From Pegea sp. RAD2-039 (lineage: Eukaryota > Chordata > Thaliacea > Salpida > Salpidae): a stretch of 64,000 bases of DNA. The notes under the pieces are model-generated. The model worked only from the letters and a program-made list of their open reading frames with translations. It ran no database searches and was not told where the DNA came from. Location: assembly GCA_034620365.1 (NCBI GenBank), contig JAQGEQ010000041.1:620001-684000 (forward strand). Direction: 5' to 3'. This document shows positions 1 to 64,000 of the stretch, one piece after another (position 1 is the first letter of the stretch; each line of letters starts with the position of its first letter). The translations under genes and the position numbers were made by a program.

Positions 1-1823
1 CCCAGTTGTGAAGGCCTGCCCTTGTCGGTTGCACAGACGCCGAGTCCCACACCTCCAACGTGTCCGTCAGACTTACTTTGTAGTCATAACAGCAAAGGAC
101 TTCTGATGATTCTAATCACAGCTCAAAAAGAGGGGTTTCGACTGGAAATATGTAATCGTTTCTGTGGTAACAGTTGTAGATTCCGCAAAAGTTCTAACAA
201 ATAGAACATATCGTCTTATGACAGAAGAAGCGGCCGTGGACGACTAGTGAAAGTGGTCACCTTGTTATTGAAAAAAGCGATAGATTGGGTCTTCACAATT
301 ATGGCTTTCAGCAACAAAGTAAAAGAGGTCACAGAAGCTCTGGATACTACCTTCGTTTAACAAAAGATCTACAAACTCACTATTAGTCGTGCGAGAACTT
401 CTCTTTTATCTTTCACATTTGTTTTTTTCTGTGTGCAACGAGTGTGATGATGTCTTTCACTTGATGGTGGAGCTATTTGGTAAGAAAAATCAAAATAGGT
501 TTAGATAAGGGAAGTAAACGTCATTCTTCTACATAACTTGATGATGCAAAAAGTGCAATTAAAAAATTGAGTGCTTTGATTATTAGTTGTGTGTAATCTA
601 GATTAGGTTTATTCAATAAAAGTTATCGTTGGTGTTGTGCGCAACCTACAACGCAATAGCGATATGTTGAAGAGTTATTATCATTCCAAGCATGTATCTA
701 ATTTTAAAGTAACAAATGATTTCACTATTCAGCAGAAATAGTTTTGAAACAATAATTTGATATTGTTGATAATTTCAGGCTAAATCTTTAACATCAACAT
801 CTTTTTAATTAGAGAAAATAAAGTTTGAAATTTTCCTCCCAATTTCATCACATAAAAATCTATCACATAATTCAAAACTTTGTTTAAAAGATATGATTTA
901 AGTAATCTTCTAAACAAGCGATGTATAACAGCGCCTTCTTCACTTTCTTCTCTTATTTTGTTGGGTCAAATTTTCTATTTAAAAATTATATGTTAGTTTG
1001 TTCTTATTCTCTATATCATAATTTTAAATTGTGAAACTTACGACCTTTACATTATCTTTCCGTTCATTTTGATTTACTTTTATTCGCTATAGGAGCTTTA
1101 GAATTTTTAGTCGCGGCCCTGTGTTACTTAAATAATTAATATAGGTTGAACTTACATTTTGATGCAGAGTATATTACAACAAATGTCTGCAAATTATAAC
1201 TTATCTCAGTAAGCGAAGCTATTTGAGACTATTCCAGTTGTCAATAACTAACCTTTTTGTATCACTTTAATGATGGCTTTAATGCTTAAATCCTTAATTA
1301 TTTTCAAGTTTGGAACAAATGTAAAAACTGTTGTCTAATACATTCAATAAATCAGTTCGCTATCATTTTAGAGTGTAATTTTTACATTTGAAGAATAAGA
1401 TCAGATAAACAATTTTTTGACATATTTGAATTTTTATCAGCAGCCCTGAGTCTTAGATATTGCCTGTTTACAAACTTAAGAGACTTTCTATTAATCTAAA
1501 TTAGTAGATTTAGTGTTGAGTGATAGTTTCTAATAATAAATGATTACAATTTTCCAATCAATTGCTTAATTTTGCTTTTAATTTCTAAAACTAAAATCTG
1601 TTGACTTCATGAAAAAAATATGGATCATTAACTTGAAATGACTTATATTGAAGATAAGACTCATTAAAGAATTCAGCTTTTTAAGAAATTGTGAGTTTAT
1701 TAAGATAAACTGAAGTAGAAATAAAACGAATTAGCTGATTGAAACTATAATCTGAGAGAAAAAAAGAAAAATCGTTGTAAAATACACAAAAATTTGGTTT
1801 ATAAAAAGGCTTAAAGAAATAAG
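1..1823. other. Spacer left of MMP copy A, no gene recognised
   Basis: Roughly 1-480 is visibly richer in G+C than its surroundings, but no reading frame in it matches a family I recognise; it may be the edge of another gene or an old mobile element. From about 1,236 to 1,823 the sequence is the 3' flank of the duplicated MMP unit: it is closely similar to the stretches just left of copies C (about 20,710-21,296) and D (about 28,455-29,040). The middle part is plain AT-rich DNA in which I see nothing else. Confidence 0.5.
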
Positions 1824-4800
1824 TTAGGGCTGGTCGAAATTTGAATTGTCTGCTGTAAAACTACATTTAAAGTATTCAGAAAGACTGTAGACATCATCTA
1901 TCCTTAACTTGTAGTTGTGCAGTAAGTGAACTTTGTCTCCACGGAAAAGCAAAGTATAACCTAAAACGAATTATTGAACAAATAAATTGTTAAAATACTT
2001 AACCTCTGCTTTATATTATCTAAATAACCATAATCGTACTTTTCACAAAGTAAATTAATTTTTATAAAAATGGGATTATTCTAGTGCATTTAAAACTTTA
2101 AGTTGTAACAAAAATTTGAAAGCTTACGTTTAGTGTATGGATCTTCTATTGCAGCGTCAAAATCTGTGTAATTCATGATCCAACTTTCAAAAGTTCTTGG
2201 ATAGCCTCGATCTATTCGCTTTTTAATTTCATTATATCTAAAATAATTGTTTTTAATACAATGAATAATTGTAAATAATTACTTTAATAACTTACAAGAC
2301 AAGTAAACTTTCGATTAATTAAAAAAAACCTTTTTCAAAACTTTACCTAAAGTATTGGTCACCGGAGAAAAAGAGGGAACGTTTTCGTTGTTTTGAACGA
2401 TACCAATTCACTGCCAGGTCTACTTTCAGAAGATTTTGTGGTAAGCCTAACGAACTGAGATACTTTGGATAGCCAGCCTTCAGTTTAAATTTATCAAAGA
2501 TCCAATAACGTTGACCTAGGTTCAATAAATTTTGACCAAATTTACTTTGATTTACTAATTTAGCATGGTAACCAAAAAACATTTTTAATTTAATAAAGTA
2601 GACTTTAAAAGAACTTTTGCTATTTTTGTAAATAATGTTCACCTTCAAACAAAATTATAGCATCATCTTGTGGCCTCTTATATGCTGCGTCTACAGTTCT
2701 TGGACCACCTGACCACTGATCAGTGATCACAAATGGACCACGACGTATAGCTCTGTTCATGGTAGTTATTCTCCAGAAATAATACCCCTGTTTGGAAATA
2801 AATTTTTCAACTTTTGTTTCAAGTATTTAATACTTTTAAATTGTCGTATTTAATAACTTTTTATATCAAATGTAGAAATTTACAAACCTTGAAAACGTAA
2901 ATCTCGGGATTAAAAAGTAGTACTGCATCAACAGATGTTAAGTCACAGACATCATCACTACTAACAGTAATTGATCTAGTTGTAGCTGTTAAAAAACACA
3001 CAATAGTTTAAGAATAAGTCAAACTAATCTAACTAAAAATAATTATTATGTCTTTTCATTAAACTATTCCATCTTAACTCTTAACAAACTACTGAATTAT
3101 AAAAAACATGTATTCATACTATCTCTCACTAGCCAGTGTTGTTGTTTTTCTTCTATTTGTTGTTGTTGTAGTACGTGTTGGTGCTGTCGTAGTTGTACTT
3201 AAATCTGTACTATCTTCACCACATCTTTCAAGCTCTAATGGAAGAAGAGCAGATCTCCTTTCACCATATAAACTTCTTGCTCCATTTATGTCGTCTTGTG
3301 GTAACTCAAAGTTTTCGACATAGGAGTAACTATGAAATTATTTTAATTATAATTACAGTTAACGATGCAAGTTATCACCGTGTTTTGTTTCAAAGATTAT
3401 CTGCACTTACGTAGGGTACATCAAGGCAGATTTCGATGTTGAATGATCTAAGCCAATAGTATGTCCGAATTCATGGGCAGCAACAAGCAATAAACTGTAT
3501 CCGTCATTTTTACAAAAGCCCCACTCTCCATCAGTGTCGTAGTTAGCAGTTTTTGAACACCATGTACGTCCGTCATTACGACCAACAATAGTACATGACT
3601 CATAAGAATCACCATTGAAAATGAAAGGGAAATGACAGGGTTTATCTTCACCATCACTGCTTCCACCGTGAGTGGCACTTTCTAAATAAGTATATACGAT
3701 TTAATATTGGCTGCAAATAGTTAAAAAAAATGAAAGTAGATATACATTTAATTTAATTTTGCAAGATTTAAATTAATTTAAATCAAACGTAGACTAGTCA
3801 TAAGATTTTTTCACCTCTATCTGGACAGAAAGCCCATTGACCGTCGTCATCATAGTTTGAGGTTGTTGCACACCATCTGTAGTTGTCACTTCGTCCATTT
3901 TTTGTACAATGATCATAAGTTTCACCAAGAAAAACAAAAGGAAAAATGCAAGGTGCTCCTGCAGCGTTTCCACCGTAAGTGAAGAGCGCTGAAAACAGTT
4001 TTTGTTTGCAGATTAACAGTTTTAATTAACAGAAAAGTAGTCTGAAACTATTCAGACTATCAAAATATTCGTTTTCCAATCACAAAGCAATCAAACAAAT
4101 ATTTCAGTTTTATTTTTATCATGGAATTTTATTTATGATTCAAAACTCACTTTCACTCGCGCAAAGTCCATACATGCGATCTACGTCATAATTACTAGTC
4201 GTACCACACCATTCATGCTTCTCGAAGCCTGGATGCTCATTATTAGTAATGCATCTGTTATATTCTTTTTCCTTGTACACAAAAGGGAAATGACAGACAG
4301 CACCAGCAGAGTTTCCTTGATAAGTCTGCCCAACTGAAATTTTAAACAATAGTACTTTGTAGTTTCAAAACAAATTTTCTAAATATTAAATTGTAGTTCA
4401 TCTTTTTTTGGTTAGTTGTTCCCAATTTGAAAGAAGCAATTGATTAAAGAAAAAGATAACTTAAGAACAATAAATTTAGCTAAGCAGTTACTATTAAAAC
4501 TCTCTGGTAAAAGAAAATGGTACAAGTCATTTTGATATAATTTCTATTAAAGAAAGGTTTTCTAAATATTCAGCCAAAAACCTTTTCCTTTTCCAAGAGT
4601 CCAGAACTCTGCATCATCAAAATGAGCATCACCAGCACCCCAAGCATGAGCAAGCACACCATTTTCGCCGTCAAATGGATAACCACAGCCATGTTCCTCT
4701 AATGAATAAAACAGTTATGCTGAGTAATGATACTGTAAGAACATCACAAAATTAAATTACTGTAGCCAAAGCCTATCATCATCTCTGCAGGTTCATCAGG

Positions 4801-5764
4801 GCCTTTTTCAACAAAAGTTATTTCTGCAGCTTGCTCCCAAAATCGCAAGGCTTGTTTCATGATGTTTCTAGTTTTACATGGGCTCATATCGGGACTGTAA
4901 TTGACGATTCTATAAAGAGTAAATTGGTTTGGAATTATTTTTCACTTTTAGAAGTTGGTTTTCTAAAGTTTAACAGTTAATTTCTCACTTGTATCCAACA
5001 GGCATTGTTTCAAACTTTATGCGATTTTCAAATAGTTTATAGTTAGCTGGGCCGTCTTTGACCCCGCATCGTGGCTGAGTCATCATTTCAACTGTCTTGT
5101 CATCTAACTCACCTAGCATAAACACATCAGTTAGTATCATAGTCGATTTATAAAGTTGAACAGAACTAATCTATTCTAAATACCAATGAATTAGAAATAA
5201 TAAAATTTCGTAGAGATAATAAAGTCAATTCAAACCTGTAGGTTCTAATCCATAATTTGTTTGAATTTGTTTCACTAAACTCTGTTGATTAAACAATCCT
5301 TTGGTTTTATCTTTAATGTCCGTAAACTGCCTGATAAAGTTCTAGAAGACAAATTTAAATGTTATTTTTTACTTTGTAACTTTATGAACCACCCAAATTA
5401 TAGGTGAAACATCAAACCAAGAAAATTATTCACTTACCAAAGTGATATTTAAACGTTCATTCAGATTCAATTCATGAATTGATCTTTGATGTCCATTCAA
5501 TTGTGGGTTAGGTGGTGTATCTTTAAATTTAGGAAATCCGGATAACACAGAGTTGTTAAATGTCGGTCTTTGTTTTTGATTGGCTCCCATAGCACTTGGT
5601 CCTCTTCGGTATATCTGATTAGTCCAGAGCTTCTGAGAACTGATGTCATCCAGAGTCCAGCTGCCGTGAGGGACATATCTTTGACTTTCTCTGCTTTCTG
5701 CTGCTAGAGTTGTTTCTTTAAAGATGGCAATACTTAAGACAAGAAAGACCAGATAACATCTCAT
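1824..5764 (-). CDS. MMP: MMP copy A: gelatinase-type matrix metalloproteinase, shortened variant
   Basis: Predicted secreted zinc endopeptidase of the MMP-2/MMP-9 architecture. The model joins 14 exons: 5764-5438, 5341-5236, 5112-4989, 4909-4761, 4698-4582, 4333-4151, 3988-3815, 3681-3411, 3329-3130, 2985-2888, 2787-2643, 2515-2347, 2237-2128 and 1960-1824. Together they give 769 residues in one frame. In order it has a signal peptide (about 1-21), an N-terminal extension, a prodomain with cysteine switch PRCGVKDG (Cys160), the first part of the catalytic domain, three FN2 modules (exons 6-8), [12 protein letters not shown] (His463, His467, His473), the Met-turn ALMYP, a Thr-rich hinge and a hemopexin domain. 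Compared with copies B-D, exon 1 lacks 47 residues, exon 5 lacks six residues of the structural-metal loop, and HFDDDE reads HFDDAE. It may therefore be under relaxed constraint, although no stop or frameshift is seen. Confidence 0.87.
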
Positions 5765-5959
5765 CTTGAACTTTCCCAGTAAAATTTACAAAGCTTAACA
5801 ATTTTTCGCTAAAATTTTCAGTCTACAAAAAATTTCTGTTAAATAAATACTATTTTAATATTTCATTTATGAGTTTTCTGGCTTCTAACAGCTTTGAATA
5901 CTCGGATTAATGAAAACTAATTTTCTATCATCAGACACAAAGCTGATTGTTACAAAGAT

Positions 5960-6275
5960 TTACTGAACTTTTTGAGACAAAACAGTCGAAGGAAGCATAT
6001 TGACAACCATACACCTTCATAACTTTGATTATAGTATGAAGGAGTCCCCGACTATTCCTACTCAATAGTTCTGGTGTTCAGTGACACGACACTACGACCT
6101 GCTACATTCACATAAACGTCAACCGATTGTAGATTTTCTATCTACATTCACTTCTATAGCTTTCTTCCAAAGCAACCACAGGGTAGTTGCGGCGTATAAC
6201 AGCGCAGAATACCTGGATGATAAGGTGGGGATCAAACCCACTGCGATGGATTAGCAACCAATACTTTTTTTCATT
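5960..6275 (-). mobile_element. Probable tRNA-derived SINE remnant, unit A
   Basis: Read on the minus strand, a tRNA-like segment (GCTAATCCATCGCAGTGGG, then TTTGATCCCCACC) resembles the anticodon-to-T-arm part of a serine tRNA, including a B-box-like GGTTTGATCC. It is followed by about 250 bp of higher-GC body. The same block lies upstream of copies B (about 17,720-18,050), C (about 25,430-25,760) and D (about 33,205-33,535). It is missing from the diverged flank upstream of E. The 5' part of the tRNA with the A box is not recognisable, so the head is truncated or the assignment is wrong. Confidence 0.45.
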
Positions 6276-7211
6276 TTGCCGATGCTTACTGCTTATCGTA
6301 TTATATAGCAAAAGCTAGGTTAAGTTTCAAACTAAAAATACTGTCAAATTACTCTAATCAAATAAAAAGTCAAATTTCAAGTCACTTTGAAAAAAAGTTA
6401 TAAGACATCTTTAAGTAATACAATCTAAAAATTTCAAATAGAAACTGAAAATCAGATCTAATTTCAATACTTGTAGTCAAGATGTTTGGCATTCAGCAAA
6501 CTTCACAACCTAGAAACCTAAGAGGCTTGTAACTTAACTATATGAAACTGAGCAATCTAATTTCATCAGCAAAAACTCCAAGCAATTCTTAAAGCTAAAA
6601 CTTCAAAGTAATTTGATGAAATAAGTCGTAGTAGATTGCTTCCAAATCAAGATAATATTTTCTGTTTTTGAATCAGATTATATAAGCTATAAATTCTTTC
6701 TAGTAAAATTTCAGAAGATTAAATTAGATTGCAAAATTATTTTTAGCAGCTAATATTTATGAAAGCTATTCATGAGACTGTCAAGTTTATATGAAAGAAA
6801 TGGAATTCTTATGAACATATATTCCTATCAAGAATTTATTTTAGTCATATTCCGTATGTTATTTAAAATATCTTGATTTATAGAAGATTAACTTAAAAAT
6901 GAAATATCTTACAACATGTGTTTAACAAATTTGTATGGATTACTGTCAAAAAATTTAATGGTTTTTGTTAAAGATATTATAATAATAATGATGGAATAAG
7001 TTTTAGTCTCACATACTTTTTAAACAATTTCTTTCAAATATTTGAAGTCAGTTCTAAAATAAGAAATTACTGAAATACGATTAAATATTTATTAAATATT
7101 TCCAGACTGTATATAAATTCTGAATATTCTATAAATATAAAACTTTTATTATTCTTTAAAAAAATAATTCTATATTTGGAGAGTTGCTTTATCTAAGCTT
7201 TGAGTAATGCC

Positions 7212-7300
7212 CAAAAAAGGTATCTTCACTTATTTGGTTACTTTCATTTCCAAAAAAGGTATCTTGGCTTATTTGGTTACTTTCATTTCCAAAAAAGGTT
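7212..7300. repeat. 39-bp minisatellite, 2 full copies (unit A)
   Basis: Two full copies of a 39-bp unit (AAAAAAGGTATCTTCACTTA followed by TTTGGTTACTTTCATTTCC) plus a partial third. The same array recurs with different copy number in the other spacers. Confidence 0.9.
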
Positions 7301-7734
7301 TTAAACTGTTTCCAGTAAATATGTATATAACACAAATCAACTGACCTTTTAATGTAAAATTTTGCTTATAATTTGTCTTTTACTTTAGATTTATTATTAT
7401 TTTTAATTATTCGGATAAAAGTTTGATAACCTATAAATAAGAGTATAGTGTTGTACAATCTTATAAAGAGCCTTATTTAGGCAATGTACTTTTACCTAAT
7501 AAAAATGTGCTTTTTTTCACATAGTTTAGCTTAACGAAAAGTGAAACATTATCATTCATTTATTTCAAAACTGTGTGAAGCATTTCTTTAAAATATTAAA
7601 GAACAAAAAGGTCTGTTAATAAGGTATGATTAATCAGTGTCGTTTGCATGGTTCACCTTTAGGGTCTAGGATAGTCAAAAATTATCTATCAAAACTAAAC
7701 TTATTTTCTACATAGATTTTATTCGAATTAATTT

Positions 7735-8140
7735 ATTGTAGGCAAGCGAAACTTGGACTTTCTCAAACACCAACAAAAACAAAACCCACATTTTTACTTT
7801 TGTGATCTTCGTCGCATATCATATTTAAAAGTGGCAGCAAAAGATCTTAAGCAAGGAAGTCTTAAAGCACACTAGTCTAATAACAATGTACAGCATGCTA
7901 AGCAAGTAAAGGCTTCGCTGGCTCGGACACGTCCATCGGATGGCTGACGGACGGATCCCAAGGGATCTGTAGCATGGTGAGCTATCAAATGGTAAACGCA
8001 GCATCGGCCGTCCCTGTCTCCCTTTTAAAGAGTGCGATATGCAATCGCTTATTATCAATACCAGAAATTTGCAATTCCTAACTGCAAGTTGCTCCAATTG
8101 GCGCTCTCTAATTCATAAATCATTGAAAGAGGGAGAATAA
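7735..8140 (+). pseudogene. LINE reverse-transcriptase C-terminal relic (unit A)
   Basis: Frameshifted remnant of the C-terminal tail of a non-LTR retrotransposon protein. One frame reads ASETWTFS, matching the usual YGSETWTL-type segment. A later frame reads RLRWLGHVHRMADGRIPRDL, then a stop, then HGELSNGKRSIGRPCLPFK, the familiar GHV-RM-DGR-P-GEL-GKR-GRP signature of LINE ORF2 tails. Several frame changes and stops show that it is dead. The same relic lies in the next three spacers, so it was present before the unit was duplicated. Confidence 0.8.
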
Positions 8141-8658
8141 AAACCATTTTTGAAGAAATAAATGAAACCCTAAAGGCTTTTTATTCCATCATTAAATCAC
8201 ATCCCCCATGGCGGTTCTCCTCCTATATGATTAATAAATTATAATTTAATTCATTTAAAAATTTAATGAAAATGCTTTGAAATATGTATCAGAATGATGA
8301 TATCCTAATAGATATGTTTGAATATTGATCATAATATTTGGAAGATACGTATTTTCTGTACATCAAATACTAATACAAGAGATATTCATATTCAACTCTT
8401 AATTTGAAAATAATTTAATATTAGTTTTAGTTAATAAACGATTTTCAGATTTTATTTATTTATTTATTTATTTCAATAAATGCGAAGGAGGGTACCTGAA
8501 AAGAGCACCTCTCGCTAACACACATCCTCACAAATAACATCTATTTAGCCAAAAATACAGAAAGTAAAAGATGTAACACATGGTATTTCTATATCACTCA
8601 AATCATATAACAGTGGACTATTAAATGGAATGTTAATAATATAAGAAAGAGAAAAAAA

Positions 8659-11600
8659 TCACAGTTTAGAAATGACAGTGTTGGCAATATTATAACGGTT
8701 CAACTTCTGCTTGAACAATGCGAGTGACTTCGACATGGCAATGTCTGATGGCAGCTGATTCCATGTATTAATTGTACGGTATGAGAAAAAATTTGCTCTG
8801 ATTAACCTACCAGGTGGTATGTGCTTGTTAAGATGTAATGTGTGTCGTCTGAGCTGATATAACTTGAAGGATGGACTAATAGAAAAGAAATCATCAAACT
8901 GAATGCCAATTAAATTGTGGATAATTTTAAAATTAAGAATTAAATCGTATTTATCCGTCGGATTTCCAAAGTATCTAAATTGAAGAGACTGAGACGATGT
9001 TTATAACTATCATATTTAATATTAAATTTCCTACATACTAATCTTGTAAATGTGGCCTGAACAGATTCGACTTTTTTGATATCACTAACTTGATATGGCA
9101 TCCATGCACTGACATTGTATTCAAGAATTGGACGTGCGTACAATTTGAAAAGATTGATAAAAAAGCATGAGTTCTTAGAATTAAAGGTCTTTATTATAAG
9201 GAAGACAAGTTTAATTGATTTTCCAAAGATTTGGGAAACATAATTGCGCCATTTAAAGTCAGATGATAGAGTAATGCCAAGGTCTAGGACTGGAGATATT
9301 CGTTAAATAATAAATCTATTGATGGAGTATTGGTTCAAGTAATTTACAGCTGGTTTACGAGAAAAAGTTTTAAGTTCAGACTTTGTGGGCTAGATTCTGA
9401 GTTGCCAATTCGTAGACCAGTTTTCTACAGTGTGTAGTGTAGTTTGAAGTTTTGAAGGATTACAAGATAATAGCTTGATATCATCTGCATACACAAACAC
9501 GCTGACATCATCTACTGCTACTAATCTCCTGATGAGGTCTTCGATGAAAATTAAAAAGAGAAGGGGATCAAGAACAGAACCTTGAAGAACACCACTAGTG
9601 ATTTGACTAGAAGTAGATAAAGATCTTTCTACAAGAGTTTGTTGGGTTCTACCTGATAGGTAATCTTCAATCCACTGTAAGATAAAGCTGTTGATTTTTA
9701 AGTTTTTCAATACAGTAACGAGCTTAGTGTGTGGGACAGAATCAAACGCTTTAGCAAAATCGAGATATATGTTGTCACAGGGAGTGTTACTTTCATAATG
9801 GACTGTAAGCTCATTAATAAAAGTGAGATGTTGAGTCAGGGAAGATCTCCGTTTCACAGAGCCATGTTGGACATCAGATAATAGATGGTGCTCCATCAAA
9901 TGACTGGTCATATGATTGTGAATGATATGCTCTTGAGTTCTGTAGATAACGGAAGTCAGCAAAACTGGCCTGTAGTTAAGTGCAATGTTTCTGGGACCTT
10001 TTTTATGAATTGGAGTAATAATAGCTTTCTTCCAAATTTGTGGAACTCTTCCTCGCCTCAGAGTCATGTTAAAGAAAAGCGATAAAGGTAGTGATAAAGA
10101 TGAAGTAGTTTTTTTTAAAAACAAAGTGGGATCTGATCTGGGGTGTTGGAAGCTGATGATTTTAAAGAAGAACTGCCTTAGATACCAAATTGACCGTTAT
10201 GTCAAGATCTACCATCTCAGAGACATTTGTAAGAATATCGGAGTAGGAGAGAGAAGGAATATTGCCATAATCGGTTATAAAAACACTATTAAATTGATTG
10301 TTTAAAAACTCAGCTTTATTTTCTGGTTCCATCACAAGCTGGTCGCTGTTATCAATTAGGGGAGGTATTTGAGATCTCGCCTTAAGCTTGCGACTTATGA
10401 AAGCAAAAACGTTTTCTTGCAAGGTGAAGAAAAAACTGCACATTCTCTTCCCAAATGGAAATTAGAAATAGATTTCTTGTAAACTATACAAAGATCTTTG
10501 TACAGAGATTTGAAGGAAGGGTCTGTTTAGTTTGTTTGTATAGGAGATTTTTTAAATGTTGTAAATTCTTTAAATTTTTGGGCAAATGTGTTTTTTTTGT
10601 TGGCTCTATAGAAAGGTATGAATTTTTCGATTGACTCTTTATTATGTTTATGTTAGTAAACCTTGAGTAAATCGTATTGATGTCTTCGGAAGAGTTGAAA
10701 ACAGAAGTCCAGTCAACATCTGATAGAAACTTGTTAATACCATTATAATTTCCACAGTAAAAATTCCTTTTGCTTGAAGTTTTAACGTTCATAAAACATT
10801 TTGGTTGAGCTTGAATTAAATCTGATTGTGATCGCATTACAAAGCAAAAGGTTCTTTTTGATCAACGTAGATAATGTTCTCGGGTTTTTATGTGATAAGA
10901 AGATCTAAAGTATTACCACTAACTTGGGCTGGAAAAGTAACCTTCTGAGATAGGTTATTGGTATTGACGTAGCTTACAAAGGCATGACTTAGAAAGGGTG
11001 AATTAGTATTATCGCTATCGAAGTTAAACGATTTTCCACTAAATGCTAAATTCGGGTTATTCCAATCAATTTTACCAAAATTAAAATCCCCCAAAATATA
11101 TAAACAGGACACACAACACTCTACAGAGCCTTCAATAAGGCTTTAACAGTAACCTCGTCATTAGTTTTAGAGGGTGGTAGATAGGTACATATAAAACAAG
11201 ATAATTTGGACTTTGAGTAATGAAAATCAAAGGCGATAATCTCATACCCTGGACAATTAATGGGATAGATCTGAATTCTAGAGATCTTGGGTGCAAGCGA
11301 TGTTTGTAAATTACACAAACACCGCCGCCTCTATCATACAGTCTATCACAACGCAAAACACAAAAAAGATTACAGTCAATCAGAAAAGAATCAGAATAAA
11401 ACGGTTTCAACCAAGTTTAAGTAATAAAACCAAATGTGAAATCTTGGGAATGCAAAAGAGCTTTCAATTGAAAAATTTTGTTAATAATCGACCGTGCGTT
11501 GAAGAACATACCTAATGTGATAGAAGAATTGTCTTTTTGATTCTTGTGAGATTTGATGATGGGCTTCTGTAAATTGATATCTTGGGTATTAACAATTGTG

Positions 11601-11677
11601 TCCGGAGAGAGTTTGAAAAAAGAAGATGTCGGTCTAGTGATTATTTGCCCTTTCCGTTTTTTGAAATACCTTGACAA
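8659..11677 (-). pseudogene. LINE ORF2: endonuclease-reverse transcriptase, broken
   Basis: Pieces of one protein lie in order on the minus strand in different frames. About 11,410-10,888 is the apurinic-type endonuclease region, with GGGVCVIYK and GDFNFGKIDW. About 10,837-10,162 is the connector. About 10,124-9,390 is the reverse transcriptase, with NYRPV, AFDSVPH, SGVLQGSVLDPLLFLIF and the catalytic FVYADD box. About 9,143-8,659 is the C-terminal region, with RPILEYNVSAW and a final SYRTINTWNQLP-type segment ending in a TGA at 8,661-8,659. The combination of these motifs fits the CR1/L2/Jockey group. At least five frame shifts or stops make it non-functional, while the RT active-site motif itself survives. 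Confidence 0.85.
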
Positions 11678-11689
11678 TTCTCAAGGCCA

Positions 11690-12412
11690 TTAGTGGACCT
11701 CGAACTTTGTATTTGAAATCAGTTGGTTGTTCCTTATGATTTCGGTTAAACGCTTCTTTTAGAAAACGCTTATTTTCTAAGCGATCATCTTCACACATAT
11801 CATGTGCTACTCTAATGCGCTCGAATTCTTTCTCAAGCTTTAGCTTATACAGCTTGGCACGAAACTTGCGTTTGTACCAATTTTCCTGAAAGGATACTGA
11901 TATGAAAGTCTTTGAGAGCACATTTGATTAAAAAACTCACTCTCATCATCTTTATCAGCCTCAGAGAGATTAAATATGATGACATTGTTTTCTCTGTCCT
12001 CACGGTCTACAGTGAGTTTTTGTGCGTGTTGGTGACCTTCTTGACAAGAAGCTGCACCCTGTTAGCATTTTTGTCAGAACCGGGATCACCGACCACCGAG
12101 GCCCATGTGACTTGTTTCTTTGTAGAGGCAATCAGTTCATCCATTGATTTTGAGAAACTAGATACTTTCTTATCAATCTTGGCAACATTTTTGGCAATTC
12201 CGATTTAAGTTGTACTAATTCAGCAGATACAGATTTGCTGATGTCTGATAATAGGTTTTCATCAGAATTGGTTGAGGGAGCTGTTGTGTCCATGGTTCTA
12301 CATTTAATGCAAAACCACTTAAATCCCATTTGCTTCATCTGGTTTTTATCAAACATATCATAAGTTTTCTTGCTAATATCACTACAGGTGAGATGAAAGC
12401 AAGAGAGACATT
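11690..12412 (-). pseudogene. LINE ORF1: zinc-finger / RRM-like RNA-binding protein, broken and 5'-truncated
   Basis: The minus strand from about 12,410 shows a CLSCFHLTC ... FCIKC pattern, a PHD/RING-like cysteine-histidine finger. It is followed by a Ser/Lys-rich stretch and, after a frameshift, by RENNVIIFNLSE with a nearby acidic segment. That arrangement resembles the RRM-like part of CR1-type ORF1 proteins. The methionine-led frame that appears to begin at 12,488 starts in flanking DNA shared with the other spacers, so it is not the native start. Lys/Arg-rich sequence at about 11,890-11,700 is the ORF1 C-terminus. Frameshifts show it is inactive. Confidence 0.65.
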
Positions 12413-13541
12413 TAATTATTCTCTTTTTTCGGAACTGTTTAGAAATGTAAAGTAATATGTTAATAAATTGAGATAAATTGAAATTCATTTTATGTTTATG
12501 TAAAACTTTATAGATGAAAACTAAACTGTTTTAGATTTATTATAAAAATAGATCACATCTTAAACTTTTTTAATTGAAATTTGAAACTATTTACAATTCA
12601 ACTTTGTTATGTTATCATCCAATGCTTGATGTATCAGCAAATATTTCAACATGATATAAAAATATTTTCTTTGTGATTATTTGTAAAAAGTAGAATTTTC
12701 AATGCTTGTATAAAACTGATTTCAAATTTAATTTTAAATACGGAATATTCTATAACAACAGGGCCTTAATGAATAAAGTAGCTTAATTTTTTTTTTCTAT
12801 TATAGTTGTTATTAATCAAGATTAAAGTGTTTAATGAATCACTATGAGCTAATTTAACAAATCAGAAAAAAACTAATTACTTTAAATTCTGTGTAAATTG
12901 GTAATTTATAAATAGCAGTTTATATTTAGTAAATATTTACATTCAACAGTGAGGGAAGAACATTAGATTAAAGTAAAGTTCCAAAATTTGTGAAACACAA
13001 ATATAATCTTTTTATTTCCATCTGAAGCACAAACTTTTAGTAAAGAACAATTGCAAAAAGTAATCTCTAAAGCTACAAAATGAATTACGAAAACTTTCCT
13101 TATGAAAGATAAGAAGTGTAATCAATAAAATGATTTTTTTTTCAAATATACAGAAAGGAGACATTTAATAGTAATTAACTAAAAACTCTATTTTTTGTAT
13201 ATAAAAAAAAAACTTTTTTTTATTTTTCCTAGGTTTATATCTTTTGCATCTGTTTTCTACTTTGAAGTCAGTTTTTTAAGTAAACAAGAATTATAATTCA
13301 GTTGTATTTTTTCAATAATATTTCCATCCGTATCTTGTTTCATCTTTTTATTAGTTTAAAATCAACAAGACTTTAACAGTTTAGATGAATATATTTGATA
13401 ATTACAATAACATATCACACTCTCTTAAACTGGTGAAATTATTTCCACGCTATAAAGAAATAAAAAGAACTTTGTTGACTATAATTGTTATCTGATTTTA
13501 AACAGAGTATTCTAATTGATCAAAGAAAACTAAAAAGCTGA
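12413..13541. other. 3' flank of MMP copy B, no gene
   Basis: AT-rich spacer. About 12,413-12,940 and 13,290-13,541 align with the 3' flank of copy E (about 35,845-36,659) rather than with those of A, C and D. Roughly 12,940-13,290 has no counterpart in the E flank, so one of the two has gained or lost about 330 bp. No reading frame or RNA gene was recognised. Confidence 0.55.
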
Positions 13542-16500
13542 TCAAGGTTGGTTGACATCTCTAATTGGAGCAGGACGAGCCAATCGTACAGTTTCTTCTC
13601 TACAGCCCAAGTAAGCATCGAGGTTATACACACCGCGTACATTGAACTTGTAGTTGTGCAGTAAGTAAACTCGATCACCACGGAAAAATACTGTATAACC
13701 TAAAATTATTTAATAAATTGTTAGATTACTTAACCTCTGCTTTATATTATCTAAATAATCAAAATCGTATTTTTCAGAAAATAAATTAACTTTTGTAAAA
13801 ATGAGATTATTCCAGTCCATTTAAAACTTAAAGTTGTAACAAAAATTTGAAAGCCTACGTTTAGTCAATGGATCTTCTATTGCAGCGTCAAAATCTGTGT
13901 AATCCATGTTCCAATTGACGATGTTCTTAGGATACCTCCCGTCCATTTGTTCCTTAAGTTCATTATATCTAAAACAAAAATAGTATATCAGTGAATATTC
14001 GCAGAAAAATTATTTTAACAACCTACAAGACAAGTTAACTTTTAATTAATCTAAGAAAATCATTTTCAAAACTTTACCTAAAGTATTGATCACCAGAGAA
14101 AAAGTAAGAATGTTTTCGTTGTTTTGAACGATACCAATTCACTGCCAGGTCTACTTTCAGAAGATTTTGTGGTAAGCCTAACGAACTGAGATACTTTGGA
14201 TAGCCAGCCTTCAGGTGATAACTATCAAAGATCCAATAACGTTGACCTAGATTTAATAAATTTTAAACAAATTTACTTCATTTTACTAATTGAGTTTAGT
14301 TAACCAAAAAACTTTTTAATTTAATAAAAGAGACTTTAAAAGAACTTTTGCTATTTTTGTAAATGTTTTCACCTTTGAAGAGAATTACAGCATCATCTTG
14401 TGGCCTCTTATATGCTGCGTCTACAGTTTGTGGACCACCTGGCCACTGATCGGTGATCACATATGGACCACGACGTACAGCTTTGTTCCGGGAATTTATT
14501 CTCCAGAAATAATACCCCTGTTTGGAGATAAATTTATCAACTTTTGTTTCAAATATTTAATACTTTTAAATTGTCGTATTTAATAACTTTTTATATCAAA
14601 TGTAGAAATTTACAAACCTTGAAAACGTAAATTTCGGGATTAAAAAGTAGTACTGCATCAACAGATGTTAAGTCACAGACATCATCACTACTAACAGTAT
14701 TTGATCTAGTTGTAGCTGTTAAAAAGCACACAATAGTTTAAGAATAAGTCAAACTAATCTAACTAATAATAATCATTATGTCTTTTCATTAAACTATTCC
14801 ATCTTAACTCTTAACAAACTACTGAATTATAAAAAACATGTATTTATACTATCTCTCACTAGCTAGTGTTGTTGTTTTTCCTCTGTTTGTTATTGTTGTA
14901 GTGCGTGTTGGTGCTGTCGTAGTTGTACTTAAATCTGTATTATCTTCACCACATCTTTCAAGCTCTAATGGAGGAAGAGCAGATTTCCTTTCTCCATATA
15001 AACTTCTTGCTCCATTTATGTCGTCTTGTGGTAACTCAAAGTTTTCGACATAAGAGTAACTATGAAAAATAGTTTAATCATAATTACAGTTAACGATGCA
15101 AGTTATCACCGTGTTTTGTTTCAAAGATTATCTGCACTTACGTAGGGTACATCAAGGCAGATTTCGATGTTGAATGATCTAAGCCAATAGTATGACCAAA
15201 TTCATGGGCAGCAACAAGCAATAAACTGTATCCGTCATTTTTACAAAAGCCCCACTCTCCATCAGTGTCGTAGTTAGCAGTTTTTGAACACCATGTACGT
15301 CCGTCATTACGACCAACAATAGTACATGCCTCATAAGTATCACCATTGAAAATGAAAGGGAAATGACAGGGTTTATCTTCACCATCACTGCTTCCACCGT
15401 GAGTGGCACTTTCTAAATAAGTATATACGATTTACTTGTAAAATGAAGTTAATAATATTGGCTGCAAATAGTTAAAAAAAACTGAAAGTAAATATATATT
15501 TAATTGAATTTTGCAAGATTTAAATTAATTTAAAACAAAAGTAGACTAGTCATAAGAATTTTTCACCTCTATCTGGACAGAAAGCCCATTGACCGTCGTC
15601 ATCATAGTTTGAGGTTGTTGCACACCATCTGTAGTTGTCACTTCGTCCATTTTTTGTACAATGATCATAAGTTTCACCAAGAAAAACAAAAGGAAAAATG
15701 CAAGGTGCTCCTGCAGCGTTTCCACCGTAAGTGAAGAGCGCTGAAAACAGTTTCTGTTAGCAGATTAACAGTTTTGATTAACAGAAAAGTAGTCTGAAAC
15801 TATTTAGACAATCAAAATAATTGTTTTCAAATCACAAAGCAATCAAACCAATATTTCAGTTTTATTTTTATCATGGAATTTTATTTATGATTCAAAACTC
15901 ACTTTCACTCGCGCAAAGTCCATACTTGCGATCTACGTCATAATTACTGGTCGTACCACACCATTCATGCTTCTCGAAGCCTGGATGCTCATTGTTAGTA
16001 ATGCATCTGCTATATTCTTTTCCATTGTACACAAAAGGGAAATGACAGCCAGCACCATTAGAGTTTCCTTGATAAGTCTGCCCAACTGAAATTTTAAACA
16101 ATAGTACTTTGTAGTTTCAAAACAAATTTTCTAAATATTAAATTGTAGTTCATCTTTTTTTGGTTAGTTATTCCCAATTTGCAAGAAGCAATAAACTAAA
16201 GAAAGTCGGAAACCTTTTCCTTTTCCAAGAGTCCAAAACTCGTCATCATCAAAATGAGCATCACCATTAATATCGTAATCACCAGCAGACCAAGCATGAG
16301 CAAGCAGGCCATTTTCGCCGTCAAATGGATAACCACAGCCATGTTCCTCTAATGAATAAAACAGTTATTCTGAGTAATGATACTTTAAAAACATTAGAAA
16401 ATTAAATTACTGTAGCCAAAGCCGATCATCATCTCTGCAGGTTCATCAGGGCCTTTTTCAACAAAAGTTATTTCTGCAGCTTGCTCCCAAAATCGCAAGG

Positions 16501-17555
16501 CTTGTTTCATGATGTTTCTAGTTTTACATGGGCTCATATCGGGACTGTAATTGACGATTCTATAAAGAGTAAATTGGTTTGGAATTAATTTTCACTTTTA
16601 GAAGTTGGTGTTCTAAAGTTTAATAGTTAATATCTCACTTGTATCCAACAGGCATTGTTTTAAATTTCGCTTTATCTTCAAATAGCTTATAGTTAGCTGG
16701 GCCGTCTTTGACCCCGCATCGTGGCTGAGTCATCAATTCAACTGTCTTGTCATCTAACTCACCTAGCATAAACATATCAGTTAGTTTCATAATCGATATA
16801 TAAAGTTGAACAGAACTAATCTATTCTAAATACCAATGAATTAGAAATAATAAAATGTCGTAGTAATAATAAAGTCAATTCAAACCTGTAGGTTCTAATC
16901 CATAATTTGTTTGAATTTGTTTCACTAAACTTTTTTGATTAAACAATCCTTTGGTTTTATCTTTAATGTCCGTAAACTGCCTGATAAAGTTCTAGAAGAC
17001 AAACTTAAATTTTATTTTTTACTTTGTAACTTTATGAACCACCAAAATTATAGGTGAAGAATCAAACCAAGAAAAATATTCACTTACCAAAGTGATATTT
17101 AAACGTTCATTCAGATTCAATTCATGAATTGATCTTTGATGTCCATTCAATTGTGGGTTAGGTGGTGTATCTTTAAATTTAGGAAATCCGGATGACACAA
17201 AGGTGTTAGATGGTTTATTTATATTTCCACTAAGCTGATTCCAATTCCCCGAATTAACATTCGATCTTTCATGAATGTACCTAACTCTTGTAATTTCAGA
17301 AGAGTTTCTTTTATTTAAAGCATCATGTCCATGACTATTTAAGGAAATAGGCGTCGGTTTTTGTTTTTGGTTGCCTCCCATAGCACTTGGTCCTCTGCGG
17401 TATATCTGATTAGTCCAGAGCTTTTGAGAACTGATGTCATCCAGAGTCCAGCTACCGTGAGGGACATATCTTTGGCTTTCTCTGCTTTTTGCTGCTAGAG
17501 TTGTTTCTTTAAAGATGGTAATACTTAAGACAAGAAAGACCAGATAACATCTCAT
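13542..17555 (-). CDS. MMP: MMP copy B: gelatinase-type matrix metalloproteinase, mosaic of two subtypes
   Basis: Secreted zinc endopeptidase with propeptide, catalytic domain, three FN2 modules and hemopexin domain. The 14 exons are 17555-17088, 16991-16886, 16762-16639, 16559-16411, 16348-16214, 16085-15903, 15740-15567, 15412-15142, 15059-14860, 14715-14618, 14517-14373, 14246-14078, 13968-13859 and 13699-13542. They sum to 2,490 nt, or 829 residues, in frame. The cysteine switch PRCGVKDG and [12 protein letters not shown] are intact. Exon 5 retains the longer metal loop, with [15 protein letters not shown]. The N-terminal exons match copies C and D, but exons 11-14 match copy E: the last exon ends in a [14 protein letters not shown] tail instead of the [12 protein letters not shown] tail of A, C and D. 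The gene thus looks like a product of unequal crossing-over or gene conversion near intron 10. As in all copies, the usual HGD of the structural zinc site is HGC. Confidence 0.9.
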
Positions 17556-17719
17556 CTTGAACTTTCCCAGTAAAATTTACAAACCTTAACAATTTTTCGC
17601 TAAAATTATCAGTCTACAAAAAATTTCTGTTAAATAAATACTATTTTAATATTTCATTCCTGAGTTTCCTGGCTTCTAACAGCTTTGAATACTCGGATTA
17701 ATGAAAACTAATTTTCTAT

Positions 17720-18050
17720 CATCAGACACAAAGCTGATTGTTACAAAGATTTACTGAACTTTGTGAGCCAAAGCAGTCGAAAGAAGCATATTGACAACCA
17801 TACACCTTCATAACTTTGATTATATTATGAACGAGTCCCCGAATGTTCCTAATCAATAGTTCTGGTGTTCAGTAACACGACACTACGACTTGCTACATTG
17901 GCCTGAAGGTCAACCGATAGTAGATTTTCTATCTACATTTACTTCTATAGCCTTCTTCCAAAGCAACCACAGGGTAGTTGCGGCGTATCACAGCGCAGAA
18001 TACCTGGATGATGAGGTGGGGATCAAACCCACTGCGATGGATTAGCAGCC
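17720..18050 (-). mobile_element. Probable tRNA-derived SINE remnant, unit B
   Basis: Duplicate of the block described upstream of copy A, at the matching place, with the same serine-tRNA-like segment on the minus strand. It was carried along by the segmental duplication and not inserted independently. Confidence 0.42.
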
Positions 18051-19032
18051 AATACTTCTTTTTCATTTTGCTGATGATTACTGCTTATCGTAACAATTAC
18101 TGTAACAAAGATTCTGTCCTTTTTTATAAAGCAAAAGCTAGTATAAGTTTCAGACAAAAAATACTGTCAAATTACTCTAATCAAATAAAAATTTTATTAT
18201 CAAGTCACTTTGAAAAAAAGCTATAAAACATCTTTAAGTAATTCAATCTAAGAATTTCAAATAGAAACTGAAAATCAGATCTAATTTCAATACTTGTAGT
18301 CAAGATGTTTGGCATTCAGCAAACTTCACAACCTAGAAACCTAAGAGGATTGTAACTTAACTATATGAAACTGAGCAATCTAATTTCATCAGCAAAAACT
18401 CCAAACAATTCATGAAGCTAAAACTTCAATGTAATTTGATGAAATAAGTCGTAGTAGATTGCTTCCAAATCAAGATAATGATTTCTGTTTTTTGAATCAG
18501 AATATATAAGCTAAAAATTCTTTCTAGTAAACATTCAAAAGATTAAATTAGATTTCAAAATTATTTATAGCAGCTAATATTTATGAAAGCTATACATGAG
18601 ACTGTCTAGTTTATATGAAATAACTGAAATTTTTATAAACATTTATTCCTATCAAGAATTTATTTTAGACATATCGTGTATGTTATTTAAAAAATCTTGA
18701 TTTATAGAAGATTAAATAAAAAATGAAATTTTTTACAACATGTGTTTAACAAACTTGTATGGATTACTGTCAAAAGTTTTAAACGATTTTGTTAAAGATG
18801 TTATAAAAATAATGATGGAATAAGTTTTAGTCTAACACAATTTTTAAACAATTTCTTTCAAATATTAGAAGTCAGTTCTAAAATAAGAAATTACTGAAAT
18901 ACGATTAAATATTTATTAAATGTTTCCAGACTGTATATAATTTCTGAATATTCTTTAAATATAAAACTTTTATTATTCTTTAAAAAAAGAATTCTATATT
19001 TGGCAAGTTGCTTTATCTAAGCTTTGAGTAAT

Positions 19033-19125
19033 GCCCAAAAAAGGTATCTTCACTTATTTGGTTACTTTCATTTCCAAAAAAGGTATCTTGACTTATTTGG
19101 TTAATTTCATTTCCAAAAAAGGTAT
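19033..19125. repeat. 39-bp minisatellite, 2 full copies (unit B)
   Basis: Same 39-bp unit as in the A-B spacer, two full copies and a partial one. Confidence 0.9.
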
Positions 19126-19554
19126 TAAACTGTTTCCAGTTACTATGTATATAACACAAATCAACTGACCCTATGAATGCTAAATTTTGCTTATAATTTG
19201 TCTTTTACTTTAGATTTATTATTATTTTTAAATATTTGGATAAAAGTTTGATAACTTATAAATAAGATTATAGTGTTTTACAATCGTATAAAGAATCTTT
19301 TATAGGCAATGTACTTTTACTTAATAAAAATGTCCTTTTCTCACATAGTTTAACTTAACGAAAAGTGAAACATTATCATTCATTTATTCCATAATTGTGT
19401 GAAGCATTTCTTTAAAATATTTAACAACAAAAAGGTTTGTTAATTAGGTATGATTAATCAGTGTCGTTTGCATGATTCACCTTTAGGGTCTAGGATAGTC
19501 AAAAATTATCTATCAAAACTAAACTTACCATCTACAGATATTGTATCCGCAAAA

Positions 19555-19950
19555 ATTTATTGTACGCAAGCAAAATTTGGACTTTGTCAAAGACCAACTT
19601 AATCAACACCTTTCACTTTCGTGATCTTCGTCGCATATCATATTTAACGTGGCAGCAAAAGATCTTAAACAAGGAAGTCTTAAAGCGCACTGGTCTGACA
19701 ACAATGTACAGCGTGCTAAATCAAGTAAAGGCTTCGCTGGCTCGGACACGTCCATCGGATGGCTGACGGACGGATCCTAAAGGATCTGTAGCATGGGGAG
19801 CTATCAAATGGTAAACGCAACATCGGCCATCCCTGTCTCCCTTTTAAAGAGTGCGATATGCAATCGCTTATTATCAATACCAGAAATTTGCAATTCCAAA
19901 CTGCAAGTTGCTCCAATTGGCGCTCTCTATTTCATAAATCATTGAAAGAG
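19555..19950 (+). pseudogene. LINE reverse-transcriptase C-terminal relic (unit B)
   Basis: Duplicate of the A-B relic. One frame gives YASKIWTLSKTN and then INTFHFRDLRRISYLTWQQK, the segment that in intact LINE proteins follows the reverse transcriptase. A shifted frame gives the GHVHRMADGRI signature. Stops and frameshifts are present. Confidence 0.82.
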
Positions 19951-21296
19951 GGAGAATAAAAACCATTTTTGAAGAAACAAATGAAACCCTAAATGCTTTT
20001 TATTCCATCATTATATCAAATCCCTCATTATAATTAAATTCATTAAACAATTTAATGAAAATGCTTTGAAATATGTGTCAGAATGATGATATCCAAATAG
20101 ATATATTTGAATTTTGATCATAATATTTGGAAAGTACGCATTTTCTGTACATCAAATATTAATACAAGAGATATTCATATTCAACTCTTAATTTGGAAAT
20201 AGTTTAATATTATTTTTAGTTAAAAATCATTTTTCAGAGTTTATTTATTTACTCTTTCTTTGGAACTGCCTTGGAAAGTTAAGTAATAATTTGATAAATT
20301 GAGAAAGAATGAATTTGATTTTATGATTATTTAAAAATTTATATAAATAAAAACTAAATTGTTTTGAATTTGTTATAAAAATAGATCACATCTGAAACTT
20401 TTTTAATTGAAATTTGAAACTATTTACAATTCAACTTTGTTATGTTATCATCCAATGCTTGATGTATCAGCAAATATTTCAAAATGATATAAAAATATTT
20501 TCTTTGTGATTATTTGTAAAAAGTATAACTTTCAATGCTTGTATAAAACTGATTTCAAATTCAATTTAAAATACAGAATATTCTATAACAACAGAGCCTC
20601 AATGAATAAAGTAGCTCAATTTTCTTTTCTATTATAGTTGTTTTTGAAAAAGATTAAAGTGTTTAATAAATCACTCTGAAATACTTGAGAAAGAAGAAAA
20701 TTAATCACAGTTATCAATATCTAATCTTTTTGTATCACTTTAATGATGGCTATTATGCTTAATTCCTTAACTATTTTCAAGTTTGGAACAAATGTAAAAA
20801 TTGTTGTCTAATACATTCAATAAATCAGTTAGCTATCATTTTAGAGTGTAAATTTACATTTGCAGAAAAAGATCAAACAAACAATTTTTTGACATATTTG
20901 AATTTTTATTAGCAGCCCTGAGTCTTAGATATTGCCTGTTTACAAACTTAAAAGACTTTCTTTTAATCTAAATTAGTAGATTTAGTGTTGAGTGATAGTT
21001 TCTAATAATAAATGATTACAATTTTCCAGTCAATTGCTTAATTTTGCGTTTAAATTCTAAAACTAAAATCTGTTGACTTCATGAAAAAGATATGGATCAT
21101 TAACTTAAAATGACTTATATTGAAGATAAGACTCATTAAAGAATTCAGCTTTTTAAGAAATTGTGAGTTTATTAAGATAAACTGAAGTAGAAATAAAACG
21201 AATTAGCTGACTGAAACTATAATCTGAGAGAAAGAAAGAAAATTCGTTGCAAAATACACCAAATATTTGATTTATATTAAGGCTTGAAGAAATAAG

Positions 21297-24200
21297 TTAG
21301 GGCTGGTCGAAATTTGAATTGTCTGCTGTAAAACTACATTTAAAGTATTCAGAAAGACTGTAGACATCATCTATCCTTAACTTGTAGTTGTGCAGTAAGT
21401 GAACTTTGTCTCCACGGAAAAGCAAAGTATAACCTAAAACGAATTATTGAACAAATAAATTATTAAAATACTTAACCTCTGCTTTATATTATCTAAATAA
21501 CCATAATCGTACTTTTCACAAAATAAATTAATTTTTATAAAAATGGGATTATTCTAGTGCATTTAAAACTTTAAGTTGTAACAAAGTATTTGAAAGCTTA
21601 CGTTTAGTGTATGGATCTTCTATTGCAGCGTCAAAATCTGTGTAATTCATGATCCAACTTTCAAAAGTTCTTGGATAGCCTCGATCTATTCGCTTTTTAA
21701 TTTCATTATATCTAAAATAATTGTTATTAATACAATGAATAATTGTAAATAATTACTTTAATAACTTACAAGACAAGTAACCTTTCGATTAATTAAAAAT
21801 TAACTTTTTCAAAACTTTACCTGAAGTATTGGTCACCAGAGAAAAAGAGGGAACGTTTTCGTTGTTTTGAACGATACCAATTCACTGCCAGGTCTACTTT
21901 CGGAAGATTTTGTGGTAAGCCTAACGAACTGAGATACTTTGGATAGCCAGCCTTCAGTTCAAATTTATCAAAGATCCAATAACGTTGTCCTAGGTTCAAT
22001 AAATTTTGACCAAATTTACTTCGATTTACTAATTTAGCATGGTAACCAAAAAACATTTTTAATTTAATAAAGTAGACTTTAAAAAAACTTTTGCTATTTT
22101 TGTAAATAATTTTCACCTTGAAACAAAATTATAGCATCATCTTGTGGTCTCTTATATGCTGCGTCTACAGTTCTTGGACCACCTGACCACTGATCGGTGA
22201 TTACATATGGACCACGACGTATAGCTCTGTTCATGGTAGTTATTTTCCAGAAATAATACCCCTGTTTGGAAATAAATTTTTCAACTTTTGTTTCAAGTAT
22301 TTAATACTTTTAAATTGTCGTATTTAATAACTTTTTATATCAAATGTAGAAATTTACAAACCTTGAAAACGTAAATCTCGGGATTAAAAAGTAGTACTGC
22401 ATCAACAGATGTTAAGACACAGACATCATCACTACTAACAGTATTTGATCTAGTTGTAGCTGTTAAAAAACACACAATAGTTTAAGAATAAGTCAAACTA
22501 ATCTAACTAAGAATAATCATTATGTCTTTTCATTAAACTATTCCATCTTAATTCTTAACAAACTACTGAATTATAAAAAACATGTATTTATACTATCTCT
22601 TACTAGCTAGTGTTGTTGTTTTTCTTCTGATTAATGTTGTTGTAGTACGTGTTGGTGCTGTCGTAGTTGTACTTAAATCTGTATTATCTTCACCACATCT
22701 TTCAAGCTCTAATGGAGGAAGAGCAGATTTCCTTTCTCCATATAACCTTCTCGCTCCATTTATGTCGTCTTGTGGTAACTCAAAGTTTTCGACATAAGAG
22801 TAACTATGAAAAATATTTTAATTATAATTACAGTTAACGATGCAAGTTATCACCGTGTTTTGCTTCAAAGATTATCTGCACTTACGTAGGGTACATCAAG
22901 GCAGATGCTGATGTTGAATGATCTAAGCCAATAGTATGTCCGAATTCATGGGCAGCAACAAGCAATAAACTGTATCCGTCATTTTTACAAAAGCCCCACT
23001 CTCCATCAGTGTCGTAGTTAGCAGTTTTTGAACACCATGTACGTCCGTCATTACGACCAACAATAGTACATGCCTCATAAGTATCACCATTGAAAATGAA
23101 AGGGAAATGACAGGGTTTATCTTCACCATCACTGCTTCCACCGTGAGTGGCACTTTCTAAATAAGTATATACGATTTAATATTGGCTGCAAATAGTTAAC
23201 AAAAATGAAAGTAGATATACATTTAATTGAATTTTGCAAGATTTAAATTAATTTTAAATCAAAGTAGACTAGTCATTAGATTTTTTCACCTCTATCTGGA
23301 CAGAAAGCCCATTGACCGTCGTCATCATAGTTTGAGGTTGTTGCACACCATCTGTAGTTGTCACTTCGTCCATTTTCTGTACAATGATCATAAGTTTCAC
23401 CAAGAAAAACAAAAGGAAAAATGCAAGGTGCTCCCGCAGCGTTTCCACCGTAAGTGAAGAGCGCTGAAAACAGTTTCTGTTAGCAGATTAACAGTTTTGA
23501 TTAACAGAAAAGTAGTCTGAAACTATTCAGACTATCAAAATATTCGTTTTCCAATCACAAAGCAATCAAACCAATATTTCAGTTTTATTTTTATCATGGA
23601 ATTTTATTTATGATTCAAAACTCACTTTCACTCGCGCAAAGTCCATACTTGCGATCTACGTCATAATTACTGGTCGTACCACACCATTCATGCTTCTCGA
23701 AGCCTGGATGCTCATTGTTAGTAATGCATCTGCTATATTCTTTTCCATTGTACACAAAAGGGAAATGACAGCCAGCACCATTAGAGTTTCCTTGATAAGT
23801 CTGCCCAACTGAAATTTTAAACAATAGTACTTTGTAGTTTCAAAACAAATTTTCTAAATATTAAATTGTAGTTCATCTTTTTTTGGTTAGTTATTCCCAA
23901 TTTGCAAGAAGCAATAAACTAAAGAAAGTCGGAAACCTTTTCCTTTTCCAAGAGTCCAAAACTCGTCATCATCAAAATGAGCATCACCAGCACCCCAAGC
24001 ATGAGCAAGCACGCCATTTTCGCCGTCAAATGGATAACCACAGCCATGTTCCTCTAATGAATAAAACAGTTATGCTGAGTAATGATACTTTAAAAACATC
24101 ACAAAATTAAATTACTGTAGCCAAAGCCGATCATCATCTCTGCAGGTTCATCAGGGCCTTTTTCAACAAAAGTTATTTCTGCAGCTTGCTCCCAAAATCG

Positions 24201-25260
24201 CAAGGCTTGTTTCATGATGTTTCTAGTTTTACATGGGCTCATATCGGGACTGTAATTGACGATTCTATAAAGAGTAAATTGGTTTGGAATTATTTTTCAC
24301 TTTTAGAAGTTGGTTTTCTAAAGTTTAATAGTTAATATCTCACTTGTATCCAACAGGCATTGTTTTAAATTTCGCTTTATCATCAAATAGCTTATAGTTA
24401 GCTGGGCCGTCTTTGACCCCGCATCGTGGCTGAGTCATCAATTCAACTGTCTTGTCATCTAACTCACCTAGCATAAACATATCAGTTAGTATCATAGTCG
24501 ATATATAAAGTTGAACAGAACTAATCTATTCTAAATACCAATGAATTAGAAATAATAAAATGTCGTAGAAATAATAAAGTCAATTCAAACCTGTAGGTTC
24601 TAATCCATAATTTGTTTGAATTTGTTTCACTAAACTTTGTTGATTAAACAATCCTCTATTTTTATCTTTAATGTCCGTAAACTGCCTGATAAAGTTCTAG
24701 AAGACAAATTTAAATGTTATTTTTTACTTTGCAACTTTATGAACCACCCAAATTATAGGTGAAGTATCAAACCAAGAAAATTATTCACTTACCAAAGTGA
24801 TATTTAAACGTTCATTCAGATTCAATTCATGAATTGATCTTTGATGTCCATTCAATTGTGGGTTAGGTGGTGTATCTTTAAATTTAGGAAATCCGGATGA
24901 CACAAAGGTGTTAGATGGTTTATTTATATTTCCACTAAGCTGATTCCAATTCCCCGAATTAACATTCGATCTTTCATGAATGTACCTAACTCTTGTAATT
25001 TCAGAAGAGTTTCTTTTATTTAAAGCATCTTGTCCATGACTATTTAAGAAAATAGGCGTCGGTTTTTGTTTTTGGTTGCCTCCCATAGCACTTGGTCCTC
25101 TGCGGTATATCTGATTAGTCCAGAGCTTTTGAGAACTGATGTCATCCAGAGTCCAGCTGCCTTGAGGGACATATCTTTGGCTTTCTCTGCTTTTTGCTGC
25201 TAGAGTTGTTTCTTTAAAGATGGTAATACTTAAGACAAGAAAGACCAGATAACATCTCAT
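21297..25260 (-). CDS. MMP: MMP copy C: gelatinase-type matrix metalloproteinase
   Basis: Predicted secreted metalloproteinase with the same 14-exon layout as B. Exon 1 is 25260-24793 (156 codons). The first FN2 exon is 23808-23626. The exon with the third FN2 module and [12 protein letters not shown] is 23156-22886, and the hinge exon is 22803-22604. The stop is at 21299-21297. All three agree in length with copies A and B, and my estimate for the product is about 816 residues. It keeps the long N-terminal extension (with the [19 protein letters not shown] segment lost in A). It lacks six residues of the structural-metal loop in exon 5, as copy A does, but keeps HFDDDE. The hemopexin C-terminus is class I, ending in FDQP. 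Asp-to-Val in the first hemopexin blade (DVCVLTS) is specific to this copy. No disabling lesion was seen. Confidence 0.9.
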
Positions 25261-25429
25261 CTTGAACTTTCCCAGTAAAATTTACAAACCTTAACAATTT
25301 TTCGCTAAAATTATCAGTCTACAAAAAATTTCTGTTAAATAAATACTATTTTAATATTTCATTCCTGAGTTTCCTGGCTTCTAACAGCTTTGAATACTCG
25401 GATTAATGAAAACTAATTTTCTATCATCA

Positions 25430-25760
25430 GACACAAAGCTGATTGTTACAAAGATTTACTGAACTTTGTGAGCCAAAGCAGTCGAAAGAAGCATATTGAC
25501 AACCATACACCTTCATAACTTTGATTATAGCATGAACGAGTCCCCGAATGTTCCTAATCAATAGTTCTGGTGTTCAGTGACACGACACTACGACCTGCTA
25601 CATTCACACAAACGTCAACCGATTGTAGATTTTCTATCTACATTTACTTCTATAGCCTTCTTCCAAAGCTACCACAGGGTAGTTGTGGCGTATAACAGCG
25701 CAGAATACCTGGATGATGAGGTGGGGATCAAACCCACTGCGATGGATTAGCAGCAAATAC
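25430..25760 (-). mobile_element. Probable tRNA-derived SINE remnant, unit C
   Basis: Third copy of the serine-tRNA-like block, in the same position and orientation relative to the MMP gene as in units A, B and D. Confidence 0.42.
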
Positions 25761-26737
25761 TTCTTTTTCATTTTGCTGATGATTACTGCTTATCGTAACA
25801 ATTACTGTAACAAAGATTCTGTCCTTTTTTATAAAGCAAAAGCTAGTATAAGTTTCAGACAAAAAATACTGTCAAATTACTCTAATCAAATAAAAAGTTT
25901 ATTATCAAGTTACTTTGAAAAAAAGCTATAAAACATCTTTAAGTAATTCAATCTAAAAATTTCAAATAGAAACTGAAAATCAGATCTAATTTCAATACTT
26001 GTAGTCAAGATGTTTAGCATTCAGCAAACTTCACAACCTAGAAACCTAAGAGGCTTGTAACTTGACTATATGAAACTGAGCAATCTAATTTCATCAGCAA
26101 AAACTCCAAGCAATTCTTGAAGCTAAAACTTCAAAGTAATTTGATGAAATAAGTTGTAGTAGATTGCTTCCAAATCAAGATAATGATTTCTGTTTTTTGA
26201 ATCAGAATATATAAGCTAAAAATTCTTTCTAGTAAAATTTCAGAAGATTAAATTAGATTGCAAAATTATTTTTAGCAGCTAATATTTATGAAAGCTATAC
26301 ATGAGACTGTCTAGTTTATATGAAATAACTGAAATTCTTATAAACATTTATTCCTATCAAGAATTTATTTTAGACATATCGTGTATGTTATTTAAAAAAT
26401 CTTGATTTATAGAAGATTAACTAGAAAATGAAATTTTTTACAACATGTGTTTAACAAACTTGTATGGATTACTGTCAAAAGTTTTAAACGATTTTGTTAA
26501 AGATGTTATAAAAATAATGATGGAATAAGTTTTAGTCTAACACAATTTTTAAACAATTTCTTTCAAATATTTGAAGTCAGTTCTAAAATAAGAAATTACT
26601 GAAATACGATTAAATATTTATTAAATGTTTCCAGACTGTATATAATTTCTGAATATTCTTTAAATATAAAACTTTTATTATTCTTTAAAAAAGAATTCTA
26701 TATTTGGCAAGTTGCTTTATCTAAGCTTTGAGTAATG

Positions 26738-26870
26738 CCCAAAAAAGGTATCTTCACTTATTTGGTTACTTTCATTTCCAAAAAAGGTATCTTGACTTAT
26801 TTGGTTACTTTCATTTCCAAAAAAGGTATCTTGACTTATTTGGTTAATTTCATTTCCAAAAAAGGTATTA
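26738..26870. repeat. 39-bp minisatellite, 3 full copies (unit C)
   Basis: Three full 39-bp units plus a partial one. Because 39 is a multiple of three and the unit lacks stops in several frames, it creates apparent short ORFs on both strands. Confidence 0.9.
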
Positions 26871-27294
26871 AACTGTTTCCAGTAACTATGTATATAACAC
26901 AAATCAACTGACCCTATGAATGCTAAATTTTGCTTATAATTTGTCTTTTACTTTAGATTTATTATTATTTTTAAATATTCGGATAAAAGTTTGATAACTT
27001 ATAAATAAGATTATAGTGTTTTACAATCTTATAAAGAATCTTATATAGGCAATGTACTTTTACCTAATAAAAATGTCCTTTTTTCACATAGTTTAACTTA
27101 ACGAAAAGTGAAACATTATCATTCATTTATTCCATAATTGTGTGAAACATTTCTTTAAAATATTTAAGAACAAAAAGGTTTGTTAATTAGGTATGATTAA
27201 TCAGTGTCGTTTGTATGATTCACCTTTAGGATCTAGGATAGTCAAAAATTATCTATCAAAACTAAACTTACCATCTACAGATATTGTATCCGCA

Positions 27295-27690
27295 AAAATT
27301 TATTGTACGCAAGCGAAACTTGGACTTTGTCAAAGACCAACTTAATCAACACCTTTCACTTTCGTGATCTTCGTTGCATATCATATTTAAAGTGGCAGCA
27401 AAAGATCTTAAACAAGGAAGTCTTAAAGCGCACTGGTCTGACAACAATGTACAGCGTGCTAAATCAAGTAAAGGCTTCGCTGGCTCGGACACGTCCCTCG
27501 GATGGCTGACGGACGGATCCTAAAGGATCTGTAGCATGGTGAGCTATCAAACGGTAAACGCAACATCGGCCGTCCCTGTCTCCCTTTTAAAGAGTGCGAT
27601 ATGCAATCGCTTATTATCAATACCAGAAATTTGCAAGTCCTAACTGCAAGTTGCTCCAATTGGCGCTCTCTACTTTGTAAATAACTGAAA
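27295..27690 (+). pseudogene. LINE reverse-transcriptase C-terminal relic (unit C)
   Basis: Third copy of the duplicated relic, with YASETWTLSKTN and FHFRDLR in one frame and the GHV-type tail in another. Here one codon of the tail differs (HVPRM in place of HVHRM). Non-functional. Confidence 0.82.
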
Positions 27691-29040
27691 GAGGGAGAAT
27701 AAAAACCATTTTTGAAGAAACAAATGAAACCCTAAATGCTTTTTATTCCATCATTATATCAAATCCCTCATTATAATTAAATTCATTAAACAATTTAATG
27801 AAAATGCTTTGAAATATGTGTCAGAATGATGATATCCAAATAGATATATTTGAATATTGATCATAATATTTGGAAAGTACGCATTTTCTGTACATCAAAT
27901 ATTAATACAAGAGATATTCATATTCAACTCTTAATTTGGAAATAGTTTAATATTATTTTTAGTTAAAAAACATTTTTCAGAGTTTATTTATTTACTCTTT
28001 CTTTGGAACTGCCTTGGAATGTTAAGTAATAATTTGATAAATTGAGAAAGAATGAAATTGATTTTATGATTATGTAAAAATTTATATAAATAAAAACTAA
28101 ATTGTTTTGAATTTGTTATAAAAATAGATCACATCTTAAACTTTCTTAATTGAAATTTGAAACGATTTACAATTCAACTTTGTTATGTTATCATCCAATG
28201 CTTGATGTATAATCAAATATTTCAAAATGATATAAAAATATTTTCTTTGTGATTATTTGTAAAAAGTATAACTTTCAATGCTTGTATAAAACTGATTTCA
28301 AATTCAATTTAAAATACAGAATATTCTATAACAACAGAGCCTTAATGAATAAAGTAGCTCAATTTTCTTTTCTATTATAGTTGTTTTTGAAAAAGATTAA
28401 AGTGTTTAATAAATCACTCTGAAATAATTGAGAAAGAAGAAAATTAATCACAGTTGTCAATATCTAATCTTTTTGTATCACTTTAATGATGGCTATTATG
28501 CTTAATTCCTTAACTATTTTCAAGTTTGGAACAAATGTAAAAATTGTTGTCTAATACATTCAATAAATCAGTTAGCTATCATTTTAGAGTGTAAGTTTTA
28601 CATTTGAAGAATAAGATCAAACAAACAATTTTTTGACATATTTGAATTTTTATCAGCAGCCCTGAGTCTTAGATATTGCCTGTTTACAAACTTAAGAGAC
28701 TTTCTATTAATCTAAATTAGTAGATTTAGTGTTGAGTGATAGTTTCTAATAATAAATGATTACAATTTTCCAGTCAATTGCTTAATTTTGCTTTTAATTT
28801 CTAAAACTAAAATCTGTTGACTTCATGAAAAAAATATGGATCATTAACTTAAAATGACTTATATTGAAGATAAGACTCATTAAAGAATTCAGCTTTTTAA
28901 GAAATTGTGAGTTTATTAAGATAAACTGAAGTAGAAATAAAACGAATTAGCTGATTGAAACTATAATCTGAGAGAAAGAAAGAAAATTCGTTGTAAAATA
29001 CACCAAATATTTGATTTATATTAAGGCTTGAAGAAATAAG

Positions 29041-32000
29041 TTAGGGCTGGTCGAAATTTGAATTGTCTGCTGTAAAACTACATTTAAAGTATTCAGAAAG
29101 ACTGTAGACATCATCTATCCTTAACTTGTAGTTGTGCAGTAAGTGAACTTTGTCTCCACGGAAAAGCAAAGTATAACCTAAAACGAATTATTGAACAAAT
29201 AAATTGTTAAAATACTTAACCTCTGCTTTATATTATCTAAATAACCATAATCGTACTTTTCACAAAGTAAATTAATTTTTATAAAAATGGGATTATTCTA
29301 GTGCATTTAAAACTTTAAGTTGTAACAAAAATTTGAAAGCTTACGTTTAGTGTATGGATCTTCTATTGCAGCGTCAAAATCTGTGTAATTCATGATCCAA
29401 CTTTCAAAAGTTCTTGGATAGCCTCGATCTATTCGCTTTTTAATTTCATTATATCTAAAATAATTGTTATTAATACAATGAATAATTGTAAATAATTACT
29501 TTAATAACTTACAAGACAAGTAACCTTTCGATTAATTAAAAAAAATCTTTTTCAAAACTTTACCTAAAGTATTGGTCACCAGAGAAAAAGAGGGAACGTT
29601 TTCGTTGTTTTGAACGATACCAATTCACTGCCAGGTCTACTTTCGGAAGATTTTGTGGTAAGCCTAACGAACTGAGATACTTTGGATAGCCAGCCTTCAG
29701 TTTAAATTTATCAAAGATCCAATAACGTTGACCTAGGTTCAATAAATTTTGACCAAATTTACTTCGATTTACTAATTTAGCATGGTAACCAAAAAACATT
29801 TTTAATTTAATAAAGTAGACTTTAAAAGAACTTTTGCTATTTTTGTAAATAATTTTCACCTTGAAACAAAATTATAGCATCATCTTGTGGCCTCTTATAT
29901 GCTGCGTCTACAGTTCTTGGACCACCTGACCACTGATCGGTGATTACATATGGACCACGACGTATAGCTCTGTTCATGGTAGTTATTTTCCAGAAATAAT
30001 ACCCCTGTTTGGAAATAAATTTTTCAACTTTTGTTTCAAGTATTTAATACTTTTAAATTGTCGTATTTAATAACTTTTTATATCAAATGTAGAAATTTAC
30101 AAACCTTGAAAACGTAAATCTCGGGATTAAAAAGTAGTACTGCATCAACAGATGTTAAGTCACAGACATCATCACTACTAACAGTATTTGATCTAGTTGT
30201 AGCTGTTAATAAACACACAATAGTTTAAGAATAAGTCAAACTAATCTAACTAATAATAATCATTATGTCTTTTCATTAAACTATTCCATCTTAATTCTTA
30301 ACAAACTACTGAATTATAAAAAACATGTATTTATACTATCTCTTACTAGCTAGTGTTGTTGTTTTTCTTCTGATTAATGTTGTTGTAGTACGTGTTGGTG
30401 CTGTCGTAGTTGTACTTAAATCTGTATTATCTTCACCACATCTTTCAAGCTCTAATGGAGGAAGAGCAGATTTCCTTTCTCCATATAACTTTCTTGCTCC
30501 ATTTATGTCGTCTTGTGGTAACTCAAAGTTTTCGACATAAGAGTAACTATGAAAAATATTTTAATTATAATTACAGTTAACGATGCAAGTTATCACCGTG
30601 TTTTGCTTCAAAGTTTATCTGCACTTACATAGGGTACATCAAGGCAGATGCTGATGTTGAATGATCTAAGCCAATAGTATGTCCGAATTCATGGGCAGCA
30701 ACAAGCAATAAACTGTATCCGTCATTTTTACAAAAGCCCCACTCTCCATCAGTGTCGTAGTTAGCAGTTTTTGAACACCATGTACGTCCGTCATTACGAC
30801 CAACAATAGTACATGCCTCATAAGTATCACCATTGAAAATGAAAGGGAAATGACAGGGTTTATCTTCACCATCACTGCTTCCACCGTGAGTGGCACTTTC
30901 TAAATAAGTATATACGATTTACTTGTAAAATTAAGTTAATAATAATGGCTGCAAAAAATTAAAAAAAAACTGACAGTAGATATACATTTAATTGAATTTT
31001 GCAAGATTTAAATTAATTTTAAATCAAAGTAGACTAGTCATTAGATTTTTTCACCTCTATCTGGACAGAAAGCCCATTGACCGTCGTCATCATAGTTTGA
31101 GGTTGTTGCACACCATCTGTAGTTGTCACTTCGTCCATTTTTTGTACAATGATCATAAGTTTCACCAAGAAAAACAAAAGGAAAAATGCAAGGTGCTCCT
31201 GCAGCGTTTCCACCGTAAGTGAAGAGCGCTGAAAACAGTTTCTGTTAGCAGATTAACAGTTTTGATTAACAGAAAAGTAGTCTGAAACTATTTAGACAAT
31301 CAAAATATTCGTTTTCAAATCACAAAGCAATCAAACAAATATTTCAGTTTTATTTTTATCATGGAATTTTATTTATGATTCAAGACTCACTTTCACTCGC
31401 GCAAAGTCCATACTTGCGATCTACGTCATAATTACTGGTCGTACCACACCATTCATGCTTCTCGAAGCCTGGATGCTCATTGTTAGTAATGCATCTGCTA
31501 TATTCTTTTCCATTGTACACAAAAGGGAAATGACAGCCAGCACCATTAGAGTTTCCTTGATAAGTCTGCCCAACTGAAAATTTAAACAAAAGTAGTTTTA
31601 AAACAAATTTTCTAAATATTAAATTGTAGTTCATCTTTTTTTGGTTAGTTATTCCCAATTTGCAAGAATCTATAAACTAAAGAAAGTAGGAAACCTTTTC
31701 CTTTTCCAAGAGTCCAAAACTCGTCATCATCAAAATGAGCATCACCATTAATATCGTAATCACCAGCAGACCAAGCATGAGCAAGCAGGCCATTTTCGCC
31801 GTCAAATGGATAACCACAGCCATGTTCCTCTAATGAATAAAACAGTTATTCTGAGTAATGATACTTTAAAAACATTAGAAAATTAAATTACTGTAGCCAA
31901 AGCCGATCATCATCTCTGCAGGTTCATCAGGGCCTTTTTCAACAAAAGTTATTTCTGCAGCTTGCTCCCAAAATCGCAAGGCTTGTTTCATGATGTTTCT

Positions 32001-33036
32001 AGTTTTACATGGGCTCATATCGGGACTGTAATTGACGATTCTATAAAGAGTAAATTGGTTTGGAATTATTTTTCACTTTTAGAAGTTGGTGTTCTAAAGT
32101 TTAATAGTTAATTTCTCACTTGTATCCAACAGGCATTGTTTTAAATTTCGCTTTATCTTCAAATAGCTTATAGTTAGCTGGGCCATCTTTGACCCCGCAT
32201 CGTGGCTGAGTCATCAATTCAACTGTCTTGTCATCTAACTCACCTAGCATAAACATATCAGTTAGTTTCATAATCGATATATAAAGTTGAACAGAACTAA
32301 TCTATTCTAAATACCAATGAATTAGAAATAATAAAATGTCGTAGAAATAATAAAGTCAATTCAAACCTGTAGGTTCTAATCCATAATTTGTTTGAATTTG
32401 TTTCACTAAACTTTTTTGATTAAACAATCCTTTGGTTTTATCTTTAATGTCCGTAAACTGCCTGATAAAGTTCTAGAAGACAAATTTAAATATTATTTTT
32501 TACTTTGCAACTTTATGAACCACCCAAATTATAGGTGAAGTATCAAACCAAGAAAATTATTCACTTACCAAAGTGATATTTAAACGTTCATTCAGATTCA
32601 ATTCATGAATTGATCTTTGATGTCCATTCAATTGTGGGTTTGGTGGTGTATCTTTAAATTTAGGAAATCCGGATGACACAAAGGTGTTAGATGGTTTATT
32701 TATATTTCCACTAAGCTGATTCCAATTCCCCGAATTAACATTCGATCTTTCATGAATGTACCTAACTCTTGTAATTTCAGAAGAGTTTCTTTTATTTAAA
32801 GCATCTTGTCCATGACTATTTAAGGAAATAGGCGTCGGTTTTTGTTTTTGGTTGCCTCCCATAGCACTTGGTCCTCTGCGGTATATCTGATTAGTCCAGA
32901 GCTTTTGAGAACTAATGTCATCCAGAGTCCAGCTACCTTGAGGGACATATCTTTGGCTTACTCTGCTTTTTGCTGCTAGAGTTGTTTCTTTAAAGATGGC
33001 AATACTTAAGACAAGAAAGACCAGATAACATCTCAT
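29041..33036 (-). CDS. MMP: MMP copy D: gelatinase-type matrix metalloproteinase
   Basis: Predicted secreted metalloproteinase with the standard 14-exon layout. Translation starts at 33,036 and the stop is at 29,043-29,041. My estimate is about 822 residues. The long exon 5 loop ([11 protein letters not shown]) is retained, as in B and E, while the hemopexin C-terminus is class I, as in A and C. The cysteine switch, three FN2 modules (first module near 31,575-31,393) and [12 protein letters not shown] (near 30,680) are intact. At the exon 8 end the donor-side codon changes ALMYPT to ALMYPI without disturbing the GTAAGT donor. Exon 1 has small substitutions (SRVSQR for SRESQR). It is the most complete class I copy, so I would take it as the reference for this subtype. 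Confidence 0.9.
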
Positions 33037-33204
33037 CTTGAACTTTCTTAGTAAAATTTACAAGGCTTAACAATTTTTCGCTAAAATTATCAGTTTTCAA
33101 AAAATTTCTGTTAAATAAATAATATTTTAATATTTCATTTATGAGTTTTCTGGCTTCTAACAGCTTTGAATACTCGGATTAATGAAAACTAATTTTCTAT
33201 CATC

Positions 33205-33535
33205 GTGCACAAAGCTGATTGTTACAAAGATTTACTGAACTTTGTGATCCAAAGCGGTCGAAGGAAGCATATTGACAACCATACACCTTCATAACTTTGA
33301 TTATAGTATGAACGAGTCCCCGACTATTCCTACTCAATAGTTCTGGTGTTCAGTGACACGACACTACGACTTGCTACATTCACATAAACGTCAACCGATT
33401 GTAGATTTTCTATCTACATTTACTCCTATAGCCTTTTCTCAAAGCGACCACAGGGTAGTTGCGGCGTATCACAGCGCAGAATACCTGGATGATGAGGTGG
33501 GGATCAAACCCACTGCAATGGAGTAGCAGCCAATA
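33205..33535 (-). mobile_element. Probable tRNA-derived SINE remnant, unit D
   Basis: Fourth copy of the serine-tRNA-like block. The flank upstream of copy E lacks it. Confidence 0.42.
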
Positions 33536-34513
33536 CTTTTTTTCTATTTTGCTGATGCTTACTGCTTATCGTAAAAATTACTGTAATAAAGATACTGTCT
33601 TTTTTTATAAAGCAAAAGCTAGTATAAGTTTCAAACTAAAAATACTGTCGAGCTACTCTAATCAAAAAAAAGTTTATTATCAAGTCACTTTGAAAAAAAG
33701 CTATAAAACATCTTTAAGTAATGCAATCTAAAAATTTCAAATAGAAACTGAAAATCAGATCTAACTACAATACTTGTAGTCAAGATGTTTGGCTTTCAGC
33801 AAACTTCACAACCTAGAAACCTAATTGGTTTGTAACTTAACTATATGAAACTGAGCAATCTAATTTCATCAGCAAAAACTCCAAACAATTCTTGAAGCTA
33901 AAACTTCAAAGTAATTTGATGAAATAAGTTGTAGTAGATTGCTTCCAAATCAAGATAATAATTTCTGTTTTCTGAATCAGAATATATAAGCTAGAAATTC
34001 TTTCTAGTAAAATTTCAGAAGATTAAATTAGATTGCAAAATTATTTTTAGCAGCTAATATTTATGAAAGCTATACATGAGACTGTCTAGTTTATATGAAA
34101 TAACTGGAATTCTTATAAACATTTATTCCTATCAAGAATTTATTTTAGTCATATCGTGTAAGTTATTTAAAAAATCTTGATTTATAGAAGATTAACTAAA
34201 AAATGAAATTTTTTACAACATGTGTTTAACAAACTTGTATGGATTACTGTCAAAAGTTTTAAACGACTTTGTTAAAGATGTTATAAAAATAATGATGGAA
34301 TAAGTTTTAGTCTAACACAATTTTTAAACAATTTCTTTCAAATATTTGAAGTCAGTTCTAAAATAAGAAATTACTGAAATACGATTAAATATTTATTAAA
34401 TGTTTCCAGACTGTATATAATTTCTGAATATTCTTTAAATATAAAACTTTTATTATTCTTTAAAAAAAGAATTCTATATTTGGCAAGTTGCTTTATCTAA
34501 GCTTTGAGTAATG

Positions 34514-34682
34514 CCCAAAAAAGGTATCTTCACTTATTTGGTTACTTTCATTTCCAAAAAAGGTATCTTCACTTATTTGGTTACTTTCATTTCCAAAAAA
34601 GGTATCTTCACTTATTTGGTTACTTTCATTTCCAAAAAAGGTATCTTGACTTATTTGGTTACTTTCATTTCCAAAAAAGGTA
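34514..34682. repeat. 39-bp minisatellite, 4 full copies (unit D)
   Basis: Four full 39-bp units plus a partial one, the longest array of the four. It generates overlapping 60-74 codon open frames on both strands: TFFGNESNQISED repeats on minus, GIFTYLVTFISKK repeats on plus. I regard these as by-products of the repeat. Confidence 0.92.
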
Positions 34683-35097
34683 TTAAACTGTTTCCAGTAA
34701 CTATGTATATAACACAAATCAACTGACCCTATGAATGCTATATTTTGCTTATAATTTGTCTTTTACTTTAAATTTATTATTATTTTTAAATATTCGGATA
34801 AAAGTTTGATAACTTATAAATAAGATTATAGTGTTTTACAATCTTATAAAGAATCTTATATAGGCAATGTACTTTTACCTAATAAAAATGTCCTTTTTTC
34901 ACATAGTTTAACTTAACGAAAAGTGAAACATTATCATTCATTTATTTCATAATTGTGTGAAACATTTCTTTAAAATATTTAAGAACAAAAAGGTTTGTTA
35001 ATTAGGTATGATTAATCAGTGTCGTTTGCATGATTCACCTATAGGGTCTAGGATAGTCAAAAATTATCTATCAAAACTAAACTTACCATCTACAGAT

Positions 35098-35505
35098 ATT
35101 GTATCCGCAAAAATTTATTGTACGCAAGCGAAGCCTGGACTTTGTCAAAAACCAACAGAATCAACACCTTTCACTTTCGTGATCTTCGTCGCATATCATA
35201 TCTAAAGTGGCAGCAAAAGATCTTAAGCAACGAAGTCTTAAAGCGCACTGGTCTAGCAACAATGTACAACGTGCTAAATCAAGTAAAGGCTTTGCTGGCT
35301 CGGACACGTCCATCGGATGGCTGACGGACGGATACCAAAGAATCTGCAGCATGGGGAGCTATCAAATGGTAAACGCAACATTGGCTTCCCTGTTTCCCTT
35401 TTAAATAGTGCGATATGTAGTCGCTTATTATCAATACCAGAAATTTGCAAGTCCTAACTGCAAGTTGATCCAATTGGCGCTCTCTACTTCGTAAATAACT
35501 GAAAG
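35098..35505 (+). pseudogene. LINE reverse-transcriptase C-terminal relic (unit D)
   Basis: Fourth copy. It is slightly better preserved at its start (YASEAWTLSKTNRINTFHF), but the tail has acquired different lesions: IPKNLQHGELSNGKRNIG, then loss of the GRP motif. This suggests independent decay after duplication. Confidence 0.82.
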
Positions 35506-36659
35506 AGGGAGGATAAAAACCATTTTTGAAGAGATAAATGAAACCCTAAAAGCTTTTTATTTCATCATTAAAAGCATATCCCTCATGGCGGTTCTCCTCC
35601 TATATGATTAATAAATTATAATTAAATTCATTTAAAAATTAATTAAAATGCTTTGAAATATGTGTCAGAATGATGATATCCAAATAGATATGTTTGAATT
35701 TTGATCATAATATTTGGAAAGTACACATTTTCTGTACATCAAATATTAATCTATAAGAGATATTTATATTCAACTCCGAATTTGGAAATAGTTTAATATT
35801 ATTTTTAGTTAAAAAACAATTTTAAGATTTTATTCATTATTCTCTCTATTTGGAACTGTTTAGAAATGTAAAGTAATATGTTAATAAATTGAGAAAGATT
35901 GAAATTCATTTTATGATTAAGTAAAAATTTATATAAATCAAAACTAAATTGTTTTGAATTTATTATAAAAATAGATCACATCTTAAACTTTTTTATTGAA
36001 ATTTGTAACTATTTACAATTCAACTTTGCTATGTTATCATCCAATGCTTGATGTATCAGCAAATATTTCAACATGATATAAAAATATTTTCTTTGTGACT
36101 ATTTGTAAAAAGTATAATTTCAATGCTTGTATAAAACTGATTTCAAATTTAATTTTAAATACAGAATATTCTATAACAACAGGGCCTTAATGAATAAAGT
36201 AGCTTAATTTTTTTTTTCTATTATAGTTGTTATTAATCAAGATTAAAGTGTTTAATAGATCACTATGAGATAATTTAACAAATCAGAAAAAAACTAATTA
36301 CTTTAAATTTTGTGTAAATTGGTAATTTATAAATAGCAGTTTATATTTAGCAAATATTTACATTTATATTTATTAAAATATTTATTAATATTTAAAATTA
36401 AACAAAATTTATAATTCATTTGTATTCTTTCAATAATATTTCCATCAGTATCTTGTTTCATCTTTTTATTAGTTTAAAATCAACAAGACTTTAACAGTTT
36501 AGATGAATATATTTGATAATTACAATAACATATCACAATCTCTTAAACTGGTGAAATTATTTACACACTATAAAGAAATAAAAAGAACTTTGTTGACTAT
36601 AATTGTTATCTGATTTTAAACAGAGTATTCTAATTGATCAAAGAAAACTAAAAAGCTGA

Positions 36660-39600
36660 TCAAGGTTGGTTGACATCTCTAATTGGAGCAGGACGAGCCA
36701 ATCGTACAGTTTCCTCTCTGCAGCCCAAGTAAGCATCGAGGTTATACACACCGCGTACATTGAACTTGTAATTGTGCAGTAAGTAAACTCGATCACCACG
36801 GAAAAATACTGTATGACCTAAAATGAATTAATAAATTGTTAGATTACTTAACCTCTGCTTTATATTATCTAAATAATCAAAATCGTATTTTTCACAAAAT
36901 AAATTAACTTTTGTAAAAATGACATTATTCTAGTCCATTTAAAACTTAAAGTTTTAACAAAGTGTTTGAAAGCCTACGTTTAGTCAGTGGATCTTCCATT
37001 GCAGCGTCAAAATCTGTGTAATCCATGTTCCAATTGACGATGTTCTTAGGATACCTCCTATCCATTCGTTGCTTAAGTTCATTATATCTAAAACAAAAAT
37101 AGTATATCAGTGAATATTTGTAGAAAAATTATTTTAATAACCTACAAGACAAGTAAACTTTTAATTAATTAACATAAATCATTTTAAAAACTTTACCTAA
37201 AATATTGGTCACCAGAGAAAAAGTAGGAACGTTTTCGTTGTTTTGAACGATACCAATTCACTGCCAGGTCTACTTTCAGAAGACTTTGTGGTAAGCCTAA
37301 CGAACTGAGATACTTTGGATAGCCAGCCTTCAGGTGAAAACTATCAAAGATCCAATAACGTTGACCTAGATTTAATAAATTTTAAACAAATTTACTTCGA
37401 TTTACTAATTTAGTTTAGTTAACCAAAAAACTTTTTAATTTAATAAAAGAGACTTTAAAAGAACTTTTGCTATTTTTGTAAATGTTTTCACCTTTGAAGA
37501 GAATTACAGCTTCATCTTGTGGCCTCTTATATGCTGCGTCTACAGTTTGTGGACCACCTGGCCACTGATCGGTGATCACATATGGACCACGACGTAAAGC
37601 TTTGTTTCGGGAATTTATTCTCCAGAAATAATACCCCTGTTTGGAGATAAGATTATCAACTTTTGTTTCAAATATTTAATACTTTTAAATTGTCGTATTT
37701 AATAACTTTTTATATCAAATGTAGAAATTTACAAACCTTGAAAACGTAAATCTCGGGATTAAAAAGTAGTACTGCATCAACAGATGTTAAGTCACAGACA
37801 TCATCACTACTAACAGTATTTGATCTAGTTGTAGCTGTTAAAAAACACACAATAGTTTAAGAATAAGTCAAACTAATCTAACTAATAATAATCATTATGT
37901 CTTTTCATTAAACTATTCCATCTTAACTCTTAACAAACTACTGAATTATAAAAAACATGTATTTATACTATCTCTCACTAGCTAGTGTTGTTGTTGGTGG
38001 TTTTCCTCTGATTAATGTTGTTGTAGTACGTGTTGGTGCTGTCGTAGTTGTACTTAAATCTGTATTATCTTCACCACATCTTTCAAGCTCTAATGGAGGA
38101 AGAGCAGATCTCCTTTCTCCATATAAACTTCTTGCTCCATTTATGTCATCTTGTGGTAACTCAAAGTTTTCGATAGCAGAATAACTATATGAAATATTTG
38201 GTTATAATTAATACCTAAATGTGCCAATTTTTCAGAAACTTAATTATCGTTGCAATAATCAAATTATTTTTTAGCAATTTGGTTTGATTTTTATATAGTA
38301 TGCCTGCATATGTGTAATAAATGTTTAGCTGTAATTTGAAAGTAAAATAAAATAGATAAAATTGTAAGTGTTCTTTTTGATTAAAACAGCAAATTGAATG
38401 AAAATGTAGAATGAAATCGCTAATTATTAGATCAAGAATATAATGACAATGCAAGTTATCACCGTGTTCTGTTTCAAAGATTATCTGCACTTACGTAGGG
38501 TACATCAAGGCAGATTTCGATGTTGAATGATCTAAGCCAATAGTATGTCCGAATTCATGGGCAGCAACAAGCAATAAACTGTATCCGTCATTTTTACAAA
38601 ATCCCCACTCTCCATCAGTGTCGTAGTTAGCAGTTTTTGAACACCATGTACGTCCGTCGTTACGACCAACAATAGTACATGACTCATAAGAATCACCATT
38701 GAAAATGAAAGGGAAATGACAGGGTTTATCTTCACCATCACTGCTTCCACCGTGAGTGGCACTTTCTAAATAAGTATATACGATTTACTTGTAAAATTAA
38801 GTTAATAATATTGGCTGCAAAAAATTAAAAAAAAAACTGACAGTAGATATACATTTAATTGAATTTTGCAAGATTTAAATTAATTTTAAATCAAAGTAGA
38901 CTAGTCATTAGATTTTTTCACCTCTATCTGGACAGAAAGCCCATTGACCGTCGTCATCATAGTTTGAGGTTGTTGCACACCATCTGTAGTTGTCACTTCG
39001 TCCATTTTTTGTACAATGATCATAAGGTTCACCAAGAAAAACAAAAGGAAAAATGCAAGGTGCTCCTGCAGCGTTTCCACCGTAAGTGAAGAGCGCTGAA
39101 AACAGTTTCTGTTAGCAGATTAACAGTTTTGATTAACCGAAAAGTAGTCTGAAACTATTCAGACTATCAAAGCATTCATTTTCCAATCACAAAGCAATCA
39201 AACAAATATTTCAGTTTTATTTTTATCATGGAATTTTATTTATGATTCAAGACTCACTTTCACTCGCGCAAAGTCCATACTTGCGATCTACGTCATAATT
39301 ACTGGTCGTACCACACCATTCATGCTTCTCGAAGCCTGGATGCTCATTATTAGTAATGCATCTGCTATATTCTTTTCCATTGTACACAAAAGGGAAATGA
39401 CAGCCAGCACCATTAGAGTTTCCTTGATAAGTCTGCCCAACTGAAATTTCAGATAAAAGTACTTAGTATCAATAAAAGTAGTTTTAAAACAAATTTTCTA
39501 AATATTAAATTGTAGTTCATCTTTTTTTGGTTAGTTATTCCCAATTTGCAAGAAGCAATAAACTAAAGAAAGTAGGAAACCTTTTCCTTTTCCAAGAGTC

Positions 39601-40932
39601 CAAAACTCGTCATCATCAAAATGAGCATCACCATTAACATCGTAATCACCAGCAGGCCAAGCATGAGCAAGCAGGCCATTTTCGCCGTCAAATGGATAAC
39701 CACAGCCATGCTCCTCTAATGAATAAAACAGTTATGCTGAGTAATGATACTTTAAAAACATCACAAAATTAAATTACTGTAGCCAAAGCCGATCATCATC
39801 TCTGCAGGTTCATCAGGGCCTTTTTCAACAAAAGTTATTTCTGCAGCTTGCTCCCAAAATCGCAAGGCTTGTTTCATGATGTTTCTAGTTTTACATGGGC
39901 TTATATCGGGACTGTAATTGACGATTCTATAAAGAGTAAATTGGTTTGGAATTATTTTTCACTTTTAGAAGTTGGTGTTCTAAAGTTTAATAGTTAATTT
40001 CTCACTTGTATCCAACAGGCATTGTTTTAAATTTCGCTCTATCATCAAATAGCTTATAGTTAGCTGGGCCATCTTTTACCCCGCATCGTGGCTGAGTCAT
40101 CAATTCAACTGTCTTGTCATCTAACTCACCTAGCATAAACATATCAGTTAGTTTGATAGTCTGAATATAAAGTGGAACAGAACTAAGCTATTCTAAATAC
40201 CAATGAATTAGAAATAATAAAATGTCGTAGAAATATTAAACCCATTTGAAACCTGTCATTTCTAATCCATAATATTCTTGCATTTTTTTTGTTAAATTTG
40301 TTTGATCATATACCGTGTCAGGTCGTGAAGTATTGGTTTTGTTTACATATCCGTACTGATTATAAAAGTCCTATAAAGTAAATGTAAAGAGTTTCTATTT
40401 ACTTTGTATTTTTATAAAATAACAAACTGTTTATCTGGTATTCCAACCAAAAAATGTTCTTACTCACCAAAGCAATCTGTAATCGTTCAGTCATATTTAA
40501 TTTATGAAATGGTTTTTGTTTTCCACTCAATTTTCGGTCAGGTTTTGCATCAAGCTGGTAAAGATTGCCGGCAAACGAATCATTAATCACCCCAGGTGGG
40601 GTCCCATCTCCAAAGTTAACATTTGATCTAACTGTTCTTTCAGGAACATATCGGACTGTTGAAAGTCCAGAAGGAGTTCTAACACCAGGTGCACCTGGGC
40701 GTCCTCCATAAACATTCAATGAAATGGGAGGGGGCCTTCTATTTGGTCTAGCCTTCATACCACTTGGTCCTCTACGAAATGGCATGGCACTACGAAGTTG
40801 GTGAGATCTGAAATCTTCAAGCGTCCAGCTTCCTCTAGGAATATATTTTCGTCTCCCTCTTTTTCTCGCTGCAAGAGTTGTTTCTTTAACGAAGACAATA
40901 CTTAAGACAAGAAAAGCCAGATAGCATCTCAT
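36660..40932 (-). CDS. MMP: MMP copy E: gelatinase-type matrix metalloproteinase, divergent basic N-terminus
   Basis: Predicted secreted metalloproteinase with 14 exons. Exon 1 is 40932-40468 and exon 2 is 40370-40253, 12 nt longer than in the other copies but in frame. The stop is at 36,662-36,660. After a signal peptide like the others, the N-terminal extension is different and strongly basic ([23 protein letters not shown]), and the prodomain helix in exon 2 is also unlike A-D. From exon 3 on it matches the array: PRCGVKDG, the three FN2 modules, [12 protein letters not shown], a hinge two residues longer, and a class II hemopexin end (VNQP). Intron 8 carries extra sequence (about 38,190-38,455). 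Together with a diverged 5' flank lacking the SINE block, this suggests E is the outgroup copy and the source of the 3' half of B. Confidence 0.9.
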
Positions 40933-43474
40933 CTTAACTTTTCTCAGTATAATTCACAAGGCTAAACAATTCTTTGCAGAAACTAATAGTCTGTAAGCAG
41001 TTGCTGCTCAAATAATTGATATTTTAGTATTTTAGTAATTTTTATTAAAATATAATATTTCTCTTTTGCGTCTTAAGCAAAAAGTTATCTAAGCTAAAAA
41101 GTAGATTAAAAAACTCTAATCTAATAAAAGGTTAAATTTAAATTTACGTTTTGAAAAGTATCAATCCTATAAAATATTTCTTTGGTAGAAACATTTTTAA
41201 GTTATACAATCTGAAAATTTCAAAGACAAACTAAGAACCAGGCTCACACTTGAATACTTATAGTTTTGATGTTTAGTTAGCTTTTCATCACTTATATACA
41301 GTTAGATTACATTCAAAAACATCAATTTGAAGTAAAGCTGTAAAAGGGAACGGTTTGAACTTTTACCAAACATCACATGTGAAACAAAGGCGTCACGCTA
41401 TGTTTAACCATCTGAAACTAGAAGTTTTGCACCCGAAACTTTATTATGTCATAGGTGAGTTAGGGGATGATCCATTCTTACTAAGTTTCTTTTCCGGTTT
41501 TATCTTCTTATCTGTTTGTTGAAGTTTAAACTAAAAAGTTGTTTTAAATTTTGCAATGAAAACATTTTCTTTTAAACTTGGTTTTGAATATTTCAAAAGA
41601 AATCTGATTGGTTGCAATTGAATAAAACTTAAGTATACAAAGTTGGTAGTTGAATATTTTGTAGAATATATCTGCAAATTACTAAACTTAAACATGATTT
41701 GTGAAGATTTGGAAGACAGAAATAAAGAAGAGATTTTAGACTATTTCATACCTGTAAAAGTTGTATAAAAGTCAAAAGTAATTTTCACCAAAACATTTTG
41801 CTTGAATGAACACAAAAAAATTTTAGTTTCTTAATATTCAATTTGAGGCGGGTTTAAAGATTAAATTATTAAATTAATCTTTTTTTCAACAGCAAATTTT
41901 GATCAATACAGTAATTTTACTGAGAAATATGATTATAAAAGTTATATTAAATGATATAAAAAGACTTTTTTATAAAAATCCTGTAAAACCGTTCAAGATA
42001 CATAGTGTTGTATTCTATATGTTTTCAATGAATTTTTGAAAAGTCAATAAAAATAATGTTCACATTTGTATATAGAATTTTGGTTAAACATTGTATGATT
42101 GTTGTAATATCCTGTCTATCAAGTTCACAGCAATTCAAAATCAACTCAAAATTCCTTAGCAAAAGGTATCAAATGATCGTTATCTAAAACTTTCTAAAAA
42201 ATTATTAAGGAAATTGTACATTAATTAAACTAAATGAAATTAGTTAGCACTATATTATTTTTAATAAAATTATATTATCACTTTAGTTATTGTTGAATAA
42301 AATTTGTTAGATCTTAAATCCAATAAACTTAACTGTTAGATCTTAAATCCAATAAACTTTATTTCCAAGAAACAACATTTATGGTGGCTGAGGGTGCTAA
42401 GGACTTGCATGGCTTTAATAGAATGTAGTGAACTTTTTTATTGGTTGTATCTAAGCTCTTCTAACTGACTTGAGAATCGATAGCAGTTAACTAAAAATAT
42501 AAATCGGACAAAGTATCTGAAATTTAACGATTCCATATACATCTCCAGCTATAAGATGATTTCTTTTCGACATTAAAAAACTTATTTAAGAACTGGTATA
42601 TTTTTAGGTTTCGTTTGATCGTTTTGGAAGTAAATAGAATTTTTCATAATTGTTGTAGTTTATAAATTAAGCTTTAGTGACTCAAAAGTGAGACAAAAAA
42701 ACAATTTAATAGGGCTTGAAAGCTAGCAATTACTTTGCTAGCTTGTAATTACATAAAACCATCTTAGTTCAAACTTGTTAACCTAATTTCTTATTCCAAA
42801 CCTCTCAAAAACAAAGTAGCCTAAAAAGTAGATGAAAATCAGGTAAAAAGTTAAAAAATTTTAAAGAGGTGAGGTAAAGTTGAAGTTGTTTGTTTGCTAA
42901 CATCATAATTGTCCAAAGTTTTAATCAAGTTTTCTATATAGAATCAAATAAAGAACATTTTTGTTTATTTATTTAGTAATTTGGTATTCTAAGTTAGATA
43001 AATTAAAGATAACTTCATTCTAATGATATGAACTCACTGAAGTCAGAATAAAATGACTTTTAACCTGCTTAAAACTATGTCACAATCAGTCTGGAAAATT
43101 TAAAATTCCATTTTGTAGTACTCACCAATTAATGGGGTCAAAATATGTAGAGCTGTATAATACCGGAAAAAACATCTCAAAATAATAATTTTGTGGTATT
43201 GTTTGTCTCTAATTGCCGTGTAAATACGCTCAGAATGTATATAAGATAGAACAAACTCCTAATTAGCTTAAATGAAAGTCTTTTATATTAGCTTTCTTTG
43301 TTTTAAATTTATTATGTTGCTATTATAAACACTATATTCAAACTTAGTGTTAGTTTAAACTTATAATCATTTTGTTTAATAACTAATTTTGATAAATTTT
43401 CTTAATTCACAGAAAACTAATTTGTGTGATTATCACACTCTTATTTTTGTTCTTCAAAGCAGTAGGAAAAAGCT
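40933..43474. other. Spacer between MMP copy E and the Trp-ladder gene
   Basis: The first 370 bp or so are a diverged MMP-unit 5' flank. The remainder is AT-rich DNA without a recognisable gene. The only structured item noticed is a short direct repeat at 42,305-42,359. The last 300 bp should include the promoter of the plus-strand gene starting at 43,475, but no clear core-promoter motif was identified. Confidence 0.5.
42305..42359. repeat. Tandem direct repeat of 26 bp, 29-bp period
   Basis: TGTTAGATCTTAAATCCAAT plus AAACTT occurs twice, at 42,305-42,330 and 42,334-42,359, without mismatch. It is probably a recent local duplication. Confidence 0.85.
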
Positions 43475-45305
43475 ATGGGCTACAACTATCGAGCTTTTTT
43501 GGCCCTAATGGTATTATCGTCTTTGGCGCTGAACCTTGTTGACAGTTCTAAAACAGATCGACTATTGAGAAAACGCCGGTCGTATTATGTAAGCAGCTTT
43601 GTAATTTTCTGGCGAAGACTTGGCTGTTACAGATTGCCATGAAGTATTTGATGACTTTCCAATAAATTAACTTTTTAATTCAACTATTAAAAATTAAATT
43701 ATTAAAAATGTTGATAGTACAAATTTAAAAAATGTTTCAATAATGCAAGACAAAAAAGTTTCTTCAAATATTTCACATTGAAACTGCTTTATAAATATTT
43801 TATAAAAAAAGTAAAATATCTAAACTGTGAGGTAAACTATTTTTTAGCCTGGAGGAAGTTACCCTATAAGTTGGTCATGGTGGTCTTCATGGTCAGACTC
43901 AAACGGTAATACCTGGTCCAGTTGGAAAAGCTGGTCTAGATGGGACTCCCCAACTTCTTGGACAAGCTGGTCTGGTTGGACCAATTGGAACAACTGGAAT
44001 AACTGGAACAACTGGAATAATTGGAATAATTGGTACAGTTGGAATAACTGGAACAACTGGAACAACTGGAATAACTGGAACAACTGGTACAATTGGAATA
44101 ACTGGAATAACTGGAACAACTGGAACAATTGGAACAACTGGTATAACTGGTACAGATGGAGTAATTGGAGCAGGAACAACAATAGGTGGAACTGGACACC
44201 ATCGATGCCTCGCACACGTATATCAGTTACCGATCCACCATTACCTCCATCAAATCCAAGAAATGATGATAGAAACATCGGTGAGAACTTCTAAAATAAT
44301 TTTGAATGATTTTTCATCATCTCATTGAAAGAAGTGTAATCTTCAGAAGATTAAGAGTTTTAAATCAAACTTTTTGTAGTGAAAACATTTGGAGGAAATT
44401 CGAAAGGTGCTAAATGCATATTTCCTTTCAACTACCAAAGAACTACTCACTATACATGTACTACTAGTGGAAGAAGAGATGGTTTGCGGTGGTGTGCGAC
44501 AACATCTAATTATGACACAGATGGGAAATACGGCTTCTGCATTGAACAAGGTAAATTGAAGGGAAATTTTTTGAACATTTTAACAACAAATTTTCCAAAC
44601 TTTTTTAATTGTAATTATTTTATAGAGGTATCTGGACCTGTGACAACCAGCAATGGAAGCTGCGTATTTCCTTTCATATATTACAATAAAATTTATTATG
44701 AATGTACGACTGCTGGTAATAATCCTGGTAATGATGAACGATGGTGCTCCCTCAAATGGACTTATGGAGGAAGTCATCACAAAGCAATTTGTGGACCAAG
44801 TAAATACTATTAATAACCTTCAATGATAAAAGCCACTGAATTTGGATTATTGTAGATAAGAAAACGTTTGCTGGAACTGCTAATGGAGCCAAGTGTCATG
44901 AAAGCTACATCTTTCAGGGACAACATTACCAAGGCTGCATCACTGAAGGTAGAACAGATGATAATAGATGGTGTGCAACTACAAAAAATTATGACAACGA
45001 CGGCCAATGGGGCTTCTGTGTGATGGAAGGTAGACTAAACTTGACTGTTCTTAATTCATGTTGATTCGTCAACTTTCACAGATTTCGACAATTCTCTTTT
45101 GACAAAGTCTCGACAGTTTTGTACTTTCCCATTTATCTATGGAAATACAATTTATTATGACTGTGTACAAGATGGTAGCCATGGAAACCAACGTTGGTGT
45201 TCTTTGACACACGATTACAACAAAGATCATAAATACGATATCTGTATGGTGCATTGGCCTGAGGTATACCATTGTGGAAATATTTCTACAAAATTGTTAT
45301 CTTAA
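43475..45305 (+). CDS. Secreted protein with tryptophan-ladder (W-N-N)n domain and four FN2 modules
   Basis: I do not know a named family for the whole protein. The six exons are 43475-43588, 43848-44280, 44380-44550, 44626-44799, 44856-45029 and 45082-45305, giving 429 residues in frame with GT-AG introns. Exon 1 encodes a signal peptide (MGYNYRAFLALMVLSSLAL) and a basic RKRR site, possibly furin-cleaved. Exon 2 (residues 39-182) contains 34 Trp, including 24 in a row at every third position (Trp76-Trp145), 15 of them in Asn-Asn-Trp triplets. Exons 3-6 each encode one fibronectin type II module (C-x-F-P-F-x-Y ... W-C ... C), in phase 1 like the FN2 exons of the MMPs. FN2 modules typically bind collagen, gelatin or phospholipid head groups. 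Four in a row recall sperm-binding FN2 proteins of vertebrates, but the Trp domain does not. A later donor-like GTATAC near the end leaves open an alternative 3' end. A polyadenylation signal AATAAA is at 45,509-45,514. Confidence 0.85.
43959..44168 (+). repeat. 9-bp TGG-AAY-AAY coding minisatellite (Trp ladder)
   Basis: Twenty-four consecutive triplets ending in TGG, read in the frame of exon 2. The Asn codons alternate between AAC and AAT, so almost all differences between units are synonymous. At residues 83, 101, 119 and 137 the first Asn of a triplet is replaced (Thr, Tyr, Tyr, Tyr), revealing a 54-bp / 18-residue higher-order unit of six triplets. The opposite strand is also open here (LFQ-type repeats), a shadow of the 9-bp period. 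Confidence 0.93.
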
Positions 45306-46423
45306 GAATACAAATTTTCAGTAAATTAAACTTTTAAAGTATTGTAGTTTATAATGCTCAACAATTTTCATTGTTTTTTATAACCTTGGTTTAATTGTTT
45401 AATAGGGAAGAAGTTATCTTTAATCTTTATTTGATTGATGGAGTCTTCTAAATAAACGATCAGAAGCCATGCTCATTAGTTATTGCAATTCGTGTATGAT
45501 AGATAATCAATAAAATACAATTATTGAATTATATCATATCAATTGAAATAAATAATACAAATATATGATCTCAGATTTCTTATTTTAGAACAAAAGCTTT
45601 AAAGAAAGTTTTGGATATGACTGTAACCCAATTTTATAAAAATTAAAATCATTTCAATTGGTGTAAGATTTAAGTATTAAAAAACAAAAGGTTTCCTACC
45701 AAAAACAAGTCTGTAGAAAAACTGTTTTAATCAAGCTTTTTTTCTAAAGTAATGTAAAAACTACAGTTGGTGAGAAAATAATAAGAAAACAACGAAGAAT
45801 ATCTTGTAAGAGCCATTTTAATCTACACTTTGACCTTTAAAATTAATTTCGCATCAGCTATAAAAACTATGTTTTCTTCTCTTGATTACATTTAAAAACT
45901 TTTGAGAGTTTGATGAATTTTTGAGTTTAAAAATAAACAAAATTAAGTTTGGTTAAATGCAGCAAAAGCTGCAAAAATTATTTCACTTTTATTGTTAAGC
46001 CAAGTGATGTGAAAGTATTGATTGTGAAGTACATGTCGGGTGATTCAATAAAATATAAACATTATTGACAAAACTTTGTATAATCTAAAATTCTTGGTAC
46101 TATCAAAGTATTGTTGAATTATCTAACTCAACCAGTAAATTATTTATAAACTACAGCTTATACTCAAACTTAAAACATCACAACATTTTGTTTTAAGAAA
46201 ATTTATTCAAAGGTTGAATGAATTTCTGCTATGCCATTGAAACGGTTAAAGATTTTAGAGGGAAATTTCTTGAAATAAAAATATATTTTAGCTATGGAAC
46301 TAAAATAACTATTTGAAAGAATTATAAGAACTTAAATTTTAAGTCTTTATCAACTGCTTGTTCTTAACAATCTGCTTATTTATTATACAAAGATACAAAT
46401 TTAACATCTGATTATTACATTTG
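45306..46423. other. Convergent 3' intergenic region
   Basis: AT-rich sequence between the stop codons of two convergent FN2 genes. It holds the plus-strand AATAAA at 45,509 and presumably both 3' UTRs. No further feature was recognised. Confidence 0.6.
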
Positions 46424-48086
46424 TTATTCCCAAATCTTTTCACAGATGCCGAAGCTATAATCTCTGTTATAGTTATGGGTCAAAGAGCACCAGGGTCTGC
46501 CATCTGCCCTTCCATCAGTTGTACAGTTGTAGTAAATATTATCTCCATAGATAAAAGGGAAGGTGCAAAAAAAGCGGTCAGTAGTCAAAATATTCGGCTC
46601 AAATTCTGCAATTTAAAAATCATTTCAACATTCGATATTCAAATTCGAATTTATTATTAACCTTCCATAATACAAAAACCCCATTTTCCATCGGTGTCAT
46701 AATTTCTTGTGGTTGCGCACCAGGGGTTGCCATCGTTTCTGCCCACTGTAGTACAGCCTTGATAATATTTACCTTTAAACATGTAGCTCTCATGGCATTT
46801 GCCACCATATCCATTTCCGGCAAACGTTTCAAAAGCTGAATTCAAAACAAATTTTAACGAATTTGAATTGCAGCTGTCATAAAACTTACTTGATGGACAA
46901 GAGGCTTTGTGTGCTTCTTCATTATAGCTCCAGTTAAGAGAACACCATTTTTCACCCTCAGCCGAATCCTCATCAGTACATTCATAATGAACTTTTTTAT
47001 TGTAAATAAATGGGAACACACAGCTGCCTTTATTGGTTTCAACTGGTCCAGAAACATCTGTCCAAAGTTTTAGAAAGGTTATTGTTATGAAGATCATTTA
47101 TATTTTTAGATAATAATTACAACCGAAGTTAAGCGCTTGGCTGCAATAACAAGTTATATGTGAAAGTAAGAGAGAGATTGTTATGTGTGAAGATGATTAT
47201 ATCAATTAAAGTTTTTAAACTGAAAATATTTTTGCAAGCTTTGTGCTTGATGAACTTAAAATGTTATAGAATAGCAAATAATCCAAAAACACCTTGCTCG
47301 ATACAGAATCCAAACATTTGATCATTGTCATAGCTATCAGTTGATGAACACCATCTTAACCCATCTCTTCTGCCATCAGTGGTACACGAATAGTAGTAAA
47401 TGTTTCGATACATAAAAGGAAAAACGCATTGGGAACCATTTGCGTTTCCACCAAAGGTTGTCACTGCAAAGAATTTCTATTTCAATGAATGACAAATTTA
47501 GGTGGATTTTTATAAAAGTTTCTATTTTTAACAAAATTCAAATATATGTTGAACTTTATACGGCATAAAAAGCATAATAACTTTCTGGTTAAACTTTAAA
47601 ACGTTTTTTTGTCATAATATGTTGATATTTTTTTATTATCTAATAAAATTATAGCTTAAATAAAATCTCATCTAAAACTAAGCTTCTAAAGATGTTTTTT
47701 TTTACTAAAATTACGATATCTTTAAACTATTAACCATTTTTGTTCCCTTGCTGACCGAAAATATTGTACCACGAAGAGCCAGTATTTGACCAACTGCTCC
47801 AGCTGCTCCAGTTTGAAAGCTATCATAGAGAAAGTTCAAGATTTACGTGACTTAAAAGTATGTTAAGTTTTAAACTTGATTATACAGCTGAATACCACTT
47901 TGGGTAGAGTTTTATTTATTTTTGCTTTATTACAAAAATTAAAATTTTGCAAAATGTATATAAATTAGAAAGGTTTTATTTACACTGGTTACTACTTACA
48001 TTGTCATAATACGTACTGCTCACGAAAGGAGAGGTAAAAGCTGACAGAGCTACCAGCATAAAAACAACTTGAAGACCTCCACTCAT
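46424..48086 (-). CDS. Secreted four-FN2-module protein with short TSR-like Trp motif
   Basis: Paralogue of the convergent plus-strand gene. The six exons are 48086-48000, 47819-47735, 47463-47293, 47057-46890, 46835-46662 and 46605-46424, giving 288 residues in frame. Exon 1 is a signal peptide ([19 protein letters not shown]). Exon 2 is only 85 bp, against 433 bp in the partner, and encodes [17 protein letters not shown], a Trp-x-x-Trp-x-x-Trp motif like the first strand of a thrombospondin type 1 repeat but without its cysteines. Exons 3-6 are FN2 modules, each on one phase-1 exon. Module 3 has CHESYMF where modules normally read C-x-F-P-F, a deviation shared with module 3 of the partner (CHESYIF), so it predates their split. 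It is likely extracellular; the ligand is unknown. One donor (GTTAAT) is weak but is the only one that keeps the frame. Confidence 0.85.
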
Positions 48087-51000
48087 TTTCAATCTTTTAT
48101 ATCTAGAAACTTAATATCTACAGCTCTATAATAAGTTAGAATAACAACTTGAAAAATTGCTTTGAAAAACAAAAGTTCTGAGTTATAATAACATAAAACA
48201 ATCTGCTCGCTAACTTGAATATATTTAAAATGAAACAGATTAAACTAATTCCTACCTAAAAGTCTTTAAAACGTTGATGAAACTTATAAGCTCACTGCAA
48301 AGTTTTTGTGTTTCACATTTAAACTGATATAAGCAAAAGAGGAAAACTTAATTAGTTTATTGCACCGTTCCTAAATATCTTCTGTGGTTTCATAATATGT
48401 TTTTGCTTCTTCAACAGTTCTAAAGTGCTTTTTTCAGTAAATATCTTTGGTATACAATTTCTAAAGAAATATGTTTACGTTAAAAAATTAAAGCGATCAT
48501 GACCACCTAATTTGGTTGTTAATACATAGCTGTGTTTACTTGTCTGAGTTATTAGAACGTTTGATTTATTTTTCATCTAAATTTTTAAGAAATTAGATAA
48601 TAAAAATTATAATTTGGACAAATTTTAAATATAAAAGCAGTTTTTATAAACTTAAAACACTGGAAAGGCGTTTAATAGCTTTCTTTTTAAGATTGGTCAT
48701 TATATTACGGTTGCATAAAAATATTTTTGAAGATTGGAATAAAAACAGAATCTAAGTTAATTATTTGAAATTATCATTTCTAGAAAAGGTTTAAGACCAA
48801 TATTTCATGATAAAGTGTAAATTAAAACAACCACAAGGTTAATTGAACTCATTAAAAAACTTTTTTGTATCTTAGAAAAGTTCAATCTATTTTTTAGTCA
48901 ACTATAATTAAAATAATTATTTTGAAAAATTAAAGGCTTGGAAGCAGCTTTATTGGAACTTAAATCTCAATTTTAATTGTTTAAATGAACATTTATTAGA
49001 ATTACCTGTTTTAATCAGTTAAGTAAGATCATTACACAATACTATAACTTTTGAGCTTGATTATTTATATAAATATTTTAGCTTAAGAGTAAATAAAGTC
49101 ATAATCGCTCTAGGTGCAAGTACTCAACCTAAAAAATAAGAACTTCTTTTTTAAACAATTTCTTTCTTTTAACTTGAAATTTTACTTGATGTAACAAGTT
49201 TAGACTATATAAATGTACAAAAAATAAGCTATAACTATCTTCTAGAACTTATCTATTAAAATATACATTGTTGAAGTCCAACTTAACAAAAAGCAACCTC
49301 ACTTTAAAGAGGGTTAAATTTTTTATAAAAGTATAAATTTTAAAGATTTAAATTCTTCAAATTTGACAAACAAGCGTCAAATAGGACTTGGTTTGTCAGT
49401 AATCGGCTTCATATGCTCTTGCTAGGCTACTGAACATCTTTTTAAATACTGACCAAAGTCTTGGTACTTTGCACTAATTGATAAATGAAAGAATTAATCA
49501 TTCACTACTACAAATAAAATTATCATCACAAGAATTTGACAAATCGTCTGAATTTGTTTTGAAAACCACATATATAGACATTTTGTGATGAACTAGACTT
49601 TAGGCTTCCATATGACTATTTGCAGAAGTAAAGTTTTGAGTTTACAAAGGTGATATATAAATAACATCAAAGAGTCACATTGCTTTCAAACCACCAGACG
49701 AATTTTAGAGCATCTAAGTATATTTAATTAAAATATGTTATATATTTTTGTGAATATTTTACAAACTGATGATTAGTGGGCTAGTCTGACTCTGTCGGTC
49801 TTTTTAAAAAATACATTTTTTAGTAATTTTTCAGAAAAACGATTTTGTAGAATATAAAATTCTTATTACTCCAATCCTCGCTTTCAAGATTTTAGTTTTG
49901 AGATGTTGCCAAAGTTTTACTGAAGTCTAAAAGTTATTGTTTTTGCAATGATTGGAATACATTCTCATACTTCGGAATATCTAAAGTTTCAGAAAGTGTT
50001 TGGATGTTGTGTTAGCTAGAAACTAACTGTTGTTCTTGGTAAGAAGTCTTTAAGATTATAATTAATCACGTGTGTAAATTTCAATCTAATAATTAGCGAT
50101 TGGGTCAAGTTTCATTGCCAATTAATATAATATCAATCAAAACAGTTCTTTTAAAACTTATAAATTATTTTATCACAAATAAGCCTTAGACGTTCAATAC
50201 TTTGTAAAAAATAATAACAATAAAAAAATTGATAACAACAGTTTTTATTGCGAAATGCTGTTTATGTAGGGGAAAAACAAATAAAATACTTTAAGCTGCC
50301 ATAAGCTATAAACAAATACAATTTACAAACTTTATTATTTGCAGCTTGAAACAAGTTTGCAGCATCCATCGGTCGCAATTACATTACTATAGCTTATAAG
50401 AAACTACATTAAAGAAATCCAATCATCACTTATAGCTACATCAAAACTAAACCATATTTTATATTTCCTGCTTTTAATCCTTCTTCATAAATGTTGTTAT
50501 GAGACAACAAATTTCTGAGAATGATATTTGCTGATGCAAAAAAAAGTTATCTACTTAAATTTGTATAACTTTACAAATGACATTTTAAATTTTAAATTGT
50601 CGCCAGGTCAAAACGAAGACTTTTATATTCTATAAAGTAATTACAAAAATAAATAAACTGGTTCTTTTTATAATTCTTAAAATGCAATTGTGTTAGTTAG
50701 AAATGTGTCAAATGTTAGTCAGATTATGTGATACTTGTAAATAAAATGACTTAAAAATTGTGGGTAATCTAACAACATGATTGATGACTTTTGATTTTTT
50801 AGGTATATTTTATATAGCAGTAATGTTATACTATTTAGATAGTTACATCTATACGTATGATTTTAAAGTGTGTTTTAATCCTCAAAAAGTTATACAATTT
50901 TTGTGAAAAATAGAATTAGAATTGCAGACAAAATGTGTTTAAAAATAAGTAATCAATAAGATTAAATAATAAGATTGATAATAAATGATTTACTCCTAAG

Positions 51001-52707
51001 GTCTTCTGTAAATAGTTCAGCAGAAGAAGTAAACAAAATATAGTCAACAGTTCTAAAAGTACAAGAAAGTTAATTACTAAGCAGAAAAAGTTTTGTGACC
51101 ATCATTTATTTGTTTTCTAATTATGTTGATCTTTTAATTTGAAATTTTTGATCCATCGACTTTGTTGGAAAGGTCCTTAGCTGCTTCAATCGCTTTCTAG
51201 CTTTTTTACTACAAAAGATGCATTTTTTGACAACTTTAGAGACCTAAATAGATTTTCCGAGCTCCTAAAGTTCGATATCTTTTATTAAACCTTTATAACT
51301 TTGTGTTTAATTTTTGTTAACTATTCAGAGAGTGATTTCGCATTTTCTATTCTGTCTTTTTACCATTTCTATAAGTCAACCATGAGATTAAAGACTCATA
51401 TTATGAAATAAAAGTAGTTATTAGAGTTATTTAAGATTTAAGCCTGAAGCTGTGTCGTCTGCTAAGTGCATGATTAAATATAGTCTTTGAAAGGCTCTTC
51501 AAGTTGACAAAAGAACATATTTTGAAGAGCTGAAGAAAATTCTTAATTTTCTGCATTTTAATTACTTATGGTTCAAGTATTTGTTCAGTTTGGAAGAAAA
51601 CAAATAACTTGGCAATATATTTCTAGTTGTTATAGCATGATAACGATTGCTATAATTGAATAAATAGATGGAAAAAGCGATTATTTTTTATTTGATATAT
51701 TTTTATACTTTTACTACATTTTTATTCCATCTTATTTTTATTATAAATCAAATATCATAATTACTGAAATAGTCTGGAAGTCATATAAGCCATTTTCTCT
51801 TTAACAAAATGATTTTTATTTAGTTACACTTCAATAATTTTCAAAACTTGAATTACCGTATTCTGTAGTGCCACGAATTTCTAATTCTTGTATTTTAAAA
51901 TTGTATATCTACTTTAGTGGTTATCTTGGTGCCACTTGATAATATTTTTTCTAAATTTGTTTATACAATCTACTGTTGAAGTCAGAAATACTATTTTAAT
52001 TCAGTGGTTGTTTGCTGGAATTAATGGTTTTTTATTATTCTTTACTTTGGTTTGTTTTTGAAAACATCAATGGCTTATTGTTGGAAAATATATTTTCTGA
52101 AAGATTTAGTAAATTTACTCTTATTTTTTGCAGTGGCATATAGAAAGTTTATAAATATTATCTTTTAATTTTGTAAACTTATAAAGTATAACTTATAAAT
52201 GTATGTTATCTAAAATTATGTTTATATAACAGTTTATTGTTAACTCAATTAAATTTACGAAAATTCAGTATTTTTTGCCTTTTCAAGTACATGTTATGAT
52301 AATAATGATTTTACTTTTTTTAACTTTTTATTGAAAGAAAATAAGTCTAAAATGAATACTTATACTGCAATGATTTATTATTATTATAGGTTTACTAATT
52401 GTTTGGTATATATATTAATTTAACTAATATGTAATATAAATAAAATATGAGTGAAAAAGAATTATTTTTAGCTCTGTTTTCTCATATATATCATTTTATT
52501 TATTAATTAACATTTTATGATTTGAATAATTATTTTATTTTAACAATAAGATTGGTTTTGAAGTCTTTTTTAAACTTTATTTTTATTGTTGTTTATGTAT
52601 TAATAAAGATTTGATTTTTAAATAGATTTATCTAGTTTTTATTAATTAGTTTTTATAATTATTTATTTATAGATTTTATTTGAAAAATTTTTATCTCAAA
52701 CTACAAA
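48087..52707. other. Large AT-rich intergenic region, nothing recognised
   Basis: About 4.6 kb of AT-rich DNA read on both strands. I found no exon with a convincing protein family match, no tRNA-like fold, no long tandem repeat and no similarity to the MMP unit. The left edge includes the 5' flank of the minus-strand FN2 gene. The last 40 bp include a pyrimidine-rich stretch and an AG (about 52,671) just before the PMM start, which could be a 5' UTR or spliced-leader acceptor. Confidence 0.5.
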
Positions 52708-53460
52708 ATGAGTCAAAAAAATAATTCAATTCTGTGTTTGTTTGATGTTGATGGTACCTTGACTCTACCAAGACAGAAAGTGACATCAGAAATGTCAGAA
52801 TTTATGAAAGAACTGAGAAAAAAGGTTGTTGTTGGTGTGGTTGGTGGCTCAGATATGAAAAAAATAGTTGAACAGCTGGCTGACAACCAACAACAGCTTG
52901 TTGACTCTTATGATTATGTGTTTTCTGAAAATGGGCTTGTTGCTTTTAAGAATGGTTCAATGATTGGAGAGCAGTCAATTCAAACTCATCTTGGTGATGA
53001 GCTGTTACAAAAGCTTATCAACTTTTGTTTGAAATATATCTCCAACTTACAGTTACCTAGAAAGCGAGGTACTTTTATTGAATTTCGAAAAGGAATGATC
53101 AATGTATGCCCGGTTGGTAGAAGCTGCTCACAGGCTGAACGAGAAGAATTTTATGCTTTTGACTGTGAGCATAAAGTCCGAGAGCTAATGGTGCAACAGT
53201 TGAAAGAAGAGTTTAAAGATGAGGACCTAACTTTTTCTATTGGTGGACAAATCAGTATAGATGTGTTTCCTACCGGTTGGGACAAGCGGTTTTGTCTTCA
53301 ATTTGTGAAAGATGGTGATTATAAGGAAGTTCATTTTTTTGGTGATAAAACTTCTAAAGGAGGTAATGATTATGAGAGTTTCTCTGATGATTATACCATC
53401 GGTCATACAGTTACATCTCCTAAAGATACTAGAGATCAGCTTAAAAAGCTTCTTTTTTAA
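52708..53460 (+). CDS. PMM: Phosphomannomutase, intronless
   Basis: Cytosolic HAD-superfamily enzyme that interconverts mannose 6-phosphate and mannose 1-phosphate for GDP-mannose and protein glycosylation. The 250-residue single-exon frame is about the usual eukaryotic PMM length (roughly 245-260). Visible motifs are [11 protein letters not shown] with nucleophile Asp13 and acid/base Asp15, [35 protein letters not shown] (the substrate-contact region), [13 protein letters not shown] and [14 protein letters not shown] (the metal-binding GDKT-GGNDYE box). All key residues look intact, so the gene is probably functional. The absence of introns contrasts with every other gene here and may reflect retroposition or intron loss. 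The chosen ATG is the first in frame and places the nucleophile where the family has it. Confidence 0.96.
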
Positions 53461-53980
53461 ACACTGCTATATGACATCTTATACTCTAATTACTCTAGGC
53501 ATCCCTTTTTGTATTCTGCAGTTTGTTATTTGTCTATGTATGTGAAAATTCTATTCTAAATTATTTATCAACAAATCTATACACATTTATTTGTAAAATA
53601 TTTATTAACAAAGTTTGTTTCTTATTAATATGCAATTTATTTATTCTTAAAATATATTCTTCTCTGTGTATATATTTATGCTTTTGATAAAATAAATTTG
53701 TCAAAGCAAAAGTGTAGACAGTCATTTTTTTCTGGCAATAAAATCAATTTTCATTTAATAAATTGTTATCCATTTTAATCTTTTAGATTTGCTTATGAAT
53801 AAGTGAATTAATAAACAGTTTTTTGTTGACTTCAGAGTATTTTAAGCTCTTCTTGTAGATTTGAAATATATGAAGCACATTAGAAACATATTTTCAAATA
53901 TATTCTAAAGTTCAAATAATTACACTAATGTGACTACCTGATAAAATTTAGAAAAATCATGATTTATTATGTGCTCTAAA

Positions 53981-54390
53981 GATGTGTAGTGTAGCGGTTA
54001 TCACGCCCGCCTAAGACACTAAGGTCCCTGGCTCGATTTATGATGGACACATATTTGTGGCAAGAAAAGTCCATATGACACCCGGGTAGAAGGGCGCTGT
54101 GAGTCTGGTTAGTGACAACACTTCTAAGAGACGCAAAACTCCGAATTCAAAGCTGGAGTTGGAGCCTTGTGGTCAGTTTGTCACTGTACTCAGTATCGTT
54201 CAGGCAGCTCCTGCGACGCCAGCTGGGCGTAGCTTCATCAGTCCTTCTGTTACGCTGCATAACCTTTTTGGGGCAGATAATGGAATCCTGCTGCGTGGGC
54301 AGCAACTGGGCCTGCATAATTTCTACCCTGGCTTACAGCATGGCCGTTTTCGGCCGAAAGATGCTGAGTCAGCTCAAAAAGCAAAATCTT
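53981..54390 (+). mobile_element. SINE with valine-tRNA-like head
   Basis: The first 70 bp closely resemble a valine tRNA: GTAGTGTAGCGGTTATCAC (D-arm, A box), GCCCGCCTAAGACAC (anticodon region, CCTAA... as in tRNA-Val) and GGTCCCTGGCTCGATTTATG (a decayed T-arm, B box). A body and a GC-rich tail follow. The tail domain, from about 54,200, is found again in inverted orientation at 62,096-62,270. This combination of a tRNA-like head and dispersed tail is the signature of a tRNA-derived SINE. Its acceptor stem cannot pair, so it is not a functional tRNA gene. Confidence 0.8.
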
Positions 54391-54591
54391 TCAACCATTA
54401 ATCAATTTTCAAAAATGTTAATTGGAAAACTGTAAAAATGTTAAAGTAGTCAATAATGTTTAGATTAAAAATAGTTTTATAAAATCCTCCATCGACATAA
54501 AAAGTCTTCTATTTTTTAACTTTATTTTGTTTCTAATTCTCTTGTGAAGGAAACTCGATGCTTCCTACAAAACCTTTCGTCAAACCATCAT

Positions 54592-54795
54592 TTAAAACGC
54601 GTCACAGTTCATCTGATTTGAAAGCTGCGATGTGAACGGATGAAAAACTTCTACGAGCGTAATGACGTCATCATCGCTATCATCGTCTAATTTGTAAGTG
54701 TGATTGAAGGGGAGTATGCCACAAGTCCGATTACATCGTCCGCAGCCCCAGCAGCTGTCCACAGACCTTTCAAGGACGATACAGAATGACGAACT
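54592..54795 (-). other. GC-elevated island with Cys-rich open frame, possible terminal exon
   Basis: A 67-codon stop-free frame with no upstream ATG ends in TAA at 54,594-54,592. It reads with six cysteines (including DSCWGCGRCNRTCG), an acidic run (LDDDSDDD) and two possible N-glycosylation sites (NRT, NHT). Base composition is well above the surroundings. An acceptor-like CAG within it could start a last coding exon, but I found no partner exon and no family match. It could equally be part of an unrecognised mobile element next to the SINE. Confidence 0.25.
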
Positions 54796-56436
54796 TCAAA
54801 TACTATTAAAATATAGATCTTTATAGAAGCTAACATCATCTTGAATCTTTGTGTGAAATCAATAAACGTTCATCTTGATATTGAAGAGCAGGAAAATGGA
54901 ATTCTTCAGTTATTTCTAGTGGAAATCTTCTTGTAAAAGTAGTTCTAAAGATAAATTATCAAAATTGAAACTTAAAGACAAAGATATATGTAAGCAGATT
55001 TGAGATTTACAAAGATTTAAATCTTTTCTAAAGTTAAACACGACTAATCAAGACGAGCCTGACTTCTTTGAAGGTTTCTAATGTTTTTAGAGATAATATA
55101 GCTTGCAAAAGTTTATGAAATATTATAAATATTTAGTTTATTATTTATCGGAATTTTGGAAAAAAGTTTAATTTCTAAGGCGACTCAATAATTGCATAAG
55201 GCACATAAATTAGATAAAATTAATTTATGAAAAGTTGTTTATTTGACTTGAAAAGTGTTTCAGAATAAATAAAAGAGTAAATTTTGGTTCGTGAAAAGCT
55301 GGTCTTGTAAATATCCAGTAAAAAGATTTTGTAGTTGAAGATCGTAGATTTTTACGAGTTGTATAGCTACTGAAGCAGCTTCTTAATGAGTGTTTATTAA
55401 AACATACCAAATATTAGAAAGGTAATTACAGCTTTAAGAGAATTATGTACTAAGTTATCATTAGCGCCAAAAAATCGATGAATATTTATAAAATTATTTC
55501 TTATAAAAGTCATTTCCTGAATAACCAATAACATTTTATAGGTGAGCAATTATGGAATTGTTTAAGTAGCTGGAAAACTGCATTTGATTTATTCTTTTAA
55601 ATAATATCATAGAACTTGGCTAATAAATGTTGATTTGAAATTTTCGTTGCTCTGAAATTATTTTTTATGAATTCATCAGTTTTAGTTTGGAAATATATTA
55701 GGCTTCTTCTAAAAATTTATTTCTATATATATAACTGGATGAAGCTTGATATTTTGAAAAACATTTTTGGCTGTTTTTCTAGAAACATTTTTATTAAATG
55801 AACTTGTGCTTTTAGATTGAAACCATTTATTTAAAAATGTTTTTAAAATTAAAGAAAAATCTTTATGTAACTTTAAATAAGAATTTTAAAAATAAATTCT
55901 AGAGGTTTTGTAATTTTCAAATGATATTAAGAAAATGTTGATTTGTTAACAGTCAATATAGACGTTGCGTTTGATGTGGAAAAAAATGTCCACTAAACTC
56001 AAGATGGTAAACCAAACATTTAAAATTGGTTTGCAATTTGTTTTACCAACTCAAAAATGTACAAATAGAAATAAGTTTTTAAGCAAATCTTACAAATATG
56101 TTAAGTAACGATGCTTGAGTTGAATAAATATTGTAACAAATTGTTAAACAGAAAGATTACTTAATAGCAATAAAACAACAAATCATTTTTAATCATTTTT
56201 ATTTTGAATAAAGACACTACAAATATAAACTATATGCATTTAGTTTCAAAAACCTTATCATGAAGAAAAATGAATTGAAAATAACTGATGTGTAAATAAA
56301 ACTCTGTGATGTGGACATCTTGTGAAGACATAGAAGCGGTTTTCTCTTCTCGTTTTATGATGCAAACTTTTTCGTTTGTCTAAGAGTTCTCGTAAAACTT
56401 CTTTTCATTCAAAACTTTTCGTTTCTCAAAACTTTT

Positions 56437-59400
56437 TCATTTATTGATTAACTCTCCGTGTTTGTCGTATTTATTCTTCCAAAACTTTATATTTTCAAAA
56501 CTCCATTTTTGATCACATAGAATACCAGTGTTGCCTTTATTTTTTGATTTTACTAAACGTATCAATGCCATTAAGGGAATAAATATCAAGGGCAAGACTA
56601 TTAGAACAACGATTGTCAGGTTTCCGTACCAAGGGTAAGGTGTTTGAACCGTATCTTTTCCCTGAAACATAAAACATATTTAAATATTTTCAAAACTTAT
56701 CTGAGTTACAAAACTACTTTTTAATTTGCTTAACTTACAAATTAGTGTTCTGTTAAAATAGGAAATTGGGAAAAAGCTCATTTAGAAATAAATTAAGAAC
56801 TTTAAGATATTATTATTAGAAATATAATTAAAAGTAGAGGCTTGGAGGATAGAAGCAGGTGAGTTCTCAATACCTTCTAACATCAAGCACAAGATTTGTT
56901 GGTAAGATAAGTTACTATTAACTTGATGTTGTTAGTCGAGGAGTTTCTACAAGTCAAGGTGCTAGAAGCAGAAGAATTCTCAGCACCTTCGACCACTAAG
57001 TAGACAATTTGTTTGTAAGACAAGTTATTATTGATTTGGTGTTGTTGGTCGAAAAGTTGTTACAAGTCAAGTCTCTAAACTAATCTGACTTTTTATCAAG
57101 TTGAATTTGAACTAAGATATGTTCCATCATACACAAAGTAGTAAGTGTAGAACTCACATTGTTCCAGGGCTCGTAAGTGATTGTTGTAGTAACTGTTGTA
57201 TATAAATAAGCGATAAAAACGGTCAAGATGATAATTGGAGAGATAAAAGTCCAACAAAGTCGGAAGTACCAATGTAAAATATATCCTCCAATGGATTTAG
57301 GTCCTCCATACATCCAACTAATATCTTCATCGAATCTAAACGAAGAAGTTGATTAGAAGAACAGTGTGACGCCACAAAACTCACTTTTTCGTTCCGTAAA
57401 GCCAGCTGACAACGACAATTTCACAAAGGGCAATTAGTAATAGTGGAATCGAACCAGAGTACCCATCAAAAATTTCCAACCAGTAGTTACCAGCTCTTGT
57501 ACAAAACACCAATCCGATTAAACAAGACAACAGACTAACTACTCCTAAAACCGATAGCTAGTTAAAATGTTTCAACTTTTGTAGTTTTGGTCAAACCTGT
57601 GATAACAGGGCGAGGAACTGTTAGTCCCAAATCAAACAATGGCGTGATGACACCTTCAACGGTCCCAAACATAGAGCCCATACCAAGAGACAGTAACATC
57701 AAGAAGAAAAGAATCGCCCAAACAGGACTTCCTGGCATACTGATGATTGCCTCGGTGAAGACAACAAAAGCAAGTCCCGTGCCTTGAGATTTCTACCAAG
57801 ATATTAGAACTTGAGTTTTTTGAAACGTAAAAATTACGGTTTTTCGACGAGATGCTTTTTTAGACAAATTTACAACTTTTTTAAAGTTCTTTCTAGATGA
57901 GCAAATAATTAATATTTGAACTTAAACTGAGTAAATATGTTACGCTGAAGTTGTTTAACTAGAAATAAAAATAGTTTTAAAAATATGAAACCTCGTAATT
58001 TTATCAAAAACCGGTTTTAGTAATTTTTATGTAAATCTACAAAGTTGTTTTAAGCCAATCACAAAGTTTTAAAAATTTCAAATTAGATTCAAATTTCTCT
58101 AAAGTCATTTTTCGAACCTCTTCAAGAATTTCATTCAAATCACAATTGGCTAATAGGCTGACAAAATCGCTATCCGTCTTATTTAAATCGCTAATCACGG
58201 TCGTGTAGTTATCTTCTGTAATCGATCCTTCTGGAAGGTTTAAGATATCAAGAAGGTATCCAGTATTACTAAAAAAAAACAGTTTTAATTCCACCGCATT
58301 TGATCAATTAAAGAGTCTTACTTTGCGACGCAGCGCTCGAACTGAAGTGTCGCTTTGTAGCCCAGAATAGCAAAGATGACGACAGATGCAAAGATGGAAG
58401 TACAGGAATTGGTCAGCGCGATGATCAGAGAGTCTCTTTGACAATTTTGTTTCTTTGGATTATAACTCGAGAACGCGATAACACCCCCAAAACCTAATCC
58501 CAAAGAGAAGAAGATTTGCGTCGCTGCATCCAACCAAACATTCGGATTTGCCAAAGTTTCCAACTGAATAATAAAATCTGTCGTTAAAATTGATAAGGAG
58601 CTATCAGAAAAATGAGGAATTAGCTTAATGTTTGTTGACTTGGTTGAATGGAAAATTACCAGTTAGTTCTGTAAGTTGCATTACATTTGAAACTTGTTTA
58701 AAGATAAATAGAAAAAAAAAACTAAATGTAAATGTTTGCTATTCGTCGGTTTGTTGATTAATCAATGATTTAAACTCAGTGATGTTTGTGAATTTTAAAA
58801 CTGAAGCGCTGTGGAAAGTTTTCAGAAAATTTTTTTCAATTTTAAAGTCGGATTTCTCAACTTTTAGAAATTATAATAATTTGAAGATAAGTTCAAAAAG
58901 TCAAAGTTCAACTCACGTTTGGTGTAAACAAATACTTCAAACCTTCGCTAGAACCTTTCAAAGTAAGTCCTCTAACCAAGAATATAAAGAGCACGAGATA
59001 AGGGAATGTAGCAGTAAAATACATAACCTAAAACACCGCTATAAGCACCTTAATTTGAGGTGTCTACAATTTTGTACCTTTCCTGAACTTTCAATTCCTT
59101 TTAACATTCCGACCCACAAAACAATCCAACTGAGAATAAGACACAAAGCTATCCACCAGACTATTCCTCCAGTTTCTTCAATTGATTCGGAGATATTTAA
59201 AGTTTGACGAAACCAAAAGTATTCTGTGGAACCGCTTGTTAAGCAGGCCTCGTCGTATCCCGTCAAGTTGCTGTTTAAAGGACATTTTGCGTACGGAAGA
59301 GGGTCCTATTCAAAAAAGAAAGAGAAGAAATTTTATTCAGCTTGCTTTTCTGTTCATAACTTTGTACATCTAAGAAGTAGATGATGAAAGTTGACAGATC

Positions 59401-60318
59401 AACTTTCTTAAAATATGATTGAACTTATGATATAAAAATGAGTCCGCAGCAAATAAAAGAGCCACTGGTTAAAGAGTCACTGGTATAAAAAATTTACCGA
59501 ATTGACTAAATATAGTTTAGATTATTTAAAAAAATCCAGTTTATTTGAATTTAAATAATTTAAAAAAAAATTGGGAATATTCACTTAAAAAAAATTTTCT
59601 TGCTGATTAATAAAACTATCATCATTATTAAAACTTATCAATATTATTCATCTATTTTTATTCTATTATTTAAAAGATGCAAGCCTAAAGTTATTAATTT
59701 TATTTCTACTTGAACAGAAAAGTTTTCAAGAAATAAAACAAAAATTAAAAAACTGAAAACTCACCGTAAAAGAATTACAAATGTACCAAAAGCACCAGGC
59801 CACAATCGTATTGTAATAAAGACCAACTGCAAACGAAACAACCATACTGGCAATTCCAATTCCAACTAAGTAAGGATGAAATTTGCTCCAAGCTTTCACA
59901 GGTCCTCTTCTTAATCTTTGACCGATAGAAAGCTCCATTAAAAATAGAGGAACTCCCTCGAAGACCAACATCAGTAAGTATGGAATAAGGAAAGCGCCTT
60001 AAAAATGACCATTAATTCCCTGAAAATATTTTAATGAAACTTCGTACCTCCTCCATAAGTTTGAGCTAGGTAAGGAAACCTCCAAATGTTTCCGAGGCCG
60101 ACAGCAAATGCGATGCAAGCGAGAAGAAATTGGATCTGATTGTCCCAAGCAGGCCTGGCTTGTTTTGTTTTAGTCAGGGCATGGTGTCCGATACCAAACT
60201 CCAAACCAAAGTCCTCATCTTCTTTTCCACTTTCAAGATCGACTTTAGATGAAATCGTTTTCAGTTTCACATCACCATTGGTTTCAGACACAAATCCTTC
60301 GTTTTTTATCCCATTCAT
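56437..60318 (-). CDS. SLC6A19-like: SLC6-family Na+-dependent neutral amino acid transporter (B0AT-like)
   Basis: Plasma-membrane sodium-coupled symporter with 12 expected transmembrane helices. The ten exons are 60318-60048, 59997-59765, 59305-59078, 59027-58917, 58563-58322, 58268-58118, 57792-57597, 57544-57385, 57335-57158 and 56661-56437. They sum to 1,995 nt, or 664 residues, in frame. TM1 has the family signature [20 protein letters not shown], followed by [19 protein letters not shown] and [11 protein letters not shown]. The extracellular loop [31 protein letters not shown] and [13 protein letters not shown] all match the B0AT/SLC6A15-20 branch best, so a neutral amino acid is the likely substrate; the exact substrate cannot be read from sequence. 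The exon 6 donor (GTTCGA) is unusual but required for the frame and the LEE-KSQGTG junction. Intron 9 carries a hairpin-rich tandem repeat. Confidence 0.94.
56851..57077. repeat. Diverged tandem repeat, about 113-bp period, in SLC6 intron 9
   Basis: Two units start with AGAAGCAG at 56,851 and 56,964 and share the order AGAAGCAG ... TTCTCA ... ACCTTC ... TTTGT.GGTAAGA.AAGTTA, ending TACAAGTCAAG. Units contain inverted segments, for example AAGGTGCT/AGCACCTT around 56,957-56,990, and the block sits entirely inside the intron. It may be a remnant of a small structured element. Confidence 0.7.
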
Positions 60319-62095
60319 ATTAAAATTATTTTTATCGAGTTGGAAGTGTTATTGTTAAAACCTTCAAATTGTTCTAAAGTTCAACTGCTGAAACTTTTTT
60401 GGAGATCTCATTTATATATCTGGCTGTAGCTTTGTGCAAACAAACTTAAAAAAATAAATGAATTTCTTTTTTCTTGAATTTTTATGGAAAAGTACAGATC
60501 GGTTTTAAAGCAATTATCGAAAATTTGCTGGTTACAATATAAAAATATTATTTTTGTAATTTCTAATAAATATGTAAACAAATTGTTGATACATGAATGA
60601 TGTTAGATTTGTATTATTATAGTTTAAATACTAAAAGCTGTATAAAATCTTATGAATTAATTTTAAAGATTTTCAACTTTAGATGAAATATTTAGAACTT
60701 AGAAAGTTGTCAGTTTCAAAACAACTGATTAAAATGCTTCGAACAAAAATGTTAGCTTTCTGAATTCAACTTGAAAATTGTAATTCAATTTCACTAAACT
60801 TACAACAAATTGGTAATTAACACTTGAACAACTAGCTTTTGGTATTCATTGAAACTTGAATTAGTTTTTATTCTCTAGAGAGTTATGTTTTACTATCAGT
60901 TATGAATCTGAATATCAGTTTGAAAAGAACTCTGTTGTGAGGTAATGTTTGTTTAACTTTGACTTCTGCAAATTTAAGAAGTTCATTTTTTATACGAATG
61001 ACCTAATTACTGTTTGAAGTTGGAAAACATTAAAATTATTTCTAAATGTTGTTTGACGAAATTCAGTTGAACTTTTTGATTGATGACAACATTTTACTTG
61101 AATTTATTTCATTTGAAAACAACTTTAAGTCAATAACTTCTAGCTAATTTTCCTCCAAAACCAATATTTTAGCTAATTGTTGTAGTAAATACCTAAAACA
61201 AAAATATCTTGTACAAATACAATCAAACACATTAAATATTGAATTTATACTTTCCAGTTTTTTAACAAAATCTTTCATATAATTCTGTTTCAAAAATCAT
61301 TTTAATTTATTAATTTCTTTAAAGCTAAAAGTGTAAATTTCTTGCATTAAAATAAAAACAGATTATTGTTTCAAAAGTTAGCCAAAAAAACTTTGCAGCT
61401 AATAGTTTACTTTTAAAAGTCTGAATTAGTTAAAATTTGTAATAATTTTGTTTAACTATTTAAAATCTCAAACCATAATAATGAGAAAAAGATGAGATTA
61501 TTTGTCTTCTAATATTTGCTTTTAAGAAATTGAATTTTTTTTTTGTAATAAAAATAGTTTGAAGTTAATGGAAATTTAAGGTAAAAGATTCTTTGTTCAA
61601 CAAAATGTTTTTGAGGTTAACTTCCTTTTTGTATTTATTTTAGATTTCAAAATACGCAACAAAATTTTGATATAACAAAGATAGCTATATAAGAGTCTGA
61701 ACTTTTAGATTTCTAATGAATCATTAAAAAGGGTTTATTTAATTGGGTTTAATTTTTCATAAGGTTATAAAATACAAATATTTAATTAAAAGTTTTGTAA
61801 AAATAGTTTCAAAATTTATATAAAACTATTTGTCAACTAATATTTTTACTAAGTTCCAATTAAATTTCCATTCGAACTCAAATTCTGTTTCTCCAATTAA
61901 ACAATAGCAACAATTGAATATACAAGTCATTCAGTAACTGTTTGATTTTGAAAACCTTTTGCTTTTTGATTATTTCCTCTTTTATTCGTTCAACAAATCT
62001 TTCGTTAAAACAACTTAAATTTTCTGGTATATGAAGTTAAATGTTTCATCACAAACAAACCTTGACCTTGAAATTTGATAAGGTTATAGAATAAT

Positions 62096-62270
62096 AAATA
62101 GCTTGCTTCGGTCGAGAGCGGTGAGCCAGTGCAGAAGTTATGGAGATGCAGTTGTTGCCCATGCAGTAGGATTCCACTCTCCGCACCAACAAGGTTATCC
62201 AGCGGAACAGAAGGATTGATGCAGCTACGCCCTTCTAGCGTTTCAGAAGCTCCCAAAACTACCAGGAGCT
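62096..62270 (-). mobile_element. SINE tail fragment, inverted relative to the copy at 53,981
   Basis: The minus strand reads GAAGGGCGTAGCTGCATCAA, TCCTTCTGTTCCGCTGGATA and ACCTTGTTGGTGC, then GGAATCCTACTGCATGGGCA. This aligns with GGGCGTAGCTTCATCAGTCC onward at about 54,226-54,345, at roughly 75-80 percent by eye. The tRNA-like head is absent. It shows that the tail region is dispersed and supports the SINE call. Confidence 0.78.
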
Positions 62271-63495
62271 TACTATAGTTTTATTTAGTTGAATAATAAA
62301 AATATAATATATTTAGTTTCATACTTTATGCAGTTTGAAAATTTAACTAATTAAGAAGAATAGCAGAATAAAATTTAATTAAAAATATTGATAAGAAAAT
62401 TCATTATTTATTTTGTGAAATTTCCAATACATCAATTTCAGGAGCTTCTCCGAAGTCTTTGGCGAGATGATTTAGAAATCTTCTTTATAGAAATAACCAA
62501 AAATTTGAAGATAATTTTTTTAACAGTTTTAAATTTCAATAAAAAAGTTTCCATTAAAATTATGGAGCTGAAAAAAATTTTCCGTAATAAAATTAAATGC
62601 TAACAATAATTTTATTTGGCAATTAAAATCTAGAACCTTTGAGTAAATTCATTAAATTGGTGTAAACAAGCTCTTAATCTAGTGAAGAGCAACTGTTATC
62701 AAAACAAAATTCCGTTTAACCACAAAGTAAACTTAGTAATAGTTGAATGGTTAGTAATAAAATTCAAACTTACACCAAGTTTGACAATATTTGTAATTCC
62801 AGTTTTTATGTTTTTACTTCTACTTTTTAAGTCTGCTCTTCATCAATTTTTATCTTTTGTTAGTTTTTGTTGGTGTCTTTAACCATTACAAAATCTGACT
62901 TATAAATTTTTTGCCTGTTTACTTATTAGATAAATAAATATCGATAAAACTGTTTCTAATTAAAACGTTTTTTTCAAAAAAAATAATGTTTAGAAAATTA
63001 CTGAAGTAAAAAATTTGTTGTTAAAAAATTAATTTTCTGTGGCTATTAATTTATCAGTTCGTAATATTTTTCTAAGTTTTGAAATTTTTCTCAAACGAAA
63101 ACTGTTTACTGAATATTTTTTCTAAATGTTGAGTTTTTGAATAAGTTGTAATTTAAAAAGCTATTAGTAAATTACTTCATTAAGATTATAATAATTTCAG
63201 TTTTTACTTTAGGATTAAGTAAAAATGAATTTTTGATCGAATCCAAATTAAAAAAATAATTTGTAACAAGAAAGATGACCTCACCTTTCCTTGAAGTTAA
63301 AAAGCTTTTGATCTAATTACGAAATCAGATTTGTTTAAATCAACTAAATCATGTTTGTAAAAAGAAGGAATATTTTCTACTGATTAAGTTTTTGTACCAA
63401 AACATCAGTTTTTTTATGGAATTAGAAACGGGCGAATGATTTAACAAACGGTTGCTATAATGAAAAGTGACGCTACAAGACAGCTGATATAGAGA

Positions 63496-63503
63496 TATAA
63501 ATA
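63496..63503 (+). promoter_or_regulatory. Possible TATA box and E-box of tropomyosin
   Basis: TATAAATA lies about 115 bp before a plausible leader-exon donor, with an E-box CAGCTG at 63,481-63,486 just upstream, as muscle promoters often have. These short motifs also occur by chance in AT-rich DNA; the placement is the main support. Confidence 0.3.
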
Positions 63504-63611
63504 AACTAACCACAAGAATAATTTCATTATATGCAGACGCAAGCTTGATAAATAGCTGACAGATACAAGGTAGATAGAAGACAGACTTCAGTTCAGTTAC
63601 AGCTATTAGCA

Positions 63612-63694
63612 GTAAGTCACTTTGATTTTCAAAAAGTTGTTTTTTATGTAATTCAGTCTTTTTTGTGAATTTTATAGATTCCATTTTTATTTAG
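63612..63694 (+). other. Probable 5' UTR intron of tropomyosin
   Basis: A consensus donor GCA|GTAAGT at 63,612 and a pyrimidine-rich acceptor TTTTTATTTAG ending at 63,694 would define an 83-bp intron. Splicing would leave 24 nt of leader before the ATG at 63,719. The acceptor could alternatively receive a trans-spliced leader, as happens in several tunicate genes. Confidence 0.45.
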
Positions 63695-63718
63695 CGGCGA
63701 AAAAACTAAACCAGAAAA

Positions 63719-63832
63719 ATGGAAGCGATAAAAAAGAAGATGACCATGTTAAAGTTCGATAAAGAACAAGCAATTGATCGCGCTGAACAAGCAGAGGCAG
63801 ATCGAAAAGTTGCTGAGGATAAAGTTCTTCAA
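63719..63832 (+). CDS. TPM: Tropomyosin, first coding exon (partial gene)
   Basis: A 114-bp exon encodes exactly 38 residues, starting [20 protein letters not shown] and ending KVLQ, followed by a GTAAAT donor. Length, end point and sequence match exon 1a of chordate long muscle-type tropomyosins, which encodes the N-terminal overlap region of the actin-binding coiled coil. The heptad pattern is clear (A3, I4, M8, L11, A18, A22, A25). Reading through the donor soon reaches a stop, confirming that the coding sequence continues in exons beyond the window. Arg at position 29 and Lys at 35 differ from the common vertebrate residues but are conservative. The long, N-acetylated isoform type is the expected product. 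Confidence 0.92.
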
Positions 63833-64000
63833 GTAAATGATCTCCAAAATTTCTATTTAAAATCATATAAAGCCAAAATGTTACCATTTAAAGTTTATAA
63901 GATTAAACTTGATTTCAAATTGATTAAATTGTGAACAGATGTGTTAGAAATCTAATTTCAATTTGATTTTTAAATATAAAAGCTACAAATGAGATTTGAA
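63833..64000 (+). other. Tropomyosin intron 1, runs off the window
   Basis: AT-rich sequence after the exon 1 donor. No second exon is visible before the right edge. Confidence 0.7.

Follow-up and report, generated by a model that had tools for sequence, protein, structure and literature searches.

The window, by which we mean the whole stretch of 64,000 nucleotides that was analysed, carries on its plus strand a six-exon gene (gene A) whose model encodes 429 amino acids, 41 of them Trp. Its second exon specifies a ladder of regularly spaced Trp residues, and the four exons that follow each specify an FN2 module. The features are as follows:

43475..43588, plus strand: gene A exon 1, 38 residues comprising Met, a hydrophobic leader and RLLRKRRSYY
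Donor of gene A exon 1, plus strand: TATTAT followed by gtaagc, phase 0
43848..44280, plus strand: gene A exon 2, 433 nt (144 codons and 1 base), phase 0 in, phase 1 out
43848..43958, plus strand: pre-ladder part of exon 2, 5' of the ladder, PGGSYPISWSWWSSWSDSNGNTWSSWKSWSRWDSPTS
43959..44168, plus strand: Trp ladder, 24 Trp at i+3, 9-bp units of TGGAAYAAY type
44380..44550, plus strand: gene A exon 3, FN2 module 1
44626..44799, plus strand: gene A exon 4, FN2 module 2
44856..45029, plus strand: gene A exon 5, FN2 module 3
45082..45305, plus strand: gene A exon 6, FN2 module 4 and stop codon

Read by eye, the leader is a putative signal peptide, and RLLRKRRSYY contains a putative basic, furin-like site. 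Exon 2 encodes 34 Trp, 43 Asn and no Cys, and the ladder accounts for 70 translated residues (W76-W145 in the gene model, residues 38-107 of the exon). The exon holds 28 overlapping WxxW sequons, 15 of which are WNNW; the residue after the Trp is Asn in 15 of the 28, Ser/Thr in 8, Tyr in 4 and Lys in 1. Translation and the gene model reproduce exactly what a first-pass annotation had counted, namely 24 Trp at i+3, 34 Trp in the exon, the span W76-W145 and 15 Asn-Asn-Trp triplets, which match the 15 WNNW. The four FN2 modules that it placed after exon 2 were likewise recovered by Pfam profile search (PF00040), with four modules in gene A and four in a paralogue, gene B, all above the curated cut-off of 22.2 bits. 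Tandem Repeats Finder reports a 9-bp tandem array at 43977-44154, with 19.8 copies, 84% matches and no indels. The probability of 24 independent TGG codons in a row is near 3e-51 at 30% GC, and the ladder is therefore not a product of chance; since repeats originate by duplication, the figure shows a repeat and nothing more.

Arrays of TGG at 9-bp intervals are not rare in this genome: four TGG at this spacing occur 301 times (169 on the plus and 132 on the minus strand; 147 in a reversed control), and several such places among the matches listed are collagen GXY repeats one base off. The frame therefore needed testing, and this was done in three ways, by splice phases, by the variation between units, and by the retention of the exon in the paralogue. 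Of the three frames, only that of the Trp fits both the phase-0 end of exon 1 and the phase-1 start of exon 3. The GXY frame of exon 2 meets a stop at 43867 and another where exon 3 joins, the third remaining frame has 15 stops, and skipping of exon 2 leads to an immediate stop in gene A (TGA) and in gene B alike. Across 23 ladder units, the Trp frame has 20 minority letters at its third positions, the GXY frame 6 and the remaining frame 8, while in an 18-unit core the corresponding counts are 13, 3 and 1 (17 in total), the units being repeat copies and thus not independent of each other. In eight control rows, representing seven distinct GXY stretches (two phage GXT arrays and five collagen stretches of this genome), the GXY third-position count was the highest every time, albeit by some small margins (for example, 18 vs 15); these control loci were picked by us, and an eighth, L060, contained no run of sufficient length.

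It would accordingly take a very improbable set of circumstances for the ladder to be an artefact of reading a collagen-like GXY repeat with an offset of one base. Such a reading draws on the collagen stretches among the TGG-every-9 arrays, on the two matches to the ladder in IMG/VR, both of them collagen-like phage genes out of frame, and on the GXY frame itself, which is open for 152 codons (43870-44328) and extends beyond the end of exon 2. It is opposed by the two stops of that frame, with the leader and the FN2 modules joined only by the Trp frame, by the third-position test, which points the opposite way, and by gene B, which links its leader and FN2 modules through a Trp frame of its own. 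A collagen-like repeat as the coding frame was rejected on the stops and the third-position test. The coding status and frame that had been claimed for the exon are supported indirectly by the agreement of splice phases, third-position variation and a paralogous exon with the same place and phases. The ladder is thus coding by every computational test run here, unusual, and partly explained; transcription, splicing and secretion of the product are presumed from the gene model.

Gene B lies on the minus strand, tail to tail with gene A, with its exons within 48086-46424 and a model of 288 amino acids that includes four FN2 modules:

48000..48086, minus strand: gene B exon 1, leader of 29 residues
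47735..47819, minus strand: gene B exon 2, short linker with WSSWSSW, phase 0 in, phase 1 out
47463-47293, minus strand: gene B exon 3, FN2 module
47057-46890, minus strand: gene B exon 4, FN2 module
46835-46662, minus strand: gene B exon 5, FN2 module
46605-46424, minus strand: gene B exon 6, FN2 module

Exon 2 of gene B is equal in position and phases to that of gene A and encodes 28 residues, with 4 Trp, 2 WxxW and no Cys. The FN2 parts of the two genes share 136 of 231 aligned residues, with a dN of 0.30 and a dS of about 2.1 by our own Nei-Gojobori count, and this dS, near saturation, indicates that the duplication is old. In a FastTree tree of 29 distinct FN2 modules, built without support values, modules 1, 2 and 3 of the two genes are sisters; the fourth modules are not, and a small clade holds both of them together with module 2. 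The simplest history would thus be that a gene carrying a short Trp linker was duplicated long ago and that the 9-bp expansion came later, in gene A; the opposite course, shortening in gene B, may have been taken instead.

AlphaFold2, run from a single sequence on the first 143 residues of exon 2, returned a mean pLDDT of 54.6, and the model, built as it is without homologues, provides a hint of structure at best. Strands are predicted at exon residues 5-16 and 22-33, and the resulting Trp-rich hairpin ahead of the ladder (exon residues 5-33, window 43860-43946) is modelled at high confidence from that one sequence, with block means of 94 over exon residues 11-20 and 92 over 21-30. Block means lie between 43 and 52 in the ladder region (exon residues 41-110), where a short helix is predicted with low confidence at exon residues 92-102. 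Aromatic stacking of the ladder, which had been put forward as one possible role, finds little support in a model that is confident only for the hairpin before it.

The genome searched (G000) comprises 105.7 Mb in 387 contigs. Within it TGGAAYAAYTGGAAYAAYTGG occurs 12 times, 12 of 12 within gene A exon 2, and the WNN core is thus unique in the genome. The 70-residue ladder used as a query gave two matches at E<=0.001, the ladder itself and one at L002; the latter was dropped, as it shows 24% identity, contains a stop and looked to us like part of a Pro-rich repeat in a different gene. A composite Trp-rich query gave three matches at E<=1, these being genes A and B and the dropped place, and since it missed a collagen gene that carries a Trp tract, short ladders may escape protein searches. 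A WSSW-type pattern with four Trp yielded two overlapping matches, both in this collagen gene, against 5 in the reversed control, and with three Trp it yielded 23 against 25, so that the match numbers show no excess and it is the encoded content that matters. Seven of the 23 three-Trp matches were read: the collagen gene on contig C3 accounts for three, which overlap, gene B (C80) for one, and C9, C63 and C120 for one apiece, the last three being TSR-like Trp strands by their sequence, C120 by motif alone. Most of the remaining 16 look like GXY or Gly-rich repeats, judged by their letters. At G000:C27:214485-215072 there is also a long array in which TGG recurs every 9 bp, TGGGTCACATGGGGTACA being one of its units.

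Pfam finds 59 FN2 matches in the genome. A scan for the Trp motif, which reached 1.5 kb around those FN2 matches that had a locus and left out L001 and L033-L044 (all at the ladder), was positive in four of 30 loci of about 3.1 kb each (L006, L017, L022 and L023); all four hold exon 2 of gene A or B, and two of them also showed a chance row on the opposite strand. For two longer upstream FN2 stretches, no ladder was seen among the open stretches listed. Genes A and B seem to be the only clusters of four FN2 modules visible, the FN2 counts being lower bounds. Further afield, gene A exon 2 had no Pfam match at E<=1, and its first 143 codons none to a solved structure at E<=10. Among 113 pattern stretches from prokaryotes no relative was confirmed, while the 55 from viruses included two confirmed matches, the phage genes mentioned above, which were set aside as collagen-like and out of frame. 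No title or abstract opening in the literature covered dealt with a Trp ladder joined to FN2 modules, which, with subscription papers outside the scope, is weak evidence of novelty. As to the source, which had been supposed to be a tunicate, a single GH6 match was found (27.5 bits against a cut-off of 27), in a stretch that matches Cel6 structures (best E 4.7e-7). A GH6 gene in an animal genome is a feature that we take to be a marker of tunicates, and the genome is on this one match probably that of a tunicate, unless the match stems from contamination.

The collagen-type gene, at C3:4276296 (L068, L081), encodes a leader, RKRRRS, a Trp tract and then downstream collagen repeats (Pfam E 4.1e-17 for joined pieces), the splice between tract and collagen part being read by eye. 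It has in common with gene A the order of leader, basic site, Trp ladder and matrix module. This WSSW tract before collagen, together with the short form in sister gene B, suggests that Trp ladders free of cysteine recur at the N-termini of this animal's matrix proteins. TSR-like sequences also occur in the genome, one stretch carrying four Trp, and the WSSWSSW of gene B resembles their Trp strands. One could therefore see in the ladder the decayed remnant of a thrombospondin type 1 repeat, whose Trp strand was captured as a linker exon, an origin that we judge improbable: exon 2 is devoid of Cys in both genes, that of gene A has no Pfam match, and convergence on a short motif is an equally simple account. 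Membership of the TSR family was rejected on the absence of the disulfide cysteines in both genes and of a profile match in gene A.

According to the literature, enzymes of the DPY19 type mannosylate the leading Trp of WxxW while the chain is still unfolded; at +1 after that Trp they favour small residues over larger side chains (PMC12990085, PMC10154233). The WxxW of TSRs is given as their recognition motif (PMC12990085), as the annotation had also described it. Leu474 and its equivalents are stated to dictate sequon specificity (PMC12990085), and the roles of the sequon and catalytic residues of worm DPY-19 are treated in the same two sources (PMC12990085, PMC10154233). All eight DPY19 matches in the present genome (8/8) fall at one locus, where alignments show Glu71, Arg211, Arg471, Lys473 and Leu474 of worm DPY-19 to be conserved. 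On the substrate side, there are 28 WxxW sequons in exon 2 of gene A and 2 in that of gene B, behind a putative leader. Given the conserved sequon residues and the preference for a small residue at +1, the Ser/Thr sites (8 of 28) should be accepted, while Asn or Tyr follows the Trp in 19 of the 28 and renders the WNNW core (15 sites), like the 4 WYxW sites, uncertain as a target.

The ascidian Leptoclinides dubius has yielded free C-mannosyl-tryptophan, the role of which had not been elucidated according to the same source (PMC3297002); a review likewise cites ascidians as a source of the compound (PMC8433626). This fits the reading proposed here and proves nothing for the product of gene A, as TSR-like proteins could supply the free compound and L. 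dubius need not be the species analysed here. The potential for C-mannosylation that had been suggested for the segment thus gains from the enzyme, its conserved residues and the ascidian compound, while dense modification of the whole ladder loses by the residues at +1. The best reading of the sequence is that the tract would be C-mannosylated at least at its Ser/Thr sequons. A more ambitious version, in which DPY19 modifies the whole ladder into a sugar-coated indole rod attached to collagen-binding FN2 modules, and in which proteins of this new, C-glycan-dense class are, with the WSSW collagen, a main source of the free C-mannosyl-Trp isolated from ascidians, is in our estimation unlikely; such a glycan-dense ladder is attractive and unproven.

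Taken together, we favour, at about an even chance of being right, a secreted matrix protein in which a Trp tract expanded by slippage is C-mannosylated by DPY19 and joined to matrix-binding FN2 modules. The product would consist of a leader, a basic RKRR site, a cysteine-free, Trp-rich N-terminal tract and four FN2 modules. Its ancestral tract may have been a short WSSWSSW linker, as retained in gene B, from which slippage of the 9-bp unit in gene A, with the frame preserved, would have produced the 24 Trp at i+3. In the ER, DPY19 would add a C-linked mannose to the first Trp of WxxW on the unfolded chain, the W-S/T-x-W sequons being the likeliest targets, and the extended tract, with its sugars and indoles, could provide a tether for adhesion or hydration, with the FN2 modules binding a collagen-like matrix. 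Computation shows which frame is coding, that the paralogue has the corresponding exon, that repeat expansion is the simplest history, and that a DPY19 locus with its residues is present; expression, secretion, modification and the matrix role are what we infer from this.

The length of the ladder may, however, have arisen by neutral slippage. A neutral coding minisatellite, in which a disordered linker that tolerates Trp and Asn grew by replication slippage to a length that performs no particular work, is somewhat unlikely, though it agrees with the indel-free 9-bp array, the mere four Trp in the linker of sister gene B, the confinement of the core pattern to this one place in the genome, and the low model confidence for the ladder. 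On the other hand, the units are not fresh copies, with 13 of 17 minority letters in the 18-unit core at third positions of the Trp frame, and no TGG has been lost over 24 units, which suggests selection for Trp, although this invariance is partly due to the definition of the ladder, and duplicated units are not independent. Alternatively, an unglycosylated tract might serve as an aromatic sticker, its Trp and Asn causing the protein to self-associate, to form gels or to be cross-linked by oxidation within the matrix or tunic. The departure of the 15 Asn sequons from the published enzyme preference would accord with this, as would the Trp-rich hairpin modelled ahead of the ladder; that hairpin, however, comes from a single sequence, and partial acceptance of the tract is expected from a genome with DPY19, its sequon residues conserved, and 8 of 28 sequons with Ser/Thr at +1. 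We consider a sticker of this kind a doubtful proposition, about as improbable as the decayed TSR. If translated as modelled, gene A would offer 28 overlapping sequons in one exon compared with three in an extended TSR, a natural test of DPY19 on tandem sites and on varied residues after Trp. It would also point to a protein, open to testing, from which the free C-mannosyl-Trp of an ascidian could come.

Among known systems, PDC-109 (PDB 1h8p) resembles genes A and B in having a leader and tandem FN2 modules with no catalytic domain, an arrangement that ELSPBP1, which we take to be an FN2-only secreted protein, presumably shares; we know of no Trp tract in either. The best-scoring solved relatives of the FN2 part are chains of the gelatinases MMP2 and MMP9 (1eak, 1l6j and 1ck7). 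Genes A and B differ from these, and from the neighbouring MMP array, in their four FN2 modules, Trp linker, stop after module 4 and lack of a catalytic exon. The mussel foot protein Pvfp-1 of Perna viridis has, to our knowledge, a different repeat and neither FN2 modules nor an i+3 Trp ladder. Type I cytokine receptors are known for their WSXWS motif, and WSSWS units are likewise present in genes A and B. Gene A differs from these receptors in that Pfam detected no fibronectin type III fold in its scanned parts, and in that the motif is repeated and not single. These receptors are named as C-mannosylated in a passage of PMC12990085, and Pvfp-1 is described as a secreted adhesive with glycosylated Trp (PMC8433626). 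The C-mannosylated WxxWxxWxxC of TSRs is like the ladder in its i+3 Trp, its WSSW units and its DPY19 motif (PMC12990085). According to the same source, WxxWxxWxxC is the most extended form, and TSRs have three disulfides and an Arg-bearing partner strand (PMC12990085); the gene A ladder, in contrast, has 24 Trp, no Cys and no Pfam match.

Adjoining genes A and B, five tandem genes with three FN2 modules each occupy window 3512-39402 on the minus strand. In the one unit of this MMP array that was read, the last FN2 exon continues into the matrixin HEFGH motif. The stretches of the array that were compared are 93.5-97.3% identical, and a 39-bp minisatellite of 2.3 to 4.3 copies recurs across it (window 7211, 19035, 26739 and 34515). 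Elsewhere in the genome, one open frame of 1709 codons at G000:C264:373197-377228 contains three FN2 matches, and five more fall in two similar clusters at G000:C128:34632-35429 and 107971-108767, where three of the five have internal stops, and these clusters are possibly pseudogenes.
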